This document shows positions 1 through 64,000 of a stretch of 64,000 nt of DNA, one piece after another. The notes below the pieces were generated by a model, which did no database searches, was not told the origin of the DNA, and was given only the letters and a program-made list of their open reading frames with translations. Position 1 is the stretch's first letter. Each line of letters begins with the position of its first letter. The position numbers and the translations under genes were made by a program. Origin of the DNA: Streptomyces sp. NBC_00708 (GTDB taxonomy: Bacteria > Actinomycetota > Actinomycetes > Streptomycetales > Streptomycetaceae); assembly GCA_036226585.1 (NCBI GenBank), contig CP108997.1, positions 6,262,001 through 6,326,000 of the forward strand, in the 5' to 3' direction.

Positions 1-27
1 TGAAGCGCGGGGGCGCGGGCGCGGGTT

Positions 28-795
28 TCAGAGGGCCGTGAGAATCCTCGGCCCGTCGTCCGTGATCGCCACGGTGTGCTCCGCGTGCGCGGCCCGGCTG
101 CCGTCCGTCGTGCGCAGGGTCCAGCCGTCCGGGTCCGCCCGGTACGTGTCCACCCCGCCGCCGATCAGCATCGGCTCGATGGCCAGCACCATGCCGTGCC
201 GCAGCGGCATCCCGCGCCCCGGCCGCCCCTCGTTGGGCACACCCGGGTCCTCGTGCATCTCGCGGCCCACACCGTGTCCGCCGAACCCCTCGGGGATGCC
301 GTAGCCGGCGGTGCGGCAGACCGTGCCGATGGCGTGCGCGATGTCACCGATCCGGTTGCCGACGGTGGCCGCCGCGATGCCCGCCTCCAGGGCCTGGTAC
401 GCCGTGTCGATGAGCCGGGTGTCGGCGGGGCGGGCGCGGCCCACGGTGAAGCTGATCGCGGAGTCGCCGGCCCAGCCGTCCAGTGTGGCGCCCGCGTCGA
501 TGCTGACCAGGTCGCCGTCGCGCAGCCGGTAGTCGGTCGGGATGCCGTGCACGATCGCGTCGTTGACCGACGCGCAGATGACCGCGGGGAAGGGGACCGG
601 GGCGAAGTGCGGCCGGTAGTTCAGGAACGGCGAGCCGGCGCCCGCCTCGCGCAGCACCTCGCGCGCTACTTCGTCGAGTTCGCGCAGCGAGACGCCGACG
701 CCGGCGGCCTCCCGGGTGGCCGTCAGTATCCGCGCGACGACGCGGCCGGCCGCACGCATGGCTTCGATGGATGTGTCCGTCTTGAGTTGCACCAT
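28..795 (-). CDS. map: Type I methionine aminopeptidase
   Basis: Removes the initiator methionine from nascent cytoplasmic proteins. The 255-residue protein has the full pita-bread fold metal set: H83 in the IVHG segment, D100 (SIDAG), D111, H174 (GGHGVG), E207 (IEPML) and E239 (AEHTV). Its length is that of a short type I enzyme without an N-terminal zinc or SH3-binding extension. It is not in a ribosomal protein or secY-adk-map operon, so it is probably a second, accessory paralogue. It diverges from a small XRE regulator with only 41 bp between the starts. On its strand TATAGT lies 7 bases before the ATG, which would give a leaderless transcript. Family assignment is firm; the accessory role and control by the neighbour are inferred. 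Confidence 0.93.
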   Translation of the reverse strand: MVQLKTDTSIEAMRAAGRVVARILTATREAAGVGVSLRELDEVAREVLREAGAGSPFLNYRPHFAPVPFPAVICASVNDAIVHGIPTDYRLRDGDLVSIDAGATLDGWAGDSAISFTVGRARPADTRLIDTAYQALEAGIAAATVGNRIGDIAHAIGTVCRTAGYGIPEGFGGHGVGREMHEDPGVPNEGRPGRGMPLRHGMVLAIEPMLIGGGVDTYRADPDGWTLRTTDGSRAAHAEHTVAITDDGPRILTAL

Positions 796-836
796 GCCAA
801 TTACTATACCGGTCCGAGCGGTATTAGAATGACGGC
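796..836. promoter_or_regulatory. Divergent map/XRE control region with inverted repeat
   Basis: The 41-bp gap holds the inverted repeat ATACCG (806-811), 7 bases, CGGTAT (819-824). A -10-like TATAGT on the minus strand (803-808) sits 7 bases before the map ATG. TAGAAT on the plus strand (825-830) sits 6 bases before the XRE ATG at 837. There is no Shine-Dalgarno sequence for either gene. The arms overlap or touch both -10 elements, so a protein bound here could repress both genes. Seen directly: the repeat and the spacings. Inferred: promoter activity and binding by the XRE protein. Confidence 0.5.
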
Positions 837-1106
837 ATGGTCCGTACCCCCCTGACCCCCGAAGAGCGCCTGCGCGGCGAACGGCTCGGCCTGCTGCTGC
901 GCGAGGCGCGCGGCGCCCGCAGCATGACCGACGTCGCCGCCCGCGCCGGGATCTCCGCCGAGACGCTGCGGAAAATCGAGACCGGCCGCGCCCCCACCCC
1001 CGCGTTCTTCACCGTCGCCGCCCTGGCCGGCGCGCTCGGCCTCTCCATGGACGAGCTGCTGCTGCGCTGCGTCCCGGAACCGGCGGCCGTACCCCTGGCG
1101 GGTTAG
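837..1106 (+). CDS. Small XRE-family HTH regulator
   Basis: An 89-residue protein that is essentially one Cro/C1-type helix-turn-helix domain (residues 15-75). The recognition region is AARAGISAETLRKIETGR, followed by the typical hydrophobic helix LAGALGLSMDELL. There is no ligand-binding or protease domain, so it is likely a dimeric DNA-binding repressor. It diverges from the map gene and sits immediately downstream of the inverted repeat at 806-824, its most likely operator. The ATG at 837 is chosen because TAGAAT lies 6 bases upstream, consistent with a leaderless mRNA, and the HTH is complete from this start. Pairing of such a regulator with a lone methionine aminopeptidase suggests it controls that gene. 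Confidence 0.85.
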   Translation: MVRTPLTPEERLRGERLGLLLREARGARSMTDVAARAGISAETLRKIETGRAPTPAFFTVAALAGALGLSMDELLLRCVPEPAAVPLAG

Positions 1107-1113
1107 GGCCGCC

Positions 1114-1119
1114 TAGGCT
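1114..1119 (+). promoter_or_regulatory. Probable leaderless -10 element (TAGGCT)
   Basis: TAGGCT lies 6 bases before the ATG at 1126, with no purine-rich ribosome-binding site between them. This is the spacing of leaderless streptomycete promoters. No convincing -35 element is visible. Confidence 0.4.
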
Positions 1120-1125
1120 GGGCCC

Positions 1126-1506
1126 ATGAGCCTCCAGGACTTCGCGCGCAGCGAGTACGTCAGCCTCACCACGTACCGCAAGGACGGCACGCCCGTCGCC
1201 ACCCCGGTCTGGGCGGCGGTCGACGGCGACGAACTGTTCATCTGGACCAAGACCGACTCCTGGAAGGTCAAGCGGCTGCGCAACGACAGCCGGGTCCGGG
1301 TCACCGTCTGCGACGTGCGCGGCCGTATCGAGGAGGGCGCGGCGAGCGCCGAGGGGACCGGCAGGCTGCTCGACGAACGGGGAACGGCCGCCGTGCGCCG
1401 GGCCATCGGCCGCAAGTACACCTGGAAGTACTGGCTGCTCGACTACCCGGCGATGATCGTCCGGCTCGGCAAGCGCCCGCACACCGGGATCGCCATCACC
1501 TTCTGA
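1126..1506 (+). CDS. PPOX-class F420-dependent oxidoreductase-like protein
   Basis: A 126-residue split beta-barrel protein of the pyridoxamine-5'-phosphate-oxidase-like / F420H2-binding superfamily. Features are the N-terminal FARSEYVSLTTYRKDGTPV strand pair, the VWAAVDGDELFIWT core and VKRLRNDSRVRVTVCDVRGR. The substitution pattern and size match actinobacterial PPOX-class F420 proteins, which reduce quinones, bilins or unknown substrates. The substrate cannot be told here. It follows the XRE gene on the same strand with its own leaderless-type -10 element, so it need not be co-transcribed. An FMN-binding pyridoxamine oxidase is less likely because the protein is short and the context is unrelated to vitamin B6. 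Confidence 0.8.
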   Translation: MSLQDFARSEYVSLTTYRKDGTPVATPVWAAVDGDELFIWTKTDSWKVKRLRNDSRVRVTVCDVRGRIEEGAASAEGTGRLLDERGTAAVRRAIGRKYTWKYWLLDYPAMIVRLGKRPHTGIAITF

Positions 1507-1652
1507 CACCCGCACCCGCACTGCCTCGCCTCTGCACTGCCTGGGATCCGCACCGCCTCGGACCCGCAAAGCGCGCGTAGCCGTCCCGTAACACGCCTGC
1601 GGTCGAATGCCCCGGACTGGAGGGTTCCAGCCGACGGCGGCCTAAGGCGACG

Positions 1653-2957
1653 GTGACGGTGCATCAAGAGGCGGTATCGGTACAGGAGTTCGCGCGAAAT
1701 CTGCGGGAGCTGGTGGCGCTGCTCGATCCCGGACGAGGCTGGTACGGGGTCTTCCGCCGACGCGATCCCGCCGGAATGGACGCCTGTCTGGACGGGGCGG
1801 AGCTGCCGCCCTGGGACGTGATGGAAGCGCTCTTCTCGGACCTCGCGGAGGTGCGGGGCACCGCGTACGCGGAGCAGGCGGCGACGCGTGCCGCCCGGCT
1901 CCACGCGGACTGCGCCCTCAGCCACGACCGCCGTCCCGGCGGACGCGCACAGCTGGTGGAACGGCTCGGCCTCATGCTCCGCGAGCAGGCGTACGCCGCC
2001 GAGCGGCTGCGGGCGGCCCAGGAGGAGGGGGGCGGGGACCCGGCCGCCGAAGCACTCGCCTGGGCCCGCGACGACCATGCCCGCGCCTCGGCCCGGTGCG
2101 CGGAACTCCGCCGGCGCCTGTCCGCCGTGCCCCGGCCCCCGGACCGCATCGGCGCGGGCGCGGAGCCCCCGAGGAGCCACGCCCCTGTGGTCTCGGCACA
2201 GGCGCCCGCGCCCGCCCCCGCGCCCAGGACGGCGTCCCGCGACACCTCGTCCGCCCGGAAGCGGAAGCCGACAGGGGCGCGGTTCGCCGGGCTGGACGCC
2301 GAGGACAGGGGCGGCGTCGCCGGCGAGGCGCCCGTCCTGCCCGCCGTACCGGACGCGTCACCACGCGGCGCCCGCTTCGGCGGCGCGCCCGCCACGGAGC
2401 GCGCGGAGCGGACCACGGCGTCGCCGGACCCGGCCGCCCTCCGGTTCGCGCAGGCCACCGTCGGCGCGCTGCTCCGGTTGCGGACCGAGGGCCGCAGCGG
2501 CGAGGCGCACGCCGTGCTCTGCGAGGCGGCGGCGCTCCCCGCGCACCGGCTGCCGCTCCTGGCCGTTGAGCTGGACCGGGCGGGGCTCGGCGCGGACTGG
2601 GCGACCCTGCTGTGGGAGGTCGCCTCACTGCCCCCGGACGGACTCGCGGCCGCCGTGGACGCGCTCGCGGCGGCCGGGCGCGCCGAGGACTGCGGGCAGC
2701 TCCTGCGGCAGGGCGTCTCGCGTCCGGCCGCGGAGATCGCCGAGGCGGCGGCCGCGCTGGACCGGGCGGGCCGGGGTCCGCTGACGCAGACGCTGCTCGG
2801 CGCCTTCGTCCGGGTGCGCTCGCCGCAGGAGGCGGCCAGGGTCGCCGAGAGCGACCCGCCGCGGCTCGTCCCGCAACTGCTGGCGGCGGCCCGGACGGTG
2901 TCCGAGGCGCGCGAGCGCGGCGTCGAACACGCCCTGCGCGTGGCCGGCCTCGGCTGA
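1653..2957 (+). CDS. Unrecognised protein with low-complexity middle
   Basis: A 434-residue protein I cannot assign to a family. Residues 1-150 are predicted helical (ELVALLDPGRGWYGVFRRRDP; MEALFSDLAEV), with many alanines and charged residues. Residues 165-250 are proline-, alanine- and arginine-rich low complexity. Residues 260-430 are helical repeats of about 35 residues around LLRLRTEGRSGEAHAVLCEA, resembling degenerate TPR/PPR-type solenoid units. There is no signal peptide or transmembrane segment. The GTG at 1653 follows AAGG at a good distance and codon use is strongly GC3 throughout, so it is a real gene. The DNA-binding or protein-interaction role sometimes suggested for such tripartite streptomycete proteins is only a guess. 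Confidence 0.75.
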   Translation: MTVHQEAVSVQEFARNLRELVALLDPGRGWYGVFRRRDPAGMDACLDGAELPPWDVMEALFSDLAEVRGTAYAEQAATRAARLHADCALSHDRRPGGRAQLVERLGLMLREQAYAAERLRAAQEEGGGDPAAEALAWARDDHARASARCAELRRRLSAVPRPPDRIGAGAEPPRSHAPVVSAQAPAPAPAPRTASRDTSSARKRKPTGARFAGLDAEDRGGVAGEAPVLPAVPDASPRGARFGGAPATERAERTTASPDPAALRFAQATVGALLRLRTEGRSGEAHAVLCEAAALPAHRLPLLAVELDRAGLGADWATLLWEVASLPPDGLAAAVDALAAAGRAEDCGQLLRQGVSRPAAEIAEAAAALDRAGRGPLTQTLLGAFVRVRSPQEAARVAESDPPRLVPQLLAAARTVSEARERGVEHALRVAGLG

Positions 2958-3127
2958 GGCGCGCCCGCACTGGCCCGCACGGGTGTGAAACATGATCGAC
3001 TCAGCTGGTTCACGGCGATGGTCTTGCCCCGCGGTGTGACGGGGCTTACGTTCTCCCGTACGCACGTGTCTACGGGCGTAGAAGAAGCACGAAGAGGCTC
3101 TCTGACGCCGCGTCGAAGGAGCAGCTC

Positions 3128-3970
3128 ATGTCCCACGTCGTACGCGCCGCACTCGTCCAGGCGACCTGGACCGGCGACACCGAATCCATGATCGCCAAGC
3201 ATGAGGAACATGCCCGCGAGGCCGCCCGGCAGGGGGCGAAGATCATCGGCTTCCAGGAGGTGTTCAACGCCCCCTACTTCTGCCAGGTGCAGGAGCCGGA
3301 GCACTACCGCTGGGCCGAGGCGGTGCCGGACGGCCCGACCGTGCGGCGGATGCAGGACCTGGCCCGCGAGACGGGCATGGTGATCGTCGTCCCGGTCTTC
3401 GAGCTGGAGCAGTCCGGCTTCTACTACAACACCGCTGCCGTGATCGACGCGGACGGCTCCTACCTCGGCAAGTACCGCAAGCACCACATCCCGCAGGTCA
3501 AGGGCTTCTGGGAGAAGTACTACTTCAAACCCGGCAACGCCGGCTGGCCCGTCTTCGACACCGCGGTCGGCAGGGTGGGCGTCTACATCTGCTACGACCG
3601 GCACTTCCCCGAGGGCTGGCGACAACTGGGCCTCAACGGGGCGCAGTTGGTGTACAACCCGTCCGCCACCTCGCGCGGCCTCTCCGCCTATCTCTGGCAG
3701 CTGGAACAGCCCGCGTCGGCCGTCGCCAACGAGTACTTCATCGCCGCGATCAACCGCGTCGGCCGGGAGGAGTACGGCGACAACGACTTCTACGGCACCA
3801 GCTACTTCGTCGACCCGCGCGGCCAGTTCGTCGGCGACGTCGCGAGCGACAAGGAGGAGGAACTCCTCGTCCGCGACCTGGACTTCGGGCTCATCGACGA
3901 GGTCCGGCAGCAGTGGGCCTTCTACCGGGACCGACGCCCCGACGCGTACGAGGGGCTGGTCGAGCCGTGA
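3128..3970 (+). CDS. Nitrilase-superfamily amidohydrolase, probable beta-ureidopropionase
   Basis: Hydrolyses a carbamoyl group, probably N-carbamoyl-beta-alanine or a related ureido acid, to the free amine, CO2 and ammonia. The 280-residue protein has the complete nitrilase triad: E44 (GFQEVFNAP), K118 (KYRKHH) and C155 (YICYDRHFPEGW). Length and motif context fit the beta-alanine synthase / N-carbamoylputrescine amidase branch rather than nitrilases proper. The ATG follows AAGGAG. It is the first gene of a five-gene unit; its stop overlaps the aminotransferase start as GTGA, so the two are translationally coupled. With the downstream dihydropyrimidinase it forms steps two and three of reductive pyrimidine breakdown. 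N-carbamoylputrescine is a less likely substrate because no agmatine genes are near. Confidence 0.88.
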   Translation: MSHVVRAALVQATWTGDTESMIAKHEEHAREAARQGAKIIGFQEVFNAPYFCQVQEPEHYRWAEAVPDGPTVRRMQDLARETGMVIVVPVFELEQSGFYYNTAAVIDADGSYLGKYRKHHIPQVKGFWEKYYFKPGNAGWPVFDTAVGRVGVYICYDRHFPEGWRQLGLNGAQLVYNPSATSRGLSAYLWQLEQPASAVANEYFIAAINRVGREEYGDNDFYGTSYFVDPRGQFVGDVASDKEEELLVRDLDFGLIDEVRQQWAFYRDRRPDAYEGLVEP

Positions 3971-5250
3971 GCAGCCTCCACCACCGCCACCTTGCCGTCA
4001 GCCCCGAGTGGCTGGCCCTCTACTACCGGCACCCGCTGGAGATCACCCACGGCGAGGGCCGTCACGTCTGGGACGCCGAAGGCAACCGCTACCTCGACTT
4101 CTTCGGCGGCATCCTCACCACCATGACCGCCCACGCCCTGCCCGAGGTCACCAAGGCCGTCAGCGAGCAGGCCGCCCGGATCATCCATTCCTCCACGCTC
4201 TACCTCAACCGCCCGATGATCGAGCTGGCCGAACGCGTCGCCTCGCTCTCCGGCATCCCCGACGCCCGGGTCTTCTTCACCACGTCCGGCACCGAGGCCA
4301 ACGACACGGCCCTGCTCCTGGCCACCACGTACCGCAGGTCGAACCAGATCCTCGCGATGCGCAACAGCTACCACGGCCGGTCCTTCTCCGCCGTCTCCAT
4401 CACCGGCAACAACGCGTGGTCGCCCACCAGCCTCTCGCCGCTCCAGACCCTGTACGTGCACGGCGGCGTCCGCACCCGCGGCCCCTACGCGCACCTGAGC
4501 GACGAGGAGTTCACCGCCGCCTGCGTGGCGGACCTGGAGGACCTGCTCGGCCACACCAGGACCCCCGCCGCCCTGATCGCCGAACCCATCCAGGGCGTCG
4601 GCGGCTTCACCTCACCGCCCGACGGCCTGTACGGCGCGTTCCGCGAGGTCCTGAACCGGCACGGCGTGCTGTGGATCTCCGACGAGGTGCAGACGGGCTG
4701 GGGACGCTCCGGCGAACACTTCTGGGGCTGGCAGGCCCACGCCCAGAACGGGCCGCCGGACATCCTCACCTTCGCCAAGGGCATCGGCAACGGCATGTCC
4801 ATCGGCGGTGTCGTCGCCCGCGCCGAGGTCATGAACTGCCTGGACGCCAACTCCATCTCGACGTTCGGCGGTTCCCCGGTCACCATGGCGGCCGGCCTCG
4901 CCAACCTGTCGTACCTCCTCGAACACGACCTCCAGGGCAACGCCCGCCGCGTCGGCGGTCTGCTCATCGAGCGGCTGCGCGCGATCGGCGTCACCTCGGA
5001 GCGGGTACGCGAGGTGCGCGGCCGGGGCCTGATGATCGGCATCGAACTGGTGAAGCCCGGCACCGACGAGGCCGACCCGGAAGCGGCCGCGGCCGTCCTG
5101 GAGGCGGCCCGCGAGGGCGGACTGCTCCTCGGCAAGGGCGGCGGCCACAACACCAGCGTCCTGCGCATCGCCCCGCCCCTCTCGCTCGCCATCCCGGAGG
5201 CGGAAGAGGGCGCGGAGATCCTTGCCGACGCGCTGCGCGCGGTGGGCTGA
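3967..5250 (+). CDS. Class III (omega) aminotransferase
   Basis: A PLP enzyme moving an amino group from a terminal amine, here most likely beta-alanine or beta-aminoisobutyrate, to an oxo acid. From the GTG at 3967 it has 427 residues. The motif DEVQTGWGRSGEHF precedes ILTFAKGIGNG, whose lysine (about K271) is the Schiff-base residue. FFTTSGTEAND binds phosphate. It resembles alanine-glyoxylate / beta-alanine aminotransferases of about 430 residues. The GTG is chosen because it overlaps the preceding TGA in GTGA; an upstream ATG would bury 18 residues in the preceding gene. Context supports removal of the amino group from the product of the amidohydrolase, giving malonate semialdehyde. The exact acceptor is unknown. 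Confidence 0.88.
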   Translation: MSSLHHRHLAVSPEWLALYYRHPLEITHGEGRHVWDAEGNRYLDFFGGILTTMTAHALPEVTKAVSEQAARIIHSSTLYLNRPMIELAERVASLSGIPDARVFFTTSGTEANDTALLLATTYRRSNQILAMRNSYHGRSFSAVSITGNNAWSPTSLSPLQTLYVHGGVRTRGPYAHLSDEEFTAACVADLEDLLGHTRTPAALIAEPIQGVGGFTSPPDGLYGAFREVLNRHGVLWISDEVQTGWGRSGEHFWGWQAHAQNGPPDILTFAKGIGNGMSIGGVVARAEVMNCLDANSISTFGGSPVTMAAGLANLSYLLEHDLQGNARRVGGLLIERLRAIGVTSERVREVRGRGLMIGIELVKPGTDEADPEAAAAVLEAAREGGLLLGKGGGHNTSVLRIAPPLSLAIPEAEEGAEILADALRAVG

Positions 5251-5262
5251 CCGCTGACCACG

Positions 5263-5299
5263 GCGCCGGTGCGGGGCCCAACAGGCCCCGCACCGGCGC
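5263..5299 (+). terminator. Strong hairpin between aminotransferase and dihydropyrimidinase
   Basis: A perfect 16-bp stem (5263-5278 with 5284-5299) closes a 5-base loop CAACA, 13 bases after the aminotransferase stop. No T-run follows, as is usual in streptomycetes. It lies inside what otherwise looks like one operon, 32 bases before the next start, so it may be a partial terminator, an mRNA stabiliser or a regulated attenuator. Confidence 0.65.
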
Positions 5300-5330
5300 T
5301 CCACCCGCAGGACAACGAGGAGGGGTACTC

Positions 5331-6731
5331 ATGAGCCGTACCGTCATCCGCGGCGGCCTGGTCGTCACCGCGTCGGACGAGATGCACGCGGACGTCCTCG
5401 TCGACGGCGGGCGCATCGCCGCGCTCGCCGCCCACGACAGCGACGAGGCGGCCGGCTGGACCGCCGACCGGACCATCGACGCCACCGGCAAGTACGTCAT
5501 CCCGGGCGGCGTCGACGCGCACACCCACATGGAGATGCCGTTCGGCGGCACCTACGCCGCCGACACCTTCGAGACCGGCACCCGCGCCGCGGCCTGGGGC
5601 GGCACCACCACCATCGTCGACTTCGCCATCCAGTCCGTCGGGGGCTCCCTGCGCGAAGGGCTGGACGCCTGGTACGCCAAGGCGGACGGCAACTGCGCCA
5701 TCGACTACGCCTTCCACATGATCCTCGCCGACGTGAACGAGTCCTCGCTCAAGGAGATGGACCTCCTGGTGGCGGAGGGCATCACGTCCTTCAAGCTGTT
5801 CATGGCCTACCCCGGTGTCTTCTACAGCGACGACGGGCAGATCCTGCGTGCCATGCAGCGGGCCGAGTCCAACGGCGGGCTGATCATGATGCACGCGGAG
5901 AACGGCATCGCCATCGACGTCCTCGTCGAACAGGCGCTCGCCGCCGGCCGCACCGATCCGCGCTACCACGGGGACGTACGGAAGGTGGCGCTGGAGGCCG
6001 AGGCCACGCACCGCGCGATCCAGCTCGCGCGCGTCGCCGGCTCGCCGCTGTACGTCGTCCACGTCTCCGCCGACGAGGCCGTCGCCGAGATCGCCGCCGC
6101 CCGCCACAAGGGGCTGCCCGTCTTCGGCGAGACCTGTCCGCAGTACCTCTTCCTCTCCACCGACAACCTCGCCGAACCGGACTTCGAGGGCGCCAAGTAC
6201 GTCTGCTCCACCCCGCTGCGGCCCCGTGAGCACCAGGAGGTCCTGTGGCGCGGGCTGCGCAACAACGAACTCCAGGTCGTCTCCACCGACCACTGCCCCT
6301 TCTGCTTCTCCGGGCAGAAGGAAATGGGGCGGGGCGACTTCTCGAAGATCCCCAACGGCATGCCGGGCGTCGAGAACCGCATGGACCTGCTCCACCAGGC
6401 CGTGGTGGACGGGCACATCTCGCGCCGCCGCTGGATCGAGATCGCCTGCGCGTCCCCGGCCCGGATGTTCGGCCTCTACCCGAAGAAGGGCACCATCGCG
6501 CCCGGCGCGGACGCGGACATCGTCGTCTACGACCCGGCGGCCCGGCAGACCGTGTCCGCCGAGACCCACCACATGAACGTCGACTACTCGGCGTACGAGG
6601 GGAAGCAGCTCACCGGCCAGGTCGAGACGGTGCTCTCGCGCGGCGAGGTCGTCATCGACCAGCGCACCTTCACCGGCCGCGCCGGCCACGGCATCTACAC
6701 CCCACGCGCCACCTGTCAGTACCTGAACTAG
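5331..6731 (+). CDS. Dihydropyrimidinase / D-hydantoinase
   Basis: Opens the ring of dihydrouracil, dihydrothymine or 5-substituted hydantoins. The 466-residue cyclic amidohydrolase shows the whole binuclear metal site: H64 and H66 (DAHTHMEMPFGG), the carboxylated lysine K155 (TSFKLFMAYPG), H188, H244 (VVHVSADEA) and D320 (STDHCPF). The ATG at 5331 follows GAGGAGG. Order and partners (amidohydrolase, aminotransferase, NCS1 permease) point to pyrimidine catabolism; a hydantoin route would use the same enzymes. The gene is preceded by the hairpin at 5263-5299, so its level may differ from that of the first two genes. Allantoinase is less likely given the catalytic-loop sequences and the neighbours. 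Confidence 0.92.
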   Translation: MSRTVIRGGLVVTASDEMHADVLVDGGRIAALAAHDSDEAAGWTADRTIDATGKYVIPGGVDAHTHMEMPFGGTYAADTFETGTRAAAWGGTTTIVDFAIQSVGGSLREGLDAWYAKADGNCAIDYAFHMILADVNESSLKEMDLLVAEGITSFKLFMAYPGVFYSDDGQILRAMQRAESNGGLIMMHAENGIAIDVLVEQALAAGRTDPRYHGDVRKVALEAEATHRAIQLARVAGSPLYVVHVSADEAVAEIAAARHKGLPVFGETCPQYLFLSTDNLAEPDFEGAKYVCSTPLRPREHQEVLWRGLRNNELQVVSTDHCPFCFSGQKEMGRGDFSKIPNGMPGVENRMDLLHQAVVDGHISRRRWIEIACASPARMFGLYPKKGTIAPGADADIVVYDPAARQTVSAETHHMNVDYSAYEGKQLTGQVETVLSRGEVVIDQRTFTGRAGHGIYTPRATCQYLN

Positions 6732-6742
6732 GAGCAACGGGC

Positions 6743-7759
6743 ATGGACTTCGGACTCGTCCTCCAGACGGACCCGCCCGCATCGGCCGTGATCAGCCTGA
6801 TGCGCCGCGCCGAACGCAACGGGTTCCGCTACGGCTGGACCTTCGACTCGGCGGTGCTCTGGCAGGAGCCGTTCGTCATCTACAGCAGCATCCTCGAACA
6901 CACCGACCGCCTCACCGTCGGCCCCATGGTCACCAACCCCGGCACCCGCACCTGGGAGGTCACCGCCTCCACCTTCGCCACCCTCAACGACATGTACGGC
7001 AACCGGACCGTGTGCGGGATCGGCCGGGGCGACTCCGCGATGCGTGTCGCCGGGCGCCCGCCCAACACCCTGGCCCGGCTCGGCGAGGCCATCGACGTCA
7101 TCCGCGACCTGGCGGAGGGACGCGAGGCCGAGGTGGACGGCAACCCCATCCGCATCCCCTGGATCAAGGACGGAAAGCTCCCCGTCTGGATGGCCGCCTA
7201 CGGCCCCAAGGCCCTCGCGCTCGCCGGGCAGAAGGCCGACGGCTTCATCCTCCAGCTCGCGGACCCGTACCTCACCGAGTGGATGATCAAGGCGGTACGG
7301 GAGGCGGCGGCCGGCGCCGGACGTGACCCCGACTCCGTCACCATCTGCGTCGCCGCCCCCGCCTACGTCACCGCCGACGACTCACCCGAGGCCCTGGCCC
7401 ACGCCCGGGACCAGTGCCGCTGGTTCGGCGGGATGGTCGGCAACCACGTCGCGGACCTCGTCGCCAGGTACGGCGAGCACTCCGGCCTCGTCCCGGACGA
7501 GCTGACCGCGTACATCAAGGACCGGCAGGGCTACGACTACAGCCACCACGGGCGCGCCGGGAACCCCGACACGGCGTTCGTCCCCGACGCCATCGTGGAC
7601 CGCTTCTGCCTGCTCGGCCCGGCCGCCGCCCATGTCGAGAAGCTGAGACACCTCAAGGGTCTGGGCGTCGACCAGTTCGCGGTGTACAACATGCACGACG
7701 CCCGCGAAGCCACCATCGACGCCTACGGCTCCGCCGTCATCCCCGCCCTCACCGACTGA
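6743..7759 (+). CDS. Luciferase-like (LLM) F420/flavin-dependent oxidoreductase
   Basis: A 338-residue TIM-barrel protein of the bacterial luciferase / methylene-tetrahydromethanopterin reductase superfamily, with MDFGLVLQTDPP at the start, VGPMVTNPGTRTWEVTASTFATL, GIGRGDSAMR and WMAAYGPKALALAGQKADGF. These fit the F420-type branch close to Mer-like reductases that recurs beside hydantoinases. Its substrate is not established by sequence. It starts 11 bases after the dihydropyrimidinase stop and is followed by the permease, so it should act on a pyrimidine- or hydantoin-related compound. As no dihydropyrimidine dehydrogenase is present nearby, it could supply the missing ring reduction or oxidation. 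An FMN monooxygenase role is the main alternative. Confidence 0.82.
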   Translation: MDFGLVLQTDPPASAVISLMRRAERNGFRYGWTFDSAVLWQEPFVIYSSILEHTDRLTVGPMVTNPGTRTWEVTASTFATLNDMYGNRTVCGIGRGDSAMRVAGRPPNTLARLGEAIDVIRDLAEGREAEVDGNPIRIPWIKDGKLPVWMAAYGPKALALAGQKADGFILQLADPYLTEWMIKAVREAAAGAGRDPDSVTICVAAPAYVTADDSPEALAHARDQCRWFGGMVGNHVADLVARYGEHSGLVPDELTAYIKDRQGYDYSHHGRAGNPDTAFVPDAIVDRFCLLGPAAAHVEKLRHLKGLGVDQFAVYNMHDAREATIDAYGSAVIPALTD

Positions 7760-7854
7760 CCGCCCCCACGGTCGTACGCGCCCCCCGGTCGCACGCGAAA
7801 CCCCCCGCGCCCCCGCCCCGCACGGCACCGCCCCGAGCGAAGGGTCCAGCCGCC

Positions 7855-9376
<1,522 letters not shown>

Positions 9377-9402
<26 letters not shown>

Positions 9403-10150
9403 GCAGCGCGCTGACGTCGTACGAGTCGGCGGGTGACGGCGTGTTCCTCGGCACCGGTTCGTCGAAGGCCGACAGGTTCACCACCGCGTCCGTGCCGTCA
9501 CCGCCGTGCAGCGAGAGCCGCAGCGGATAGGGCTTGCCGGTCGCCGCCACGTCCACGGTCAGCGTCATGTCGCCGCGCATCCGGGTCAGCGGCACGACGG
9601 GGTTCTTGCCGAGCGTGGTCTTCGGGCCCTTGTTGAGGGTGCCGGTGTCGTCGTTCGCGTTGTCGCTGACCAGCTTCTGGAAGGTGTTGAGGTCGCACGC
9701 CTTCGTCAGGCCGCGCAGCCTCGGGCTGTCGGCGGGTGCCTTCAGATAGCGGTCGCCGACGATCGCCGCGAAGGCCGAACCGCCGTTGGGCACCTGGTTC
9801 TTCCAGAAGTCCGCGTCCGGCTTGAGCCACACGTCGTCGCCGCGCTTCACGATGAGCACCGAGCCCTGGCTGCGGCCCAGGTCCACCGACCCGTTGCAGT
9901 TGCCGTGCCGGTCCACGGTCAGGTCCAGGGACATGGACGGGGTGCCCTTGCCGAGATCGCCCCGCGTGGACACATGCAGGGAGTTCGCGCCGAGCAGCGC
10001 GTCCCGCGAGCGGTCGGCGATCTGCTGCGCGGTGAGATGGTCGATGTCCTCCGCATGGGCCACGCCACCGAGGACGCCGGTGCCGGCGGCGCCGATCAGG
10101 AACGCGGCGGCCCAGGCGGCCGGGCGGGTGCCGAAGGGGGAACCGGTCAC
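9377..10150 (-). CDS. Secreted LppX/LprG-like protein
   Basis: A 257-residue exported protein. The signal peptide has a hydrophobic core (AAWAAAFLIGAAGTGVLGG) ending in VAHA-ED, a good signal peptidase I site near residue 33, and there is no lipobox cysteine. The mature part starts LTAQQIADRSRDALLGANSLHVSTRG and has alternating beta-strands (SMSLDLTVDRHGNCNGSV; GSVLIVKRGDDVWLKPDADFWK), the pattern of the LolA/LppX half-barrel that binds lipids. GTG at 10150 is chosen because GAGGAGG lies 4 bases upstream and it begins the signal peptide. The gene converges on and overlaps the permease gene by 26 bp. The cargo is unknown. Confidence 0.75.
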
Positions 10151-10215
10151 GTCGCCTCCTCGGAGGGAAGGGTCGTGGGGGTAGTGCCGGGTGACCGCTG
10201 TCCGGTCCAGTCGAG

Positions 10216-10254
10216 CGTACGCCGGGGGAGTGAACGCCGCCCGTTCGGCGTACG
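10216..10254. promoter_or_regulatory. Nested inverted repeats between two divergent secreted-protein genes
   Basis: CGTACGCCG (10216-10224) and CGGCGTACG (10246-10254) form a 9-bp inverted repeat. Inside it GAACG (10232-10236) and CGTTC (10242-10246) form a second. The gap 10151-10426 separates divergent starts, so this is a plausible operator. It could equally be a chance hairpin in GC-rich DNA. Confidence 0.3.
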
Positions 10255-10426
10255 GGCGCTCCGGCGCGTCGGCACGGTGGCGTCTACGCAGCGTGACGTT
10301 TTCCGGCGCCCCCGGGTTAGTCAGGCCGCGGGCGGTCCGCTCCGGCACCCCGCCCGCACCAGAGCCGAACGAGACCGTTCGCGGCCCGCCACGGCGGTCA
10401 CGGGCGGTCACCACCGAAAGGGCACC

Positions 10427-10780
10427 ATGAAGAAGACCCTGGGGAGCCTGTCCCGCGCCGCGCTGCGCGGTGCCGCCGTCACCGGCCTGTCCACGGCCCT
10501 TGCCGTGGCGGGCGGTCTCGCCACCGCGGCCACGGCCGCCGCCACGCCGCCCGGCCTGTCCTGCGAGACCGGCAAGCACGCGATCGACGACTACACCGGC
10601 TACGCGCTGTGCCGGAACAACGGCTCCACCACCCAGACGTTCTGGGTGCACCTGGTCTGCGGCTGGTCGCCGGACGTGGACGGCGAGCACGTCACCCTCG
10701 CCCCGGGCCAGTCCGGCCAGTCCACCGCGCACTGCGCGGGCCTCGGCACCGGCATCGGCGAGATCAGCGTGCAGCCGTAA
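10427..10780 (+). CDS. Small secreted cysteine-containing protein
   Basis: A 117-residue protein of unknown function. Residues 1-38 are a long Streptomyces-type signal peptide (MKKTLGSLSRAALRG, then an alanine-rich core ending ATAAATP). The mature domain of about 78 residues has four cysteines, in LSCETGKH, ALCRNNGS, LVCGWSPD and AHCAGLG, which could form two disulphides. It has a predicted beta-rich pattern and no catalytic motif. The ATG follows GAAAGG. It diverges from the LppX-like gene and precedes the amidase gene, 114 bases on. Similar-looking streptomycete proteins are usually annotated as hypothetical secreted proteins. I see no basis for calling it an inhibitor or toxin. Confidence 0.75.
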   Translation: MKKTLGSLSRAALRGAAVTGLSTALAVAGGLATAATAAATPPGLSCETGKHAIDDYTGYALCRNNGSTTQTFWVHLVCGWSPDVDGEHVTLAPGQSGQSTAHCAGLGTGIGEISVQP

Positions 10781-10894
10781 GGACCCTCGCACCGAACGGT
10801 TGAGGGCGGCGCGCCCACTCGTTACCCTCCAGTAAGTCCGTTCGCGCGGACAGGTGCACCGACGCATCTGCCGGTACGAGGAGGCGAGCCGCCC

Positions 10895-12385
10895 ATGTCC
10901 TCAGCCCACATCACCCGAACGGCCGAAGAACCTGCGCCGGACCCGGCGGCCCCGGCTGCGGACACCCCGGACACCGCCCCGCGAGGGCTCGCCGACAGCG
11001 TGCGGGCCCTCGCGGACGGCCGGGACACCTCCACCGCACTCGTCACCGCCGCCCTCGCCCGGATCGCGGCGAGCCAGGGCACCCTCAACGCCTTCCGCCA
11101 CCTGCGCGCCGAGGCCGCGCTCGCCGAGGCGGCCGAGGCCGACCGCAGGCTCGCCGCGGGGGAGCGGCTGCCGCTGCTCGGGGTGCCGGTCGCGGTCAAG
11201 GACGACACCGACATCGCCGGGATGCCCACCCACTTCGGCTGCGCGGGGGACCGGGTCGCGGCCACCGCGGACAGCGAGGCCGTCCGGAGACTGCGCGCGG
11301 CCGGAGCCGTGATCGTCGGCAAGACCAACTCCTGCGAACTGGGCCAGTGGCCGTTCACCGAGGGCGCCGCGTTCGGCGCCACCCGTAACCCGTGGCACAC
11401 CGGCCACACCCCGGGCGGCTCGTCCGGCGGTTCGGCCGCCGCCGTCGCCGCGGGTCTGGTGCCCGCCGCCCTCGGTTCGGACGGCGCCGGCTCCGTCCGC
11501 ATCCCCGCCGCGTGGACCCATCTCGTCGGCATCAAACCGCAGCGCGGCCGGATCTCCGTGCACCCGCACAGCGACGCCTTCCAGGGCCTCACCGTCAACG
11601 GCCCGCTGGCCAGGACCGTGGAGGACGCCGCCCTGCTGCTCGACGCCGTCGCCGGGCCGCATCCGGAGGACCCGCACCGGCCGCCGCCCGTCGACGCCTC
11701 GGCCGCCGCCCGGCGCGACCCGGGCCGGCTGCGCATCGCGCTCGCCTGGCGGCCCCCGCTCACCCTCACCGGCACGGCGCCGCATCCCGAGGTGCGCCGC
11801 GCGGTCGCCGCGCTCGCGGAGGCGCTGGCCCGGCTCGGCCACGACGTGGTGGAGGCCCGGCCGCGCTACGGGCTGATCGGCCTCGGCTTCGTGCCCCGCG
11901 CCACCGCCGGCATCGCCGAACTCGCGGCCCTGCACCCCGAACCCGCGCTCCTGGACGCGCGCACCCGCAGCGCCCTGCGCACCGGCACCCGGCTCGGCGG
12001 CCGGGTGGTGCGGGCGGCCCGCGCCCGCGAGGTGCACCAGCACCGGCGGATCGGGGCGCTGTTCCACCGGGGGCGGGGCGGAGCCGGGTTCGACGTGCTG
12101 CTCACGCCGACGACCGCGCTGCCCCCGCCCCGTATCGGCACGTTCGACGGGCTGAGCGCCTGGCGCACCGATGTCGCGATCACCGAGGCATGCCCGTACG
12201 CCTGGCCGTGGAACGTGCTCGGCTGGCCCGGTGTCAATGTCCCGGCCGGCTTCACCCGGGACGGCCTCCCGGTCGGCGCCCAGCTCCTCGGCCCGTCCCG
12301 CAGCGAGGAACGGCTCGTCTCGCTCGCCGCCCAGCTGGAGGCGGACCTGCGCTGGCACGACCACCGGCCGCCGCCCCTCGGTTAG
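10895..12385 (+). CDS. Amidase-signature family amidase
   Basis: Hydrolyses a C-N amide bond; the substrate is unknown. The 496-residue protein carries the Ser-cisSer-Lys machinery: K102 in GVPVAVKDDTDIAG, the serines of TPGGSSGGSAAA (176-177) and S200 in GSDGAGSVRIPAAW. The last motif has GAGS where most members have GGS. The first 30 residues are a disordered, proline- and alanine-rich extension rather than a signal peptide, so it is cytoplasmic. The ATG at 10895 follows GAGGAGG. A GatA role is unlikely: there is no gatB or gatC, and indole-acetamide or fatty-acid amidases are equally possible. Its TAG stop shares bases with the TAA stop of the convergent lipoate ligase gene. Confidence 0.88.
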   Translation: MSSAHITRTAEEPAPDPAAPAADTPDTAPRGLADSVRALADGRDTSTALVTAALARIAASQGTLNAFRHLRAEAALAEAAEADRRLAAGERLPLLGVPVAVKDDTDIAGMPTHFGCAGDRVAATADSEAVRRLRAAGAVIVGKTNSCELGQWPFTEGAAFGATRNPWHTGHTPGGSSGGSAAAVAAGLVPAALGSDGAGSVRIPAAWTHLVGIKPQRGRISVHPHSDAFQGLTVNGPLARTVEDAALLLDAVAGPHPEDPHRPPPVDASAAARRDPGRLRIALAWRPPLTLTGTAPHPEVRRAVAALAEALARLGHDVVEARPRYGLIGLGFVPRATAGIAELAALHPEPALLDARTRSALRTGTRLGGRVVRAARAREVHQHRRIGALFHRGRGGAGFDVLLTPTTALPPPRIGTFDGLSAWRTDVAITEACPYAWPWNVLGWPGVNVPAGFTRDGLPVGAQLLGPSRSEERLVSLAAQLEADLRWHDHRPPPLG

Positions 12386-13446
12386 GGCACCCGGGCGGTC
12401 CACTCGTCGCTGGAGAACTTCGTGCGGACCAGATCCCGCGCACGAGCCAGCTCCTCCGGCGTCACCTCGCCCCGGGTCAGCCCGTGCCGGTTGCGGAAGG
12501 ACTCGATCATCCGCTCGATGACGGCCTGGCGCGGCAGGCCGGTCTGGCGGCGCAACGGGTCGACGCGCTTCTTGGCGCTCTTCGTGCCCTTGTCGGACAT
12601 CTTCTCCTTGCCGATGCGCAGCACCTCCAGCATCTTGTCGGCGTCGATGTCGTACGACATGGTCACGTGGTGCAGCACCGCACCGGGGCCACCGTCCGGG
12701 CCGACCACGCGCTTCTGCGCCGCCCCGGCGATCTTGCCGACCTCGGTGGCGATGTCGTTGAGCGGCTGGTACCACGCCTTGATGCCCATGTCGCCGAGGG
12801 CTTCGAGCACCCAGTCGTCCAGATACGCGTAGCTGTCGGCGAAGGAGAGCCCGGAGACCAGGGACTGGGGCACCGCGAGCGAGTACGTGATGGTGCTGCT
12901 CGGCTCCGCGAACATCGCGCCGCCCCCGGAGATCCGCCGGACGACCGTGACGCCGTGGCGGTCGACGCCCTCGGCGTCCACCTCGTTGCGCAGGGACTGG
13001 AAGCTGCCGATGATCACCGCGGGCGCGTCCCACTCCCACACCCGCAGCGTCGGCGGGCGCCTGCCCGCCGCGACCTCCGCCGTGATGACCTCGTCGAGCG
13101 CCATGTGCAGCGCCGGGGACTGCGGGGCGTCGTGGATGAGCTGCCAGTCGTAGTCGCTCCACTCCGTGGCGTGCGCCAGCGCCCGGCGTACGGCGACGGC
13201 GACGCCCTCCGAGGTGAGGCCGAGCATCACCGTCGACTCCGGGAGCGCCGCGTCGATCCGGGCCGCGAGGGCCACCGTGTCGGTGGTCGCGGGGGCGCCC
13301 TCCAGCGCCGCGTCGATCGCGAGGATCGCCTCGTCCGGCTCCAGGAAGAAGTCACCGGCCACCCGGACGTCGCGCAGCGCGCCGCCCTCGACCTCCAGGT
13401 CCACCACGACCAGCTTGCCGCCGGGGATCTTGTACTCACCGTGCAC
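12382..13446 (-). CDS. lplA: Lipoate-protein ligase A family, accessory domain first
   Basis: Attaches lipoate or octanoate to lipoyl domains of 2-oxoacid dehydrogenases and GcvH. From GTG 13446 it has 354 residues. Residues 5-95 (GKLVVVDLEVEGGALRDVRVAGDFF...AARIDAALP) look like the lipoate-ligase accessory domain, which is C-terminal in E. coli LplA. The catalytic biotin/lipoate ligase domain follows, with the nucleotide/lipoyl loop VVRRISGGGAMF (169-179) and the catalytic lysine K238 (VGKIAGAAQ). The GTG start has GGAGG about 10 bases upstream; upstream in-frame sequence does not resemble protein. The order is permuted compared with E. coli. Whether it is a true ligase or an octanoyl transferase cannot be decided. 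Confidence 0.87.
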   Translation of the reverse strand: MHGEYKIPGGKLVVVDLEVEGGALRDVRVAGDFFLEPDEAILAIDAALEGAPATTDTVALAARIDAALPESTVMLGLTSEGVAVAVRRALAHATEWSDYDWQLIHDAPQSPALHMALDEVITAEVAAGRRPPTLRVWEWDAPAVIIGSFQSLRNEVDAEGVDRHGVTVVRRISGGGAMFAEPSSTITYSLAVPQSLVSGLSFADSYAYLDDWVLEALGDMGIKAWYQPLNDIATEVGKIAGAAQKRVVGPDGGPGAVLHHVTMSYDIDADKMLEVLRIGKEKMSDKGTKSAKKRVDPLRRQTGLPRQAVIERMIESFRNRHGLTRGEVTPEELARARDLVRTKFSSDEWTARVP

Positions 13447-13801
13447 AGCCCTGCCTCCACTTCCGCCCGGCCCGCTCGCCGACGTACGGGCTCCGACCAG
13501 GCACAACGCCACCGTCGCGCGGAATAGTCCGCCGACCGCCCGACGACCGGCCCGGCGCACGGCAGCGAGCGATTACGTACAAATCATGATCTGTCCGGGC
13601 TGTTTGCTACGGCGGTATTGCGAGGTCGTGGCGGGACCCCTCCGGACCTGGTGCGGGCTCCTGATCGCGGACCAGACTGACGCTCGCACGTCTGTGCACC
13701 GATCTCCCGACCCCCCAGAAAGCACCACCGCGCATGCATACGCCCCCCAGACCCGGCGCCCCGGCGGCGCACCTCATACGCGCGGTGAGGAGGTGCCACC
13801 C
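13447..13801. other. 355-bp divergent intergenic region, lplA / peptide ABC operon
   Basis: No coding sequence with convincing codon use is seen here. It is less GC-rich than its flanks around 13565-13625. It must hold the promoters of lplA (leftward) and of the ABC operon (rightward), but no consensus -35/-10 pair stands out. The only clear structure is the near-palindrome at 13579-13594, listed separately. Confidence 0.6.
13579..13594. promoter_or_regulatory. Near-perfect 16-bp palindrome, candidate operator
   Basis: ACAAATCATGATCTGT is symmetric around ATCATGAT, with 14 of 16 positions matching. Its AT content stands out in a region otherwise over 70 percent GC. It lies 133 bp before the lplA start and 208 bp before the ABC permease start. 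Which gene it serves and which protein binds are unknown. Confidence 0.4.
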
Positions 13802-14785
13802 GTGCTGCGCCATGTGACGCGCAAGGCGGCGGGCTGGCTCCTGATGATCGTGGTCGCGACCAACGCCACCTATTTCCTGGCCAGTTGGTTCCTCGACCCC
13901 AGGTCAAACTTCAAGGAACTGCGGCCCGTCCGCACCGAGGCCCAGATCGACCGGGCCCTCGCGCCCTACAACCTCGACCCGTCGGTGCCCGTCGTCCAGC
14001 GGTGGTGGGACTGGCTCACCGGCGTCGTCACCCGCTTCGACTGGGGCATGTCGCCCACCGGGGTCTCCGTCAACGGTGAGATCGGCTACCGCTCGCTCGT
14101 CAGCGCCGAACTGGTCGTCATGGCGACGGTCCTGTCCGTCGTCATCGGCGTCACGCTGGGCGTCTACACGGCGTCCCGCCAGTACGGCTGGGCCGACCGG
14201 GTCTCGCAGGCCGTGTCCATCGCGGTGTTCAACGTACCCACGTCGGTCGCGGCGCTCGCCGTGGTCTTCGTCGCGATCTGGCTCAACCAGCACGCCGGGC
14301 TGCACTTCCTCTACGTCGCCGGCGAGAACTCGCCGAACGTCGAAGGGCTGCTGCCCACCATCGGCGACCGCCTGCTGCACCTGATCCTGCCGACCCTCAC
14401 GCTCACCCTGATGGGATACGTCGGCTACCACCTGACGCAGCGCTCACTGCTGCTCGACACCCTCAACGCCGACTACGTCCGCACCGCACGGGCCACCGGA
14501 CTCACCCGCGCCCAGGCGATCCGCCGGCACGCCCTGCGCACCGCGCTCATCCCGACCGCGACCTCCGTGGCGTTCAGCATCCCGGCCGTCTTCACCGGCG
14601 CCGTCATCACCGAGACGATCTTCGGCTGGAACGGCATGGGCCGCTACTTCATCCAGACCATCAGCAAGAACGACATCCACGGCACGGTCGCCACGGCCGC
14701 CTTCGCCGCCGCCCTGACCGCGATCGGCGCGATCCTCGCGGACATCGCCACCGTCTTCCTCGACCCGCGCGTGAGGGTGAGCTGA
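13802..14785 (+). CDS. Oligopeptide/dipeptide ABC transporter permease (DppB type)
   Basis: First permease of a peptide-type importer. It has 327 residues and about six membrane segments: TM1 at residues 9-27 (LLMIVVATNATYFLASWFL), a long extracellular loop with the typical YNLDPSVPVVQRWWDWLTGV, and then the ABC_membrane core. The EAA-like loop ARATGLTRAQAIRRHALRTALIP near residue 230 contacts the ATPase. The GTG at 13802 is chosen because GAGGAGG lies 8 bases upstream and the family N-terminus starts with a basic stretch before TM1. The next permease gene starts one base after its stop. Substrate (oligopeptide, nickel or other) cannot be read from the permease. Confidence 0.9.
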   Translation: MLRHVTRKAAGWLLMIVVATNATYFLASWFLDPRSNFKELRPVRTEAQIDRALAPYNLDPSVPVVQRWWDWLTGVVTRFDWGMSPTGVSVNGEIGYRSLVSAELVVMATVLSVVIGVTLGVYTASRQYGWADRVSQAVSIAVFNVPTSVAALAVVFVAIWLNQHAGLHFLYVAGENSPNVEGLLPTIGDRLLHLILPTLTLTLMGYVGYHLTQRSLLLDTLNADYVRTARATGLTRAQAIRRHALRTALIPTATSVAFSIPAVFTGAVITETIFGWNGMGRYFIQTISKNDIHGTVATAAFAAALTAIGAILADIATVFLDPRVRVS

Positions 14786-14786
14786 C

Positions 14787-15719
14787 ATGACCGTGGTGGA
14801 ACCGACAGAACTCATGAAGCCCGCGCGGGCGGCGGCGCCGGTGGTGGACCGGCGCGGCTCCGGTCTCGCGCGGCTCTACGCGCGGCGATTCCTGCGCAAC
14901 CGGCTCGCCGTCGCCGGGGTGGCGATCTTCGTCCTGCTGGTGCTGTTCAGCGTGTTCGGCGGCCTGTTCACCCCGTACGCGTACTCCGACGCCGACTTCG
15001 CCGCGCTCACCCAGCCACCGAGCGCCGCCCACTGGTTCGGCACCAACCAGGGCGGCAACGACATCTACGCCTCCGCCGTGCACGGGCTGCGGCGCTCGCT
15101 GGCCATCGCGGTCAGTGTCTCCGTCCTGACCATCGTCGTCGCCGCGGTCATCGGCTCCAGCGCCGCGTACTTCGGCGGCCGGGTGGAGAAGGCGACGCTC
15201 GCCGTCATCCACTTCCTGCTGGTCGTGCCCTCCTTCCTCATCCTCGCCCTTGTCTCCCACCGCCTCGCCGGCGACTGGCGGGTCCTCATCGTCGTCCTGA
15301 CGGTGTTCGGCTGGATGTCCACCGCGCGCGTCATCTGGTCCGTCTCGACCTCGCTGAGGGAGCGGGACTACGTCACGATCGCCGAGTTCATGGGGGTGAG
15401 CCCGGCGCGCATCATCCTGCGCCACATCATCCCCAACCTCGGCTCCCTGCTCATCGTCAACCTGACGCTCGGCGTCGTGGCGACCGTGCTCAGCGAAACC
15501 GCCCTGTCGTTCCTCGGGTTCGGCGTCCAGACCCCGGACGTCTCGCTCGGCACGATGCTCGCCGACGGCGCGAGCACCGTCACCAGCGCGCCCTGGCTGT
15601 TCGCCTTCCCCGCGGGCCTGGTCGTCCTGCTCACCGTCTCGATGACCTTCGTCGGCGACGGGCTGCGCGACGCCCTCGACCCCACATCCACGACCGGTGC
15701 TGCAGGAGGCCGACGATGA
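14787..15719 (+). CDS. Oligopeptide/dipeptide ABC transporter permease (DppC type)
   Basis: Second permease, 310 residues. It has the OppC N-terminal segment with one helix (RNRLAVAGVAIFVLLVLFSVFGG, residues 38-60), a periplasmic stretch containing PPSAAHWFGTNQGGNDIYASAVHG, and five further helices. The ATPase-contact loop is AEFMGVSPARIILRHIIPNLGSL near residue 200. HWFGTNQGGNDI is the diagnostic OppC signature (usually HxLGTDxxGRD). Its stop overlaps the ATPase start as ATGA. It must pair with the DppB-type protein encoded just upstream. The function as a peptide-type permease is secure; the ligand is not. Confidence 0.92.
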   Translation: MTVVEPTELMKPARAAAPVVDRRGSGLARLYARRFLRNRLAVAGVAIFVLLVLFSVFGGLFTPYAYSDADFAALTQPPSAAHWFGTNQGGNDIYASAVHGLRRSLAIAVSVSVLTIVVAAVIGSSAAYFGGRVEKATLAVIHFLLVVPSFLILALVSHRLAGDWRVLIVVLTVFGWMSTARVIWSVSTSLRERDYVTIAEFMGVSPARIILRHIIPNLGSLLIVNLTLGVVATVLSETALSFLGFGVQTPDVSLGTMLADGASTVTSAPWLFAFPAGLVVLLTVSMTFVGDGLRDALDPTSTTGAAGGRR

Positions 15720-17860
15720 CCCTCGCGACGACCCTGCCCACCGCCCCGACACCCGGGGACGCCGGCACCCCCGTCCTCTCGGTGCGGGACCTGCACATCA
15801 CCTTCCCCTCCGAGTCCGGGCCCGTCGAGGCGGTGCGCGGCATCGGCTTCGACCTGCTGCCCGGCCGCACCCTGGGCATCGTCGGCGAGTCCGGCTCCGG
15901 CAAGTCCGCCACCGCCATGGGCATCATGGGCCTCCTCCCGCCCACCGCCGCGACGAGCGGACAGGTGGTGCTCGGCGGACGGGATCTGGTGGGCCTCACC
16001 GACAAGGAACTCTCCGCGATACGCGGCAACGCCATCGGCATGGTGTTCCAGGACCCGCTCTCCGCGCTCACCCCGATCTTCACCGTGGGCCGGCTGCTCT
16101 CCGACGCCCTGCGTGTCCACCAGGACCTCACGAAGCGGGCCGCCTGGGAACAGGCCGTCGAACTGCTCGACCTCGTCGGCATCCCCGACCCGCGCGAACG
16201 GGCCGCCTCCTTCCCGCACGAGTTCTCCGGCGGCATGCGCCAGCGCGTCGTCATCGCCATGGCCATCGCCAACAAGCCGTCCGTCCTCGTCGCCGACGAG
16301 CCCACCACCGCGCTCGACGTCACCGTGCAGGCCCAGATCCTCGACGTCCTGCGCCTCGCCCAGAAGGAGACCGGCGCCGGACTCGTCCTCATCACCCACG
16401 ACCTCGGAGTCGTCGCGGGCCACGCGGACGACGTCGCCGTCATGTACGCGGGCCGGTTCGTGGAGCGCGCCGGCGTCGACGAACTCTTCGCGCGCCCCGT
16501 CATGCCGTACACCGCCCGCCTGCTCGCCGCCGTGCCCACCGTGGACAGCGGGGTACGCCGGCCGCTCGTCCCGATCGGCGGCGAACCGCCCGCCCTGGTG
16601 AATCTCCCGGCCGGCTGCCCCTTCGCGAGCCGCTGCGCCGTCGCCCTTGACGCCTGCCACACCGACGAACCCGCCCTGCGCGCGGTCACCGGACACGGCG
16701 ACGTGGCCTGCCTGCGCGCCGACGAGATCGCCGCCGGGACGCTCGATCCGGCGGGGGGTGCGGGGCCGGACGAGGCCGCGCCTCCGGCCGGAGCGGCCGA
16801 GCCCGCGGAAGGCGAAGCCGTCGAGCCCGTCGAAGCCGAAGCCGAGCGTGCCCCGTCCGCCGGGGATGTCGTGCTCCGGGTCGAGGACCTGGTGAAGACC
16901 TTCCCGGTCACCAAGGGAGCCGTGCTCAAACGCCGCGTCGGCACGCTGCGGGCGGTCAACGGGGTCGGCTTCGAGCTGCGGGCCGGGGAGACCCTGGGCC
17001 TGGTGGGGGAGTCGGGCAGCGGCAAGACCACCACCCTGCTGGAGATCCTGCGGCTGAAGCGGCCCGAGAGCGGGCGGATCGAGATCGCCGGCACCGAGGT
17101 CGGGACCGCCGAATCCGCGGCCCGCGTACGGGAGTTGCGCCGGGACGTGCAGATCGTGATGCAGGACCCGATGGGGGCGCTCGACCCCCGGCTGCCGGTC
17201 TTCGAACTGCTAGCCGAACCTCTGCGCGCGATCGGCCGGGACCGCGCGTCCATCCGGGCCCGCATCAGCGAACTCCTCGCCCTGGTCGGCCTGGACGAGG
17301 CGATGAGCGACCGCTTCCCGGCCGCGCTCTCCGGCGGCCAGCGCCAGCGCATCGGGATCGCGCGCGCCCTCGCGACCGAGCCGAAGCTGCTCGTGCTCGA
17401 CGAACCGCTCTCCGCCCTGGACGTGTCCGTGCAGGCGGGCGTGATCAATCTGCTGGCCCGGCTCAAGCGCGAACTGGGCCTCGCCTACCTGGTGGTGGCC
17501 CATGACCTGGCCGTCGTCCGGTACGTATCCGACCGCATCGCCGTGATGTATCTGGGTCACATCGTGGAGACCGGGGACACCGAGTCGCTGTTCGCCGACC
17601 CCAAGCACCCGTACACCAAGGCCCTGTTGTCCGCCATCCCGGTCCCGGACCCGCAGCGCGAACGCACCCGCGAACGCGTCGTGCTGGAGGGCGAGCAGCC
17701 GAGCGCCGCGCGGCTGCCGGCGGGTTGCGTCTTCGTGGACCGCTGCCCCCTGTACCGGCTGGCCGGTGAGGAGGTGCGGCAGCGCTGTCGTACGGAACGG
17801 CCCGCGCCGTCCCCGGTGTCCGGGCAGCCCGGCCACACGTACGCCTGTCACGCCGTCTGA
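15716..17860 (+). CDS. Fused double ATPase of peptide ABC transporter (DppD-DppF)
   Basis: One 714-residue polypeptide replaces the two separate ATPases of Dpp/Opp systems. Domain 1 (about 18-345) has Walker A GESGSGKS at 57-64, the signature FSGGMRQRVVIAMA and Walker B VLVADEPTTALD, and ends with the oligopeptide C-terminal cysteine region (GCPFASRCAVALDAC). A linker at about 345-382 is rich in Ala, Glu and Pro. Domain 2 (about 385-714) has Walker A GESGSGKT near 430, signature LSGGQRQRIGIARA and Walker B LLVLDEPLSALD, and ends with a second Cys cluster. Both sites look intact, so both should hydrolyse ATP. It sits between the permeases and the binding protein in the operon. Confidence 0.93.
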   Translation: MTLATTLPTAPTPGDAGTPVLSVRDLHITFPSESGPVEAVRGIGFDLLPGRTLGIVGESGSGKSATAMGIMGLLPPTAATSGQVVLGGRDLVGLTDKELSAIRGNAIGMVFQDPLSALTPIFTVGRLLSDALRVHQDLTKRAAWEQAVELLDLVGIPDPRERAASFPHEFSGGMRQRVVIAMAIANKPSVLVADEPTTALDVTVQAQILDVLRLAQKETGAGLVLITHDLGVVAGHADDVAVMYAGRFVERAGVDELFARPVMPYTARLLAAVPTVDSGVRRPLVPIGGEPPALVNLPAGCPFASRCAVALDACHTDEPALRAVTGHGDVACLRADEIAAGTLDPAGGAGPDEAAPPAGAAEPAEGEAVEPVEAEAERAPSAGDVVLRVEDLVKTFPVTKGAVLKRRVGTLRAVNGVGFELRAGETLGLVGESGSGKTTTLLEILRLKRPESGRIEIAGTEVGTAESAARVRELRRDVQIVMQDPMGALDPRLPVFELLAEPLRAIGRDRASIRARISELLALVGLDEAMSDRFPAALSGGQRQRIGIARALATEPKLLVLDEPLSALDVSVQAGVINLLARLKRELGLAYLVVAHDLAVVRYVSDRIAVMYLGHIVETGDTESLFADPKHPYTKALLSAIPVPDPQRERTRERVVLEGEQPSAARLPAGCVFVDRCPLYRLAGEEVRQRCRTERPAPSPVSGQPGHTYACHAV

Positions 17861-17931
17861 GGCACCTCCGCCCCGCACACACCGACCTCATCCCTACCGC
17901 CACCCCCCTGAAACCGAAGGAACACTCCGCC

Positions 17932-19614
17932 ATGCGCGCAAGACTGGCCATGCCCGTCGCCCTGATCGCCGCCGTCTCCGTCGCCGCCACCGCGTGCCAG
18001 TCCTCCGGCGGGAGCGACGGCTCCGGCGGCGACGCGAAGAACGCGCCCAAGGCCGCGTCGGCCGCCGTCGACTACAACCCGCAGCCGTACGAGAACATCA
18101 AGGACGGCGGCACGTACACCACCGTCGGCACCTTCGACGACCAGGGCAACCCGTTCAACGTCAATGCCACGCTGACCGCGTCCCGGGTCTGGGGCTGGTA
18201 CAACGCCGACGCGATCACGTATTCGCCGACCGGCGACGTGCAGTACAACAAGGACTACTACAGCGACGTGAAGGTCACCGTCGAGGGCGGCAACCAGAAG
18301 GTCGTCCTGACGATCAACCCGAAGGCTGCCTTCAACGACGGCACGCCCATCGACTGGCGGGCGATCGAGGCCACCTGGAAGGCCAACAACGGCTCGGACA
18401 AGGGTTTCGCGACCTCGTCCACGGACGGCTACGACCGGATCACCTCGGTCGCGAAGGGCAAGGACGCCAAGCAGGCCGTCATCTCCTTCAAGGGCGTCAA
18501 CGCCTCCTGGTCCACCCTGTTCACCACCTTCCTGCACCCGAAGGCCGCGACGGTCGAGAACTTCAACAAGGCGTACGTGAAGAAGGCCCACCCCGAGTGG
18601 GGCGCGGGCCCGTACACGGTCGGCAAGTGGGACACCCACTCGGGCAACATCACCTTCGTCCGCAACCCCAAGTGGTGGGGCAGGAAGGGCAAGCTCGACA
18701 AGCGCGTCTACGTCAACCTGGAGTCGACGGCGGGCGTCAACGCCTTCAAGAACGGGCAGCTCGACTACACCTCCGCCGTCGACGCGGAGAGCCTCAAGCA
18801 GGTCAAGGGCCTGAAGGGCACGGAGATCCGCAGCGGCGGCAGCCCCTTCGAGTACTCCCTCTACTTCAACACCAAGTCGGCGGTCCTCTCGGAGAAGGCC
18901 GTCCGCAAGGCGATCCAGCAGAGCGTCGACCGCGCCCAGATCGCGAAGATCCAGTTCCAGGGGCTCGACTACAAGGAGCCGCTGCCCGGCTCCGCGGTGC
19001 TCTACAGCTTCCAGAAGGGTTACGAGGACAACCTCTCGGCCGTCCTGAAGTACGACCCGGCCGAGGCGAAGAAGACGCTCGACGCGGCGGGCTGGAAGCC
19101 GGGCTCCGACGGCGTGCGTGCCAAGAACGGCAAGAAGCTCGAAGTGGGCTACACCCTTCTGGGCGACGACCCGCTGGGCAAGGCCACCGCCGGCGCGTTC
19201 GCCGCGATGCTGAAGCCGGCCGGTATCCACCTCGTCATCAAGAAGGGCGACGACGCGGACTTCGCCAAGACCATCAGCGAGCGCAGGTTCGACATCTTCC
19301 TGTCGGGCAACCGCTCGATGGACCCGTTCGGCGCCCGCTACCTGTGCGACTTCTACTGCTCGGACCGTGACTCCAACATCACCGGCTCCGGCTCGCCGGC
19401 CCTGGACAAGAAGATCCGCGCCACCACCGAGATCGCCGATCTCGACCAGCAGGTCGCGGCGGTCAACAAGGTGGAGCGCGAGGCGCTTCAGGAGTACGCC
19501 TTCCTGCCCCTGTTCAGCGGGCCCTCCACGTACGGCGTGAAGAAGGGCCTCGCCAACGTCGGCGCCACGATCTTCTACACCCCGCTGCCGGAGACGGTCG
19601 GCTGGGAGAAGTAG
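17932..19614 (+). CDS. Family 5 peptide-type solute-binding lipoprotein
   Basis: A 560-residue extracellular receptor of the SBP_bac_5 family (DppA/OppA type), delivering ligand to the permeases encoded upstream. Residues 1-21 are a lipoprotein signal peptide (MRARLAMPVALIAAVSVAATAC) with the lipid-modified cysteine at about residue 22, followed by a Gly/Ser/Asp linker. Core motifs include AFNDGTPIDWRAIEATWKANN and the sequence around WGAGPYTVGKWD. The protein is about 40 residues longer than E. coli DppA. The ATG follows GAAGGA. Such binding proteins take peptides, nickel chelates, opines or sugars, and the ligand cannot be assigned from sequence. A hairpin terminator follows at 19643-19677. 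Confidence 0.93.
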   Translation: MRARLAMPVALIAAVSVAATACQSSGGSDGSGGDAKNAPKAASAAVDYNPQPYENIKDGGTYTTVGTFDDQGNPFNVNATLTASRVWGWYNADAITYSPTGDVQYNKDYYSDVKVTVEGGNQKVVLTINPKAAFNDGTPIDWRAIEATWKANNGSDKGFATSSTDGYDRITSVAKGKDAKQAVISFKGVNASWSTLFTTFLHPKAATVENFNKAYVKKAHPEWGAGPYTVGKWDTHSGNITFVRNPKWWGRKGKLDKRVYVNLESTAGVNAFKNGQLDYTSAVDAESLKQVKGLKGTEIRSGGSPFEYSLYFNTKSAVLSEKAVRKAIQQSVDRAQIAKIQFQGLDYKEPLPGSAVLYSFQKGYEDNLSAVLKYDPAEAKKTLDAAGWKPGSDGVRAKNGKKLEVGYTLLGDDPLGKATAGAFAAMLKPAGIHLVIKKGDDADFAKTISERRFDIFLSGNRSMDPFGARYLCDFYCSDRDSNITGSGSPALDKKIRATTEIADLDQQVAAVNKVEREALQEYAFLPLFSGPSTYGVKKGLANVGATIFYTPLPETVGWEK

Positions 19615-19642
19615 CGGCCCCCGGCGCACGGCGCCGAAGCGG

Positions 19643-19677
19643 CGGCCCGCGGTCATGTTCCCCATGCCCGCGGGCCG
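19643..19677 (+). terminator. Terminator of the peptide ABC operon
   Basis: A 10-bp perfect stem (CGGCCCGCGG at 19643-19652 with its complement at 19668-19677) and a 15-base loop lie 28 bases after the binding-protein stop. The stem is GC-only and there is no T-tract, as usual in Streptomyces. Confidence 0.7.
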
Positions 19678-19714
19678 TTGGCGTGTGCGGGTCCCGTCGT
19701 CGCTTCGACTCCTG

Positions 19715-19726
19715 TGGTCCGTACCA
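19715..19726. promoter_or_regulatory. Dyad TGGT-N4-ACCA next to the GH16 promoter
   Basis: TGGTCCGTACCA ends 5 bases before the -35 hexamer of the following promoter. It agrees with 9 of 12 positions of the core of the DasR (GlcNAc regulator) element TGGTCTAGACCA and with the related boxes before streptomycete chitinase genes; the mismatches are the three central bases. A site in this position could repress or activate the promoter. DasR binding is a hypothesis. Confidence 0.4.
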
Positions 19727-19731
19727 AAGTC

Positions 19732-19760
19732 TTGACACGGCCTTCCTTCACTTCTTAAAT
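19732..19760 (+). promoter_or_regulatory. Vegetative-type promoter of the GH16 gene
   Basis: TTGACA (19732-19737) and TTAAAT (19755-19760) are separated by 17 bases, the best HrdB-type promoter I found in the window. It is about 130 bp before the ATG at 19889, so the mRNA would have a long leader of about 120 bases that contains no obvious ORF. Confidence 0.7.
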
Positions 19761-19888
19761 CACGTAGCGAACCAAGTGCCCAGCGTCCGCTCCACCGCGC
19801 CTGCTCCACCTGTCATGCGCATGACTTGTTGTCGCGCGCACGGCGGGGTTCCCCTTCCCTCCCCGCACACACACCGGAAGGGAGAGTC

Positions 19889-21169
19889 ATGGACTCCCCA
19901 CGCCTTTCGCGGCGCCTGCTGCGCTCCGTACTCCCGGCACTCGCTCTCGCCCTGGCCACCGCAGGTCTGGCCGACACCGGCGGGCCCGCGTCGGCGGGCA
20001 CGGCCCCCATGTCGCAGGCCGCGGCGACCGCCACGACGACGTTCTCCGACGAGTTCGACGGGGCCGCCGGTTCGGCCGTCGACGGCAGCAAGTGGCAGAT
20101 CGAGACCGGCGACAACGTCAACAACCACGAGCGGCAGTACTACACCTCGGGCAACAAGAACGCGGCCCTGGACGGCCAGGGGCATCTGGTCATCACCGCC
20201 CGCAAGGAGAACCCGTCCAACTACCAGTGCTGGTACGGCACCTGCCAGTACACTTCGGCGCGGCTGAACACCTCCGGCAAGTTCACCCAGGCGTACGGGC
20301 ATGTCGAGGCGCGCATGAAGATCCCGCGCGGCCAGGGCATGTGGCCGGCGTTCTGGATGCTGGGCAACGACATCGGGCAGGTCGGGTGGCCCAACTCGGG
20401 TGAGATCGACATCATGGAGAACGTCGGCTTCGAGCCCTCCACCGTCCATGGCACCCTGCACGGCCCCGGCTACTCCGGCTCGGGCGGCATCGGCGCGGGC
20501 TACACCCTGCCGAACGGCCAGGCCTTCGCCGACGACTTCCACACCTTCGCCATCGACTGGGCCCCCGACTCCATCACCTGGTCGGTCGACGGGAACGTCT
20601 ACCAGCACCGCACCCCGGCCGACACCAACGGCAACGCCTGGGCCTTCAACAAGCCGTTCTTCCTCATCCTCAACCTCGCGGTCGGCGGCTACTGGCCCGG
20701 CGACCCCGACGGCAGCACCGCCTTCCCCAACCAGCTCGTCGTCGACCACGTCCGCGTCACCACCAGCGACACCCAGCAGCCCGGTACCGGCGGACGGATC
20801 ACCGGACTCGCCGGCAAGTGCGTCGATGTCGCCGCCGCCAACACCGCCAACGGCACCCCGGTCCAGCTCTACGACTGCAACGGCACCAGCGCGCAGAAGT
20901 GGACCGTGGGCTCGGACGGCACGATCCGGGCCCTCGGCAAGTGCCTCGACGTGGCCTCCGGCGGCACGGCGGACGGCACCCCGGTCCAGCTCTGGGACTG
21001 CAACGGCTCGGCCGCGCAGAAGTGGGCGGTCAGCGGAGCCCGCGACATCGTCAACCCCCAGGCCGACAAATGCCTGGACGTCACGGGCAACAACTCGGCC
21101 AACGGCACCCGGCTGCAGATCTGGACCTGCGCCGGCACGGCCAACCAGAAGTGGACGGTGAACGGCTGA
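19889..21169 (+). CDS. Secreted GH16 beta-glucanase with ricin-type CBM13
   Basis: An exported 426-residue endo-glucanase, probably acting on beta-1,3-glucans such as laminarin or fungal wall. A signal peptide (residues 1-38) is followed by a GH16 domain (50-285) with the catalytic motif GEIDIMENVG, giving nucleophile E172, D174 and acid/base E177. GTCQYTSARLNTSGKF and MWPAFWMLG line the cleft. Residues 300-426 form a ricin-B/CBM13 trefoil with three CLDV...QKW repeats (ITGLAGKCVDVAAAN; RALGKCLDVASGG; ADKCLDVTGNN). The ATG at 19889 follows GGAAGGGAG. It is monocistronic, with its own promoter and the terminator at 21184-21217. Laminarinase is favoured over lichenase or agarase by the WPAFWMLG context. 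Confidence 0.93.
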   Translation: MDSPRLSRRLLRSVLPALALALATAGLADTGGPASAGTAPMSQAAATATTTFSDEFDGAAGSAVDGSKWQIETGDNVNNHERQYYTSGNKNAALDGQGHLVITARKENPSNYQCWYGTCQYTSARLNTSGKFTQAYGHVEARMKIPRGQGMWPAFWMLGNDIGQVGWPNSGEIDIMENVGFEPSTVHGTLHGPGYSGSGGIGAGYTLPNGQAFADDFHTFAIDWAPDSITWSVDGNVYQHRTPADTNGNAWAFNKPFFLILNLAVGGYWPGDPDGSTAFPNQLVVDHVRVTTSDTQQPGTGGRITGLAGKCVDVAAANTANGTPVQLYDCNGTSAQKWTVGSDGTIRALGKCLDVASGGTADGTPVQLWDCNGSAAQKWAVSGARDIVNPQADKCLDVTGNNSANGTRLQIWTCAGTANQKWTVNG

Positions 21170-21183
21170 CCGTCCGGTCCTGT

Positions 21184-21217
21184 CGCGGCCCCCGGCGCGA
21201 GCGCGCCGGGGGCCGCG
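21184..21217 (+). terminator. Terminator of the GH16 gene
   Basis: A 16-bp perfect inverted repeat (21184-21199 with 21202-21217) around AG begins 14 bases after the stop. The extreme GC stem has no T-tract. Confidence 0.75.
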
Positions 21218-21279
21218 TGATCATGTCCGGATGGCGACCGGGTCGCCGGGGCCGGGGGCGCACATGATTGGCTGGGGGC

Positions 21280-22107
21280 ATGATCGATGACTTCCTCGCC
21301 GGTGACCTGACCGAGATCGAAGCGGCGGTCCGCGCGGCGGCCGCTGCCGAGATCATGCCCCGCTACCGGCAGCTCGCCGCCGACGACATCGTCGAGAAGA
21401 ACGGTCCGCACGACCTCGTGACCGTCGCGGACCGGCGCGCCGAGGAACACCTCACCGCCTCGCTCGGCCGGCTCCTGCCCGGCTCGGTGGTCGTCGGCGA
21501 GGAGGCCGTCCACGCCGACCCGAAGGTGTACGAGGCGCTGGGTGGCGACGCCCCCGTGTGGATCGTCGACCCGGTCGACGGCACCCGCCAGTTCGTACGC
21601 GGCGAGACCGGCTTCTGCACCCTGGTGGCCCTCGCCCACCGGGGCGAGGTGCTGGCCTCCTGGACGTACGCCCCGGCCCGCGACGAGATGGCTGTCGCCG
21701 TGCGTGGGCGCGGAGCGACGGTCGACGGCACCGCGATACGCGCGGGCTCTCCCGCCCCGGACGCCGTCCTGCGCGTCGCCATGTCGCACCCCGACTACAC
21801 CACCGACGAGCAGAAGCGCGCCCTGCTGGGCCTGCGCGCCGACGGCTTCGACGCCCGCCCCTGCGGCTCTGCGGGCCTCGAATACCTCGCCGTCGCCCGG
21901 GGCGAGAGCGACGCCGTCGCCTTCAACTGGGAGTACGCGTGGGACCACGCGGCGGGGCTCCTTCTCGTCGCCGAGGCGGGCGGCGCGCAGTCCACGCTGT
22001 CCGGCGAGCCCTTCCGTATCGCCGGCGGCAACGTCCTGCCCTTCACCGCCGCCCGCGACCGCGCCACCGCCGACCGCGTCCTGGCTGCGCTGCGCACGGG
22101 CGCCTGA
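21280..22107 (+). CDS. Inositol-monophosphatase family phosphatase
   Basis: A 275-residue Mg2+-dependent phosphatase of the IMPase/FBPase superfamily, which includes HisN, CysQ and SuhB. Metal-binding motifs are GEEAVHADP (Glu around residue 70), VDPVDGTRQF (about 90-99) and WEYAWDHAAG near 210. The sequence DLVTVADRRAEEHL is the usual helix before the active site. The DPVDGTRQF form and a substrate loop GSAGLEYLAVARG fit actinobacterial inositol or histidinol phosphatases, but no histidine or sulfate genes are near. ATG at 21280 gives MIDDFL; a TTG 12 bases earlier is less likely. It ends 15 bases before the convergent SDR gene. Confidence 0.88.
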   Translation: MIDDFLAGDLTEIEAAVRAAAAAEIMPRYRQLAADDIVEKNGPHDLVTVADRRAEEHLTASLGRLLPGSVVVGEEAVHADPKVYEALGGDAPVWIVDPVDGTRQFVRGETGFCTLVALAHRGEVLASWTYAPARDEMAVAVRGRGATVDGTAIRAGSPAPDAVLRVAMSHPDYTTDEQKRALLGLRADGFDARPCGSAGLEYLAVARGESDAVAFNWEYAWDHAAGLLLVAEAGGAQSTLSGEPFRIAGGNVLPFTAARDRATADRVLAALRTGA

Positions 22108-22122
22108 CGGCGGGCGGGCCGG

Positions 22123-22968
22123 TCAGAGGTCCAGCAGTTCGCGGGTCAGCGCGGTCAGGCGCTTGCGGGCCTCCGGGTCGTACGCCTGGTCGTGCGCCCG
22201 CGCGTCCGTGAACCGGTCGAAGTAGCGGCCGCTGACCTCCGCGAGCGCCGGGTCGGTGATCAGCCGCACCGCCGGGCGCACCCCCTCGTCGATGGAGACG
22301 GCCGGCATCAGCCCGTACGCCCGCACGCCCTCGGTGTCCATGAGGTGGGCCGGGTGCAGCGCGTTGATGGTGACGCCGGTGCGGGCCGTCTCCTCCTCGG
22401 CCAGGTCGAACGTCGACATGATCATCGCGAGCTTGCTCCGGCAGTACGCCTCCAGACCCTCGTAACCGCGCTCCATCATGACGTCGTCCAGGTCGACCGG
22501 CGCCTGCCCCATCGAGGCCACCTGGATCACACGCGCGGGCGCGGAAGCCGTGAGCAGCGGCAGCAGTTCCCTGATCAGCAGATACGGCGTCAGATAATTG
22601 ACGGTGAACCGCAGTTCATGGCCCTGTGCGCCGAACTCGCGGCGCAGGGGTTCGCTGCCCCCACCGGCCACCGCGTTGTTGACCAGCACGTCGAGCCGGG
22701 GCTCGGCCGCACGGATGTCCGCCGCCATGGCCCGGACCTGGTCGAGGTCGGAGAGGTCCGCGAGATAGGTGCGCACCTCGGCCCGGCCGGCCGAGAGCTC
22801 CCGCGCCTCGGCGGCGGCCCGGTCGAGCCGGGCCCGGTCGCGGCCGTGCAGGAGCAGCGTCGCGCCGCGCCCGGCCAGGTCGCGGGCGAGATGGAGGCCG
22901 AGCCCCTGGGTGGCGCCGGTGATCAGAACGGTGCGGTCGAAGGTGTCGGGCGCTGTGTAGGTATCCAT
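22123..22968 (-). CDS. SDR-family NAD(P)-dependent oxidoreductase
   Basis: A classical/retinol-dehydrogenase-like short-chain reductase, 281 residues from the ATG at 22968. The Rossmann motif ITGATQGLGLHLARDL binds NADP(H); VLVNNAVAGG and the catalytic YCRSK (Tyr-x3-Lys) follow. The retinol-dehydrogenase-like C-terminal section suggests a lipophilic carbonyl substrate, but this is not certain. Earlier in-frame starts (22998, 23016) are rejected because they would place the 14-bp palindrome at 22981-22994 inside the coding region. It diverges from a MarR gene, the usual arrangement for a detoxifying reductase and its repressor. Confidence 0.85.
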   Translation of the reverse strand: MDTYTAPDTFDRTVLITGATQGLGLHLARDLAGRGATLLLHGRDRARLDRAAAEARELSAGRAEVRTYLADLSDLDQVRAMAADIRAAEPRLDVLVNNAVAGGGSEPLRREFGAQGHELRFTVNYLTPYLLIRELLPLLTASAPARVIQVASMGQAPVDLDDVMMERGYEGLEAYCRSKLAMIMSTFDLAEEETARTGVTINALHPAHLMDTEGVRAYGLMPAVSIDEGVRPAVRLITDPALAEVSGRYFDRFTDARAHDQAYDPEARKRLTALTRELLDL

Positions 22969-22980
22969 GCCCTGAGTTAT

Positions 22981-22994
22981 ATCAAGGTCTTGAT
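22981..22994. promoter_or_regulatory. Palindromic operator between SDR and MarR genes
   Basis: ATCAAGGTCTTGAT has perfect 6-bp arms around GT, in an AT-rich pocket between two divergent starts. Size and symmetry are typical of MarR-family operators. The neighbouring MarR protein is the obvious candidate ligand; binding is inferred. Confidence 0.55.
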
Positions 22995-23058
22995 GCATAC
23001 TCCATACCTGTCTCATGCCCGGCCCCTGTCATATGTGCGTGGCTGTACGCTCGCAGGC

Positions 23059-23490
23059 ATGGGAATGACCGCCGGTGAACGCCTCGGCCTGGACATCAAG
23101 CGTGCCGAGCAGGCCCTCATGGCGGCCAAGAGCGCCGCGCTGAAGGACGACGGCCTGACCGTCGCGCAGTACGCGGCGCTGCTCGCGCTCTCCGGCAACC
23201 CCGGGATCTCGGGGGCGGCGCTGGCGCGGGCGTGCCTCGTGACGCCCCAGGCGATGGCGGCGGTCCTCAAGCACCTGGAGGAACGCGGCCTGATCGCCAG
23301 GTCCGCGCACCCCTACCACCAGAAGATGCTGGAGACCCGGCTGACGGAGGCCGGGACGGAGACCCTGCGGAAGGCCGACGAGCGGGCGGTACGGATCGAA
23401 CGCCGCATCGCGGACGCGCTCACCCCCGAGGAGCGCGACACCCTGCGCGACCTGCTGGCGCGCTGCGTCACCGCGATCCGCGCGGACTGA
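23059..23490 (+). CDS. MarR-family transcriptional regulator
   Basis: A 143-residue winged-helix dimer with N-terminal helix LGLDIKRAEQALMAAKSAAL, the HTH ISGAALARACLVTPQAMAAVLKHLEERGL and the wing containing AHPYHQKMLETRLTEAG. It probably represses the divergent SDR gene and itself through the palindrome at 22981-22994, released by a small lipophilic or oxidising ligand. TACGCT (23046-23051) lies 7 bases before the ATG with no ribosome-binding site, so its mRNA is probably leaderless. It has no CxxC or lone N-terminal Cys like OhrR, so direct thiol oxidation sensing is unlikely. Confidence 0.88.
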   Translation: MGMTAGERLGLDIKRAEQALMAAKSAALKDDGLTVAQYAALLALSGNPGISGAALARACLVTPQAMAAVLKHLEERGLIARSAHPYHQKMLETRLTEAGTETLRKADERAVRIERRIADALTPEERDTLRDLLARCVTAIRAD

Positions 23491-23514
23491 ACCCCGGTCA
23501 GGGGGCGGCGCCGG

Positions 23515-24360
23515 TCAGCCCGACGTCGCCGCCAGCACCTCGCGCACCTCTCGTACGACCTCTGCCGCCGACCCGACCGCCGCCGCGTCCAGGCCGTGCA
23601 GCGCCTTGTTCACGCGGGCCGCGAAGTCCGCCGGGGCATCGGGCAGGGCGGCGGCCGCCGCGAGGGCGCCCTTCTCGTTGAGGCACCACGTGCGGTGGTG
23701 GGCGTGGAGGGACTGGGCGAGGATGCCGAAGGCCCGGGAGAGGCAGAGGGAGACGTGCAGCCGGTCGCCGGCCGGGGCCGACTTGCGGGCGCCCGCGACG
23801 GAGAACTCCGCCTCCCAGGCCGCCTCGGCGAGCGCCTTGCGCAATGGCTCGGGGTAGACCGCCGTCTCCTCCTTCAGGGCCGTCAACTCGCCGCCGGGGT
23901 CGGACAGTACGCGCCCGAGGGCGACCTCGCCCGGGTACGCGGGCGACCAGAAGCCCAGCGGATGGCCCGGCTGGACGCCCACCTCGTAGCGGCCTTCCCG
24001 GCAGCCGGCCCAGACCTCCTCGACCCGGTCCAGATCCCGCAGGATCCAGTCGACCTGGACGCCGTCCACCTTCAGCCAGCCCCCGGCATTGACCCACGGT
24101 CCCCATCCGCCGGGCCCGGTCACCTCGACCGGGGAGCCCTGGAAGGCGGCGGCCAGCGCGGACAGCGCGGCGGTGTCCGGCGTGCCCCGGTAGTAGACGC
24201 CCAGGTCCCAGTCGGAGTCCGGGCGGTGGGTGCCCCGGGCCCGGCTGCCGCCGAGCAGGACGGCCCGGACACCGGGCACGTCGGTGAGCCGCGCGGCCAT
24301 CTCGGCGATCCGGCCGGACATGTCGAAGCCCGAGGTCGGGGCGGAGTCGTCTGCAGTCAT
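23515..24360 (-). CDS. Nucleotidyltransferase-fold protein
   Basis: A 281-residue protein with a minimal nucleotidyltransferase N-domain. VLLGGSRARGTHRPDSDWDLGVYY contains the GS signature (38-39) and the metal-binding pair D50 and D52. The rest is helical (LRDLDRVEEVWAGCREGRYEV; SLCLSRAFGILAQSLHAHH), like aminoglycoside or kanamycin nucleotidyltransferase-type C-domains. It could modify a small molecule or protein, or be the catalytic half of a MNT-like unit, but no HEPN partner is adjacent. It converges on the MarR gene. I would not assign antibiotic resistance on this evidence. Confidence 0.78.
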   Translation of the reverse strand: MTADDSAPTSGFDMSGRIAEMAARLTDVPGVRAVLLGGSRARGTHRPDSDWDLGVYYRGTPDTAALSALAAAFQGSPVEVTGPGGWGPWVNAGGWLKVDGVQVDWILRDLDRVEEVWAGCREGRYEVGVQPGHPLGFWSPAYPGEVALGRVLSDPGGELTALKEETAVYPEPLRKALAEAAWEAEFSVAGARKSAPAGDRLHVSLCLSRAFGILAQSLHAHHRTWCLNEKGALAAAAALPDAPADFAARVNKALHGLDAAAVGSAAEVVREVREVLAATSG

Positions 24361-24447
24361 CGGGCCGGGACACTACCCGCCACCGGGCTGTCAGTGCCTG
24401 CGAATATCCTGGGTGTTCCGACCGTCGGCTGACAAAGGAGTCCGAAG

Positions 24448-25881
24448 GTGACGTCGATGCTCGATGCGGTCGTGGTGGGCGCGGGTCCCAACGGACTGAC
24501 CGCCGCAGTCGAACTGGCCCGCCGGGGCTTCGCCGTCGAGGTCTTCGAGGCCGGGCCCACGGTGGGCGGCGGGGCGCGTACGGAGGAGCTGACGCTCCCC
24601 GGCTTCCGGCACGACCCGTGCTCCGCGGTGCACCCCCTGGCCATAGGCTCGCCGGCCTTCGACGCCATGCCGCTCGCCCGGCACGGACTGGAGTGGCTCC
24701 AGCCGCAACTCGCCCTCGCCCACCCGTTCCCCGACGGGACGGCCGCCGTGCTCGCCGCCTCGGTGGGGGAGACCGCCATGGCCCTCGGCGCCGAGGACGC
24801 GGGCGCCTACCGCCGGCTCCTCGCCCCCCACCTCGGCCACTGGGACACCCTCGCCCGGGACTTCCTGCGCACCCCGTGGGACGGGCTGCCCCGTGACCCG
24901 TACCACTGGGCGCGCTTCGGGCTCGACGCGATCCAGCCCGCCGCCCTGCTCTCCCGCCGCTTCCGGGGCGAGAAGGCGCGCGGCCTGATCGCCGGCCTCG
25001 CGGCGCACGCCATCGCGCCCACGAACGGCCTCGCGACCGGCGGCATCGCCCTGCTCTTCGCGGTGGCCGCGCACGAGCGGGGCTGGCCGGTCCCGCGCGG
25101 CGGCTCCCAGGCCATCTCCGACGCCCTCGCCTCGTACCTGCGCGAACTGGGCGGCACCATCACGACCGGTACGGAGGTCAGGCGCCTGGACGAACTGCCG
25201 CCCGCCCGCGCCTATGTCTTCGACACCTCGCCGACCGCGCTCGCCCGGATCGCCGGGCTCGGCCGCGCCTACCAGGGGTACCGCTACGGCGCCTCCTGCT
25301 TCAAGATCGACTACGCGCTCTCCGGCCCGGTGCCCTGGACCGCCGAGCAGGCCCGCCGGGCCGGCACCGTCCACCTCGGGCCCACCGCCGGTGAGATCGA
25401 CGACGCCCTGCGCCGGGCGGTCGCCGGCCGCGACCCGGACGTCCCGTTCCTGATCACCGCACAGCCCAGCCTCGTCGACCCCTCCCGTGCCCCCGAGGGC
25501 AAGCAGGTCTTCTGGGTGTACGGGCATGTCCCGGCCGGCTGGGAGGGCGACGCCACCGAGGTCATCGAACGACAGCTGGAGCGGTTCGCCCCCGGCTTCC
25601 GGGACCTCGTGCTCGCCCGCGCGGTGGCGGGCCCGCCCGGCATCGCGCGCCGCAACGCGAACTACGTGGACGGGGACATCGCCTGCGGCGCCTTCGCGGG
25701 CCTCCAGACCGTGATCCGCCCCAAGCTCGCCCGTGTCCCGTACGCCACCGCGCACCCGGCAGTCTTCCTCTGCTCGTCGGCGGCCCCGCCCGGACCGGGT
25801 GTGCACGGCATGTCCGGACACCACGCGGCCAAGGCGGTGTGGCGGCGGCTGCGGGAGTCCGGAGCGCCGGGCCGCCGCTGA
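24448..25881 (+). CDS. FAD-dependent oxidoreductase, phytoene-desaturase-like
   Basis: A 477-residue flavoprotein of the amine oxidase / carotenoid desaturase superfamily. The dinucleotide-binding motif [19 protein letters not shown] begins at residue 9 and is followed by the acidic EVFEAG. It has a C-terminal FAD segment ([21 protein letters not shown]) with the family pattern for the flavin ribityl contact. Length fits CrtI-like NAD(P)/FAD oxidoreductases of unknown substrate that are common in actinomycetes. No carotenoid genes are near, so a real desaturase is unlikely. GTG 24448 follows AAAGGAG. It ends 9 bases before the convergent membrane-protein gene. Confidence 0.82.
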
Positions 25882-25890
25882 CGGGGAGTG

Positions 25891-26448
25891 TCAGGCGGCC
25901 TCGGCGCGGGGCCCGGCCGCCAGGAACTCCAGCACGGCCAGCAGGAACAGCAGACACAGCGCGATCCCGACGACGACCCACCCCGTCGGATGCGCCCACA
26001 GCAGGTGGACGACGAGCGCGGCGGCCACCAGCAGCCAGGTGATCCAGACGCGGAACCTGCGTACGAACGGGCTGACCGGACCGGTCCGCAGCCCGGCCCC
26101 GTCGGCGGTGGCGCGCATCGCCCCGATGCCGGAGGTCCACAGCCCCCTGACGGTCGCGGCGCGACGGCCGGGCCCGGTGAGCCGGGCGGACAGCGCGACG
26201 ACGACGCCGAGGGGCACCACCATCCGTACCGTGGTCCCCAGGAACCGGGTCATCGCGTCGTAGACCGCGCCCGCCGCCCCCGGCGAGACACCGGCCGGCA
26301 GGGCGTCGAGAGAGACCGCCCGGAAGACGCGCAGCCCGATGCCGAGCACCCCGGCGGCGAACGCGGCGCCCAACACCCCCGCGACCAGGGCCCGGCGGCG
26401 GCGCACCGAGAGCAGCACGCCCCCGGCGATCAGGAGGACCGCGATCAC
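25891..26448 (-). CDS. Membrane protein, probably truncated at the N-terminus
   Basis: A 185-residue protein with about five hydrophobic segments (MIAVLLIAGGVLL; ALVAGVLGAAFAAGVLGI; MVVPLGVVVALSARL; ITWLLVAAALVVHLLW; GWVVVGIALCLLFLLAVLEFL). No family is recognised. The only in-frame start is the GTG at 26448. Upstream, however, the frame stays open and protein-like for about 18 codons (GLGSTARVLQFLGNWLPV) until near 26500, where plus-strand remnant sequence begins. This suggests the original 5' end was lost in a rearrangement or that an assembly error hides it. Codon use is normal. If truncated it may still be made from the GTG, but no ribosome-binding site is obvious. Confidence 0.6.
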   Translation of the reverse strand: MIAVLLIAGGVLLSVRRRRALVAGVLGAAFAAGVLGIGLRVFRAVSLDALPAGVSPGAAGAVYDAMTRFLGTTVRMVVPLGVVVALSARLTGPGRRAATVRGLWTSGIGAMRATADGAGLRTGPVSPFVRRFRVWITWLLVAAALVVHLLWAHPTGWVVVGIALCLLFLLAVLEFLAAGPRAEAA

Positions 26449-26499
26449 CGGCAGCCAGTTGCCCAGGAACTGAAGGACCCGGGCCGTGGAGCCCAGGCC

Positions 26500-26661
26500 C
26501 CCGCCACGTCGCTGGACGGCAAGGTCCGCGCCGGCCTGCGATCACCGGCGGTGCGGGCGGTGTCCACCTCTGGGACCCGGCCGTGGTCACCGGCGACCAG
26601 CAGTACCCGGACTACCTCGGACCGGAGCACCCACTACACGATCACCCTCAAGCTCTCCTGA
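26500..26661 (+). pseudogene. Frameshifted 3' remnant of an unknown plus-strand gene
   Basis: Coding-like sequence in two frames reads LDGKVRAGL, then ITGGAGGVHLWDPAVVTG through DYLGPEH in a second frame, then HYTITLKLS and a TGA in the first. All three pieces have strong GC3 codon use. A perfect 12-bp terminator stem starts 21 bases after the TGA, as expected at the end of a real gene. No start, upstream half or known domain remains: the left border abuts the membrane-protein gene on the other strand near 26500. I cannot name the family. Two sequencing frameshifts are an alternative explanation for the frame changes, but not for the missing 5' part. Confidence 0.45.
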
Positions 26662-26681
26662 GCCCACTCCCACCGCATGGA

Positions 26682-26718
26682 CCGAGGACCCTCCGGGCAC
26701 CGCCCCGAGGGTCCTCGG
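26682..26718 (+). terminator. Perfect 12-bp hairpin after the gene remnant
   Basis: CCGAGGACCCTC (26682-26693) pairs with GAGGGTCCTCGG (26707-26718) across a 13-base loop. It ends 25 bases before the start of the large regulator gene, whose promoter must therefore lie within or just beyond it (TACAGT at 26729-26734). Confidence 0.65.
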
Positions 26719-26743
26719 CGGGTCCGGTTACAGTGGCGCCCTC

Positions 26744-30079
<3,336 letters not shown>

Positions 30080-30114
30080 CGGCGGTCCGGCTCCGTCCCT
30101 CCATCCGGGGGCGC

Positions 30115-31773
30115 CTACGCGGGCAGCCGCTCCAGCAGCCCCGCGAAGTCCGTGCCCGCCGCCAGTGTGCCGAAGGCGAGCCCCCGGTCCCCGGCCAGCC
30201 GGGAGGCGCAGAACGCGTCGGCGACCGCCGTCGGCGCGTACCGCACCAGCAGCGAGCCCTGGAGCACCAGCGCCGCGCGCTCGATGAGCCGCCGCGCCCG
30301 CAGCGGGGCATCCTCGGTCAGGACCAGTTCGCCGCGCAGCTCCCGCCAGGCCGTGTCGAGCCGGCGGTCCGCCCCCGAGGCAGCCTCGATCTCGGTACGG
30401 AAGGCCTCCAGGGACTCCGGCTCCCGGGCCAGCGCCCGCAGCAGGTCCAGCGCGTTCACATTGCCCGACCCCTCCCAGATGCCGTTGAGCGGCGCCTCCC
30501 GGTACATGCGCGGCATGCCCGAGTCCTCCACGTAGCCGTTGCCGCCGAGGCACTCCAGCGCCTCGGCCACGGCGACGGGCTGCCGCTTGCACACCCAGTA
30601 CTTGGACACGGCCGTGGCCAGCCGCAGGAACGCCCGCTCCCCGGCGTCGCCCCGCTGGGCCCGGTCGGCGGCGCCGGCCAGCCGCAGCGCCAGCGTGGTG
30701 GCCGCCTCCGACTCGACCGCGAGGTCGCCGATCACATTGCGCATCAGCGGCTGGTCGATCAGCCTGGCGCCGAACACCGAGCGGTGGCGCACATGGTGGG
30801 CCGCCTGGGCGAGCGCGGCCCGGATGCCTGCGGCCGAGCCGAGGACGCAGTCCAGGCGGGTCATCGTCACCATGTCGATGATGGTGCGCACCCCCTTGCC
30901 CTCGGGGCCGACGAGCCAGGCCACCGTGTCGTCGAACTCCGGCTCGCTGCTGGCGTTGGACCGGTTGCCGAGCTTGTCCTTGAGCCGCTGGATGCGGAAG
31001 GTGTTGCGGCTGCCGTCCGGCAGCACGCGCGGCACCAGGAAGCAGGAGAGTCCGCCCGGTGTCTGCGCGAGCACCAGGAACAGGTCGTTCATCGGGGCAC
31101 TGGTGAACCACTTGTGCCCGCGCAGCCGCCAGGTGCCGTCACCGGCCTCGGTGGCCGTGGTGGTGTTGGCGCGCACATCGGTGCCGCCCTGTTTCTCCGT
31201 CATGCCCATCCCGGCGAGCAGCCCCGGCTTCTCGCCGGGGGTGCGCAGCCCGGCCTCGTACACCCGGCTGGTCAGCAGCGGTTCGTACGTCTTGGCCAGG
31301 TCGGGGGCGTGCCGCAGGGCCGGGACGACGGCGTACGTCATGGAGACGGGGCACAGGTGGCCCGCCTCCAGCGTCGACATGACCATGAAGCCGGCCGCGC
31401 GGGCGACATGGGCGCCGGGGCGCGCGTCGGCCCAGGCGGCACCGGCCAGACCCGCGTCCACCGAGGCGTTCATCAGGTGGTGGTAGGCGGGGTGGAAGTC
31501 GACCTCGTCGACACGGTGGCCGTAGCGGTCGTGGGTGCGCAGCACGGGCTCGTTGACGTTGGCCTGCTCGGCCCACTCCTGGGCCTGCGCGCTGCCGGCG
31601 AGCCGTCCGAGCCGGTGCAGCTCCTCGGCGTGCCACTCGGCCCCCTCGCGGCGCAGCCCCTCGAGGAGCACCGCGTCCTCGGCCACGTCGTGCCCGGTCA
31701 ACGGCGGGGCCTGGTTGGTCACTTCGTGGGTCGCGGCGGTGGGGTTGCTGCGGGGGGCGACGGTGTCGGGCAC
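30115..31773 (-). CDS. aidB: AidB-like acyl-CoA dehydrogenase-fold protein
   Basis: A 552-residue flavoprotein resembling E. coli AidB (541 residues), a DNA-alkylation response protein. It has the AidB-type N-terminus (THDRYGHRVDEVDFHPAYHHLM) and the acyl-CoA dehydrogenase core MGMTEKQGGTDVRANTT, KWFTSAPMNDLFLVLAQ and LNGIWEGSGNVNALDLLRAL. It also has the extra C-terminal helical domain (about 450-552) that binds DNA in AidB. Neighbours support the role: Ada-AlkA and Ogt genes lie about 800 bp away on the other strand. A TetR gene lies 35 bp upstream on the same strand and is probably its regulator. A general isovaleryl-CoA dehydrogenase is less likely given the length and the N-terminal motifs. 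Confidence 0.85.
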   Translation of the reverse strand: MPDTVAPRSNPTAATHEVTNQAPPLTGHDVAEDAVLLEGLRREGAEWHAEELHRLGRLAGSAQAQEWAEQANVNEPVLRTHDRYGHRVDEVDFHPAYHHLMNASVDAGLAGAAWADARPGAHVARAAGFMVMSTLEAGHLCPVSMTYAVVPALRHAPDLAKTYEPLLTSRVYEAGLRTPGEKPGLLAGMGMTEKQGGTDVRANTTTATEAGDGTWRLRGHKWFTSAPMNDLFLVLAQTPGGLSCFLVPRVLPDGSRNTFRIQRLKDKLGNRSNASSEPEFDDTVAWLVGPEGKGVRTIIDMVTMTRLDCVLGSAAGIRAALAQAAHHVRHRSVFGARLIDQPLMRNVIGDLAVESEAATTLALRLAGAADRAQRGDAGERAFLRLATAVSKYWVCKRQPVAVAEALECLGGNGYVEDSGMPRMYREAPLNGIWEGSGNVNALDLLRALAREPESLEAFRTEIEAASGADRRLDTAWRELRGELVLTEDAPLRARRLIERAALVLQGSLLVRYAPTAVADAFCASRLAGDRGLAFGTLAAGTDFAGLLERLPA

Positions 31774-31808
31774 GGGAACCTCCTGGTGGGAAGCGGTACG
31801 CGGATCGG

Positions 31809-32426
31809 TCAGGGGCGCGGCGCGGGCGGGGCGCCCGCACAGCGCAGAGCCATGGCGACGAGTTCGGTCAGCAGGGCCTCGGTGGTCTCCTCGTCCCGGG
31901 CGCCGAGCGGATCGACCAGCACCTCGCCGACCGCGCCGGTGAGCGCGGCGGCGGTGATCCCGCCGTTCTGCGCGGGCAGCAGCCCGTCCTCGATGCCCTC
32001 GTGGACGACCTCCGCGAACAGCGCCCGGTAGCGGCGGCGGAACTCCAGCCGCTCGGCGCCGACCGCCGGATCAGCGGGGGCGGCGAGCAGCGCGTAGGCC
32101 AGTCCGCGGTTCTCCAGCGCCCGGCGCGCGAAGACCTCGACACCCCGGGCGAGCCGCTCGACCGGCGTACCCGGCTCGTGCAGCACCTCGCCGAGAACCT
32201 CCACCTCGCGCCCGGCGGCGCGCCGGAACACCTCGACGGCCAGGGCCGCCTTCGAGGAGAAGTGCTGGTAGACCGAGCCGGCCGCGATGCCGGCCGAGTC
32301 GGCGACGGCGGTCACCGACGCCTGGGCCCAGCCGACCTCCGTGACCACCGAGGTGGCGGCGGCGATCAGGTGCTCCCTGGCTGCTTCGAGCCGACTGATT
32401 TCGGCGGGGGTCTTGCGGTAGGCCAT
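31809..32426 (-). CDS. TetR/AcrR-family regulator
   Basis: A 205-residue TetR protein. The N-terminal HTH is [48 protein letters not shown] (residues 20-67), and the C-terminal ligand/dimer domain shows no diagnostic motif. It is transcribed toward the aidB-like gene and likely forms an operon with it (35-bp gap). An inverted repeat, GTGAAC N12 GTTCAC, begins 8 bp before its start and is the likely autoregulatory operator. Fatty-acid-type TetR repressors often sit beside acyl-CoA dehydrogenases. If AidB-like is the correct call, this would be a TetR-controlled alkylation response rather than the classical Ada-controlled one. Confidence 0.87.
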
Positions 32427-32433
32427 GGAAGAA

Positions 32434-32457
32434 GTGAACCACCATTCATATGTTCAC
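32434..32457. promoter_or_regulatory. Candidate TetR operator
   Basis: GTGAAC (32434-32439) and GTTCAC (32452-32457) form a perfect 6-bp inverted repeat with a 12-base AT-rich spacer CACCATTCATAT. It begins 8 bp upstream of the tetR start and is 146 bp from the ada-alkA start. The spacing and AT-rich centre suit a TetR dimer covering a promoter. Confidence 0.5.
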
Positions 32458-32602
32458 GCCAGGTCCGTACCGACGGGCCGGGCCCGTCGCGGCCGGTCCT
32501 GTCCGACGGTGGGGGACAGGGCGTCGGGCAGCCCCAGGCAGTCCGACGCCCATGTCGGATTTCCGCCAGCCCCCGGCGCCTCCCGTGGCCCATCCTTGAA
32601 CC

Positions 32603-34093
32603 ATGCACACCGACACCGAGCGCTGCGTCCGGGCGGTCCGGTCCAAGGACGCCCGCTTCGACGGCTGGTTCTTCACGGCCGTCCTGACCACCCGGATCTA
32701 CTGCCGCCCGAGCTGCCCCGTCGTGCCGCCCAAGGCCGAGAACATGACGTTCTACCCGAGCGCGGCGGCCTGCCAGCAGGCCGGGTTCCGGGCCTGCAAG
32801 CGGTGCCGCCCCGACACCAGCCCGGGATCGCCCGAGTGGAACGCGCGGGCCGACTCGGTGGCCCGCGCGATGCGGCTCATCCGGGACGGGGTCGTCGACC
32901 GCGAAGGCGTCCCCGGCCTCGCCGCCCGCCTCGGATACTCGCCCCGCCAGATCGAACGCCAGCTCCTCGCCGAACTGGGAGCGGGACCGCTCGCCCTCGC
33001 CCGCGCCCAGCGCGCCCAGACCGCACGGGTGCTGATCGAGACCACCGCCCTGCCGATGGCCGAGGTGGCCTTCGCCGCCGGGTTCTCCTCGATCCGGACC
33101 TTCAACGACACCGTCCGCGAGGTCTTCGCCCTGGCCCCCGGCGAGCTGCGCACCCGCGCCGCCCGCTCGGCCCCGGCGCCCGCCACCCCGGGCGTCATCG
33201 CGCTGCGCCTCCCGTACCGTGCCCCGCTCAACCCCAGCAACCTCTTCGGCCACCTCGCCGCGACGGCCGTCCCGGGCGTCGAGGAGTGGCGCGACGGGGC
33301 GTACCGGCGCACCCTCGCCCTGCCGCACGGCCACGGCGTCGTCGCGCTCACCCCGCGCCCCGACCACATCGCCTGCCGGCTCTCGCTCACCGACCCGCGC
33401 GACCTCACCCTCGCCATCAGCCGGTGCCGCTGGCTGCTCGACCTCGACGCCGACCCGGTCGCCGTCGACGAACAGCTGCGCACCGACCCGCTCCTCGCCC
33501 CGCTGGTCGACGAGGCACCGGGCCGCCGGGTGCCGAGGACCGTGGACGGCGCGGAGTTCGCCGTCCGCGCCGTGCTCGGCCAGCAGGTGTCCACGGCCGC
33601 CGCCCGCACCCATGCCGCCCGGCTGGTCACCGCCCACGGCACTCCGGTCGACGACCCCGAGGGCGGGCTCACCCACCTCTTCCCGGACCCGGAGGCACTG
33701 GCCGGGCTCGACCCCGAGCAGCTGGCCCTCCCGCGCAGCCGCCGCCGCACGCTGACCACCCTCGTCCAGGCCCTGGCGGACGGCTCGCTGCGCCTCGGCC
33801 CCGACGCCGACTGGGAGCGGGCCCGCACCGAACTGGCCGCGCTGCCGGGGTTCGGCCCCTGGACCGTCGAGGTCATCGCCATGCGCGCCCTCGGCGACCC
33901 GGACGCCTTCCTCCCGACCGACCTCGGCATCCGCAGGTCCGCCCAGCAGCTCGGTCTGCCGTCCACCCCGGCCGCGCTCACGGCCCGCGCGGCCGGCTGG
34001 CGCCCCTGGCGCGCGTACGCCGTCCAGTACCTCTGGACGGTCGACGACCACCCGATCAACCACCTCCCGTCACCTCAAGGAAGTGCCCCGTGA
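32603..34093 (+). CDS. Ada-AlkA fusion: methylphosphotriester sensor / 3-methyladenine DNA glycosylase
   Basis: A 496-residue tripartite DNA-alkylation protein. Residues 1-75 are the Ada N-terminal zinc domain with four cysteines, C34 and C38 (IYCRPSCP) and C65 and C68 (ACKRCRP); one of these accepts methyl groups from phosphotriesters. Residues 80-165 are an AraC-type DNA-binding domain ([22 protein letters not shown]). Residues 175-490 are AlkA, with the HhH motif [18 protein letters not shown] and catalytic D440 in [10 protein letters not shown], and excise alkylated bases. The fusion should sense damage, activate transcription and repair. Its stop overlaps the ogt start as GTGA, so it is expected to drive that gene. 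Assignment is firm. Confidence 0.95.
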
Positions 34094-34590
34094 CACGGCA
34101 GCACACCGTCGTCGACAGCCCCTACGGGCCGCTGACGCTCGTCGCCACCGACGGCGTTCTCGCCGGCCTCTACATGACCGGCCAGCGCCACCGGCCCCCG
34201 GAGGAGACCTTCGGCGAGCCCGACCCCCGCCCGTTCCCCGAGGTGGTCCGCCAGCTCGACGCCTACTTCGCCGGCGAACTGCGCGATTTCGACCTGCCGT
34301 TGCACCTCGACGGCACTCCGTTCCAGCGGAGCGTCTGGGAGCAGCTGCGGCTCATCCCGTACGGGGAGACCCGCTCGTACGGGGAACTCGCCGAGAACCT
34401 CGGCAAGCCCGGCGCCTCGCGGGCGGTGGGCCTGGCCAACGGCAAGAACCCGGTCGGCATCATCGTGCCCTGCCACCGCGTGATCGGGGCGTCCGGCGGC
34501 CTCACCGGCTACGGCGGCGGCCTGGACCGCAAGCAGCGCCTGCTGGCCTTCGAGAACGGTACGGAGGAGAGCGCGCCGGCGCTGTTCTGA
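34090..34590 (+). CDS. ogt: Methylated-DNA-protein-cysteine methyltransferase
   Basis: A suicide enzyme removing methyl groups from O6-methylguanine and O4-methylthymine. It has 166 residues from the GTG at 34090. The active-site motif is [22 protein letters not shown] with acceptor Cys128. The helix-turn-helix [27 protein letters not shown] is the DNA-binding arginine-finger region, and the N-terminal ribonuclease-like domain (1-75) is as in Ogt/MGMT. It is translationally coupled to the Ada-AlkA gene by GTGA, and the pair is closed by the long hairpin at 34597-34644. Length and motifs leave no reasonable alternative. Confidence 0.96.
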
Positions 34591-34596
34591 GGCGCG

Positions 34597-34644
34597 CGTA
34601 CGGCGAGGGGCCCCGCACGCGTGTGCGGGGCCCCTCGCCGTACG
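34597..34644. terminator. 22-bp perfect hairpin between ogt and the convergent exporter gene
   Basis: Arms 34597-34618 and 34623-34644 are perfectly complementary, with loop GCGT. It lies 6 bases after the ogt stop and 14 bases before the stop of the convergent gene, and would terminate both transcripts. Confidence 0.85.
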
Positions 34645-34658
34645 GCAGGCTTCGCGGG

Positions 34659-35243
34659 TCAGCCGGTGAAGATCTCGGTCACCGTCCAGATCGCCAGCCC
34701 CAGCATGCAGAGCCCGCCGATCCGCTGCACGGTCTTCAGCGGGACGCGCTTCGCGATGAACCGGCCCGCCAGCAGCGCCAGCGCCGACACGGACATCAGG
34801 GCGGCGGCGGAACCGATCGCGGTCGACCAGGTGCCGTTGCTCGCCGCGAGGTTGGCCGTCGTGATCTGGGTGAGGTCGCCCCACTCGCTGATGAACACCG
34901 CCATGAACGCCGTCGAGTACACCGGCCAGAACCCGGTCACCGTCTTCGGGCCCGCCTCGTCGTCCTCGTCGTCCCCGCCCCCGCGCAGCAGCATGAACGC
35001 GCCGAACGCGAAGAGCGAGGCCGAGACGAGTTTGACGATCCAGTCGGGCAGCAGACCGAGCAGCCCGCCCGCCCCCACCGCGATGGCCACATGCACGATG
35101 AACGCGGACGAGGTGCCGAACCAGACATAGAGCGGGCGCATGCGCGTGCCCATCGCGAGCGACGCGAACATCGTCTTGTCCGGGAGTTCGGCGAGGAAGA
35201 TCAGCCCGAAAGCGGTGATGATCGCCAGGGGGTCGAGATGCAT
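34659..35243 (-). CDS. TMEM165/GDT1-family Mn2+/Ca2+ exporter
   Basis: A 194-residue inner-membrane cation exporter with six segments and the two family signatures: LAELPDKTMFAS in TM1 (ELPDKT, with proline where ExGDKT is usual) and ISEWGDLTQITTANLA in TM4 (EWGDLT). An acidic, disordered loop GGGDDEDDEAGPK separates the halves. The gene is preceded on the same strand by what looks like a yybP-ykoY manganese riboswitch at 35341-35464, which supports manganese efflux. The ATG at 35243 is chosen because the upstream in-frame sequence covers the riboswitch and lacks protein character. The role is well supported by family and RNA together. Confidence 0.92.
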   Translation of the reverse strand: MHLDPLAIITAFGLIFLAELPDKTMFASLAMGTRMRPLYVWFGTSSAFIVHVAIAVGAGGLLGLLPDWIVKLVSASLFAFGAFMLLRGGGDDEDDEAGPKTVTGFWPVYSTAFMAVFISEWGDLTQITTANLAASNGTWSTAIGSAAALMSVSALALLAGRFIAKRVPLKTVQRIGGLCMLGLAIWTVTEIFTG

Positions 35244-35340
35244 TCCGGGTGGCTTTCTGTACGAGCCGGGCCCCGGATCTCCGCGAAGTGCCGATCGGCG
35301 TTTCGGAGGACCACTCGGCCCGGCATGACGGCACCGCCCA

Positions 35341-35464
35341 CCGGGCGTGGGCGTGTCATACCTGACCGAAGGTCTCGCCCACCCGTGATGATCCACGAGC
35401 CCGGCCACCGGGAACCCGGAGGCTCCAGTGTGTCGACGACCGGTTTGCGGGGCTACTCCCCTTC
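35341..35464 (-). ncRNA. yybP-ykoY (Mn2+-sensing) riboswitch
   Basis: On the minus strand the segment begins GAAGGGGAGTAGCCCCGC, contains GTCGACACACTGG, then CGAGACCTTCGGTCAGG and TATGACACGCCCACG. These are in order the conserved blocks of the yybP-ykoY motif: GGGGAGUAG at the 5' edge, a GUCNNCACAC internal loop, and CGAGACCUU...GGUAUGAC at the 3' side. It ends about 97 bases before the start of a TMEM165/GDT1 exporter gene, the classic target. Known family behaviour: Mn2+ binding turns the gene on. Boundaries are approximate. Confidence 0.85.
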
Positions 35465-35482
35465 GCAGCCGTCCACACTACC

Positions 35483-36127
35483 TCACCCGGCCGGCCGCCG
35501 CCGCGCGAGCAGGAACGCCTGCGGAGTGCGCTCCTCCGGATCGGCCGCCCGCACGAGGCGTGCCCGCACCTCGCACCCGGCGCCCTCCAGCAGCCCACCC
35601 ACCCGCTCCGGGTCGAAGCGGTACACATCGAGCTCCACGGAATGCCCGTACGCGTGCTCCAGCCGCACGCCCTCGTCGCCGCCCGCCTTGAAAGCGATGA
35701 GCAGATGGCCGCCGGGGGCCAGCACGCGGTGGAACTCGGCGATGTACGCCCCCAGCTCCCGCGGCGGGGTGTGCACGAGCGAGTACCAGGCGAGGGCCCC
35801 GCCGAGCGAACCGTCCGCCAGGTCGAGGGCGGTCATCGTCCCGACCTCGAACCGCAGCTCCGGGTGGCGCCGCCGCGCCTCCGCGACCATGCCGGGCGAC
35901 AGGTCCACGCCGAACGCGGACAGCCCGAGATCCCGCAGGTGCGCGGTGACCCGCCCCGGCCCGCACCCCAGGTCGGCGACCGGACCGCCGTCCCCGGCAC
36001 GCACGTACTCCGCGAAGGCGCCGAGCATCGCCCGGTCCAGGGGCTTCACAGCCAGCTCGTCGGCGAGGAGCGAGGCGTAGTCGGCGGCGACGGTGTCGTA
36101 CGAGGTGCGGGTGGAGTGGAGAGTCAT
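35483..36127 (-). CDS. Class I SAM-dependent methyltransferase
   Basis: A 214-residue small-molecule methyltransferase. Motif I VADLGCGPGRVTAHL binds SAM; later come FGVDLSPGMVAEARRRHPEL, WYSLVHTPPRELGAYIAEFHRVLAPGGHLLIAF and FRFD-like YRFDPERVGGLLEGAG. It matches the Methyltransf_25/11 type, common as orphan genes in streptomycetes, and the substrate is unknown. ATG 36127 is chosen because it opens MTLHSTRTSYDTVAADYAS, the family's normal N-terminus. On its strand TACGTT lies 7 bases upstream with no ribosome-binding site, suggesting a leaderless transcript. It diverges from a VapB-like gene 45 bp away. Confidence 0.88.
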   Translation of the reverse strand: MTLHSTRTSYDTVAADYASLLADELAVKPLDRAMLGAFAEYVRAGDGGPVADLGCGPGRVTAHLRDLGLSAFGVDLSPGMVAEARRRHPELRFEVGTMTALDLADGSLGGALAWYSLVHTPPRELGAYIAEFHRVLAPGGHLLIAFKAGGDEGVRLEHAYGHSVELDVYRFDPERVGGLLEGAGCEVRARLVRAADPEERTPQAFLLARRRPAG

Positions 36128-36172
36128 GCCCGGGAACGTATCCGTGTCCGGGAGCGGTGCTACCGTCCCGCC
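36128..36172. promoter_or_regulatory. Divergent leaderless promoters, methyltransferase / VapB-like
   Basis: Minus strand: TACGTT (36135-36140) is 7 bases from the methyltransferase ATG. Plus strand: TACCGT (36161-36166) is 6 bases from the ATG at 36173. No Shine-Dalgarno sequence is present on either side. Promoter activity is inferred from spacing only. Confidence 0.45.
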
Positions 36173-36373
36173 ATGGCGAAGGTAGCGATCAGCCTCGACG
36201 CGGAACTCGTGGTCGAAGTCATGGTGCTCGCGGGGGCCGGTAACCCGCAGGACGCGGTCGAACTCGTCGTGCGCGACTACATCGCGCGCGGCCACCGCAC
36301 CGAGGCGCGGACAGCGGCGCGCGACGAGACCGTGCGCGAGGGCGAGACCCGGCCGCCGGAAACCCAGGGCTGA
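36173..36373 (+). CDS. VapB/DUF2191-like small protein, orphan antitoxin type
   Basis: A 66-residue protein. MAKVAISLDAELVVEVMVLAG...DAVELVVRDYIARG is the ribbon-helix-helix-like N-domain of type II VapB antitoxins, and the tail (TEARTAARDETVREGETRPPETQG) is charged and disordered. No PIN-domain (VapC) partner follows; the next gene is a convergent NUDIX hydrolase 19 bases away. It may be a solitary DNA-binding protein or a relic of a toxin-antitoxin pair. It is probably leaderless (TACCGT 6 bases before ATG). The frame has normal GC3 codon use, so it is likely translated. Confidence 0.68.
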   Translation: MAKVAISLDAELVVEVMVLAGAGNPQDAVELVVRDYIARGHRTEARTAARDETVREGETRPPETQG

Positions 36374-36392
36374 CCGGACCGGGCACCGCGCC

Positions 36393-36884
36393 TCAGCCGA
36401 CGGGGCGGCCGTCCTCCAGCTCCACGGCGCCCGTGCCGGACTCCAGGGCCTTCAGCGCCGCGTGCATCCGCCAGGCGCGCGCTCCCTTCAGGTGCTGGTC
36501 GATCTCCGCCGGCTCGACCAGCTTCCAGGACAGGAGCTCCGACTCCTGGAGCCGGATCGCCTTCAGCTGCTCCTCGTCCAGGACCCCGCCGTCGTACACG
36601 TACGCCACGATCGGCGGGCGGTCGCTGCCGCGCGCCCAGTCGACGACGAGGAGCCGGCCGGGCTCGATGTCGAGCCCGATCTCCTCCAGCGACTCGCGCC
36701 GCGCTCCCTGCCGCGGGGTCTCCCCGTCCGCGGACTCGACCGTCCCGCCGGGGAGAGTCCAGCCCTCCCGGTAGTTCGGCTCGACGAGCAGCACCCGGCC
36801 GTTCGCGTCCCGGAAGACACAGGCGGCGCCGACGAGGACCTTGGGGAGACCGGCGATGTACGTGGCGTAGTCAGTAGTGGTCAC
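36393..36884 (-). CDS. NUDIX hydrolase
   Basis: A 163-residue pyrophosphohydrolase. The Nudix box GGTVESADGETPRQGARRESLEEIG (about residues 46-70) has the REx2EE core as RRESLEEIG; the spacing insertion SADGE is slightly longer than the classical G-x5-E. The N-terminal strand is VLVGAACVFRDANGRVLLVEPNYREGWTLPGG. The substrate (nucleotide sugar, damaged nucleotide or other) cannot be told. GTG 36884 is preferred: TACGCT lies 6 bases upstream, pointing to a leaderless mRNA, and longer in-frame extensions are not protein-like. It diverges from glycerate kinase. Confidence 0.88.
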   Translation of the reverse strand: MTTTDYATYIAGLPKVLVGAACVFRDANGRVLLVEPNYREGWTLPGGTVESADGETPRQGARRESLEEIGLDIEPGRLLVVDWARGSDRPPIVAYVYDGGVLDEEQLKAIRLQESELLSWKLVEPAEIDQHLKGARAWRMHAALKALESGTGAVELEDGRPVG

Positions 36885-36992
36885 ACGGTCAGCGTAGGCC
36901 CACTTTGATCGATCAGACCATGGGCAGGGAGGGGGTACGGCGGATAGGGTCGGGGCGGCGCGACTGCCTGTTCGAAAGCAAAGGGAATCAAG

Positions 36993-38126
36993 GTGACGGA
37001 CGGAGCAGTGATGGAGACCGCACGCGTGCTCGTCGCGGCGGACAAGTTCAAGGGCTCGCTCACGGCCGTGCAGGTCGCGGAGCGGGTGACGGCCGGGCTG
37101 CGGCGCGTCGTCCCCGGGGTGCGGGTGGAGACCCTGCCCGTGGCGGACGGCGGCGACGGCACGGTGGCGGCGGCGGTGGCCGCCGGCTTCGAGCGCCGCG
37201 AGGCGCGGGTGACCGGGCCGCTGGGCGACCCCGTCACCGCCGCGTACGCGGTGCGCGGGACCACCGCGGTGGTCGAGATGGCCGAGGCGTCCGGCCTCCA
37301 GCACCTGCCCGAGGGGGTCTTCGCACCCCTCACGGCCACCACGTACGGCTCCGGGGAACTCCTCCTCGCCGCGGCCGACGCGGGGGCGCGGACCATCGTG
37401 TTCGGCGTCGGCGGCAGCGCGACCACGGACGGCGGCGCCGGCATGCTCGCCGCGCTCGGCGCGCGCTTCCTCGACGCGGACGGCAAGCCGGTCGGCCCCG
37501 GCGGCGGCGGCCTCGCGGACCTCGCCGATGCGGACCTCTCCGGGCTCGACCCCCGCCTCGCGGACATCGACCTGATCCTCGCCAGCGACGTCGACAACCC
37601 GCTGACCGGCCCGAAGGGCGCCCCCGAGGTCTACGGCCGCCAGAAGGGCGCCACCGAGGCCGACATCGCGGTGCTCGACGCGGCGCTCGCGCACTACGCG
37701 TCGCTCCTCGGCCCCGAGCAGGCCCAACTGCCCGGTGCAGGGGCGGCCGGCGGCATCGGCTACGGCGCACTCGTCGCCCTCGGCGCGCGCTTCCGCCCCG
37801 GGATCGAGGTCATGCTCGACGTCCTCGGCTTCGCGCCCGCGCTGGAGCGGGCGACGTTCGTCATCACCGGCGAGGGCTCCCTCGACGCGCAGACCCTGCA
37901 CGGCAAGGCACCGGCGGGCGTCGCGGCGGCGGCGCGGGCGGCGGGCGTGGAGGTCGTCGCGGTGTGCGGGCGGCTGGCGCTGTCGCCGGAGGCGCTGGAG
38001 GGGGCGGGGATCCGGCGGGCGTACGCACTGCTGGAGCTGGAGCCGGATCCTGCGGTGTGCATGGCTGAGGCGGGGCCGTTGCTGGAGCGGGCCGCGGAGT
38101 CGATCGCGCGCGACTTTCTGGCGTGA
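36993..38126 (+). CDS. Glycerate kinase
   Basis: Phosphorylates glycerate (2- or 3-phosphoglycerate forming, class I GarK/GlxK type), linking glyoxylate or serine-type metabolism to glycolysis. It has 377 residues from the GTG at 36993. Family motifs are LVAADKFKGSLTAVQVAERV at the N-terminus, LPVADGGDGTVAAAVAAG, GVGGSATTDGGAGMLAALG (near 145) and FVITGEGSLDAQTLHGKAP near 290. The start is not settled: GTG 36993 has AAAGGGA 6 bases upstream, while ATG 37011 (METARVL) has GGAG 5 bases upstream. It is monocistronic, followed by the large inverted repeat at 38133-38277. Confidence 0.9.
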   Translation: MTDGAVMETARVLVAADKFKGSLTAVQVAERVTAGLRRVVPGVRVETLPVADGGDGTVAAAVAAGFERREARVTGPLGDPVTAAYAVRGTTAVVEMAEASGLQHLPEGVFAPLTATTYGSGELLLAAADAGARTIVFGVGGSATTDGGAGMLAALGARFLDADGKPVGPGGGGLADLADADLSGLDPRLADIDLILASDVDNPLTGPKGAPEVYGRQKGATEADIAVLDAALAHYASLLGPEQAQLPGAGAAGGIGYGALVALGARFRPGIEVMLDVLGFAPALERATFVITGEGSLDAQTLHGKAPAGVAAAARAAGVEVVAVCGRLALSPEALEGAGIRRAYALLELEPDPAVCMAEAGPLLERAAESIARDFLA

Positions 38127-38132
38127 GGCTTT

Positions 38133-38277
38133 CCCCTACCCGCCCCTTCCCGAACTGGGGCTCCGCCCCAGACCCCGCGCCTCAAACGCCGGCGAGGCTG
38201 GTTTTCAGCCCCTCCGGCGTTTGAGGAGCGGGGGTCCGGGGGCGGAGCCCCCGGTTACGGGAAGGGGCGGGTAGGGG
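38133..38277. repeat. Long imperfect hairpin repeat (145 bp)
   Basis: The outer arms are a perfect 20-bp inverted repeat (38133-38152 with 38258-38277). The inner arms, with GGGGCTCCGCCCC near 38157 and CTCAAACGCCGG at 38181-38192, pair with CCGGCGTTTGAG (38213-38224) and the GGGGGCGGAGCCCCC block to about 38253. Nearly the whole 145 bases folds into one rod. Blocks like CTCAAACGCCGGCGAGGCTG recur between genes in streptomycete genomes, so this is probably a dispersed intergenic repeat that also terminates the glycerate kinase transcript. Confidence 0.75.
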
Positions 38278-38434
38278 ACAACGCCCGCCGCAGGCGCCCC
38301 CCCCTGTGCGCCCGCACAACCCCGCCCCCCAACCCCCGTGGCACCCGCACCGCTTCCCCCCGCCCCCATGGACGCCCCCCTCCCACCCCTGCTGACCTGT
38401 GGCGACACAGACACGCGGAAGGAGGAGGACACCC
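38278..38434. other. C-rich leader before the HAAT ABC operon
   Basis: With the preceding repeat this makes a 308-bp stretch without a gene. It has several runs of five to eight C, almost no G-runs on the plus strand, and no recognisable promoter hexamers. GAAGGAGGAGG at 38418-38428 is an unusually strong ribosome-binding site for the next gene. Confidence 0.5.
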
Positions 38435-39232
38435 ATGGCAACGCTCGAGATCCGCGCACTCTCCGCCGCCTACGGCCCCGTACGTTCACTGCGCCACATC
38501 GACCTCGACGTCCCGCCCGGCACGATCACCGCCGTACTCGGCGGCAACGGCGCCGGCAAGACCACCCTGCTGCGGGCCATATCGCGGACCCTCGGCTTCC
38601 ACGGCGGGACCGCCACCGGCACGGTCCGGTTCGACGGGCGCCCCCTGGAGCGGCTGCGGCCCGACCGGATCGTGGCCGCCGGGATCGTCCAGGTACCCGA
38701 GGGCCGACAGGTGTTCGCCCGGATGACGGTGGCGGACAACCTGCGCGCGGGCGCCCTCGGTGCCCCCGGAGGCCGCAGGGCGGCGGCCGAGGCGCTGGAC
38801 CGCGTGCACGAGCTGTTCCCGGTCCTGGCGCGCCGCGCCCACCAGAGCGCCGGGCTGCTGTCCGGCGGCGAGCAGCAGATGCTGGCCATGGGGCGCGCCC
38901 TGATGGCCCGGCCCCGGCTGCTCCTCCTCGACGAACCCTCGCTCGGCCTCGCGCCCCTGATGGCGCGGCGTATCGCCGACACGGTGCGGGAGATCAACGC
39001 CTCGGGCACGTCCGTCCTGCTCGTCGAGCAGAACGCGGCGATCGCCCTGCGGCTCGCGACCACGGCGTACGTGCTGGAGGTCGGCGAGGTCACCCTGCAC
39101 GGGCCCGCCGGCGAACTGGCCGCGTCCGACGAGGTGCGCCGCCGCTACCTGGGCGTCGTCGACGAGACGGCCGCCGCCGACGCGGACCGGGCGACCACCA
39201 CCGTACGGACCCTGAGCAGGTGGTCCGCGTGA
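38435..39232 (+). CDS. livF: Branched-chain amino acid type ABC ATPase (LivF-like)
   Basis: One of two ATPases of a HAAT-family importer. It has 265 residues: Walker A GGNGAGKTT near residue 37, the LivF-type segment IVQVPEGRQVFARMTVADNLRAGAL, signature LLSGGEQQMLAMGRALM and Walker B LLLLDEPSLGLAP. It is slightly longer than E. coli LivF (237) because of a 25-residue polar tail (DETAAADADRATTT). The ATG at 38435 follows GGAGGAGG. It heads the operon livF-livG-livH-livM-livK, the reverse of the usual order in which the ATPases come last. Its stop overlaps the livG start as GTGA. Confidence 0.92.
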   Translation: MATLEIRALSAAYGPVRSLRHIDLDVPPGTITAVLGGNGAGKTTLLRAISRTLGFHGGTATGTVRFDGRPLERLRPDRIVAAGIVQVPEGRQVFARMTVADNLRAGALGAPGGRRAAAEALDRVHELFPVLARRAHQSAGLLSGGEQQMLAMGRALMARPRLLLLDEPSLGLAPLMARRIADTVREINASGTSVLLVEQNAAIALRLATTAYVLEVGEVTLHGPAGELAASDEVRRRYLGVVDETAAADADRATTTVRTLSRWSA

Positions 39233-39999
39233 CGCCCGGCACCCTCACCGTCCACGACCTCACCGTCCGCTTCGCCGGGCTCACCGCCCTCGACGGCGTC
39301 TCGTTCACCGTCGAGCCGGGCAGCGTGCACGCCGTCATCGGTCCCAACGGGGCCGGCAAGTCCACCACCCTCAATGTGCTGTCCGGGGTCTACCGGGCGG
39401 CCTCGGGCAGCGTCCGGCTCGGGGCGGACGAGCTGACCGGGCGCGCCCCGCACGAGATTGCCGCGCTCGGGGTCGCCCGCACCTTCCAGAACCTGGCGCT
39501 GCCCCCGCACGCCACCGTCGCCGACACCCTGATGCTCGGCCGCCACCGGCTCACCCGGGCCGGGTTCCTGGCCTGCGGGCTGCGACTGCCGTCCGCCGCC
39601 CGCGAGGCCCGCGTCCACCGCGAACGGGTCCGCGAGATCGCCGAGTTCATCGGGCTGGAGGCGGAGCTGGGGCGCCGCGCGAGCTCACTCCCGTACGGGC
39701 AGCAGAAGCTCGTCGAGCTGGGCCGGGCGCTGTGCATGGAGCCGCAGGTTCTCCTGCTGGACGAACCCGTCGCGGGGATGACCGCCGACGAGCGGCGGCG
39801 CACGGCGGCCGTCGTGGCCGGGGTCCGCGACGGCCTCGGCATCTCGATCGTGCTCGTCGAGCACGACATGGGCGTGGTGATGCGGCTCGCGGACGCCGTG
39901 ACCGTACTCGACTTCGGACGCAGGATCGCCGGCGGCACCCCCGCCGAGGTCCAGAACGATCCCGCCGTCGTCCAGGCATATCTGGGAGCACCGCAGTGA
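39229..39999 (+). CDS. livG: Branched-chain amino acid type ABC ATPase (LivG-like)
   Basis: Second ATPase, 256 residues from the GTG at 39229. Walker A GPNGAGKSTTLNVLSG is at about residues 37-52, followed by the LivG-type VARTFQNLALPPHATVADTLMLGRH, with signature LPYGQQKLVELGRAL and Walker B VLLLDEPVAGMTADE. LPYGQQ in place of LSGGQ is normal for LivG. It starts in the GTGA overlap with livF and its own stop overlaps the livH start the same way, so the subunits should be made in fixed ratio. It pairs with the LivF-like ATPase at the permease heterodimer. Confidence 0.92.
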   Translation: MTPGTLTVHDLTVRFAGLTALDGVSFTVEPGSVHAVIGPNGAGKSTTLNVLSGVYRAASGSVRLGADELTGRAPHEIAALGVARTFQNLALPPHATVADTLMLGRHRLTRAGFLACGLRLPSAAREARVHRERVREIAEFIGLEAELGRRASSLPYGQQKLVELGRALCMEPQVLLLDEPVAGMTADERRRTAAVVAGVRDGLGISIVLVEHDMGVVMRLADAVTVLDFGRRIAGGTPAEVQNDPAVVQAYLGAPQ

Positions 40000-40886
40000 C
40001 CACCTTCATCGAACTCCTCCTCGGCGGACTGTCCATCGGCGCGGTCTACGCCCTGATCGCGCTCGGTTTCGTCGTCATCTTCAAGGCCACCGAGGTCGTC
40101 AACTTCGCCCACGCGTCGCTCCTGTTGGCCGGCGGCTACGTCACCGCCGTGCTCCACGACGACATCGGCTTCTGGCCGGCCCTCGCCGCCGGCATCGCGG
40201 GCGCCGCAGTGGTCGGGGCAGCCGTCGAGTTCCTGGTGATACGCCGCTACCGGGGCAGCGACCACAGCGTCCTGGCCATCGTCACCATCGGCGTCGACAT
40301 CCTCCTGACCACGGAACTCACCCGGCGCATGGGCACGGAGGTGCTCTCGCTCGGCGACCCGTGGGGCGACCGGGTCCTCACCTTCGGCGGCGTCACGCTC
40401 GCCCAGACCCGCGTCGCGGCGTTCGTCGCCGCCGCCCTCCTCATCACCGTGTTCCTGCTGGCATTCCGCTTCACCTCCTGGGGCGTCTCGATGCGCGCCG
40501 CCGCCGAGAACCCGCAGACCGCGGCTCTGATGGGGATCAGGCTCGGCCGGGTCTCGCTCGCCGCCTGGGCGGTCGCCGGGGCGCTCGCCGCTGTCGCCGC
40601 GCTCTTCCTCACCGTCTTCCCCACCCCCGGCCTGGAACGGGCCACCTCGCTCGCCGCGCTCAAGGCGTTCCCGGCCGCCATCCTCGGCGGGCTCGACTCG
40701 ACGACCGGGGCCCTGGCCGGCGGACTGATCGTCGGGGTCACCGAATCGCTCGCCACCGGCTACCAGAGCGATCTGTCGTTCCTCGGCCGGGGCATCGGCG
40801 ACCTGGCCCCCTACCTGGTGATGGTGATCGTGCTGCTCATCCGCCCCGCCGGACTCCTCGGCACGAAGGAGCCCGCCCGTGTCTGA
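39996..40886 (+). CDS. livH: HAAT ABC permease (LivH-like)
   Basis: A 296-residue permease with about eight hydrophobic segments. It opens with the LivH N-terminus FIELLLGGLSIGAVYALIALGFVVIFKATEVVNFAHASLLLAGGY. The ATPase-contact loop is MRAAAENPQTAALMGIRLGRV near residue 170, and FPAAILGGLDSTTGALAGGLIVGVTESLA is the C-terminal family signature. The GTG at 39996 overlaps the livG stop. It forms a heterodimer with the LivM-like protein. Ligands of this family include leucine/isoleucine/valine, urea, amides and aromatic acids; the permease does not tell which. Confidence 0.92.
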   Translation: MTTFIELLLGGLSIGAVYALIALGFVVIFKATEVVNFAHASLLLAGGYVTAVLHDDIGFWPALAAGIAGAAVVGAAVEFLVIRRYRGSDHSVLAIVTIGVDILLTTELTRRMGTEVLSLGDPWGDRVLTFGGVTLAQTRVAAFVAAALLITVFLLAFRFTSWGVSMRAAAENPQTAALMGIRLGRVSLAAWAVAGALAAVAALFLTVFPTPGLERATSLAALKAFPAAILGGLDSTTGALAGGLIVGVTESLATGYQSDLSFLGRGIGDLAPYLVMVIVLLIRPAGLLGTKEPARV

Positions 40887-41970
40887 GACCACGACCGCGT
40901 TCGCGCCCGGCCTCACCGGCCGGCTGCGCCACCCCCGTACCTGGCTCTGGGCGGCGGGATCGGTACTGCTGCTCGCCCTGCCCTTCTACCTGGACCGCTT
41001 CTGGCTCCAGGCCGGGCTGTTCGCCATGGCCGCCGCGATCGGCGCCATCGGGCTCAACCTGCTGACCGGCGCCACCGGCCAGCTCTCCATGGGCCACGCC
41101 TTCTTCCTCGCCGTGGGCGCGTACGGATACTGCGTGCTGGCGGGGGAGAGCGGTACGGAGAACGGGCACGCCCTGTCCGGGCTCGGCCTGCCCAGCTGGC
41201 TCGCCGCCGTCCTCGCCGTCCTTCTCGCCGGGGCCGCCGGTGGGCTGTTCAGCCCCATCGCGGGGCGGCTGCGCGGTGCGTACCTCGGCATCGCCACCCT
41301 GGCGCTGATCTTCATCGGCCAGCACGTCCTGTTCAACGCGTCGTCCCTGACCGGTGGTTACAACGGACGGTCCGTGCCGCCGCTCTCGCTCTTCGGCCTC
41401 ACCTTCGACGACACGGAGCTGGTGGTGGCCGCGGTGCCGTTCCAGTCCTCCGAGAAGCTCTGGTACGCGGCCCTGCTCGCCCTGCTCCTGAGCGGCCTGT
41501 TCGCCCGGGGGGTGCTGCGCGGGCGTCCGGGCCGGGCCCTGAACGCCGTCCGGGACCACCGGATCGCGGCCGGGGTGATGGGCGTGCCGGTGGCCCGCTA
41601 CCGGGCGGGCGTCTTCGTCCTGTCCTCGATGTACGCGGGACTGGCCGGGGTGCTCCTGGCCCTGGTCTTCCAGCGGACGGTGCCCGAGTACTTCGGCATG
41701 GTCCTGTCCCTCGAATACCTCGCCATGATCGTGATCGGCGGGCTGGGCACCGTGGCGGGGGCGGTCGTCGGCGCTGCCTTCGTCTCGCTGCTGCCGCAAC
41801 TCCTCACCCACTACAGCGATTCCCTGCCCCTGGTCGCGGCCCCCGGCACGGGCGGCCTGGCACCGGGCGAGGCGTCGCGCTACCTGTACGGCGCCGCGGT
41901 GGTCGCGGCGGTCCTGTTCCTGCCCGGCGGTCTGACACGCCCGATGAAGAACTCAGGGGAGACGAAATGA
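40879..41970 (+). CDS. livM: HAAT ABC permease (LivM-like)
   Basis: A 363-residue permease with about ten hydrophobic segments. Family signatures are AIGLNLLTGATGQLSMGHAFFLAVGAYGY near residue 60, YLGIATLALIFIGQHVLFNASSLTGGYNG and the ATPase-contact stretch LNAVRDHRIAAGVMGVPVARYR. A GTG start 8 bases inside livH gives it tight coupling. There is a 40-residue insertion before the end (SDSLPLVAAPGTGGLAPGEASRY), longer than usual. Its stop overlaps the livK start as ATGA. It acts with LivH as the membrane pore of the importer. Confidence 0.92.
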   Translation: MSETTTAFAPGLTGRLRHPRTWLWAAGSVLLLALPFYLDRFWLQAGLFAMAAAIGAIGLNLLTGATGQLSMGHAFFLAVGAYGYCVLAGESGTENGHALSGLGLPSWLAAVLAVLLAGAAGGLFSPIAGRLRGAYLGIATLALIFIGQHVLFNASSLTGGYNGRSVPPLSLFGLTFDDTELVVAAVPFQSSEKLWYAALLALLLSGLFARGVLRGRPGRALNAVRDHRIAAGVMGVPVARYRAGVFVLSSMYAGLAGVLLALVFQRTVPEYFGMVLSLEYLAMIVIGGLGTVAGAVVGAAFVSLLPQLLTHYSDSLPLVAAPGTGGLAPGEASRYLYGAAVVAAVLFLPGGLTRPMKNSGETK

Positions 41971-43217
41971 AACTGCGTGTGTTCGGGGCCGTGTGCGCGG
42001 CCCTCGCCCTCACCCTCGTGGGGTGCAGCGAGAAGGCCACATCCTCCGACGCCGGGGACGAGGGCAAGGGCGGTGTGAAGACCGGCCGAGGCGTCACCGA
42101 CTCGGTGATCACCCTCGGCGCGCTCACCGACATGACCGGCGTCTACGCCTCCCTCGGCAAGAGCGTCACCCAGGCCCAGCAGCTCTGGGCGAAGCAGACC
42201 AACGCGGCCGGCGGCATCTGCGACCGCACGATCGAGCTGACCGTCCGCGACCACGGATACGACCCGCAGAAGGCGGTCGCCGGCTACACCGAGCTGGAAC
42301 CGAAGGTGCTGGGCTTCGTCCAGTTCATCGGCTCCCCGTTCGTCGCGGCGGTCGAGCAGCGCATCGACGGCAAGGACAAGGGACTCGTCCTTCCGCAGGC
42401 CTGGTCGGCGAATCTGCTCGGCAGCCCGTACGTCCGCGTCATCGGCGCCACGTACGACGTCGAGACGATCAACGCGATCGACTACCTGCTCGCCGAGAAG
42501 CGCATCGCCAAGGGCGACAGGATCGGCCATGTGTACTTCGAGGGCGACTACGGCGAGAACGCGCTCGCCGGCTCGAAGTACGCGGCGCAGCAAGCGGGTC
42601 TCACCGTCGTCGAGCAGAAGATCAAGCCCACCGACAACGACATGACCGCCCAGGTGGCCGCCCTGAAGCAGGCCGGCGTCAAGGCCGTCGTCATCAGCGC
42701 GGGCCCCCGCCAGGCCGCCTCGCTCGTCGGGGTCGCCGCCGCCACCGGCTTCGAGGTCCCGGTCATCGGCAACAACTCCGCCTACGCGCCGCAGCTGTTG
42801 AAGACACAGGCGGGCCCGGCCCTGATGAAGGACTACTACGTCGCCGCCTCCACCCTGCCGATCGGCGACCCGGGCGCCGGCCCGGCGAAACTCGCCAAGG
42901 AGTACGCCGCCGCCTATCCCGAGGACGGGCTCGACAACGGCGTCATCGCCGGGTACACAGCCGCCGACCTGTACGGGGAGGCGCTGAAGAAGGCGTGCGC
43001 GGCGAAGGACCTCACCCGTGAGGGCATCGACAAGGCGCTGCTGACCATCACCGGCTTCGGCAGCGACTTCGGGATGTCGCACGACTTCTCCGATCCGGCG
43101 GCGCCCTCCACCCGGGAGAGCGTGATCATGAAGCCGGACGACAAGACCCCGGGCGGCCTGAAGGTGGTCCGTCCGGCCGAGGCAGCGGCGGCGGCCAAGT
43201 CCTACACCGTCAAGTAG
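41967..43217 (+). CDS. livK: Branched-chain amino acid type solute-binding lipoprotein (LivK-like)
   Basis: The extracellular receptor of the operon, 416 residues. Residues 1-19 are a lipoprotein signal with lipobox LVGC (MKLRVFGAVCAALALTLVGC); the cysteine at about residue 20 anchors it to the membrane. The type I periplasmic-binding fold is marked by ITLGALTDMTGVYASLGKSVTQAQQLW and TNAAGGICDRTIELTVRDHGYDPQKAV. The canonical Gly-Ser-Thr contact region near residue 130 reads FIGSPFVAAVEQ, not a textbook leucine pocket, so the ligand may not be a branched-chain amino acid. It is the last gene, followed by a 16-bp hairpin. Confidence 0.9.
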   Translation: MKLRVFGAVCAALALTLVGCSEKATSSDAGDEGKGGVKTGRGVTDSVITLGALTDMTGVYASLGKSVTQAQQLWAKQTNAAGGICDRTIELTVRDHGYDPQKAVAGYTELEPKVLGFVQFIGSPFVAAVEQRIDGKDKGLVLPQAWSANLLGSPYVRVIGATYDVETINAIDYLLAEKRIAKGDRIGHVYFEGDYGENALAGSKYAAQQAGLTVVEQKIKPTDNDMTAQVAALKQAGVKAVVISAGPRQAASLVGVAAATGFEVPVIGNNSAYAPQLLKTQAGPALMKDYYVAASTLPIGDPGAGPAKLAKEYAAAYPEDGLDNGVIAGYTAADLYGEALKKACAAKDLTREGIDKALLTITGFGSDFGMSHDFSDPAAPSTRESVIMKPDDKTPGGLKVVRPAEAAAAAKSYTVK

Positions 43218-43238
43218 CCCCGACCGACCGGAAATCGC

Positions 43239-43275
43239 CGACGGGCGGCACGCATCACGCGTGCCGCCCGTCGGT
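43239..43275. terminator. Bidirectional terminator after livK
   Basis: A perfect 16-bp stem (43239-43254 with 43260-43275) and loop ATCAC lie between the livK stop and the stop of the convergent beta-helix enzyme gene at 43291, and would serve both. Confidence 0.85.
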
Positions 43276-43290
43276 GCTGTGGGTGCCGGA

Positions 43291-45660
43291 TCAGCTGGTG
43301 TAGGCCTCCAGTTCAGAGAGCTGGGCGGCCGGCCAGCCGGTGTTGGCGGTGAACGTCAGCCGCAGATAGCGGGCCGATGTGCCGGGCAGGGTGACGGTCG
43401 CCTGGTTGCCGCTCGACGGATTGAAGGTGTAACCCGCCGAGCCCTTGAGGGAGGTGTACGTGTTGTTGTCGGTGCTGCCCGACACGCTCAGGGTCTGGGT
43501 GCGGGTCGCCCAGGCGGAGGACGGGGGCAGCTTCAGGACCAGCCGCTTGACGGACTTCGCGGCGCCGAGGTCCACGGTGATGGTCTGCGGGAAGGCGTTG
43601 TTGGCGCTCTCCCAGTAGGTGTTCGCGTTGCCGTCGACCGCGTTGGACGCGCGGTACACGTCGGCGTGACCGGACTCGGTGACGTTACGGCCCTGGGCGA
43701 GGTTGCCCGTCTCCTCCGGCGGGTCGGTCGGGTCGGTGGGCGGGTCCGTGGGGTCGGTCGGCGGGTCGGTCGGGTCGGTGCCGCCGCCCGGCACGCCGCC
43801 GTTGGTCCACACCGGGTCCGGCCAGACGCCGGTGCAGGCCGGCGGGTCGGCGTACCAGCCGGAGTTGCCGGAGCCCCGGGTGATCTGGAAGCCGCTGCCG
43901 ACGCAGTTGTGGATCGGGTTGGACTGCGCGATGTGCGTGGCCGTGACGTTGTCGAAGGTGGCCGTGCCAGGCGCCTGGATCTGCAGCGCGTAGGTGCCGG
44001 CGCCGTCGATCTTGATGTTCTTGAAGTGCAGCCCGTTGGACGCCCCCTCGATGAGGTGGATCGCCGCGTAGGAGCTGTCCAGGACTTCGGAGTCGGTGAT
44101 GTTGATGTTGCCGTTGATCGGTTCGTTGAGCCCGCTGAACCAGATCGCGCCGACCCCGAAGTTCCAGTTGTAGTCGCTGTTCCCGGTCCGGATCAGGGTG
44201 TTGCGGGCGGCCGTGGTGGTGCCCGAGACGGCCGTTCCCTGGCCGGAGTTGACGCCGGGGTAGCGGTTGGCGATGTGCAGACCGCCGCCGTTGGTGATGG
44301 TGTCCGACATGACGTTGTCGGACAGGGTGATGTCCTTGCCGCCGTAGGTGACGATGTTGTTGGCGAGGATCGGCAGGATCACCGTGTTGAACGTGAACTT
44401 GTTCTTCACGTTGGGGACGTTCTCCGCCCACATCGCCAGCCCGTCGTCACCGGTGTTGCGGACGAAGGTGTTGGTGACCGTCGAGTTGGTGACGCCGTAG
44501 TGGAAGTTCACGCCGTCGGCGGTCTGGTCCAGGATGCGGCTGTTCTTGATGGTGAAGTTGTCCATCGGGCCGTCCATCCAGGCGCCGCACTTGGTGTGCT
44601 GCATCCAGACGTTGTCGACGGTCGAGTTGGACAGGGCCCCGCCGATGGCGTTGACCTGGTCGTTGTCCACGCGCTCCCGGATGTCACCGATGATGGCGAA
44701 GTCCTTGAGCGTCACGTTGCTGCTGCCGCCGTCCCCGGCGTACTTGCCGTAGACGCCGACGGCTTTGCTCCGGTTGGACGGGTCGCGCCCGGTCAGCACG
44801 GAGTACCAGGGCCCGGCACCGCGCAGGGTCACCTTGTCCACGATGATGTGGTCGCGGACCTGGAACGTGCCCTGCGGGATGTACACCTCCTTGCCCTGCG
44901 CCCTGCCCGCGTCGACGGCCGCCTGGATCTTGGCGGTCGAGTCGGCGGCGCCGGTCGGGTCGGCCCCGAAGTCGCTGACGACGTCCAGCGCGCCGGAGGG
45001 CTTGGCGATGGGCGCGCCCACCTGCTCGAAGTCCGCCAGGTCGATGGTGAACGACGGTGAGTCGGCGGTGGAAGTGACCTGGAGGCGGACCTTCGTGCCG
45101 ATCGGCAGGGTCGACCCGAACATGGTCCGGGCCTCGTCGTAGAAGTGGTGCGGGTTGGTGTCGCCCGGGTTGTTGTTGAACGGGTAACCGCCGTAGTACC
45201 AGCCGTACTTGGAGGTCACCGGCACAGCCTTGGGCGAGGCCCCGTTCACCCGTACATCGATCGAGGCGTCCCGGCCCGTCCCGGCGGCGTTGTCCGGCAG
45301 CGAGTACCGGAAGGACATCGCGTTGGCGGGGGCGGTGAGCGTGAACTCCACGTACTCACCGACCGCGTCCAGCGTCACGGCCTGCCGGCCCGAGGCCTCG
45401 GAGGGCAGCGTGCCGTAGAGGCGGTTCGGGCCGATCAGGGTGCCGTTGGTGGCCGCGTACTCGGCCTCCTGTTCCTTGAACGGGACGGTCGCGCCGCGGC
45501 CGGGGACCGCGAGCGGCGAGGGGGCGGGGACACCGGCCGCCTGGGCGGCCGGTGCACTGGACAGGACCACGGCGGCGGCGGTGCCGAACGCGGCGAGTGC
45601 CAGCGAGAGCGAGGCGGATACGGACCGCCTGAGCAGGGGGCGTCGGGGTGGCGAAGTCAC
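43291..45660 (-). CDS. Secreted beta-helix carbohydrate enzyme with discoidin domain (GH87-like?)
   Basis: A 789-residue exported multi-domain protein. The signal peptide spans 1-42. Residues 55-215 resemble a CBM35/6-like module (EYAATNGTLIGPNRLYG...YVEFTLTAPANAMSFRYSLPD). Residues 225-610 are a right-handed parallel beta-helix starting with the pectate-lyase-3 signature DVVSDFGADPTGAADSTAKIQ, with many N-x-(I/V) strand repeats. Then comes a PTDPTDPP linker (about 640-665). Residues 665-789 are an F5/8 type C (discoidin) domain. This order resembles alpha-1,3-glucanases and mycodextranases of GH87, but polygalacturonase-like specificity is not excluded. The start is GTG 45660. It lies downstream of the other three secreted enzymes, separated by a 231-bp gap with an inverted repeat. 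Confidence 0.75.
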   Translation of the reverse strand: MTSPPRRPLLRRSVSASLSLALAAFGTAAAVVLSSAPAAQAAGVPAPSPLAVPGRGATVPFKEQEAEYAATNGTLIGPNRLYGTLPSEASGRQAVTLDAVGEYVEFTLTAPANAMSFRYSLPDNAAGTGRDASIDVRVNGASPKAVPVTSKYGWYYGGYPFNNNPGDTNPHHFYDEARTMFGSTLPIGTKVRLQVTSTADSPSFTIDLADFEQVGAPIAKPSGALDVVSDFGADPTGAADSTAKIQAAVDAGRAQGKEVYIPQGTFQVRDHIIVDKVTLRGAGPWYSVLTGRDPSNRSKAVGVYGKYAGDGGSSNVTLKDFAIIGDIRERVDNDQVNAIGGALSNSTVDNVWMQHTKCGAWMDGPMDNFTIKNSRILDQTADGVNFHYGVTNSTVTNTFVRNTGDDGLAMWAENVPNVKNKFTFNTVILPILANNIVTYGGKDITLSDNVMSDTITNGGGLHIANRYPGVNSGQGTAVSGTTTAARNTLIRTGNSDYNWNFGVGAIWFSGLNEPINGNINITDSEVLDSSYAAIHLIEGASNGLHFKNIKIDGAGTYALQIQAPGTATFDNVTATHIAQSNPIHNCVGSGFQITRGSGNSGWYADPPACTGVWPDPVWTNGGVPGGGTDPTDPPTDPTDPPTDPTDPPEETGNLAQGRNVTESGHADVYRASNAVDGNANTYWESANNAFPQTITVDLGAAKSVKRLVLKLPPSSAWATRTQTLSVSGSTDNNTYTSLKGSAGYTFNPSSGNQATVTLPGTSARYLRLTFTANTGWPAAQLSELEAYTS

Positions 45661-45775
45661 GTCGAAGTCGTCCTTGCGGCTCGTGGGGGCTCTTCGGACG
45701 TCCCACAGGCTAGGAGTACCTCCGCAAGGAAGTCCACGACGGTGCGCAAGATTCTGCTTCCAGAACTAAAATTTG

Positions 45776-45836
45776 TGACTCAAACCTGAGAGGAATGTGT
45801 TGAGTGCGCCGGTTGGCGAGGAATCGACGCACTCAA
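45776..45836. promoter_or_regulatory. ACTCAA boxes and inverted repeat before the beta-helix enzyme gene
   Basis: TTGAGTGCG (45800-45808) and CGCACTCAA (45828-45836) form a perfect 9-bp inverted repeat with a 19-base spacer, and a third copy of ACTCAA lies at 45778-45783. The gene end at 45892 is 56 bases upstream on the minus strand, so this may be its terminator. The three repeated boxes favour an operator for the gene starting at 45660. Confidence 0.4.
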
Positions 45837-45891
45837 CGTTCGTACCGCGCAAGCGACTTGCGGGGGTGAGCCGTTGTCCCGCCCGACCCGG

Positions 45892-48126
45892 TCAGGCGGT
45901 GCGCAGCGCCAGCCAGTCGAGCTCGGCATACCCCTCGCCCTTGGCCAGCCGGATGTGGTTCACCCCCTCGCGCAGCGTGAGCCGGACGGTGGCGGTGCCC
46001 TCGTCGGCGTCCTGCCGGGGGCCGCTGAGCCAGCCACCGGTGGACGGGTACGAGATCGTCCCGGCGGGCGCCCCTTCCACGGTCACCGTGTGCCCGGCGG
46101 TGCCGCTCAGCCCGTTCGCGTACCCGACGTCCACCAGGTACGAGCCCGCACGGGGAGCGTCGACGGCGAACTCCACGGAGCTCGCGGCCCCGTCGATGCC
46201 GCCCACGTAGTCCGGGAATTCGTTCCACTGGAAGTGCCGGATGACCGCGCCGCTCACGGTGGCCAGTTCCGCCTCGTAGCGGTGGGTGTCGGGGCGTACG
46301 TCGACGAAGTCGACCTCGGCGTAGCCCTCGCCCTTGGCCAGGGTGACCGTGTTCCGGCCCGCCTTGAGGGCGACGCGTTTCACCGCCGTGCCCATCGTGG
46401 TGTTGGCCCAGCCCCCGGTGGCCGGGTAGTCCACCGAGCCCTGTGCCTCGGAGTTCACCCGGACCAGATGAGTGGAGGCCGCGGTGGTGCCGTTGGCGTA
46501 GCGCACCCGCAGCAGGTGGATGCCGGCCTGCGCGGCGTCGACGGTGAAGGTGACCGAGCTGCCGGCCCCGTCGATCCCGCCGACATAACCCCGGCCCGAG
46601 GCGAGCGCGGTGTCGCTGCCGGTGTGCGGGACGGTCCCGGCCTGCACCGCGTCCTCCGCCTCGTACTTGCCCGGGTACGACGCCGCCGCCCCCGCGGGCT
46701 CCACGACGATCCGGTAGCCGTCGAGGTGCCGCATGCCCCGGATCGGGACGGTGAGGTCGCCGCCCGCGTCGAGCGTGAGCACCTTGTCGTACACGTTGTA
46801 CGGACCGGACTGCGGGTCACCCGCGCGCTCGGCCCTGCGGTCGGTGGCCAGGGGGTCCGTGGTCCACTCCGTGGTGTCGATCCGGACCCTGACCCGGGGC
46901 CCGAGGCCGCGCGCCGCGAGGCCCAGGACCCGGACGTCGATGTCGCCGTCGTCGCCGCCCGCCAGCACGGTGACGGACCGGGATGCCGAGTCCCAGGAGG
47001 CGACCGCGTCGGAGCCCTGGTAGTGCCGGGTGTCCCAGCGGCTGACGAAGAGCCGGTCGCCGCGCAGCTGTCGGAACCAGTTCATGAAGTACCAGCCCGC
47101 GTTGGGCTTCAGGCCGTCGGCGGTGCGGCGCAGGGTGTTCCCGAGCAGCCCGGGGTTGGTGTAGATGCCCATGGCCGCCGAGTCCACGCCGTACCGGGCG
47201 AACTCCGCCCAGTGCTTGATCATGGTGCCGGGCACCCCTTCGAACTCACCGTTCCCGGGCCCGTACTCCTCGATCATCACCGGCCGCGGCGAGATGCCCA
47301 GCTCCTGCTCCAGCGGGCGGTAGTAGCGGGTCAGGGACTCGGGCACATCCCCCGGGCTCGGGCCCAGGCTGTGCCAGCCGATGATGTCGGGCAGCGTGCC
47401 GGTGTTCTTCGCGTTGACCAGGAAGTCCCGCATGCGCGGCTGGCGGTCCGCCGACTCCCACGGGTTGTAGTGCTCGTAGTTGGGCCCCATGATCCTCACC
47501 GAGCCGTCGATGGCCCGGATGCGACGGACCGTCTGCGTCCAGAGCCAGTTGACCTTGGCGTCGTAGGTGGCGCCGGGGACGCGCGGGTCGGTCATGAACG
47601 GGCTGTCCGGCTGGGTGCCGAGCTTGTTGTCCGGCTCGTTGAGCGGGGCGACCGCGCTGAGCACGTCCTTGTACTTCTGGATCGACCGGGTGGCGCTGTC
47701 CACCTTGCCCATCCAGTCGTCGACGCCCTTCCAGACGTACGGCCAGCCGCCCATCAGGTCGTTGTAGCGGCCGACCATCTTCACGCCGGTGCCCCGCAGC
47801 TTCGCGGCCACCGACTCCGTGGAGCTGGGGTAGGAGGTGTCGCCGTCCCTGCTCTGGTGCTGGGCGAGCAGCACCTGCGTGCCGTCGGCGAGCGCGGCCG
47901 GGGTGTCGGGCGTGGTCGTCACCCCGAAGAGCGTGCCGAGCCCGGCCTTGGTGAGCGGCCCGGACTGCCGGCCGGTGTCCACGGTGATGACCTCGGGCGC
48001 GGCGGCTACGGCCTGCCCGGCCGCGGCACTGTCCTGGCCGGCCGAGATCAGCGAGCCGGCCAGGACCGCCGTGACCAGGGCGGCCGACGCGGCGGGCCGG
48101 CGGGCGGCGGAGACAGGGAGGCGCAT
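45892..48126 (-). CDS. Secreted clan GH-A glycoside hydrolase with two CBM35 modules
   Basis: A 744-residue exported enzyme starting at ATG 48126. After the signal peptide (1-37, cleaving near AAAGQ), residues 50-400 form a TIM barrel with a clan GH-A pattern: acid/base E164 in APLNEPDNK and nucleophile E286 or E287 in PVMIEEYGPG. Residues 400-465 are a beta-sandwich. Two CBM35 modules follow: KYEAEDAVQAG...LAKGEGYAEVDFVDVRP (about 482-602) and RYEAELATVSG...LAKGEGYAELDWLALRTA (about 606-744). The barrel most resembles GH39-like enzymes (beta-xylosidase-type), but the family is not certain. ATG overlaps the preceding stop as TGATG, so it is coupled to the GH26-like gene upstream. CBM35 often binds xylan, mannan or uronic acids. 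Confidence 0.78.
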   Translation of the reverse strand: MRLPVSAARRPAASAALVTAVLAGSLISAGQDSAAAGQAVAAAPEVITVDTGRQSGPLTKAGLGTLFGVTTTPDTPAALADGTQVLLAQHQSRDGDTSYPSSTESVAAKLRGTGVKMVGRYNDLMGGWPYVWKGVDDWMGKVDSATRSIQKYKDVLSAVAPLNEPDNKLGTQPDSPFMTDPRVPGATYDAKVNWLWTQTVRRIRAIDGSVRIMGPNYEHYNPWESADRQPRMRDFLVNAKNTGTLPDIIGWHSLGPSPGDVPESLTRYYRPLEQELGISPRPVMIEEYGPGNGEFEGVPGTMIKHWAEFARYGVDSAAMGIYTNPGLLGNTLRRTADGLKPNAGWYFMNWFRQLRGDRLFVSRWDTRHYQGSDAVASWDSASRSVTVLAGGDDGDIDVRVLGLAARGLGPRVRVRIDTTEWTTDPLATDRRAERAGDPQSGPYNVYDKVLTLDAGGDLTVPIRGMRHLDGYRIVVEPAGAAASYPGKYEAEDAVQAGTVPHTGSDTALASGRGYVGGIDGAGSSVTFTVDAAQAGIHLLRVRYANGTTAASTHLVRVNSEAQGSVDYPATGGWANTTMGTAVKRVALKAGRNTVTLAKGEGYAEVDFVDVRPDTHRYEAELATVSGAVIRHFQWNEFPDYVGGIDGAASSVEFAVDAPRAGSYLVDVGYANGLSGTAGHTVTVEGAPAGTISYPSTGGWLSGPRQDADEGTATVRLTLREGVNHIRLAKGEGYAELDWLALRTA

Positions 48127-49352
48127 CACCGGCACCGCGCCGTGAAGCCGTTGTCGGCGAGGCCGCGGCAGAAGGAAGCCTTGGCGGCCGTGTAGCGGGA
48201 CAGCCGGCCGTCGACGAACCAGGTGGTGTCGGGGGCGAAGTCGAAGCTGCCGTCGTCGATGCCGTCCCAGCCGTAGCGGAAGTCCAGGTTGATGTAGACG
48301 ACCGAGCGGATCACCCCCCGCAGGTCGTACTCGCCCGGCAGGTTGGGGATCGGCCCCCGGTAGTTCATCAGCGAGAACAGCCGCTGCACCCAGCGGTCGC
48401 CCTGCACCTGCTCCATGCCGTCCGTGGCGCCGTTGTCGGCGGTGAAGTTCATCATGCCCGCCTCGGAGAGCACGACCGGTTTGCCGTGGTCCTTGGCGAA
48501 CTTGACCAGTTTCAGCACATTGGCGTCATGGTCGAAGTTCCGCCAGACGGCCGCCGGATTGCCGTTCTGGTCCGTCCCGATGTACGCGTTGCGGCACTGG
48601 TTGGCGCTGACGTCGTAGTTCTGCGGCGGGGTGCCGTTGTAGAGGTAGCCCCGGTCGTGGATCGGCAGGCACAGCTCGTGCGCGAAGATCGAGACCCCCA
48701 CCCAGTCCACCGTCGCGTCCCCGGGATACAGCGCCTCGAACTCGCCGCGCACCGGGTGATAGACGAACGACAGGTTGTGCGCGGTGGAATGCCCGTCCAG
48801 ATAGGCGGCGAGCGTGTGGAAGGCGTTCTTGTACGAGGAGCAGCTCGCGTCGGTGCAGTGGTAGAAGCTGCTGACCTCGTAGTCCAGCCGCAGCTTGAAC
48901 GAGGCGGAGGGGTGCGCGTCGGTGAACGCCAGCAGCCGGTCCAGTTGTGCGGTGTGGCCGCCCACCGCGATCTCGGCGGTGACCGCCCGGGACCTGGCGG
49001 CCTTGGCGTTCTCGTCGCCGCCCTCGAAGCCGGGCGGGTTGTCCTTCCAGCTGATGCCGACCTGGACGGTCTTGCCCTGCGAGGCCAACTCCTCGGCGAA
49101 CGCCCGGTGTTCGGCGTTGACCCAGTCGCCGCTGCGCAGCTCGTAGTAGACCGAGCCGCCGTCGGCGCCCTGGGCGAAGGAGTTGAAGTCGTTGAGCGCG
49201 CCGCGCGTGGACTGGCCCAGCAGCAGTTCGGGCGCGGCCGGGTCCGTCGTGGAGGCGGTGGCCGTCTGCGCGGTGAGCAGGAGCAGGGTGGCGGTCGTCG
49301 CCGCGGCGAGGGCGCGCCGGAGGCGGCGAAGGCGTGGGGTGATGTGGGACAC
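48126..49352 (-). CDS. Secreted GH26-like glycoside hydrolase
   Basis: A 408-residue exported protein. It begins at GTG 49352, with GAGGAG upstream. The signal peptide spans 1-34 (LAAATTATLLLLTAQTATAS). The mature part is a single (beta/alpha)8 domain with LRLDYEVSSFYHC (E159, likely acid/base), ALYPGDATVDWVGVSIFA and GKPVVLSEAGMMNF (E297, likely nucleophile), the layout of GH26-type clan GH-A enzymes. The same three landmarks occur in the next gene upstream (49427-51061), so the two are distant paralogues. Three or more cysteines suggest disulphides. The substrate cannot be assigned: mannan, beta-1,3-xylan and other beta-glycans are all possible. There is no carbohydrate-binding module. Confidence 0.72.
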   Translation of the reverse strand: MSHITPRLRRLRRALAAATTATLLLLTAQTATASTTDPAAPELLLGQSTRGALNDFNSFAQGADGGSVYYELRSGDWVNAEHRAFAEELASQGKTVQVGISWKDNPPGFEGGDENAKAARSRAVTAEIAVGGHTAQLDRLLAFTDAHPSASFKLRLDYEVSSFYHCTDASCSSYKNAFHTLAAYLDGHSTAHNLSFVYHPVRGEFEALYPGDATVDWVGVSIFAHELCLPIHDRGYLYNGTPPQNYDVSANQCRNAYIGTDQNGNPAAVWRNFDHDANVLKLVKFAKDHGKPVVLSEAGMMNFTADNGATDGMEQVQGDRWVQRLFSLMNYRGPIPNLPGEYDLRGVIRSVVYINLDFRYGWDGIDDGSFDFAPDTTWFVDGRLSRYTAAKASFCRGLADNGFTARCR

Positions 49353-49426
49353 GGGGTCTCCTCGGTACGGGTGGGGGAAGCGGGGTGCCGTGCGCGGCGG
49401 GAACGGCACGGCACCCCGGAGGAGGA

Positions 49427-51061
49427 TCAGGGAGCGGTCCAGCTCATGACCGGGGTCGTGAGCTGGCTGGTCCGTGTCGTGGGCTGGTAGTTGAAGGAGT
49501 ACGAGAGCGTGGCACCGTGCGGGACGGTCACCGGGAGTTCCCAGCGCCCGGCGTCCTTGTCGTAGGTGAGGAAGTAGTTCTGCGGCGCCCCGCCGTCGAT
49601 CCGGTACCGCACGGTGACGAAGGTGGCCTCGAAGTTCTTCGGGGTGAACCGGATGGTGGTGGCCGGGCTGGTCACGACGGACTGGGTGTACGTGGGCTCC
49701 GTACCGCTCCCGCCGCCGTCACCCGGGTCCGCGGGGTCCGTGGGATCGGGGGTGGGCGTCGGTGAGGGGCCCGTCGAACCGGAGGAACCGGTCGACCACA
49801 GGGGCTTCTTGATCTCGGCGACGAAGTTGCTCAGCACCGTGGCGTTCGCCTGGACGCGCGAGTCGCCCCAGTTGCCGTTCGCGCAGCCCGGACCGCCCGC
49901 CTGGGCGCCGGGGGAGCACTGCCACTGCGTCTGGGAGTCCCAGTCGGTATTGATGTAGGCCGCCGCGCGGATGACGTCCTTGTTGGTGTTCACCCAGTCG
50001 AAGTAGCCGGCGTGCCAGCCGTCCCAGATGGCCTGTCCGCTCGCGGGTGCCGGGTTGTTGGTGAAGATGCAGCTGGTGCTGCCGGCCCCGGTCCGGGCGC
50101 CCTGGGGCGCAGCCTCGGCGACCATCGCGGGCTTGCCGTGCGACCGGGCGAATTCCAGCACCCGGTTCTGCAGGCCCACCGGATCGGTGTCGTGCGAGCC
50201 GCAGCCCCACTGGGTCTGCACGGAGCGGGAGTTGTAGAAGGCCGACAGCCCGACCCAGTCGACGTAGGCGTCACCCGGGTACCAGGTGTCGAAGTGCTGG
50301 GGGTCGGTGACGACGTACCCCCACTCCGGGTGGTCGCTGCTGGTGTTCACCGGCCATGCGGCGCTCTGCCAGACGGTCGCGACCCGGGAGGCGCCGAGCG
50401 CGTCGATGCGGCCCTTGATGTAGCGGAAGGCGTCCTTGTAGAAGCCGGCGCTGTAGCAGTTCCACGGCCCGTCGTATTCGTAGCCGATGCGCAGGAGGAT
50501 GTCCCGGTCGTAGCTCTTGAACCGGTTGATCATCTCGTCGACCTTGGCACGGTACTGGGTGATCAGATTCGGGCTGCCCGCGGTGACGTCGTCGTCGTTG
50601 CGGCCGATGATGGCGCGCAGCGGCTGGTTGTTGCAGCCGGAGGTGGCGTCGGAGAGATAGAGCCCGACGGCCACGGCCGCGCCAGGGTACTCGTTCATCG
50701 TCCGGGCGAAGTCCACGGTGCCCGCACCCCAGTTGACCGGCCCGTTCATGCCGGCCAGCGGTGCGGGGGAGCCGCCGAGGACCAGGTTGGTGTACAGGGT
50801 GACCCCGCCCGGGGCCGGTGCGCCCAGCTCCTGGCGGCCGAGGACGTCGGTGCGGTAGTCGGTCAGGGTGTCGCTGTCCTGGCCCATCACCATCATCACC
50901 TTGCCGTCGGCCGGCACACCGCGGCCCGACAGCGTGGCCGCGGTGGCCGCCGCCGCGGGGGAGGGGGCGCCGAGCCCGGCGAGGGAGAGCAGGGCGGCGA
51001 GGGCCACGGCCCCCGCGCCCACGGCCCGCAGGAGTGGTCGGCGGGGTGTCCGGTGTCTCAT
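49427..51061 (-). CDS. Secreted GH26-like hydrolase with C-terminal CBM56-like domain
   Basis: A 544-residue exported enzyme. The signal peptide is 1-39 (ALAALLSLAGLGAPSPAAAA). The TIM barrel (about 45-425) has LLRIGYEYDGPWNC (E195, likely acid/base), DTWYPGDAYVDWVGLSAFYN and GKPAMVAEAAPQG (E316, likely nucleophile). After a Ser/Pro/Gly linker (PTPTPDPTDPADPGDGGG), residues 455-544 (IRFTPKNFEATFVTVRYRID...SYSFNYQ) resemble CBM56, a module binding beta-1,3-glucan. It is the first gene of the leftward operon, divergent from a sugar ABC operon across a region with CGAAAC/GTTTCG repeats. The CBM points to a beta-1,3-linked polymer; the barrel does not settle specificity. Confidence 0.75.
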   Translation of the reverse strand: MRHRTPRRPLLRAVGAGAVALAALLSLAGLGAPSPAAAATAATLSGRGVPADGKVMMVMGQDSDTLTDYRTDVLGRQELGAPAPGGVTLYTNLVLGGSPAPLAGMNGPVNWGAGTVDFARTMNEYPGAAVAVGLYLSDATSGCNNQPLRAIIGRNDDDVTAGSPNLITQYRAKVDEMINRFKSYDRDILLRIGYEYDGPWNCYSAGFYKDAFRYIKGRIDALGASRVATVWQSAAWPVNTSSDHPEWGYVVTDPQHFDTWYPGDAYVDWVGLSAFYNSRSVQTQWGCGSHDTDPVGLQNRVLEFARSHGKPAMVAEAAPQGARTGAGSTSCIFTNNPAPASGQAIWDGWHAGYFDWVNTNKDVIRAAAYINTDWDSQTQWQCSPGAQAGGPGCANGNWGDSRVQANATVLSNFVAEIKKPLWSTGSSGSTGPSPTPTPDPTDPADPGDGGGSGTEPTYTQSVVTSPATTIRFTPKNFEATFVTVRYRIDGGAPQNYFLTYDKDAGRWELPVTVPHGATLSYSFNYQPTTRTSQLTTPVMSWTAP

Positions 51062-51138
51062 GGCGGCTCCAGAGAAGGGGGTGGGTGTCCGGTGAGCGCT
51101 CGAATGATGGAGCCGCCGGGCGGGCGGGGCAAGAGCGT

Positions 51139-51151
51139 ACGAAAGTTTCGT
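51139..51151. promoter_or_regulatory. Palindromic operator ACGAAAGTTTCGT
   Basis: A perfect 13-bp palindrome centred on G, 78 bp before the start of the leftward secreted-enzyme operon. It contains CGAAA-N-TTTCG, the element known for LacI-type regulators of streptomycete xylan/xylobiose genes (BxlR and xylanase promoters). The LacI gene at 56387 is the likely binder. Confidence 0.65.
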
Positions 51152-51297
51152 TGACCCGTGCAGGTCAGCGATACCCCTCTACGAAACTTTGCCAACTGGT
51201 CGGAGTCGGCGCGCGCGGATTGCCCTGCTGTATACCGCTTACCTCTGGTTCCTTCCCCGAAGAACAGCTCTGACGAAAAGGCATCCCGTAGTTTTTC

Positions 51298-51322
51298 GCG
51301 AAACTCTTGACAGATGTTTCGC
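51298..51322 (+). promoter_or_regulatory. Promoter/operator of the sugar ABC operon
   Basis: GCGAAAC (51298-51304) and GTTTCGC (51316-51322) are perfect 7-bp inverted arms spaced by 11 bases that contain TTGACA (51307-51312), a consensus -35 box. A bound repressor would block it. No good -10 is seen at 17-18 bases; the start codon is at 51375. Confidence 0.55.
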
Positions 51323-51374
51323 TGCGCGGCGACCTTGGTGCGACTTCATCCCGCACCTGTCCCGGAGGACCACC

Positions 51375-52652
51375 ATGGGCCGTACGCGTGCCCGCAGAAC
51401 CGCCGCCGCGCTCGCCGCCGCCGTCTCCCTCGTCGCCCTGTCCGCCTGCGGCACGGACAGCGAGGCCGACGGAAAGACCACCCTGACCGTCGCCACGTTC
51501 AGCGACTTCGGCTACAAGCCGCTGATCAAGGAGTACGAGAAGGCGCACCCCGACATCGTCATCAAGGAGCGCATCTCCCAGTTCGACCAGCACCACAACC
51601 AGCTGTCCACCCAGATCGCCTCGGGCAGCGGCGCGGCCGACGTCGTCGCCATCGAGGAGGGCTACCTCCCCAAGTTCCGCGCGGTGAAGGACAAGTTCAC
51701 CAACCTCGCCGACTACGGCGCCGACAAGCGCAAGAGCGAGTACCTGGACTGGAAGTGGGACCAGGGCACCCTCGGCGGCACCGACTTCGTGATGGGCTAC
51801 GGCACCGACGTCGGAAGCCTGGCCATCTGCTACCGCAAGGACCTGTTCGCGCAGGCCGGACTCCCCACCGACCGCGAGGAGGTCGGCAAGCTCTGGCCCA
51901 CCTGGGACGCGTACTTCGCCACCGGCGAGACCTTCCGCGCGAAGGTCAAGAACAAGGCCTGGTTCGACAGTTCGGGCAACATCTTCACCGCGATGATGAA
52001 CCAGACCCAATACGGGTTCTTCGACGCCGAGGACAAGTACATCGGCGAGACCAACCCCAAGGTGCACGAGTTCTTCGACGCCACCGCCAAGGCCACGGCC
52101 AACCACCAGTCGGCCAACCTCCAGCCCTTCAGCCAGCAGTGGAACGCCGGCATCAAGCAGGGCCGGATGGCCACCATGACCTGCCCGGCGTGGATGACCG
52201 GCCAGATCAAGACCGCGGCCGGTGAGGCGAACGCCGGCAAGTGGGACATCGCGGCCGTCCCCGGCGGCGGTGGCAACTGGGGCGGCTCCTTCCTCACCGT
52301 CCCCAAGCAGAGCAAGCACGTGAAGGAAGCCGCCGCGCTCGCCGACTTCCTGACCTCGGCCGCCTCCCAGAAGAAGATCTTCACCGGCCCGGTCGGCGCG
52401 CTGCCCTCCCTCGTCACCGTCCTCGACGACCCGCAGATCAAGGGCACCAAGCAGCCCTACTTCAGCGACGCGCCCACCGGCGAGATCTTCGTGTCCTCGG
52501 CCAAGAGCCTCAAGCCGAACTACCGCGGCACCAAGGACCAGCAGGCCCGCATCCCCTTCGGCAACGCCCTCCAGCTCGTCGAGCAGGGCAAGGCCGACCC
52601 GGACCAGGCATGGAACAAGGCGCTCGAAGAGGCGGAGAAGAACCTCCGCTGA
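51375..52652 (+). CDS. Sugar ABC transporter solute-binding lipoprotein
   Basis: A CUT1-type extracellular receptor, 425 residues. The signal peptide is MGRTRARRTAAALAAAVSLVALSAC with lipobox LSAC and lipid-modified Cys at about residue 25. The SBP_bac_1 fold shows TVATFSDFGYKPLIKEYEKAHPDIVIKE at the N-terminus, DVVAIEEGYLPKF and WKAWMTGQIK-like PAWMTGQIKTAAG. It is the first gene of the rightward operon and should bind the oligosaccharide released by the secreted enzymes across the control region. BxlE-type xylobiose binding proteins are the nearest known context. ATG 51375 follows CGGAGGAC. Confidence 0.92.
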   Translation: MGRTRARRTAAALAAAVSLVALSACGTDSEADGKTTLTVATFSDFGYKPLIKEYEKAHPDIVIKERISQFDQHHNQLSTQIASGSGAADVVAIEEGYLPKFRAVKDKFTNLADYGADKRKSEYLDWKWDQGTLGGTDFVMGYGTDVGSLAICYRKDLFAQAGLPTDREEVGKLWPTWDAYFATGETFRAKVKNKAWFDSSGNIFTAMMNQTQYGFFDAEDKYIGETNPKVHEFFDATAKATANHQSANLQPFSQQWNAGIKQGRMATMTCPAWMTGQIKTAAGEANAGKWDIAAVPGGGGNWGGSFLTVPKQSKHVKEAAALADFLTSAASQKKIFTGPVGALPSLVTVLDDPQIKGTKQPYFSDAPTGEIFVSSAKSLKPNYRGTKDQQARIPFGNALQLVEQGKADPDQAWNKALEEAEKNLR

Positions 52653-52735
52653 CCTGAGCGGCGGTGCCGGCGCCGACCCGGCACCGCCGCAGCCCCCACC
52701 CCGTCCGACCCCGACACACCACACGGAGTACGCGC

Positions 52736-53686
52736 ATGGCGCTCCAGGCACGCATCCCCCCGGGCCCCGGAAGGAGCGGACGCCGAGCCGGCCGGCTGCG
52801 GCCGGAACGGCATCTGCTGCCCTACCTCTTCATCGCCCCCTTCTTCGTCGTCTTCGGCATCTTCGGGCTCTACCCGCTGCTCCAGACCCTCTGGGTCTCG
52901 CTCCACGACTGGGACCGCCTCGCCGGACCCGGCGACTGGACCGGGCTCGACAACTTCACCCGCCTCCTCGGCGACTCCGACTTCTACACCGCCACCTACA
53001 ACACGCTGAGCATCTTCGTGCTCTCCACCGCACCTCAGCTGGTCGCCGCCATCGCGCTGGCCTGGCTGCTGGACCGCAGACTGCGCGCCAGCAGCGTGTG
53101 GCGGGCCCTCGTCCTCGTCCCGCAGTACGTCTCCGTCGTCGCCGTCGCCCTCGTGTTCTCGCAGCTCTTCGGCCGGGACTTCGGCATCGTCAACTGGACC
53201 CTGGAGGGCCTGGGCATCATCAGCTCCCCGGTCGACTGGACCGCCGACACCTGGAGTTCGCACCTCGCGATCAGCTTCATGGTCATGTGGCGCTGGACCG
53301 GCTACAACGCCCTGATCTACCTCGCCGCGATGCAGGCCGTGCCCCGCGAGCTGTACGAGTCCGCGCAGATCGACGGCGCGGGGCGGCTGCGCACCTTCCT
53401 CAAGGTCACCCTCCCGGCGATCCGCCCCACCGTCGTGTTCACCGTGGTCATCTCCACCATCGGCGGCCTCCAGCTCTTCGCCGAACCCTTCCTCTTCGAC
53501 CAGCAGGGCAACGCCGAGGGCGGCGCCGAGCACCAGTTCCAGACGCTCACGCTGATGCTCTACAAGTACGGCTTCATCAACAACGACGCCGGATACGCCT
53601 CCGCCATCTCCTGGGTGCTCTTCCTCGTCATCGCGGTCGTCGCCGCACTGAACTTCCTGCTCGTACGCCGTTCCGACCGCGGCTGA
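52736..53686 (+). CDS. Sugar ABC transporter permease 1 (CUT1)
   Basis: A 316-residue permease of the MalF-like type. The basic N-terminus is followed by TM1 (YLFIAPFFVVFGIFGLYPLLQTLWVSLHDW, residues 29-58) and five more helices. The ATPase-contact loop is ELYESAQIDGAGRLRTFLKVTLPAIRPTV near residue 210 (EAA-like motif). As in nearly all actinobacterial CUT1 systems, no ATPase is encoded here, so the shared MsiK-type ATPase encoded elsewhere is probably used. ATG at 52736 starts MALQAR. It is followed 20 bases later by the second permease gene. Confidence 0.93.
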   Translation: MALQARIPPGPGRSGRRAGRLRPERHLLPYLFIAPFFVVFGIFGLYPLLQTLWVSLHDWDRLAGPGDWTGLDNFTRLLGDSDFYTATYNTLSIFVLSTAPQLVAAIALAWLLDRRLRASSVWRALVLVPQYVSVVAVALVFSQLFGRDFGIVNWTLEGLGIISSPVDWTADTWSSHLAISFMVMWRWTGYNALIYLAAMQAVPRELYESAQIDGAGRLRTFLKVTLPAIRPTVVFTVVISTIGGLQLFAEPFLFDQQGNAEGGAEHQFQTLTLMLYKYGFINNDAGYASAISWVLFLVIAVVAALNFLLVRRSDRG

Positions 53687-53706
53687 CCCGGTATCAGGAG
53701 AATCCC

Positions 53707-54618
53707 ATGGCCGTCACCACACCCACCCGGGTCCCCGCACCCCGCCGCGCCGAAGGGCACGGCCGCCGCCACAGACCGCCCCGCACCGGTCCCCGCCGCC
53801 CGGACCGGCCCGGCGCGCTCGCGTACGCCGTGCTCGCCGCCATCACCGCGGCCTCGGTCTTCCCGCTCTACTGGAGCTTCGTCGTCGCCTCGCACGACGA
53901 CAACTCCGTCCTCGCCGGCTCGACCCCACCCCTGGTCCCCGGCGGGCACCTCTTCGAGAACATCCAGCGCGTCTTCGAGCTGTCCGCGTTCTGGCAGGCC
54001 CTCGGCAACTCGCTGATCGTCGCCTCGACCACCGCCGTCAGCAACGTGCTGCTGTCCTCCCTGGCCGGCTTCGCCTTCGCCAAACTGCGCTTCCCCGGCC
54101 GCGGCTTCCTCCTGGTCTGCGTCGTCGTCACCGTCATGGTCCCGACCCAGCTCGGCATCATCCCGCTCTACATGCTCGTCACCGACATGGGCCTGTACGG
54201 GAAGCTCTCCGCGCTCATCGTCCCGGCCCTGGTCTCCGCGATCGGCGTCTTCTGGATGCGGCAGGCCGTCGAGGAGAACATCCCCGACGAACTGATCGAG
54301 GCCGCCCGCATGGACGGCGCGGGCCTGCTGCGCACCTACTGGCACGTGGTGGTGCCCGGCGTACGCACCACCGCCACCGTGCTCGGGATGTTCACCTTCA
54401 TGTTCGCCTGGAACGACTACTTCTGGCCGCTCATCGCGCTGCCCCCGGAGAACGGCACCGTGCAGATCGCCCTCAACCAGCTCGCGGCCGGCTACTACAC
54501 CGACTACACGCTCATGCTCGCGGGCGTCGTGGTCTCCGTCCTCCCGGTGCTGGTCGTCTTCACCGTCCTGGCCCGCCGCATCGTCTCGGGAGTGATGGCC
54601 GGCGCCGTCAAGGGCTGA
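53707..54618 (+). CDS. Sugar ABC transporter permease 2 (CUT1)
   Basis: A 303-residue MalG-like permease. After a 35-residue basic, arginine- and proline-rich start come six helices (YAVLAAITAASVFPLYWSFVVAS is TM1). The EAA loop is PDELIEAARMDGAGLLRTYWHVVVPGVRTT near residue 195, and the C-terminus is VLARRIVSGVMAGAVKG, the normal CUT1 ending. It pairs with the preceding permease. The ATG at 53707 follows CAGGAG. The gap to the GH43 gene is 42 bases, so the hydrolase is part of the same transcript. Confidence 0.93.
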   Translation: MAVTTPTRVPAPRRAEGHGRRHRPPRTGPRRPDRPGALAYAVLAAITAASVFPLYWSFVVASHDDNSVLAGSTPPLVPGGHLFENIQRVFELSAFWQALGNSLIVASTTAVSNVLLSSLAGFAFAKLRFPGRGFLLVCVVVTVMVPTQLGIIPLYMLVTDMGLYGKLSALIVPALVSAIGVFWMRQAVEENIPDELIEAARMDGAGLLRTYWHVVVPGVRTTATVLGMFTFMFAWNDYFWPLIALPPENGTVQIALNQLAAGYYTDYTLMLAGVVVSVLPVLVVFTVLARRIVSGVMAGAVKG

Positions 54619-54660
54619 CCGGCGGCACGTCCCCCTCCGCATCCACGTATCAGGAGACCC

Positions 54661-56361
54661 ATGACCGCCGCGCCGAGCGTCCGCGCACCCGGCCCCACCG
54701 TCGACAGTGCCGGGGCCATCACCAACCCCGTGCTCCCCGGATTCCACCCCGACCCCTCGATCCTGCGGGTCGGTGACGACTACTACATCGCCACCTCCAC
54801 CTTCGAATGGCTCCCCGGCGTCACCCTCCACCACTCCCGCGACCTCGTGCACTGGCGCTCCCTGGGCGGTGTGCTGGACCAGGAACGGCTGGTCGAACTG
54901 ACCGGGAGACCCGACTCCGGCGGGGTCTGGGCGCCCTGCCTCTCGTACACCGACGGGCAGTTCCACCTCGTCTACAGCGACGTCACCAACCTCTCCGGCG
55001 CCTTCAAGGACGTCCGCAACCAGGTGATCACCGCGCCCACCCCGCAGGGGCCCTGGTCCGACCCCGTGCCGTTCCCCTCGCACGGCTTCGACCCCTCGCT
55101 CTTCCACGACGACGGGCCCGGCGGCGACGGACGCAGCTGGGCCCTGTGGATGGAGTGGGACCACCGCCCCGGCCGCCATCCCTTCGGCGGGATCCTGCTC
55201 CAGGAATGGGACCGCGCTGCCCGCCGCGTCACCGGCCCGGTCCACCGCATCTTCACCGGCACCGGACTCGCCCACACCGAGGGCCCCCACCTCTACCACC
55301 GCGACGGCCGGTACTACCTGGTCACCGCCGAGGGCGGCACCGGCTGGAACCACGCCGTCACCGTCGCCCGCGCCCGCCGCCCGGAAGGACCGTACGAGAC
55401 CGACCCGGCGGGCCCCCTGCTCACCTCCGCCGGCGACCCGGACCACCCCCTGCAGAAGGCCGGCCACGGCAGCCTCGTCGCCACCCCCGCCGGGGAGTGG
55501 TTCCTCGCCCACCTCGTCGCCCGCCCGCTCACCCCGCTCGGCGCCTGCGTCATGGGCCGGGAGACCGCGATCCAGCGCATCGACTGGACGCCCGACGGCT
55601 GGCCCCGGCTGGCCGCCGCCCCGGACGCGGGCTCGGCCGCCCCCCGTACGACCGTCCCCGGACCCGCCCTCGCGCCGGTCCCCGTCCCCGCGACGCCCGC
55701 CCGCGACGACTTCGACGCGCCGGTACTCGGCCCCGTCTGGTCCACCCTGCGCCGGCACCCCGGCCCGGAGTGGCTGAGCCTCACCGAGCGCCCCGGCCAT
55801 CTCAGGCTGCGCGGCGCCCAGTCGCTCGGCTCCACCCACCACCAGTCCCTCGTCGCCCGCCGCCAGCAGGACCCCGGCCTCACCTTCACCACCACGATGA
55901 GCGCAGAGCCCGGCTCACCGCTCCAGATGGCCGGACTGGTCCACTACTACAACTCGACGCTCTGGCACTACCTCCACCTCACCTGGGACGAGGCGCTCGG
56001 CCGCGTCGTGCGCCTCGGCGTCTGCGGACACGGGGTGTACAGCGAGCCGTGCGACCCCCTGCCCGTGGGCGAAGGACCCCTGGAGCTGCGGCTGACCGTA
56101 CGGGGCGACCGCGCCCGGTTCGCCGTACGGCAGCCGGGGCAGGACGCCTGGCAGCCGGCCGGGCCCGAGCTGGACACCACCCCGCTCTCCGACGAGAGCG
56201 CCACCCAGGGCGACCCGGACACCGGCCACTTCCGCACCTGGGGCTTCACCGGCGCGTTCATCGGCCTGTGCGCCCAGGACCTCACGGGGGCCGGGGCGCC
56301 GGCGGACTTCGGCTGGGCCGAGTACCGGGCCGATACGCTTCCGGGAGCGGCACCCCAGTGA
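54661..56361 (+). CDS. GH43 beta-xylosidase / arabinofuranosidase, cytoplasmic
   Basis: A 566-residue glycoside hydrolase without a signal peptide, cleaving imported oligosaccharides inside the cell. The five-bladed propeller (residues 20-320) has the three catalytic acids of GH43: D31 (PGFHPDPSILRVGDDYYIATS), D144 (HGFDPSLFHDDG) and E207 (GLAHTEGPHLYHRDG). The C-terminal beta-sandwich (about 350-560) is as in XynB-type (GH43 subfamily 11) enzymes. Its closest family reading is beta-1,4-xylosidase, which fits the CGAAA-N-TTTCG operator seen upstream. Some members prefer alpha-L-arabinofuranosides. It is the fourth gene of the importer operon and precedes the LacI regulator. Confidence 0.9.
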   Translation: MTAAPSVRAPGPTVDSAGAITNPVLPGFHPDPSILRVGDDYYIATSTFEWLPGVTLHHSRDLVHWRSLGGVLDQERLVELTGRPDSGGVWAPCLSYTDGQFHLVYSDVTNLSGAFKDVRNQVITAPTPQGPWSDPVPFPSHGFDPSLFHDDGPGGDGRSWALWMEWDHRPGRHPFGGILLQEWDRAARRVTGPVHRIFTGTGLAHTEGPHLYHRDGRYYLVTAEGGTGWNHAVTVARARRPEGPYETDPAGPLLTSAGDPDHPLQKAGHGSLVATPAGEWFLAHLVARPLTPLGACVMGRETAIQRIDWTPDGWPRLAAAPDAGSAAPRTTVPGPALAPVPVPATPARDDFDAPVLGPVWSTLRRHPGPEWLSLTERPGHLRLRGAQSLGSTHHQSLVARRQQDPGLTFTTTMSAEPGSPLQMAGLVHYYNSTLWHYLHLTWDEALGRVVRLGVCGHGVYSEPCDPLPVGEGPLELRLTVRGDRARFAVRQPGQDAWQPAGPELDTTPLSDESATQGDPDTGHFRTWGFTGAFIGLCAQDLTGAGAPADFGWAEYRADTLPGAAPQ

Positions 56362-56386
56362 CCACACGCGGAAACGGACGGCAAGG

Positions 56387-57427
56387 ATGACGACGGAGAC
56401 CACCGGCACCCCCGGCAGGGTCACCCTGAACAGGATCGCCTCGGTGGCCGGTGTCTCCGTCTCCACGGTGTCCAAGGTGCTCAACGACCGCTCTGACGTC
56501 TCCGCCGAGACCAAGGAGCGCGTCGAGTCCGTGATGGACGACCTGGGCTACGAACGGCGCCCCGCCCGCCGCCGCGGCAGCGTCGTCGACCTGGTCCTCA
56601 ACGAGCTCGACAGCCTCTGGTCCGTCGAGATCATCCGGGGTGTCGACGAGGTCCTGGCCGAGGCGGGCGCCAGCATGGTGCTCTCCGCGGTCCACGGACG
56701 CAGCGCCGACACCCGGGAGTGGCTGGACCAGCTGGCCGCGCGCCGCAGCAGCGGGGCGATCCTGGTCGTCTCCGACCTCACCTCGCAGCAGCGCAGACGG
56801 CTCAGCGCGATGGACATCCCCTTCGTGCTGGTCGACCCGGTCGGCAGCGTCGACGCCCTGGTCCCCACGGTCGGCGCCACCAACTGGGCCGGCGCCGTCA
56901 GCGCCACCGAGCACCTGATCGAGCTGGGCCACACCCGGATCGCGCACCTCGCCGGACCCCGGCAGCTGCTGTGCAGCCGGGCCCGCGCCGACGGCTTCCG
57001 GGCGGCCATGGAACGCGCCGAGCTGCCCGTACCGGAGGGCTGGGTCTCGCACGGCGAGTTCAACGACCGCTCGGGCCGGCAGGAGATGGCACGGCTCCTC
57101 GACGGGGCCGCCGAGCGCGGCGAGGAGCCGCCCACCGCGGTCTTCGCCGCCAGCGACCTCCAGGCACTCGGCGCCTTCGAGGTGCTGCGGGCCCGGGGCC
57201 TGGAGATCCCGGCGGACATGAGCGTGGTCGGCTTCGACGACCTGCCCGTGGCGCGCTGGACCCACCCCGCCCTGACGACCGTGCGCCAGCCCCTGCTGGA
57301 GATGGCCTCCATGGCGGCCACCACACTGCTGCGGATCATCGACGGCGAGCAGGTCGACACCCTGCGCCTGGAACTCTCGACCCGCCTGGAGGTACGCGGC
57401 TCCACCGCCGCCCCCCGGAGCGCCTGA
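56387..57427 (+). CDS. LacI-family regulator of the polysaccharide locus
   Basis: A 346-residue LacI/GalR repressor. The N-terminal HTH and hinge are VTLNRIASVAGVSVSTVSKVLNDRSDVS (about 12-40), followed by the periplasmic-binding-type effector domain (VLNELDSLWSVEIIRGVDEVLAEAG; FAASDLQALGAFEVLRARGLEIPADMSVVGFDDLPVARWTHPALTT). It is the last gene of the operon, 25 bases after the GH43 gene. It probably binds the palindromes at 51139-51151 and 51298-51322, relieved by an oligosaccharide, as BxlR does in the comparable bxl locus. Followed by a strong bidirectional terminator. Confidence 0.92.
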   Translation: MTTETTGTPGRVTLNRIASVAGVSVSTVSKVLNDRSDVSAETKERVESVMDDLGYERRPARRRGSVVDLVLNELDSLWSVEIIRGVDEVLAEAGASMVLSAVHGRSADTREWLDQLAARRSSGAILVVSDLTSQQRRRLSAMDIPFVLVDPVGSVDALVPTVGATNWAGAVSATEHLIELGHTRIAHLAGPRQLLCSRARADGFRAAMERAELPVPEGWVSHGEFNDRSGRQEMARLLDGAAERGEEPPTAVFAASDLQALGAFEVLRARGLEIPADMSVVGFDDLPVARWTHPALTTVRQPLLEMASMAATTLLRIIDGEQVDTLRLELSTRLEVRGSTAAPRSA

Positions 57428-57437
57428 GCGACCACGC

Positions 57438-57475
57438 GAGAGGGCCCGGACGCCTTGTGGCGTCCGGGCCCTCTC
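57438..57475. terminator. Bidirectional terminator, LacI gene / pssA
   Basis: A perfect 17-bp stem (57438-57454 with 57459-57475) and loop TTGT lie between the convergent LacI and pssA genes, 10 bases after the LacI stop and 16 bases before the pssA stop. Confidence 0.9.
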
Positions 57476-57491
57476 GTCCGTCGTACAGCGG

Positions 57492-58343
57492 TTACGGCAG
57501 CTGCGCCGCGCGCGCCTCGCGCCGGTTGTCGCGGAAGGTGTTCACCCGGCGGGCGGTCGCGAAGAGCGGGATGACCGCACCCAGGACCACCTGGAGCGCG
57601 CAGCCGGTCTGCAGGAGCAGCTGACCGCCGGGGGCGTCCAGCGCCCACGCCGCCAGCAGCCCCATCGCGGCCACGATCCAGCCGAGCATCGCCACCGCGA
57701 GGACACCCCGCGGCTTCGGGTACTCGACCCGGCTGACCATCAGCCACGCCACTCCGATGATCGCGAGCAGCGTCGGCACGAAGGGCAGCTCCAGGAGCAC
57801 GATCGAGATGACCGTCAGCGCTCCGAAGGGGCTCGGCATGCCCTGGAACATGCCGTCCTTCAAGGTCACGCACGAGAACCGCGCGAGTCTGAGCACCACC
57901 GCCAGCAGCACCACGATCGCCGCGAGCGCCGAGACCCGCTGGTGTGCGTCGTCCGCGACCATGCCGTACACGAGGACGAAGTACGCCGGGGCGAGCCCGA
58001 AGCTGATGAGGTCCGAGAGGTTGTCCAGCTCGGCGCCCATCGGCGAGGAACGCAGTTTGCGGGCCACGAGCCCGTCGAACAGGTCGAAGATCGCTGCCAT
58101 GAGCATGAGGATCACGGCGGTGGCGGCGGAGTGCCGCGCCATGCCGCTCTCGTCGCTGCCCGTGAGGTGCGGGATCAGGATGCCCGTGGTGGTGAAGTAC
58201 ACCGCCATGAAACCGCACGTCGCGTTACCGAGCGTGAGAGTGTCCGCTATCGACAGCCGCAGCGAGAGCGGCATGTCGTCGGCGTCGTCCTCCTCGGCCT
58301 CGGGTACCCAGCCGGCCTGTGTGTCGGGATCAATCACGGTCAA
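57492..58343 (-). CDS. pssA: CDP-diacylglycerol-serine O-phosphatidyltransferase
   Basis: Makes phosphatidylserine from CDP-diacylglycerol and serine, the step before phosphatidylethanolamine. It has 283 residues and about eight hydrophobic segments. The CDP-alcohol phosphotransferase motif FDLFDGLVARKLRSSPMGAELDNLSD supplies D87, D90, G91, A94, R95, D107 and D111. The N-terminus is acidic (AEEDDADD). The start is probably TTG 58343, with GGGGGTG 7 bases upstream, inside the end of psd; GTG 58337 is the alternative. It is coupled to psd, the next enzyme, by the overlap. Family and partner leave little doubt. Confidence 0.93.
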   Translation of the reverse strand: MTVIDPDTQAGWVPEAEEDDADDMPLSLRLSIADTLTLGNATCGFMAVYFTTTGILIPHLTGSDESGMARHSAATAVILMLMAAIFDLFDGLVARKLRSSPMGAELDNLSDLISFGLAPAYFVLVYGMVADDAHQRVSALAAIVVLLAVVLRLARFSCVTLKDGMFQGMPSPFGALTVISIVLLELPFVPTLLAIIGVAWLMVSRVEYPKPRGVLAVAMLGWIVAAMGLLAAWALDAPGGQLLLQTGCALQVVLGAVIPLFATARRVNTFRDNRREARAAQLP

Positions 58344-58977
58344 TGCGAGTCACCCCCGCGGTAGTGGCCTGGCCGACCTCGACCGCGACGTCCACACCTT
58401 CCGGGAGGTAGATGTCGACGCGGGAGCCGAAGCGGATCAGCCCGATGCGCTCACCCTGCTCCACCTTCGTGCCCTGCGGGATGTAGGGGACGATGCGCCG
58501 CGCGACAGCACCCGCGATCTGCACCATCTCGATGTCGCCCAGTTCGGTGTCGAAGTGCCAGACAACGCGCTCGTTGTTCTCGCTCTCCTTGTTGAACGCG
58601 GGGACGAAGCCACCCGGCACGTGCTCCACCGACGTCACCGTGCCGGCGAGCGGCGCGCGGTTCACGTGCACGTTCAGCGGGCTCATGAAGATCGCGACGC
58701 GGGTACGCCCGTCCTTCCACGGCATGATGCTCTGCACCACGCCGTCGGCCGGTGAGATGACGCGCCCCCCGGTGATCTCGCGCTCCGGGTCCCGGAAGAA
58801 CCAGAGCATGCCCGCCGCGAGCGCGGTGGTGGGCACGGCCACGGCCGCCCAGCGCCCGGACCGGCGGGCGCGGGTCAGGCTGAGGGCGGCGGTGGCGACG
58901 GTCGGCAGGAGCCACGGCGAAGCTCCGCGTGCGATGCGGACCCGGCCGCGTGAGGCAGAGGTATGGCTGTCGGGCAT
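58330..58977 (-). CDS. psd: Phosphatidylserine decarboxylase
   Basis: Converts phosphatidylserine to phosphatidylethanolamine. It has 215 residues from the ATG at 58977. It is the short, archaeal-type/actinobacterial Psd. The proenzyme is cleaved at G184-S185 in IRFGSRVDIYLPEG, where the serine becomes the pyruvoyl group. VISPADGVVQSIMPWKDG and IFMSPLNVHVNRAP are family blocks. It has two N-terminal hydrophobic stretches (LPTVATAALSL; WAAVAVPTTALAAGMLWFF) for membrane association. It overlaps pssA by 14 bp. A longer in-frame start at 59013 is less likely because it lacks a ribosome-binding site. Confidence 0.93.
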   Translation of the reverse strand: MPDSHTSASRGRVRIARGASPWLLPTVATAALSLTRARRSGRWAAVAVPTTALAAGMLWFFRDPEREITGGRVISPADGVVQSIMPWKDGRTRVAIFMSPLNVHVNRAPLAGTVTSVEHVPGGFVPAFNKESENNERVVWHFDTELGDIEMVQIAGAVARRIVPYIPQGTKVEQGERIGLIRFGSRVDIYLPEGVDVAVEVGQATTAGVTRIDRD

Positions 58978-59128
58978 GGATGACCTTCGTAGCGGATTGA
59001 GCCGCGCTGGCAACGGGGGACGGCGGCTTTTCCGGCGATGTTATCGGTTGCTGGCCGCAACTGGGCAAGCCAGCAGCCGAGTCGGACGTCTGGAAGGCAC
59101 CGGTTGAGGATGACAGGGTGTGATCTTC

Positions 59129-59150
59129 TTCGCGGCTAAATCGCCGCGAA
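59129..59150 (-). terminator. Terminator of the ethylmalonyl-CoA operon
   Basis: TTCGCGGC (59129-59136) pairs with GCCGCGAA (59143-59150), loop TAAATC, 9 bases beyond the acyl-CoA dehydrogenase stop on the minus strand. The stem is followed on that strand by an A/G-rich run rather than T. It separates this operon from psd. Confidence 0.6.
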
Positions 59151-59158
59151 AGGGACAA

Positions 59159-60364
59159 TCAACCCTGGAAACGGTACTCCTCAAGGAGTCGGCGCCCGAT
59201 GATCATTTTCTGGATCTCGGCGGTACCTTCACCGATCAGCAGCATCGGGGCCTCGCGGTAGAGGCGCTCGATCTCGTACTCCTTGGAGAAGCCGTAACCG
59301 CCGTGGATACGGAAGGCGTCCTCGACGACTTCCTTGCAGTACTCGGAGGCGAGGTACTTCGCCATCCCTGCCTCCAGGTCGTTTCGCTCCCCGGAGTCCT
59401 TTTTGCGAGCTGCGTTTACCATCATCGCATGGGCGGCCTCGACCTTGGTGGCCATTTCGGCCAGCTTGAACTGGATCGCCTGGTGCTGCGCGATGGGCTT
59501 TCCGAAGGTCTGGCGCTGCTGTGCGTAGGAAACGCCCAGTTCGAAGGCACGCTGTGCGACGCCGCAGCCACGGGCCGCGACATTCACCCGGCCGACCTCG
59601 ACTCCGTCCATCATTTGGTAAAACCCTCGGCCGGTGACCCCGCCCAGCACACGATTGGCCGGAATTCGCAGTCCGTCCATGATGAGCTCGGTGGTATCGA
59701 CCCCCTTGTAGCCCATCTTGTCGATCTTGCCGGGAATCGTGAGCCCCGGGCGGACCTCGCCGAAGCCGGGTTCCTTCTCGACCAGGAACGTCGTCATCGA
59801 CTTGTGCGGGGCGGTGCCCTCGGGGTGTCCTTCGTCACTCCGGCACAGCACGGCGACGAGTGAGGACGTACCGCCGTTCGTCAGCCACATCTTCTGGCCG
59901 TTCAGGACGTACTCCTCGCCGTCCCGGACGCCCTTGGAGCTGATCGCCGAGACGTCGGAGCCGAGCGCCGGCTCGGACATCGAGAACGCGCCCCGCACCT
60001 CGCCCAGCGCCATCCGGGGCAGGAAGGTGTCCTTCTGCTCCTGGGTGCCGTGCTGCTTGAGCATGTACGCCACGATGAAGTGCGTGTTGATGATGCCCGA
60101 CACGCTCATCCAGCCCCGGGCGATCTCCTCCACGCACAGCGCGTACGTGAGCAGCGACTCGCCCAGACCGCCGTACTCCTCGGGGATCATCAGGCCGAAC
60201 ACGCCGAGTTCCTTCAGCCCCTCGACGATCTCGGTGGGGTACTCGTCGCGGTGTTCCAGCTGCGTCGCGACCGGAATGATCTCCTTGTCGACGAAATCCC
60301 TGACCGTCGAGAGGATCTCCTGCTGGACCTCGGTGAGCCCGGCCGTCTGGGCGAGTCGCGTCAT
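59159..60364 (-). CDS. Acyl-CoA dehydrogenase, probable methylsuccinyl-CoA dehydrogenase
   Basis: A 401-residue FAD enzyme of the acyl-CoA dehydrogenase family. It has ALGEVRGAFSMSEPALGSDVSAISSKGVRDGEEYVLNGQKMWLTNGG for substrate/FAD contacts, RQTFGKPIAQHQAIQFKLAEMA, HGGYGFSKEYEIERLYREA and LIGEGTAEIQ (the catalytic glutamate region). Its position at the end of the ccr-meaA-CoA lyase-MaoC operon fits oxidation of (2S)-methylsuccinyl-CoA to mesaconyl-CoA in the ethylmalonyl-CoA pathway. Dedicated Mcd proteins of alphaproteobacteria are longer (about 550 residues), so specificity here is inferred from context. Start ATG 60364 is 2 bases beyond the MaoC stop. Confidence 0.88.
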   Translation of the reverse strand: MTRLAQTAGLTEVQQEILSTVRDFVDKEIIPVATQLEHRDEYPTEIVEGLKELGVFGLMIPEEYGGLGESLLTYALCVEEIARGWMSVSGIINTHFIVAYMLKQHGTQEQKDTFLPRMALGEVRGAFSMSEPALGSDVSAISSKGVRDGEEYVLNGQKMWLTNGGTSSLVAVLCRSDEGHPEGTAPHKSMTTFLVEKEPGFGEVRPGLTIPGKIDKMGYKGVDTTELIMDGLRIPANRVLGGVTGRGFYQMMDGVEVGRVNVAARGCGVAQRAFELGVSYAQQRQTFGKPIAQHQAIQFKLAEMATKVEAAHAMMVNAARKKDSGERNDLEAGMAKYLASEYCKEVVEDAFRIHGGYGFSKEYEIERLYREAPMLLIGEGTAEIQKMIIGRRLLEEYRFQG

Positions 60365-60366
60365 GG

Positions 60367-60894
60367 CTACTTCTCCACGTTCTTCTGCGAAGGCTGGCTG
60401 AGCTCCGGGCGGCCGGGCTGTTCTCCGCCCCGCTCCTTGATGTACGTCTCGGTGGGGACCATGACCTTGCGGCGGAACACGCAGACCAGCGTGCCGTCCT
60501 GCTTGTAGCCCTTGGTCTCCACGTAGACGATTCCGCGGTCGCTCTTGGATCGCGACGGCGTCTTGTCCAGAACGGTGGTCTCGCCGTAGATCGTGTCGCC
60601 GTGGAAGGTCGGCGCCACGTGCTTCAGGGACTCGATCTCCAGGTTGGCGATGGCCTTTCCGGAGACGTCCGGCACCGACATCCCGAGCAGCAGCGAGTAG
60701 ATGTAGTTGCCCACGACGACGTTCTTGCCGAAATCGGTCGTGCTCTCCGCGTAGTTGCTGTCCATGTGCAGCGGGTGATGATTCATGGTCAGCAGGCAGA
60801 AGAGGTGGTCGTCGTATTCGGTGACGGTCTTTCCGGGCCAGTGCTTGTAGACTGCACCGACCTCGAATTCCTCGTAAGTGCGTCCGAACTGCAT
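60367..60894 (-). CDS. MaoC-type dehydratase, probable mesaconyl-CoA hydratase
   Basis: A 175-residue single hot-dog protein with the MaoC hydratase region FCLLTMNHHPLHMDSNYAESTTDFGKNVVVGN (about residues 32-63), whose His and Asp are the catalytic pair, and a C-terminal PTFHGDTIYGETTVLDK strand. In the ethylmalonyl-CoA route a MaoC protein hydrates mesaconyl-CoA to beta-methylmalyl-CoA. Known Mch enzymes have two fused hot-dog domains (about 340 residues), so this must work as a dimer of single domains or on a different enoyl-CoA. It lies one base after the CoA-lyase stop and 2 bases before the dehydrogenase start. Confidence 0.87.
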   Translation of the reverse strand: MQFGRTYEEFEVGAVYKHWPGKTVTEYDDHLFCLLTMNHHPLHMDSNYAESTTDFGKNVVVGNYIYSLLLGMSVPDVSGKAIANLEIESLKHVAPTFHGDTIYGETTVLDKTPSRSKSDRGIVYVETKGYKQDGTLVCVFRRKVMVPTETYIKERGGEQPGRPELSQPSQKNVEK

Positions 60895-60895
60895 A

Positions 60896-61861
60896 TCAGG
60901 CCTCCGGGGCTTCGAACTTGGAGGTGCGCTGCATGCCGGCCGCCCGGCCCTTGCCCGCGATGACCAGGGCCATCTTGCGGCTGGCCTCGTCGATCATCTC
61001 GTCGCCGAGCATCGCGGAGCCCTTCTTGCCGCCCTCCTCGGAGGTGCACCAGTCGTAGGCGTCCAGGATCAGCTCGGCGTGGTCGTAGTCCTCCTGCGAG
61101 GGCGAGAACACCTCGTTCGCCGCATCGACCTGGCCGGGGTGCAGCACCCACTTGCCGTCGAAGCCGAGCGCCGCCGCACGGCCGGCCACCTCGCGGTAGG
61201 CGTCCACGTCGCGGATCTGGAGGAAGGGGCCGTCGATCGCCTGGAGGTCGTGCGTACGGGCCGCCATCAGGATGCGCATGAGGATGTAGTGGTAGGCGTC
61301 CGCCGGGTAGCCGGGCGGCTGCTGGCCGACGACCAGGGTCTTCATGTTGATCGACGCCATGAAGTCCGCCGGGCCGAAGATCAGCGTCTCCAGGCGGGGC
61401 GAGGCGGCGCCGATCTCGTCGATGTTGACGAGGCCCTTGGCGTTCTCGATCTGCGCCTCGATGCCGATCTTCCCGACCTCGAAGCCCATCGTCTTCTCGA
61501 TCTGGGTCAGCAGCAGGTCCAGCGCGACGACCTGCTGGGCGTCCTGGACCTTCGGCAGCATGATGCAGTCGAGGTTCGGTCCCGCGCCCTCGACGACCGT
61601 GATGACGTCCCGGTACGTCCAGTGCGTCGTCCAGTCGTTGACCCGGACCACCCGGGTCTTGCCCGTCCAGTCGCCGTTGTTCAGCGCGTCGACGATGTGG
61701 TGGCGGGCGCCCTCCTTGGCGAGCGGCGCGCAGGCGTCCTCCAGGTCCAGGAACACCTGGTCGGCGGGGAGGCCCTGGGCCTTCTCCAGGAACCGGGGGT
61801 TCGAGCCGGGCACGGCCAGACACGAGCGGCGCGGGCGCAGGCGGTTGACGGGGGTGGTCAT
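60896..61861 (-). CDS. HpcH/HpaI (CitE-like) L-malyl/beta-methylmalyl-CoA lyase
   Basis: Splits beta-methylmalyl-CoA into glyoxylate and propionyl-CoA, and malyl-CoA into acetyl-CoA and glyoxylate. It has 321 residues. The TIM barrel of the CitE family is marked by RSCLAVPGSNPRFLEKAQGLPADQVFLDLEDACAP, CIMLPKVQDAQQV, IEAQIENAKGLVNID and KWVLHPGQVDAANEVFSP. Length fits MclA-type lyases (about 320) rather than CitE subunits (about 290). The ATG at 61861 overlaps the mutase stop as ATGA. Context with ccr and meaA makes the ethylmalonyl-CoA role likely. Confidence 0.9.
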   Translation of the reverse strand: MTTPVNRLRPRRSCLAVPGSNPRFLEKAQGLPADQVFLDLEDACAPLAKEGARHHIVDALNNGDWTGKTRVVRVNDWTTHWTYRDVITVVEGAGPNLDCIMLPKVQDAQQVVALDLLLTQIEKTMGFEVGKIGIEAQIENAKGLVNIDEIGAASPRLETLIFGPADFMASINMKTLVVGQQPPGYPADAYHYILMRILMAARTHDLQAIDGPFLQIRDVDAYREVAGRAAALGFDGKWVLHPGQVDAANEVFSPSQEDYDHAELILDAYDWCTSEEGGKKGSAMLGDEMIDEASRKMALVIAGKGRAAGMQRTSKFEAPEA

Positions 61862-63870
61862 GCGGGGACCTCCAGAGGGTCGAGCTTGTTCGCTTTCCGG
61901 ATCTCGTCGACGATACGGCCGATGATCTCGGTGATGCCGAAGTCCTTCGGGGTGAACACGGCGGCGACACCCGCCCTGATCAGGGCCTCGGCGTCGGCCG
62001 GGGGAATGATGCCGCCGGCGATGACCGGGATGTCGCCGGCCCCGGTGCGGCGCAGCCGGGTCAGCACGTCCGGCACCAGCTCGGCGTGCGAGCCGGACAG
62101 GATGGACAGGCCGACGCAGTGCACGTCCTCGGCGACGGCGGCCGAGACGATCTGCTCGGGCGTCAGACGGATGCCCTGGTAGACGACCTCGAAGCCGGCG
62201 TCCCTGGCCCGCACCGCGATCTGCTCGGCGCCGTTGGAGTGCCCGTCCAGACCGGGCTTGCCGACGAGCAGCCGCAGCCGCCCGACCCCCAGGTCCTCGG
62301 CGGTCCGCGCGGTCTTCTCGCGTACGACGGCGAGCGGCGAGCCCTCCTCGGCGGTCACCGCGACCGGGGCGGACGACACCCCGGTCGGCGCCCGGAACTC
62401 GCCGAACACGTCCCGCAGCGCCCAGGACCACTCACCGGTGGTCACCCCGGCGCGGGCGCACTCGACGGTCGCCTCCATCAGGTTCTCGGTGCCCGCCGCG
62501 GCCTTCTTCAGCGCGGCCAGCGCCTCGGTGGCGCGGGGCTCGTCGCGGTTGTCGCGCCACTCGTGGAGCGCGGCGACCACCCTCGCCTCGTTCGCCGGGT
62601 CGACCGTCATGATCGCCCCGTCGAGGTCGGCGGTGAGCGGGTTGGGCTCGGTCGTCTCGTAGACGTTGACGCCGATGATCTTCTCGTCACCGGCCTCGAT
62701 CCGGGCCCGCCGCTCGGCGTGCGAGGAGACCAGCTCGGACTTGAGGTAGCCCGACTCGACGGCCGCCATGGCGCCGCCCATCTGCTCGATCCGGTCCATC
62801 TCGGCCAGCGAGTCGGTGACCAGCTCCTCGACCTTGGCCTCGATGACGTGCGAACCGGCGAAGATGTCCTCGTACTCCAGCAGGTCGCTCTCGTGGGCCA
62901 GGACCTGCTGGATGCGCAGCGACCACTGCTGGTCCCAGGGCCGGGGGAGGCCCAGCGCCTCGTTCCAGGCGGGCAGCTGCACGGCGCGGGCGCGGGCGTC
63001 CTTGGAGAGGGTCACGGCCAGCATCTCCAGCACGATGCGCTGGACGTTGTTCTCCGGCTGCGCCTCGGTCAGGCCCAGCGAGTTGACCTGGACGCCGTAG
63101 CGGAACCGGCGCTGCTTGGCGTCCGTGATGCCGTAGCGCTCGCGGGTGACGCGGTCCCAGATGCGGCCGAAGGCGCGCATCTTGCACATCTCCTCGATGA
63201 AGCGGACGCCCGCGTTCACGAAGAACGAGATCCGCGCGACGACGGCCCCGAACTTCTCCTCGGGCACCTGCCCGGAGGCACGTACCGCGTCGAGGACCGC
63301 GACGGCCGTCGACATCGCGTACGCGATCTCCTGGACCGGGGTGGCCCCGGCCTCCTGGAGGTGGTAGCTGCAGATGTTGATCGGGTTCCACTTGGGGATG
63401 CGGTTGACCGTGTACGTGATCATGTCGGTGGTCAGCCGCAGCGAGGGGCCGGGCGGGAAGACGTGCGTCCCGCGCGAGAGGTACTCCTTGACGATGTCGT
63501 TCTGCGTGGTGCCCTGGAGCTTGCCCGGGTCGGCGCCCTGCTCCTCCGCGACGACCTGGTAGAGCGCCAGCAGCCACATGGCGGTGGCGTTGATCGTCAT
63601 CGAGGTGTTCATCTGCTCCAGGGGGATGTCCTGGAACAGCCGGCGCATGTCACCGAGGTGCGACACGGGCACACCGACCCGGCCGACCTCGCCGCGGGCC
63701 AGGATGTGATCGGGGTCGTACCCCGTCTGGGTCGGCAGGTCGAAGGCGACCGACAGACCCGTCTGGCCCTTGGCGAGGTTGCGCCGGTAGAGCTCGTTGG
63801 ACGCCTCGGCCGTGGAGTGGCCCGCGTACGTCCGCATGAGCCAGGGGCGGTCCTTCTGACGTTCGGTCAT
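61858..63870 (-). CDS. meaA: Ethylmalonyl-CoA mutase (MeaA)
   Basis: Adenosylcobalamin-dependent isomerase converting (2R)-ethylmalonyl-CoA to (2S)-methylsuccinyl-CoA. It has 670 residues. The substrate barrel starts with WLMRTYAGHSTAEASNELYRRNLAKGQTGLSVAFDLPTQTGYDPDH and contains GTTQNDIVKEYLSRGTHVFPP. The C-terminal B12 domain (about 525-655) carries KPGLDGHSNGAEQIA with the cobalt-ligand motif DxHxxG at about D540-H542. The N-terminus and size distinguish it from the two-subunit methylmalonyl-CoA mutase. It follows ccr by 9 bases and overlaps the lyase gene by 4. It also affects extender-unit supply for polyketides. Confidence 0.95.
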   Translation of the reverse strand: MTERQKDRPWLMRTYAGHSTAEASNELYRRNLAKGQTGLSVAFDLPTQTGYDPDHILARGEVGRVGVPVSHLGDMRRLFQDIPLEQMNTSMTINATAMWLLALYQVVAEEQGADPGKLQGTTQNDIVKEYLSRGTHVFPPGPSLRLTTDMITYTVNRIPKWNPINICSYHLQEAGATPVQEIAYAMSTAVAVLDAVRASGQVPEEKFGAVVARISFFVNAGVRFIEEMCKMRAFGRIWDRVTRERYGITDAKQRRFRYGVQVNSLGLTEAQPENNVQRIVLEMLAVTLSKDARARAVQLPAWNEALGLPRPWDQQWSLRIQQVLAHESDLLEYEDIFAGSHVIEAKVEELVTDSLAEMDRIEQMGGAMAAVESGYLKSELVSSHAERRARIEAGDEKIIGVNVYETTEPNPLTADLDGAIMTVDPANEARVVAALHEWRDNRDEPRATEALAALKKAAAGTENLMEATVECARAGVTTGEWSWALRDVFGEFRAPTGVSSAPVAVTAEEGSPLAVVREKTARTAEDLGVGRLRLLVGKPGLDGHSNGAEQIAVRARDAGFEVVYQGIRLTPEQIVSAAVAEDVHCVGLSILSGSHAELVPDVLTRLRRTGAGDIPVIAGGIIPPADAEALIRAGVAAVFTPKDFGITEIIGRIVDEIRKANKLDPLEVPA

Positions 63871-63879
63871 CTCTGAACC

Positions 63880-64000
63880 TCAGACGTTCCGGAAGCGGTT
63901 GATGGCGTCCAGGTGCTTCTCGCGCATCTCGTGGTCGCGCACGCCCATGCCCTCGCGCGGGGCCAGCGCCAGGACGCCGACCTTGCCCTGGTGGGCGTTG
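63880..64000 (-). CDS. ccr: Crotonyl-CoA carboxylase/reductase, C-terminal end (partial)
   Basis: Only the last 39 codons are in the window: NAHQGKVGVLALAPREG, then MGVRDHEMREKHLDAINRFRNV and a TGA at 63880-63882. This is the usual C-terminus of CCR, which reduces and carboxylates crotonyl-CoA to ethylmalonyl-CoA. The gene is cut by the right edge. It is the first of the five-gene ethylmalonyl-CoA operon seen here, directly upstream of meaA. Identification rests on the C-terminal sequence plus neighbours. Confidence 0.88.
   Translation of the reverse strand, partial: NAHQGKVGVLALAPREGMGVRDHEMREKHLDAINRFRNV

Follow-up and report, generated by a model that had tools for sequence, protein, structure and literature searches.

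Known systems for xylan and oligosaccharide use

β-1,3-Xylan is a polymer known chiefly from seaweed, and reports of its breakdown have so far come mainly from marine and gut settings. A paper on a β-1,3-xylosidase of Streptomyces SWU10 reportedly exists, to judge from the papers that cite it. No description of a β-1,3-xylan locus in Streptomyces was found among the titles and abstract openings of the open-licence literature, and a survey covering 47 strains that carry such loci counts one actinomycete (PMC12125979). The xul locus of Vibrio sp. EA2 (PMC12125979) shares with the locus considered here two secreted GH26 enzymes, an ABC importer, a cytoplasmic GH43 xylosidase and a xylose isomerase route. 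Two Streptomyces systems are also comparable. The bxlEFGA-bxlR locus has in common with it a BxlR-type LacI regulator (50 % identity), a palindrome and an ABC importer accompanied by a xylosidase, while CebE of the CebEFG system resembles its solute-binding protein over nearly the full length.

Layout of the locus

The locus, which is probably an actinobacterial β-1,3-xylan utilization locus, lies in a 64,000-nt window of Streptomyces sp. NBC_00708 (contig CP108997.1), and all coordinates are positions within that window. Four ORFs (A, B, C and D) read leftward on the minus strand, and five (solute-binding protein, two permeases, GH43 enzyme and LacI regulator) read rightward on the plus strand, exactly as the original prediction had ordered and placed them. 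The translations, when read by eye, bear out its signal peptides as well: signal-peptide-like N-termini are present on A, B, C and D, the solute-binding protein has a lipobox (LSAC), and the GH43 enzyme has neither. Pfam recovered GH87 and F5/8 type C domains in A, two CBM35 in B and CBM56 in D, and the importer, GH43 enzyme and LacI regulator proved to be as named. In the same scan none of the nine genes encoded a GH10 or GH11 enzyme, nor was a xylulokinase found among them; xylA lies outside the locus, about 150 kb away at C1:6468912.

Secreted GH26-type enzymes

D (49427..51061, minus strand) appears to be a secreted GH26 enzyme of the β-1,3-xylanase type with a C-terminal CBM56. Its best solved match is the Vibrio β-1,3-xylanase XYL4 (PDB 2ddx, E 1.3e-38), and both catalytic Glu residues are kept in 23 of 23 aligned rows. 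Pfam GH26 scores D at 17.3 and C at 18.0, both below the cut-off of 20.2; membership of D in GH26 is indicated by homology to solved GH26 enzymes together with the catalytic Glu pair. By sequence and catalytic residues, D would fill the place of the secreted GH26 β-1,3-xylanase of a xul-type locus. Many D relatives carry the annotated name endo-1,3-beta-xylanase, and some bear family-31 carbohydrate-binding modules. The CBM56 module of D (residues 465-531; 49469..49669, minus strand; Pfam 1.4e-14) has two solved relatives, one of which is titled β-1,3-glucanase.

C (48126..49409, minus strand) is a secreted, uncharacterized and distant GH26-type relative with no CBM by Pfam. Its model has a predicted GH26 fold with the catalytic Glu pair, closest to β-1,3- and mixed-linkage xylanases. 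Close C relatives are mostly hypothetical proteins by name, with some named GH26 or RICIN-domain and one Beta-1,3-xylanase TXYA precursor (33 %), and two proteins are fusions of C with a D-type domain. The C model also bears on the proposal that the target is a mixed-linkage β-1,3/1,4-xylan of the red-alga type, in which case C or D would be MLXases. Foldseek places the MLXase AlXyn26A first for C and mannanases after it, with 2ddx absent among the 50 rows listed, and in structure comparison the Z score to AlXyn26A is at most 1.4 below the best. Enzymes of GH43_11 and GH43_12 are described in PMC7142710 as opening mixed-linkage oligosaccharides. However, D is far closer to XYL4 than to AlXyn26A (136 versus 48 bits), and mixed-linkage xylan is reported in PMC13351767 to be a poor substrate for β-1,3-xylanases; this target is unlikely.

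Accessory neighbours and gene order in relatives

B (45892..48126, minus strand) is a secreted GH39-like enzyme that matches PDB 5u22 (1e-40) and 8uwt (9.1e-35) and adds two CBM35 stretches. Its predicted fold is nearest to these two entries, which Foldseek aligns with all of the catalytic domain at 26-27 % identity (E about 1e-38). TM scores to the GH39 xylosidase 2bs9 are 0.65/0.59, the best matches being N2152 and the entry titled GH39-like; no paper on 8uwt was found in the open-licence literature. A putative catalytic Glu pair is present in 26 of 26 aligned rows. A (43291..45660, minus strand) is a secreted GH87 α-1,3-glucanase with a C-terminal F5/8 type C domain (Pfam CatAgl_D1 9.8e-49; PDB 7c7d 4.9e-117), assigned to GH87 by CatAgl D1 and D2, both above the Pfam cut-off.

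The coupling noted between C and B is present as a TGATG junction (48124..48128, minus strand) that combines the C stop with the B start (ATG at 48126; ORF open from 48135). Two close strains match the window at 96-97 % protein identity in D, C and the catalytic portion of B. In both, an entire GH12 gene that has a CebR-type box separates C from B, and the TGATG junction is the point where this gene is missing. Another such junction is found between B and A; there both strains have a GH5 and a GH65-like gene (Pfam on L034, matching ORFs in L039), and A still has some 200 bp of upstream sequence of its own. We infer that the GH12 gene was lost in this lineage, which would have left B directly behind C on the resulting transcript; a genome search for a relocated GH12 gene found only one distant GH12. 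Several B relatives sit under a CebR-type box; in Actinacidiphila rubida B follows D and the CebR-type box is absent.

The leftward orientation of all four genes and the C/B overlap are compatible with A-B-C-D being one selected four-gene secretion operon read from the shared control region. Against this stand the genes that separate C from B and B from A in the close strains, and the genome G052, in which B follows a GH12 gene beyond the LacI end of the locus; such an operon is rather improbable. The left arm had been expected to form a unit, yet this is not how it is conserved: near D in 57 related loci, on stretches fetched up to 10 kb either side of D, C occurs 16 times, B three times and A twice, A being found there only in the window and the two close strains. 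A and B are accessory neighbours outside the conserved arm, and A is probably a neighbour outside the core.

The core that recurs in related Streptomyces and Kitasatospora consists of LacI, GH43, two permeases and the solute-binding protein opposite a secreted GH26-type D, usually with C. D together with GH43, LacI and an importer was found in Streptomyces, Kitasatospora, Actinacidiphila, Catellatospora, Dactylosporangium, Planomonospora, Herbidospora and Paractinoplanes, which are largely soil genera. No such GH43 was seen at 24 of the 57 D loci, some of them on cut contigs. Among 101 same-genus genomes, D matched in 13 (8 as short fragments only), C in 7 (3 as fragments) and B in 26, 24 of these at 25-36 % identity; since in many genomes scoring covered only some of the first-look candidates, the absences hold at that sensitivity. 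In 34 of the genomes with the 57 D loci, B was searched for and matched in 10, with 6 at 67-97 %. A search of plasmid records gave no plasmid-borne copy of D.

Profile and structure searches, the check once suggested for the left arm, place D with the GH26 β-1,3-xylanases and C nearest to β-1,3- and mixed-linkage xylanases, with B as GH39-like and A as GH87. Of the polymers originally guessed, algal-type β-1,3-xylan is favoured by D, the CBM31-bearing D relatives and the recurrent GH26-GH43 pairing, while mannan and fungal wall glucan are disfavoured. Mannan and fungal α-glucan were rejected as core substrates because D and C are nearer to β-1,3-xylanases than to mannanases and because A is absent elsewhere.

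Control region and regulator

As had been proposed, the arms share a divergent control region, and it is of the xylan type. Of the inverted repeats noted there, one is a perfect palindrome, CGAAAGTTTCG (51140..51150), the predicted operator between the arms; the other two copies (51182..51192 and 51299..51309) proved imperfect in the scan of the gap region, with two mismatches each. The perfect form has four copies in the genome, versus none for a reversed control pattern, and also stands next to a GH11 xylanase and at the genome's ordinary bxl locus. The BxlR site in PMC4743123 is the opposite strand of this palindrome. The box at 51140-51150 is kept in related loci, as counted in 23 hand-chosen gap regions that included two genomes twice (L032/L040 and L033/L043), to which three loci and more gaps were added; L037 and L074 have the window-type LacI and no box match at one mismatch or fewer. 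Scans for sigma-70 and terminator sites gave one and four sites, versus 0.4 and 3.6 in shuffles. With 50 % identity to the genome's BxlR-type protein and a perfect box, the LacI-family protein (56387..57427, plus strand) is a BxlR-type regulator with a predicted operator of that type.

Importer and GH43 enzyme

The right arm had been taken for a bxlEFGA-bxlR-type locus, and this assignment does not hold. The solute-binding lipoprotein (51375..52652, plus strand; PDB 5ixp 9.3e-108) aligns nearly full-length with CebE in its cellotriose complex (8bfy, 3e-83), its nearest named relative binding cellotriose, and gave no BLAST match with BxlE. The CUT1 permeases (both BPD_transp_1, plus strand) share only 30 % (F-type, 52664..53686) and 29 % (G-type, 53707..54618, ATG start from the translation) with the genome's own BxlF- and BxlG-type permeases, and a GH43 enzyme replaces the GH3 xylosidase that would accompany BxlEFG orthologues; a bxl locus with GH3 lies elsewhere in the genome (C1:613-620 kb). 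Of 12 sugar contacts named for CebE, four differ in the solute-binding protein, including T72 and Q235, which are listed as contacts at O6 atoms, and xylose has no O6.

The GH43 β-xylosidase-type enzyme (54661..56361, plus strand; Pfam 1.3e-91 plus GH43_C2; PDB 1yrz 1.1e-175) is 42 % identical to XynB of B. velezensis and 41-47 % to members of Gammaproteobacterial loci. A tree was built from 41 chosen rows: 20 from actinobacterial GH26 loci (including the window), 10 Gammaproteobacterial, 9 plasmid-borne (taken from 157 matched plasmid records) and 2 own paralogues; the GH43s of L034, L036, L038, L054 and L075 were omitted, and L120_ownparalog (an antisense ORF with a branch length of 10) and L119 (long branch) were disregarded. 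The Gammaproteobacterial GH26-linked GH43s group with XynB/YagH-type rows, apart from the actinobacterial ones, and the tree gives no support for descent from marine β-1,3-xylosidases. Because it does not unite the enzyme with the Gammaproteobacterial loci, its linkage specificity can only be presumed.

The CebE-like protein, together with the CBM56 on D, the adjoining GH87 gene and the CebR-type boxes near relatives' B, might point to β-glucans of fungal or algal walls, with β-1,3-glucan as the target and A cutting α-1,3-glucan. This is very unlikely, as D is nearest to β-1,3-xylanases, the GH43 is of the xylosidase type, the operator is a xylan-regulon box, A is rarely near D, and in five loci from other genera a BxlEFG-like importer is found instead. 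A second ordinary locus for β-1,4-xylo-oligosaccharides, with incidental secreted enzymes, would account for the operator, which is identical to that of the β-1,4-xylan regulon, and for the XynB-like GH43, but it is the least credible reading given that D recurs with the same GH43-importer-LacI set, GH10 and GH11 are missing from the nine genes and the genome already has its GH3-containing bxl locus.

Proposed function

In the favoured β-1,3-xylan reading, D, anchored by its CBM56 on insoluble β-1,3-linked chains, would cut β-1,3-xylan into short oligosaccharides, with C acting alongside, perhaps where the chain has mixed linkages or contains glucose. The CebE-like protein and two permeases may take up the products, from which the cytoplasmic GH43 would free xylose, to be fed into metabolism by the xylose isomerase encoded outside the locus. 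LacI, and possibly also the genome's BxlR, would repress both arms at 51140-51150 until a xylo-oligosaccharide is present.

More tentatively, it is conceivable that C founds a family next to GH26 for those portions of β-1,3-xylan that lie beyond the reach of D, such as mixed-linkage or glucose-bearing ones, that the spread of the D-C locus among non-marine actinomycete genera reflects an unrecognized β-1,3-xylan source on land, and that B was re-wired from the cellulose regulon into a β-1,3-xylan operon by the GH12 loss, with Actinacidiphila rubida as an independent case. The recurrence of the locus in actinomycetes prompts the question of where they encounter β-1,3-xylan. It also offers a case of importer exchange around a fixed enzyme-and-regulator core and, if the GH12 gene was indeed lost, of gene loss shifting an enzyme between regulons.

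Comparison with known systems

In contrast to the xul locus of Vibrio sp. EA2, which has XylRA, the present locus combines a CUT1 importer with a LacI regulator and its BxlR-type box, lacks GH3, xylA and MFS genes, carries CBM56 on D and draws C from a distant GH26-type family. It differs from bxlEFGA-bxlR in its CebE-like importer, in having GH43 instead of GH3 and in its own secreted GH26 pair, and from CebEFG in that the importer is accompanied by a xylan-type regulator and operator.

Gene content and conservation of the locus

All nine ORFs of the original prediction are present in the window, which lies at C1:6262001-6326000 within a 7.65 Mb genome. Both for D and for the locus, the closest relatives with names come from Streptomyces strains. 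The left arm, on the reverse strand, comprises four genes for secreted-type enzymes: A (43291..45660), B (45892..48126), C (48126..49409) and D (49427..51061). The right arm, on the forward strand, is resolved by Pfam into an SBP (51375..52652), two BPD_transp_1 permeases, a GH43 enzyme with GH43_C2 (54661..56361) and a LacI regulator (56387..57427). A is assigned by Pfam to GH87 with an F5/8C domain (best solved structure, GH87 7c7d, 4.9e-117). C and D show weak Pfam matches to GH26 under the cut-off, with CBM56 carried by D, while B has two CBM35 stretches and no Pfam match in its catalytic part. None of the nine ORFs reached the cut-off of any NCBIfam model.

The 57 related loci collected by a scan of named genomes were fetched with up to 10 kb on each side, some contigs being shorter. 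In these stretches GH43 was found near D in 33 of 57, C in 16, B in three and A in two. The core in Streptomyces and Kitasatospora is LacI-GH43-permease-permease-SBP facing D, usually accompanied by C, which is missing from loci L040 and L055. GH43 also adjoins D in Gammaproteobacteria (Colwellia, Alteromonas, Psychrosphaera, Cellvibrio and others), several of which are marine.

Mosaic structure of the left arm

The prediction had treated A to D as a single four-enzyme arm; the genes are there, but their standing as one arm is in part due to chance events in the history of the strain. In two close strains (L034 and L039), D, C and the catalytic part of B are 96-97 % identical at the protein level to those of the window; identity is lower (88-92 %) in the B CBMs and, for L034, also in GH43. 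In both, a GH12-ricin protein (recognized by Pfam in L034 and as an ORF in L039) lies between C and B, its gene preceded by a perfect CebR-type box, a motif quoted in PMC4898821 as TGGGAGCGCTCCCA. In the window the stop codon of C and the start codon of B overlap (TGATG), and the 64 kb contain no CebR-type box with at most one mismatch. In another genome, G052, B (85 %) again lies behind a GH12 gene, adjoining a divergent GH5 gene and surrounded by CebR-type boxes, at a position beyond the LacI-side end of the locus. Such a box (at most one mismatch) is found just upstream of B in three of the four genomes with B but no D or C nearby, two of the three being Catellatospora; in Actinacidiphila rubida (L041) B lies behind D with no CebR-type box at that threshold. 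The GH12 gene may have been gained in the other strains, but its co-occurrence with B in three other genomes makes a loss in the lineage of the window the simpler explanation.

The B/A junction is similar, with a GH5 and a GH65-like gene there in L034 and matching ORFs in L039. Conservation (94-97 % over 264-265 bp) extends across the start of A, covering approximately 200 bp upstream and 60 bp of the gene itself. A stretch of about 33 bases (45866-45898), covering the end of B and the sequence directly behind it, is unlike both close strains at this position, where they have about 4 kb with the GH5 and GH65-like genes.

Secreted enzymes

Among solved structures, D matches the β-1,3-xylanase XYL4 (2ddx) at 1.3e-38; the mixed-linkage xylanase AlXyn26A follows at a distance (5e-12). 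The match of C to 2ddx is weak for the single sequence (0.011) and reaches 1.7e-14 with a profile built from 27 C sequences. The search for D relatives passed 959 proteins; among the 120 listed, many from Streptomyces are named endo-1,3-beta-xylanase, and 12 contain PF11606, a domain occurring in proteins named family 31 carbohydrate-binding. CBM31 binds β-1,3-xylan. Glutamates E195 and E316 of D, kept in 23 of 23 aligned sequences, are the putative acid/base and nucleophile by alignment with 2ddx. As PMC13351767 and PMC12706835 report glucose in green-algal β-1,3-xylan and describe the ranges of Xyl4 and AlXyn26A, it may be guessed that C or CBM56 deals with glucose-bearing stretches. C-type glycosidases (about 33 % identity) also occur in two Legionella species (protein entries P0192 and P0193), one named Beta-1,3-xylanase TXYA precursor, and in Paractinoplanes pyxinae (L065:4096-11194) a C-type gene lies between two D-type genes, adjoining a BxlEFG-GH43 operon.

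B is closest, both by sequence and in predicted fold, to 5u22 and to 8uwt, whose entry title calls it a GH39-like enzyme, and may be either a xylan or a glucan enzyme. Of 101 genomes from the same genus, two have a close B (at least 85 %), and D is present in both; in a search of 34 D-bearing genomes, six had B at 67-97 %. Eight of 71 B clusters match a C or D cluster in the size of the longest contig, which gives no more than a rough hint of linkage.

Import and intracellular steps

The SBP is CebE-like by sequence comparison with solved structures. Twelve of the cellotriose contacts described in PMC10714786 were matched by eye on an alignment (A73, a second partner, was omitted); eight are kept (F70, E125, T172, D173, F282, W303, G333 and S334) and four differ (T72, M123, Q235 and S370). 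T72 and Q235 are listed there at O6 atoms, as is W303 via water. The SBP retains W303, while T72 and Q235 differ. Xylose has no O6. The comparison is no more than suggestive, because all four differing positions, together with W303, are marked as varying in another CebE (PMC10714786).

Ten loci were compared with the bxl genes of the window's genome, a separate xylobiose locus with GH3. A BxlEFG-like importer (45-60 %) was found in five (from Actinacidiphila, Dactylosporangium and Paractinoplanes), a third kind in two (Planomonospora and Herbidospora) and the window's kind in three (35-66 %). Since the importer kind differs among loci, it is the importers that have been exchanged, around constant enzymes and a constant regulator. 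The swap between CebE-like, BxlEFG-like and third kinds beside GH26-GH43 is seen in L041, L053, L059, L060, L065, L042 and L044 relative to the Streptomyces loci.

The GH43 enzyme resembles the solved structure 1yrz. In a tree of 41 rows, the Streptomyces locus GH43s fall together, joined by one long-branched paralogue from the window's genome, the Gammaproteobacterial ones fall among XynB/YagH-type rows, and neither group forms one clade. The GH26-GH43 pairing therefore seems, from this tree, to have been formed more than once, which supports a working pair but not a particular linkage preference of GH43. The β-1,3-xylosidase from Vibrio belongs to GH43_11 and its Streptomyces SWU10 counterpart to GH43_12, according to PMC7142710. 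A xylose isomerase gene lies about 150 kb from the locus.

Regulation

The predicted operator between the arms, an 11-bp palindrome (51140-51150), was searched genome-wide as CGAAAGTTTCG and found at four sites, the reversed control pattern having none: in the window, at the bxl locus, between Cip1-like and polysaccharide-deacetylase genes, and before a GH11 xylanase gene. The BxlR site quoted in PMC4743123 is CGAAACTTTCG, the opposite strand of the window box, and PMC12772271 gives CGAANNTTTCG. At the bxl locus the perfect box (L013:8070; G000:C1:613069) lies just past the GH3 gene end, and the bxlE-bxlR start region contains three one-mismatch copies and no perfect one. The Cip1-like protein, which carries CBM2, and the deacetylase are encoded divergently around their perfect box (L014:4467-7007; G000:C1:741.5-744.0 kb), and both may therefore belong to the xylan regulon.

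With at most one mismatch, the box was present in 16 of 23 hand-chosen gap regions from related loci. Scanning of the 23 whole loci gave 24 matches (control, none), of which 17 lie in D-side gaps, six in the SBP-LacI gap of L042 and L044, and one elsewhere. These Planomonospora (L042:8612-8746) and Herbidospora (L044:8710-8810) gaps each contain two perfect boxes and one with a single mismatch, on top of one box beside D. Of the 15 loci whose LacI is 63-97 % identical to that of the window, 13 have the box, the exceptions being L037 and L074; counted by distinct genomes, the proportion is 11 of 13. Where identity is 47-51 %, the box is found in none of eight (L041, L051-L054, L059, L060 and L065). 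Three box-bearing loci have no LacI within view. These counts, uncorrected for kinship, fit a model in which the locus's own LacI would read the box; cross-reading by BxlR is possible.

Comparison with known systems

A β-1,3-xylan locus has been described in Vibrio EA2 (PMC12125979), in which paper Actinomycetota account for one of the 47 strains with such loci, the phylum counts totalling 50. The locus studied here is genuine and conserved, and represents an actinobacterial system of a kind already known; it differs in its importer and regulator, and two unassayed enzyme families belong to it.
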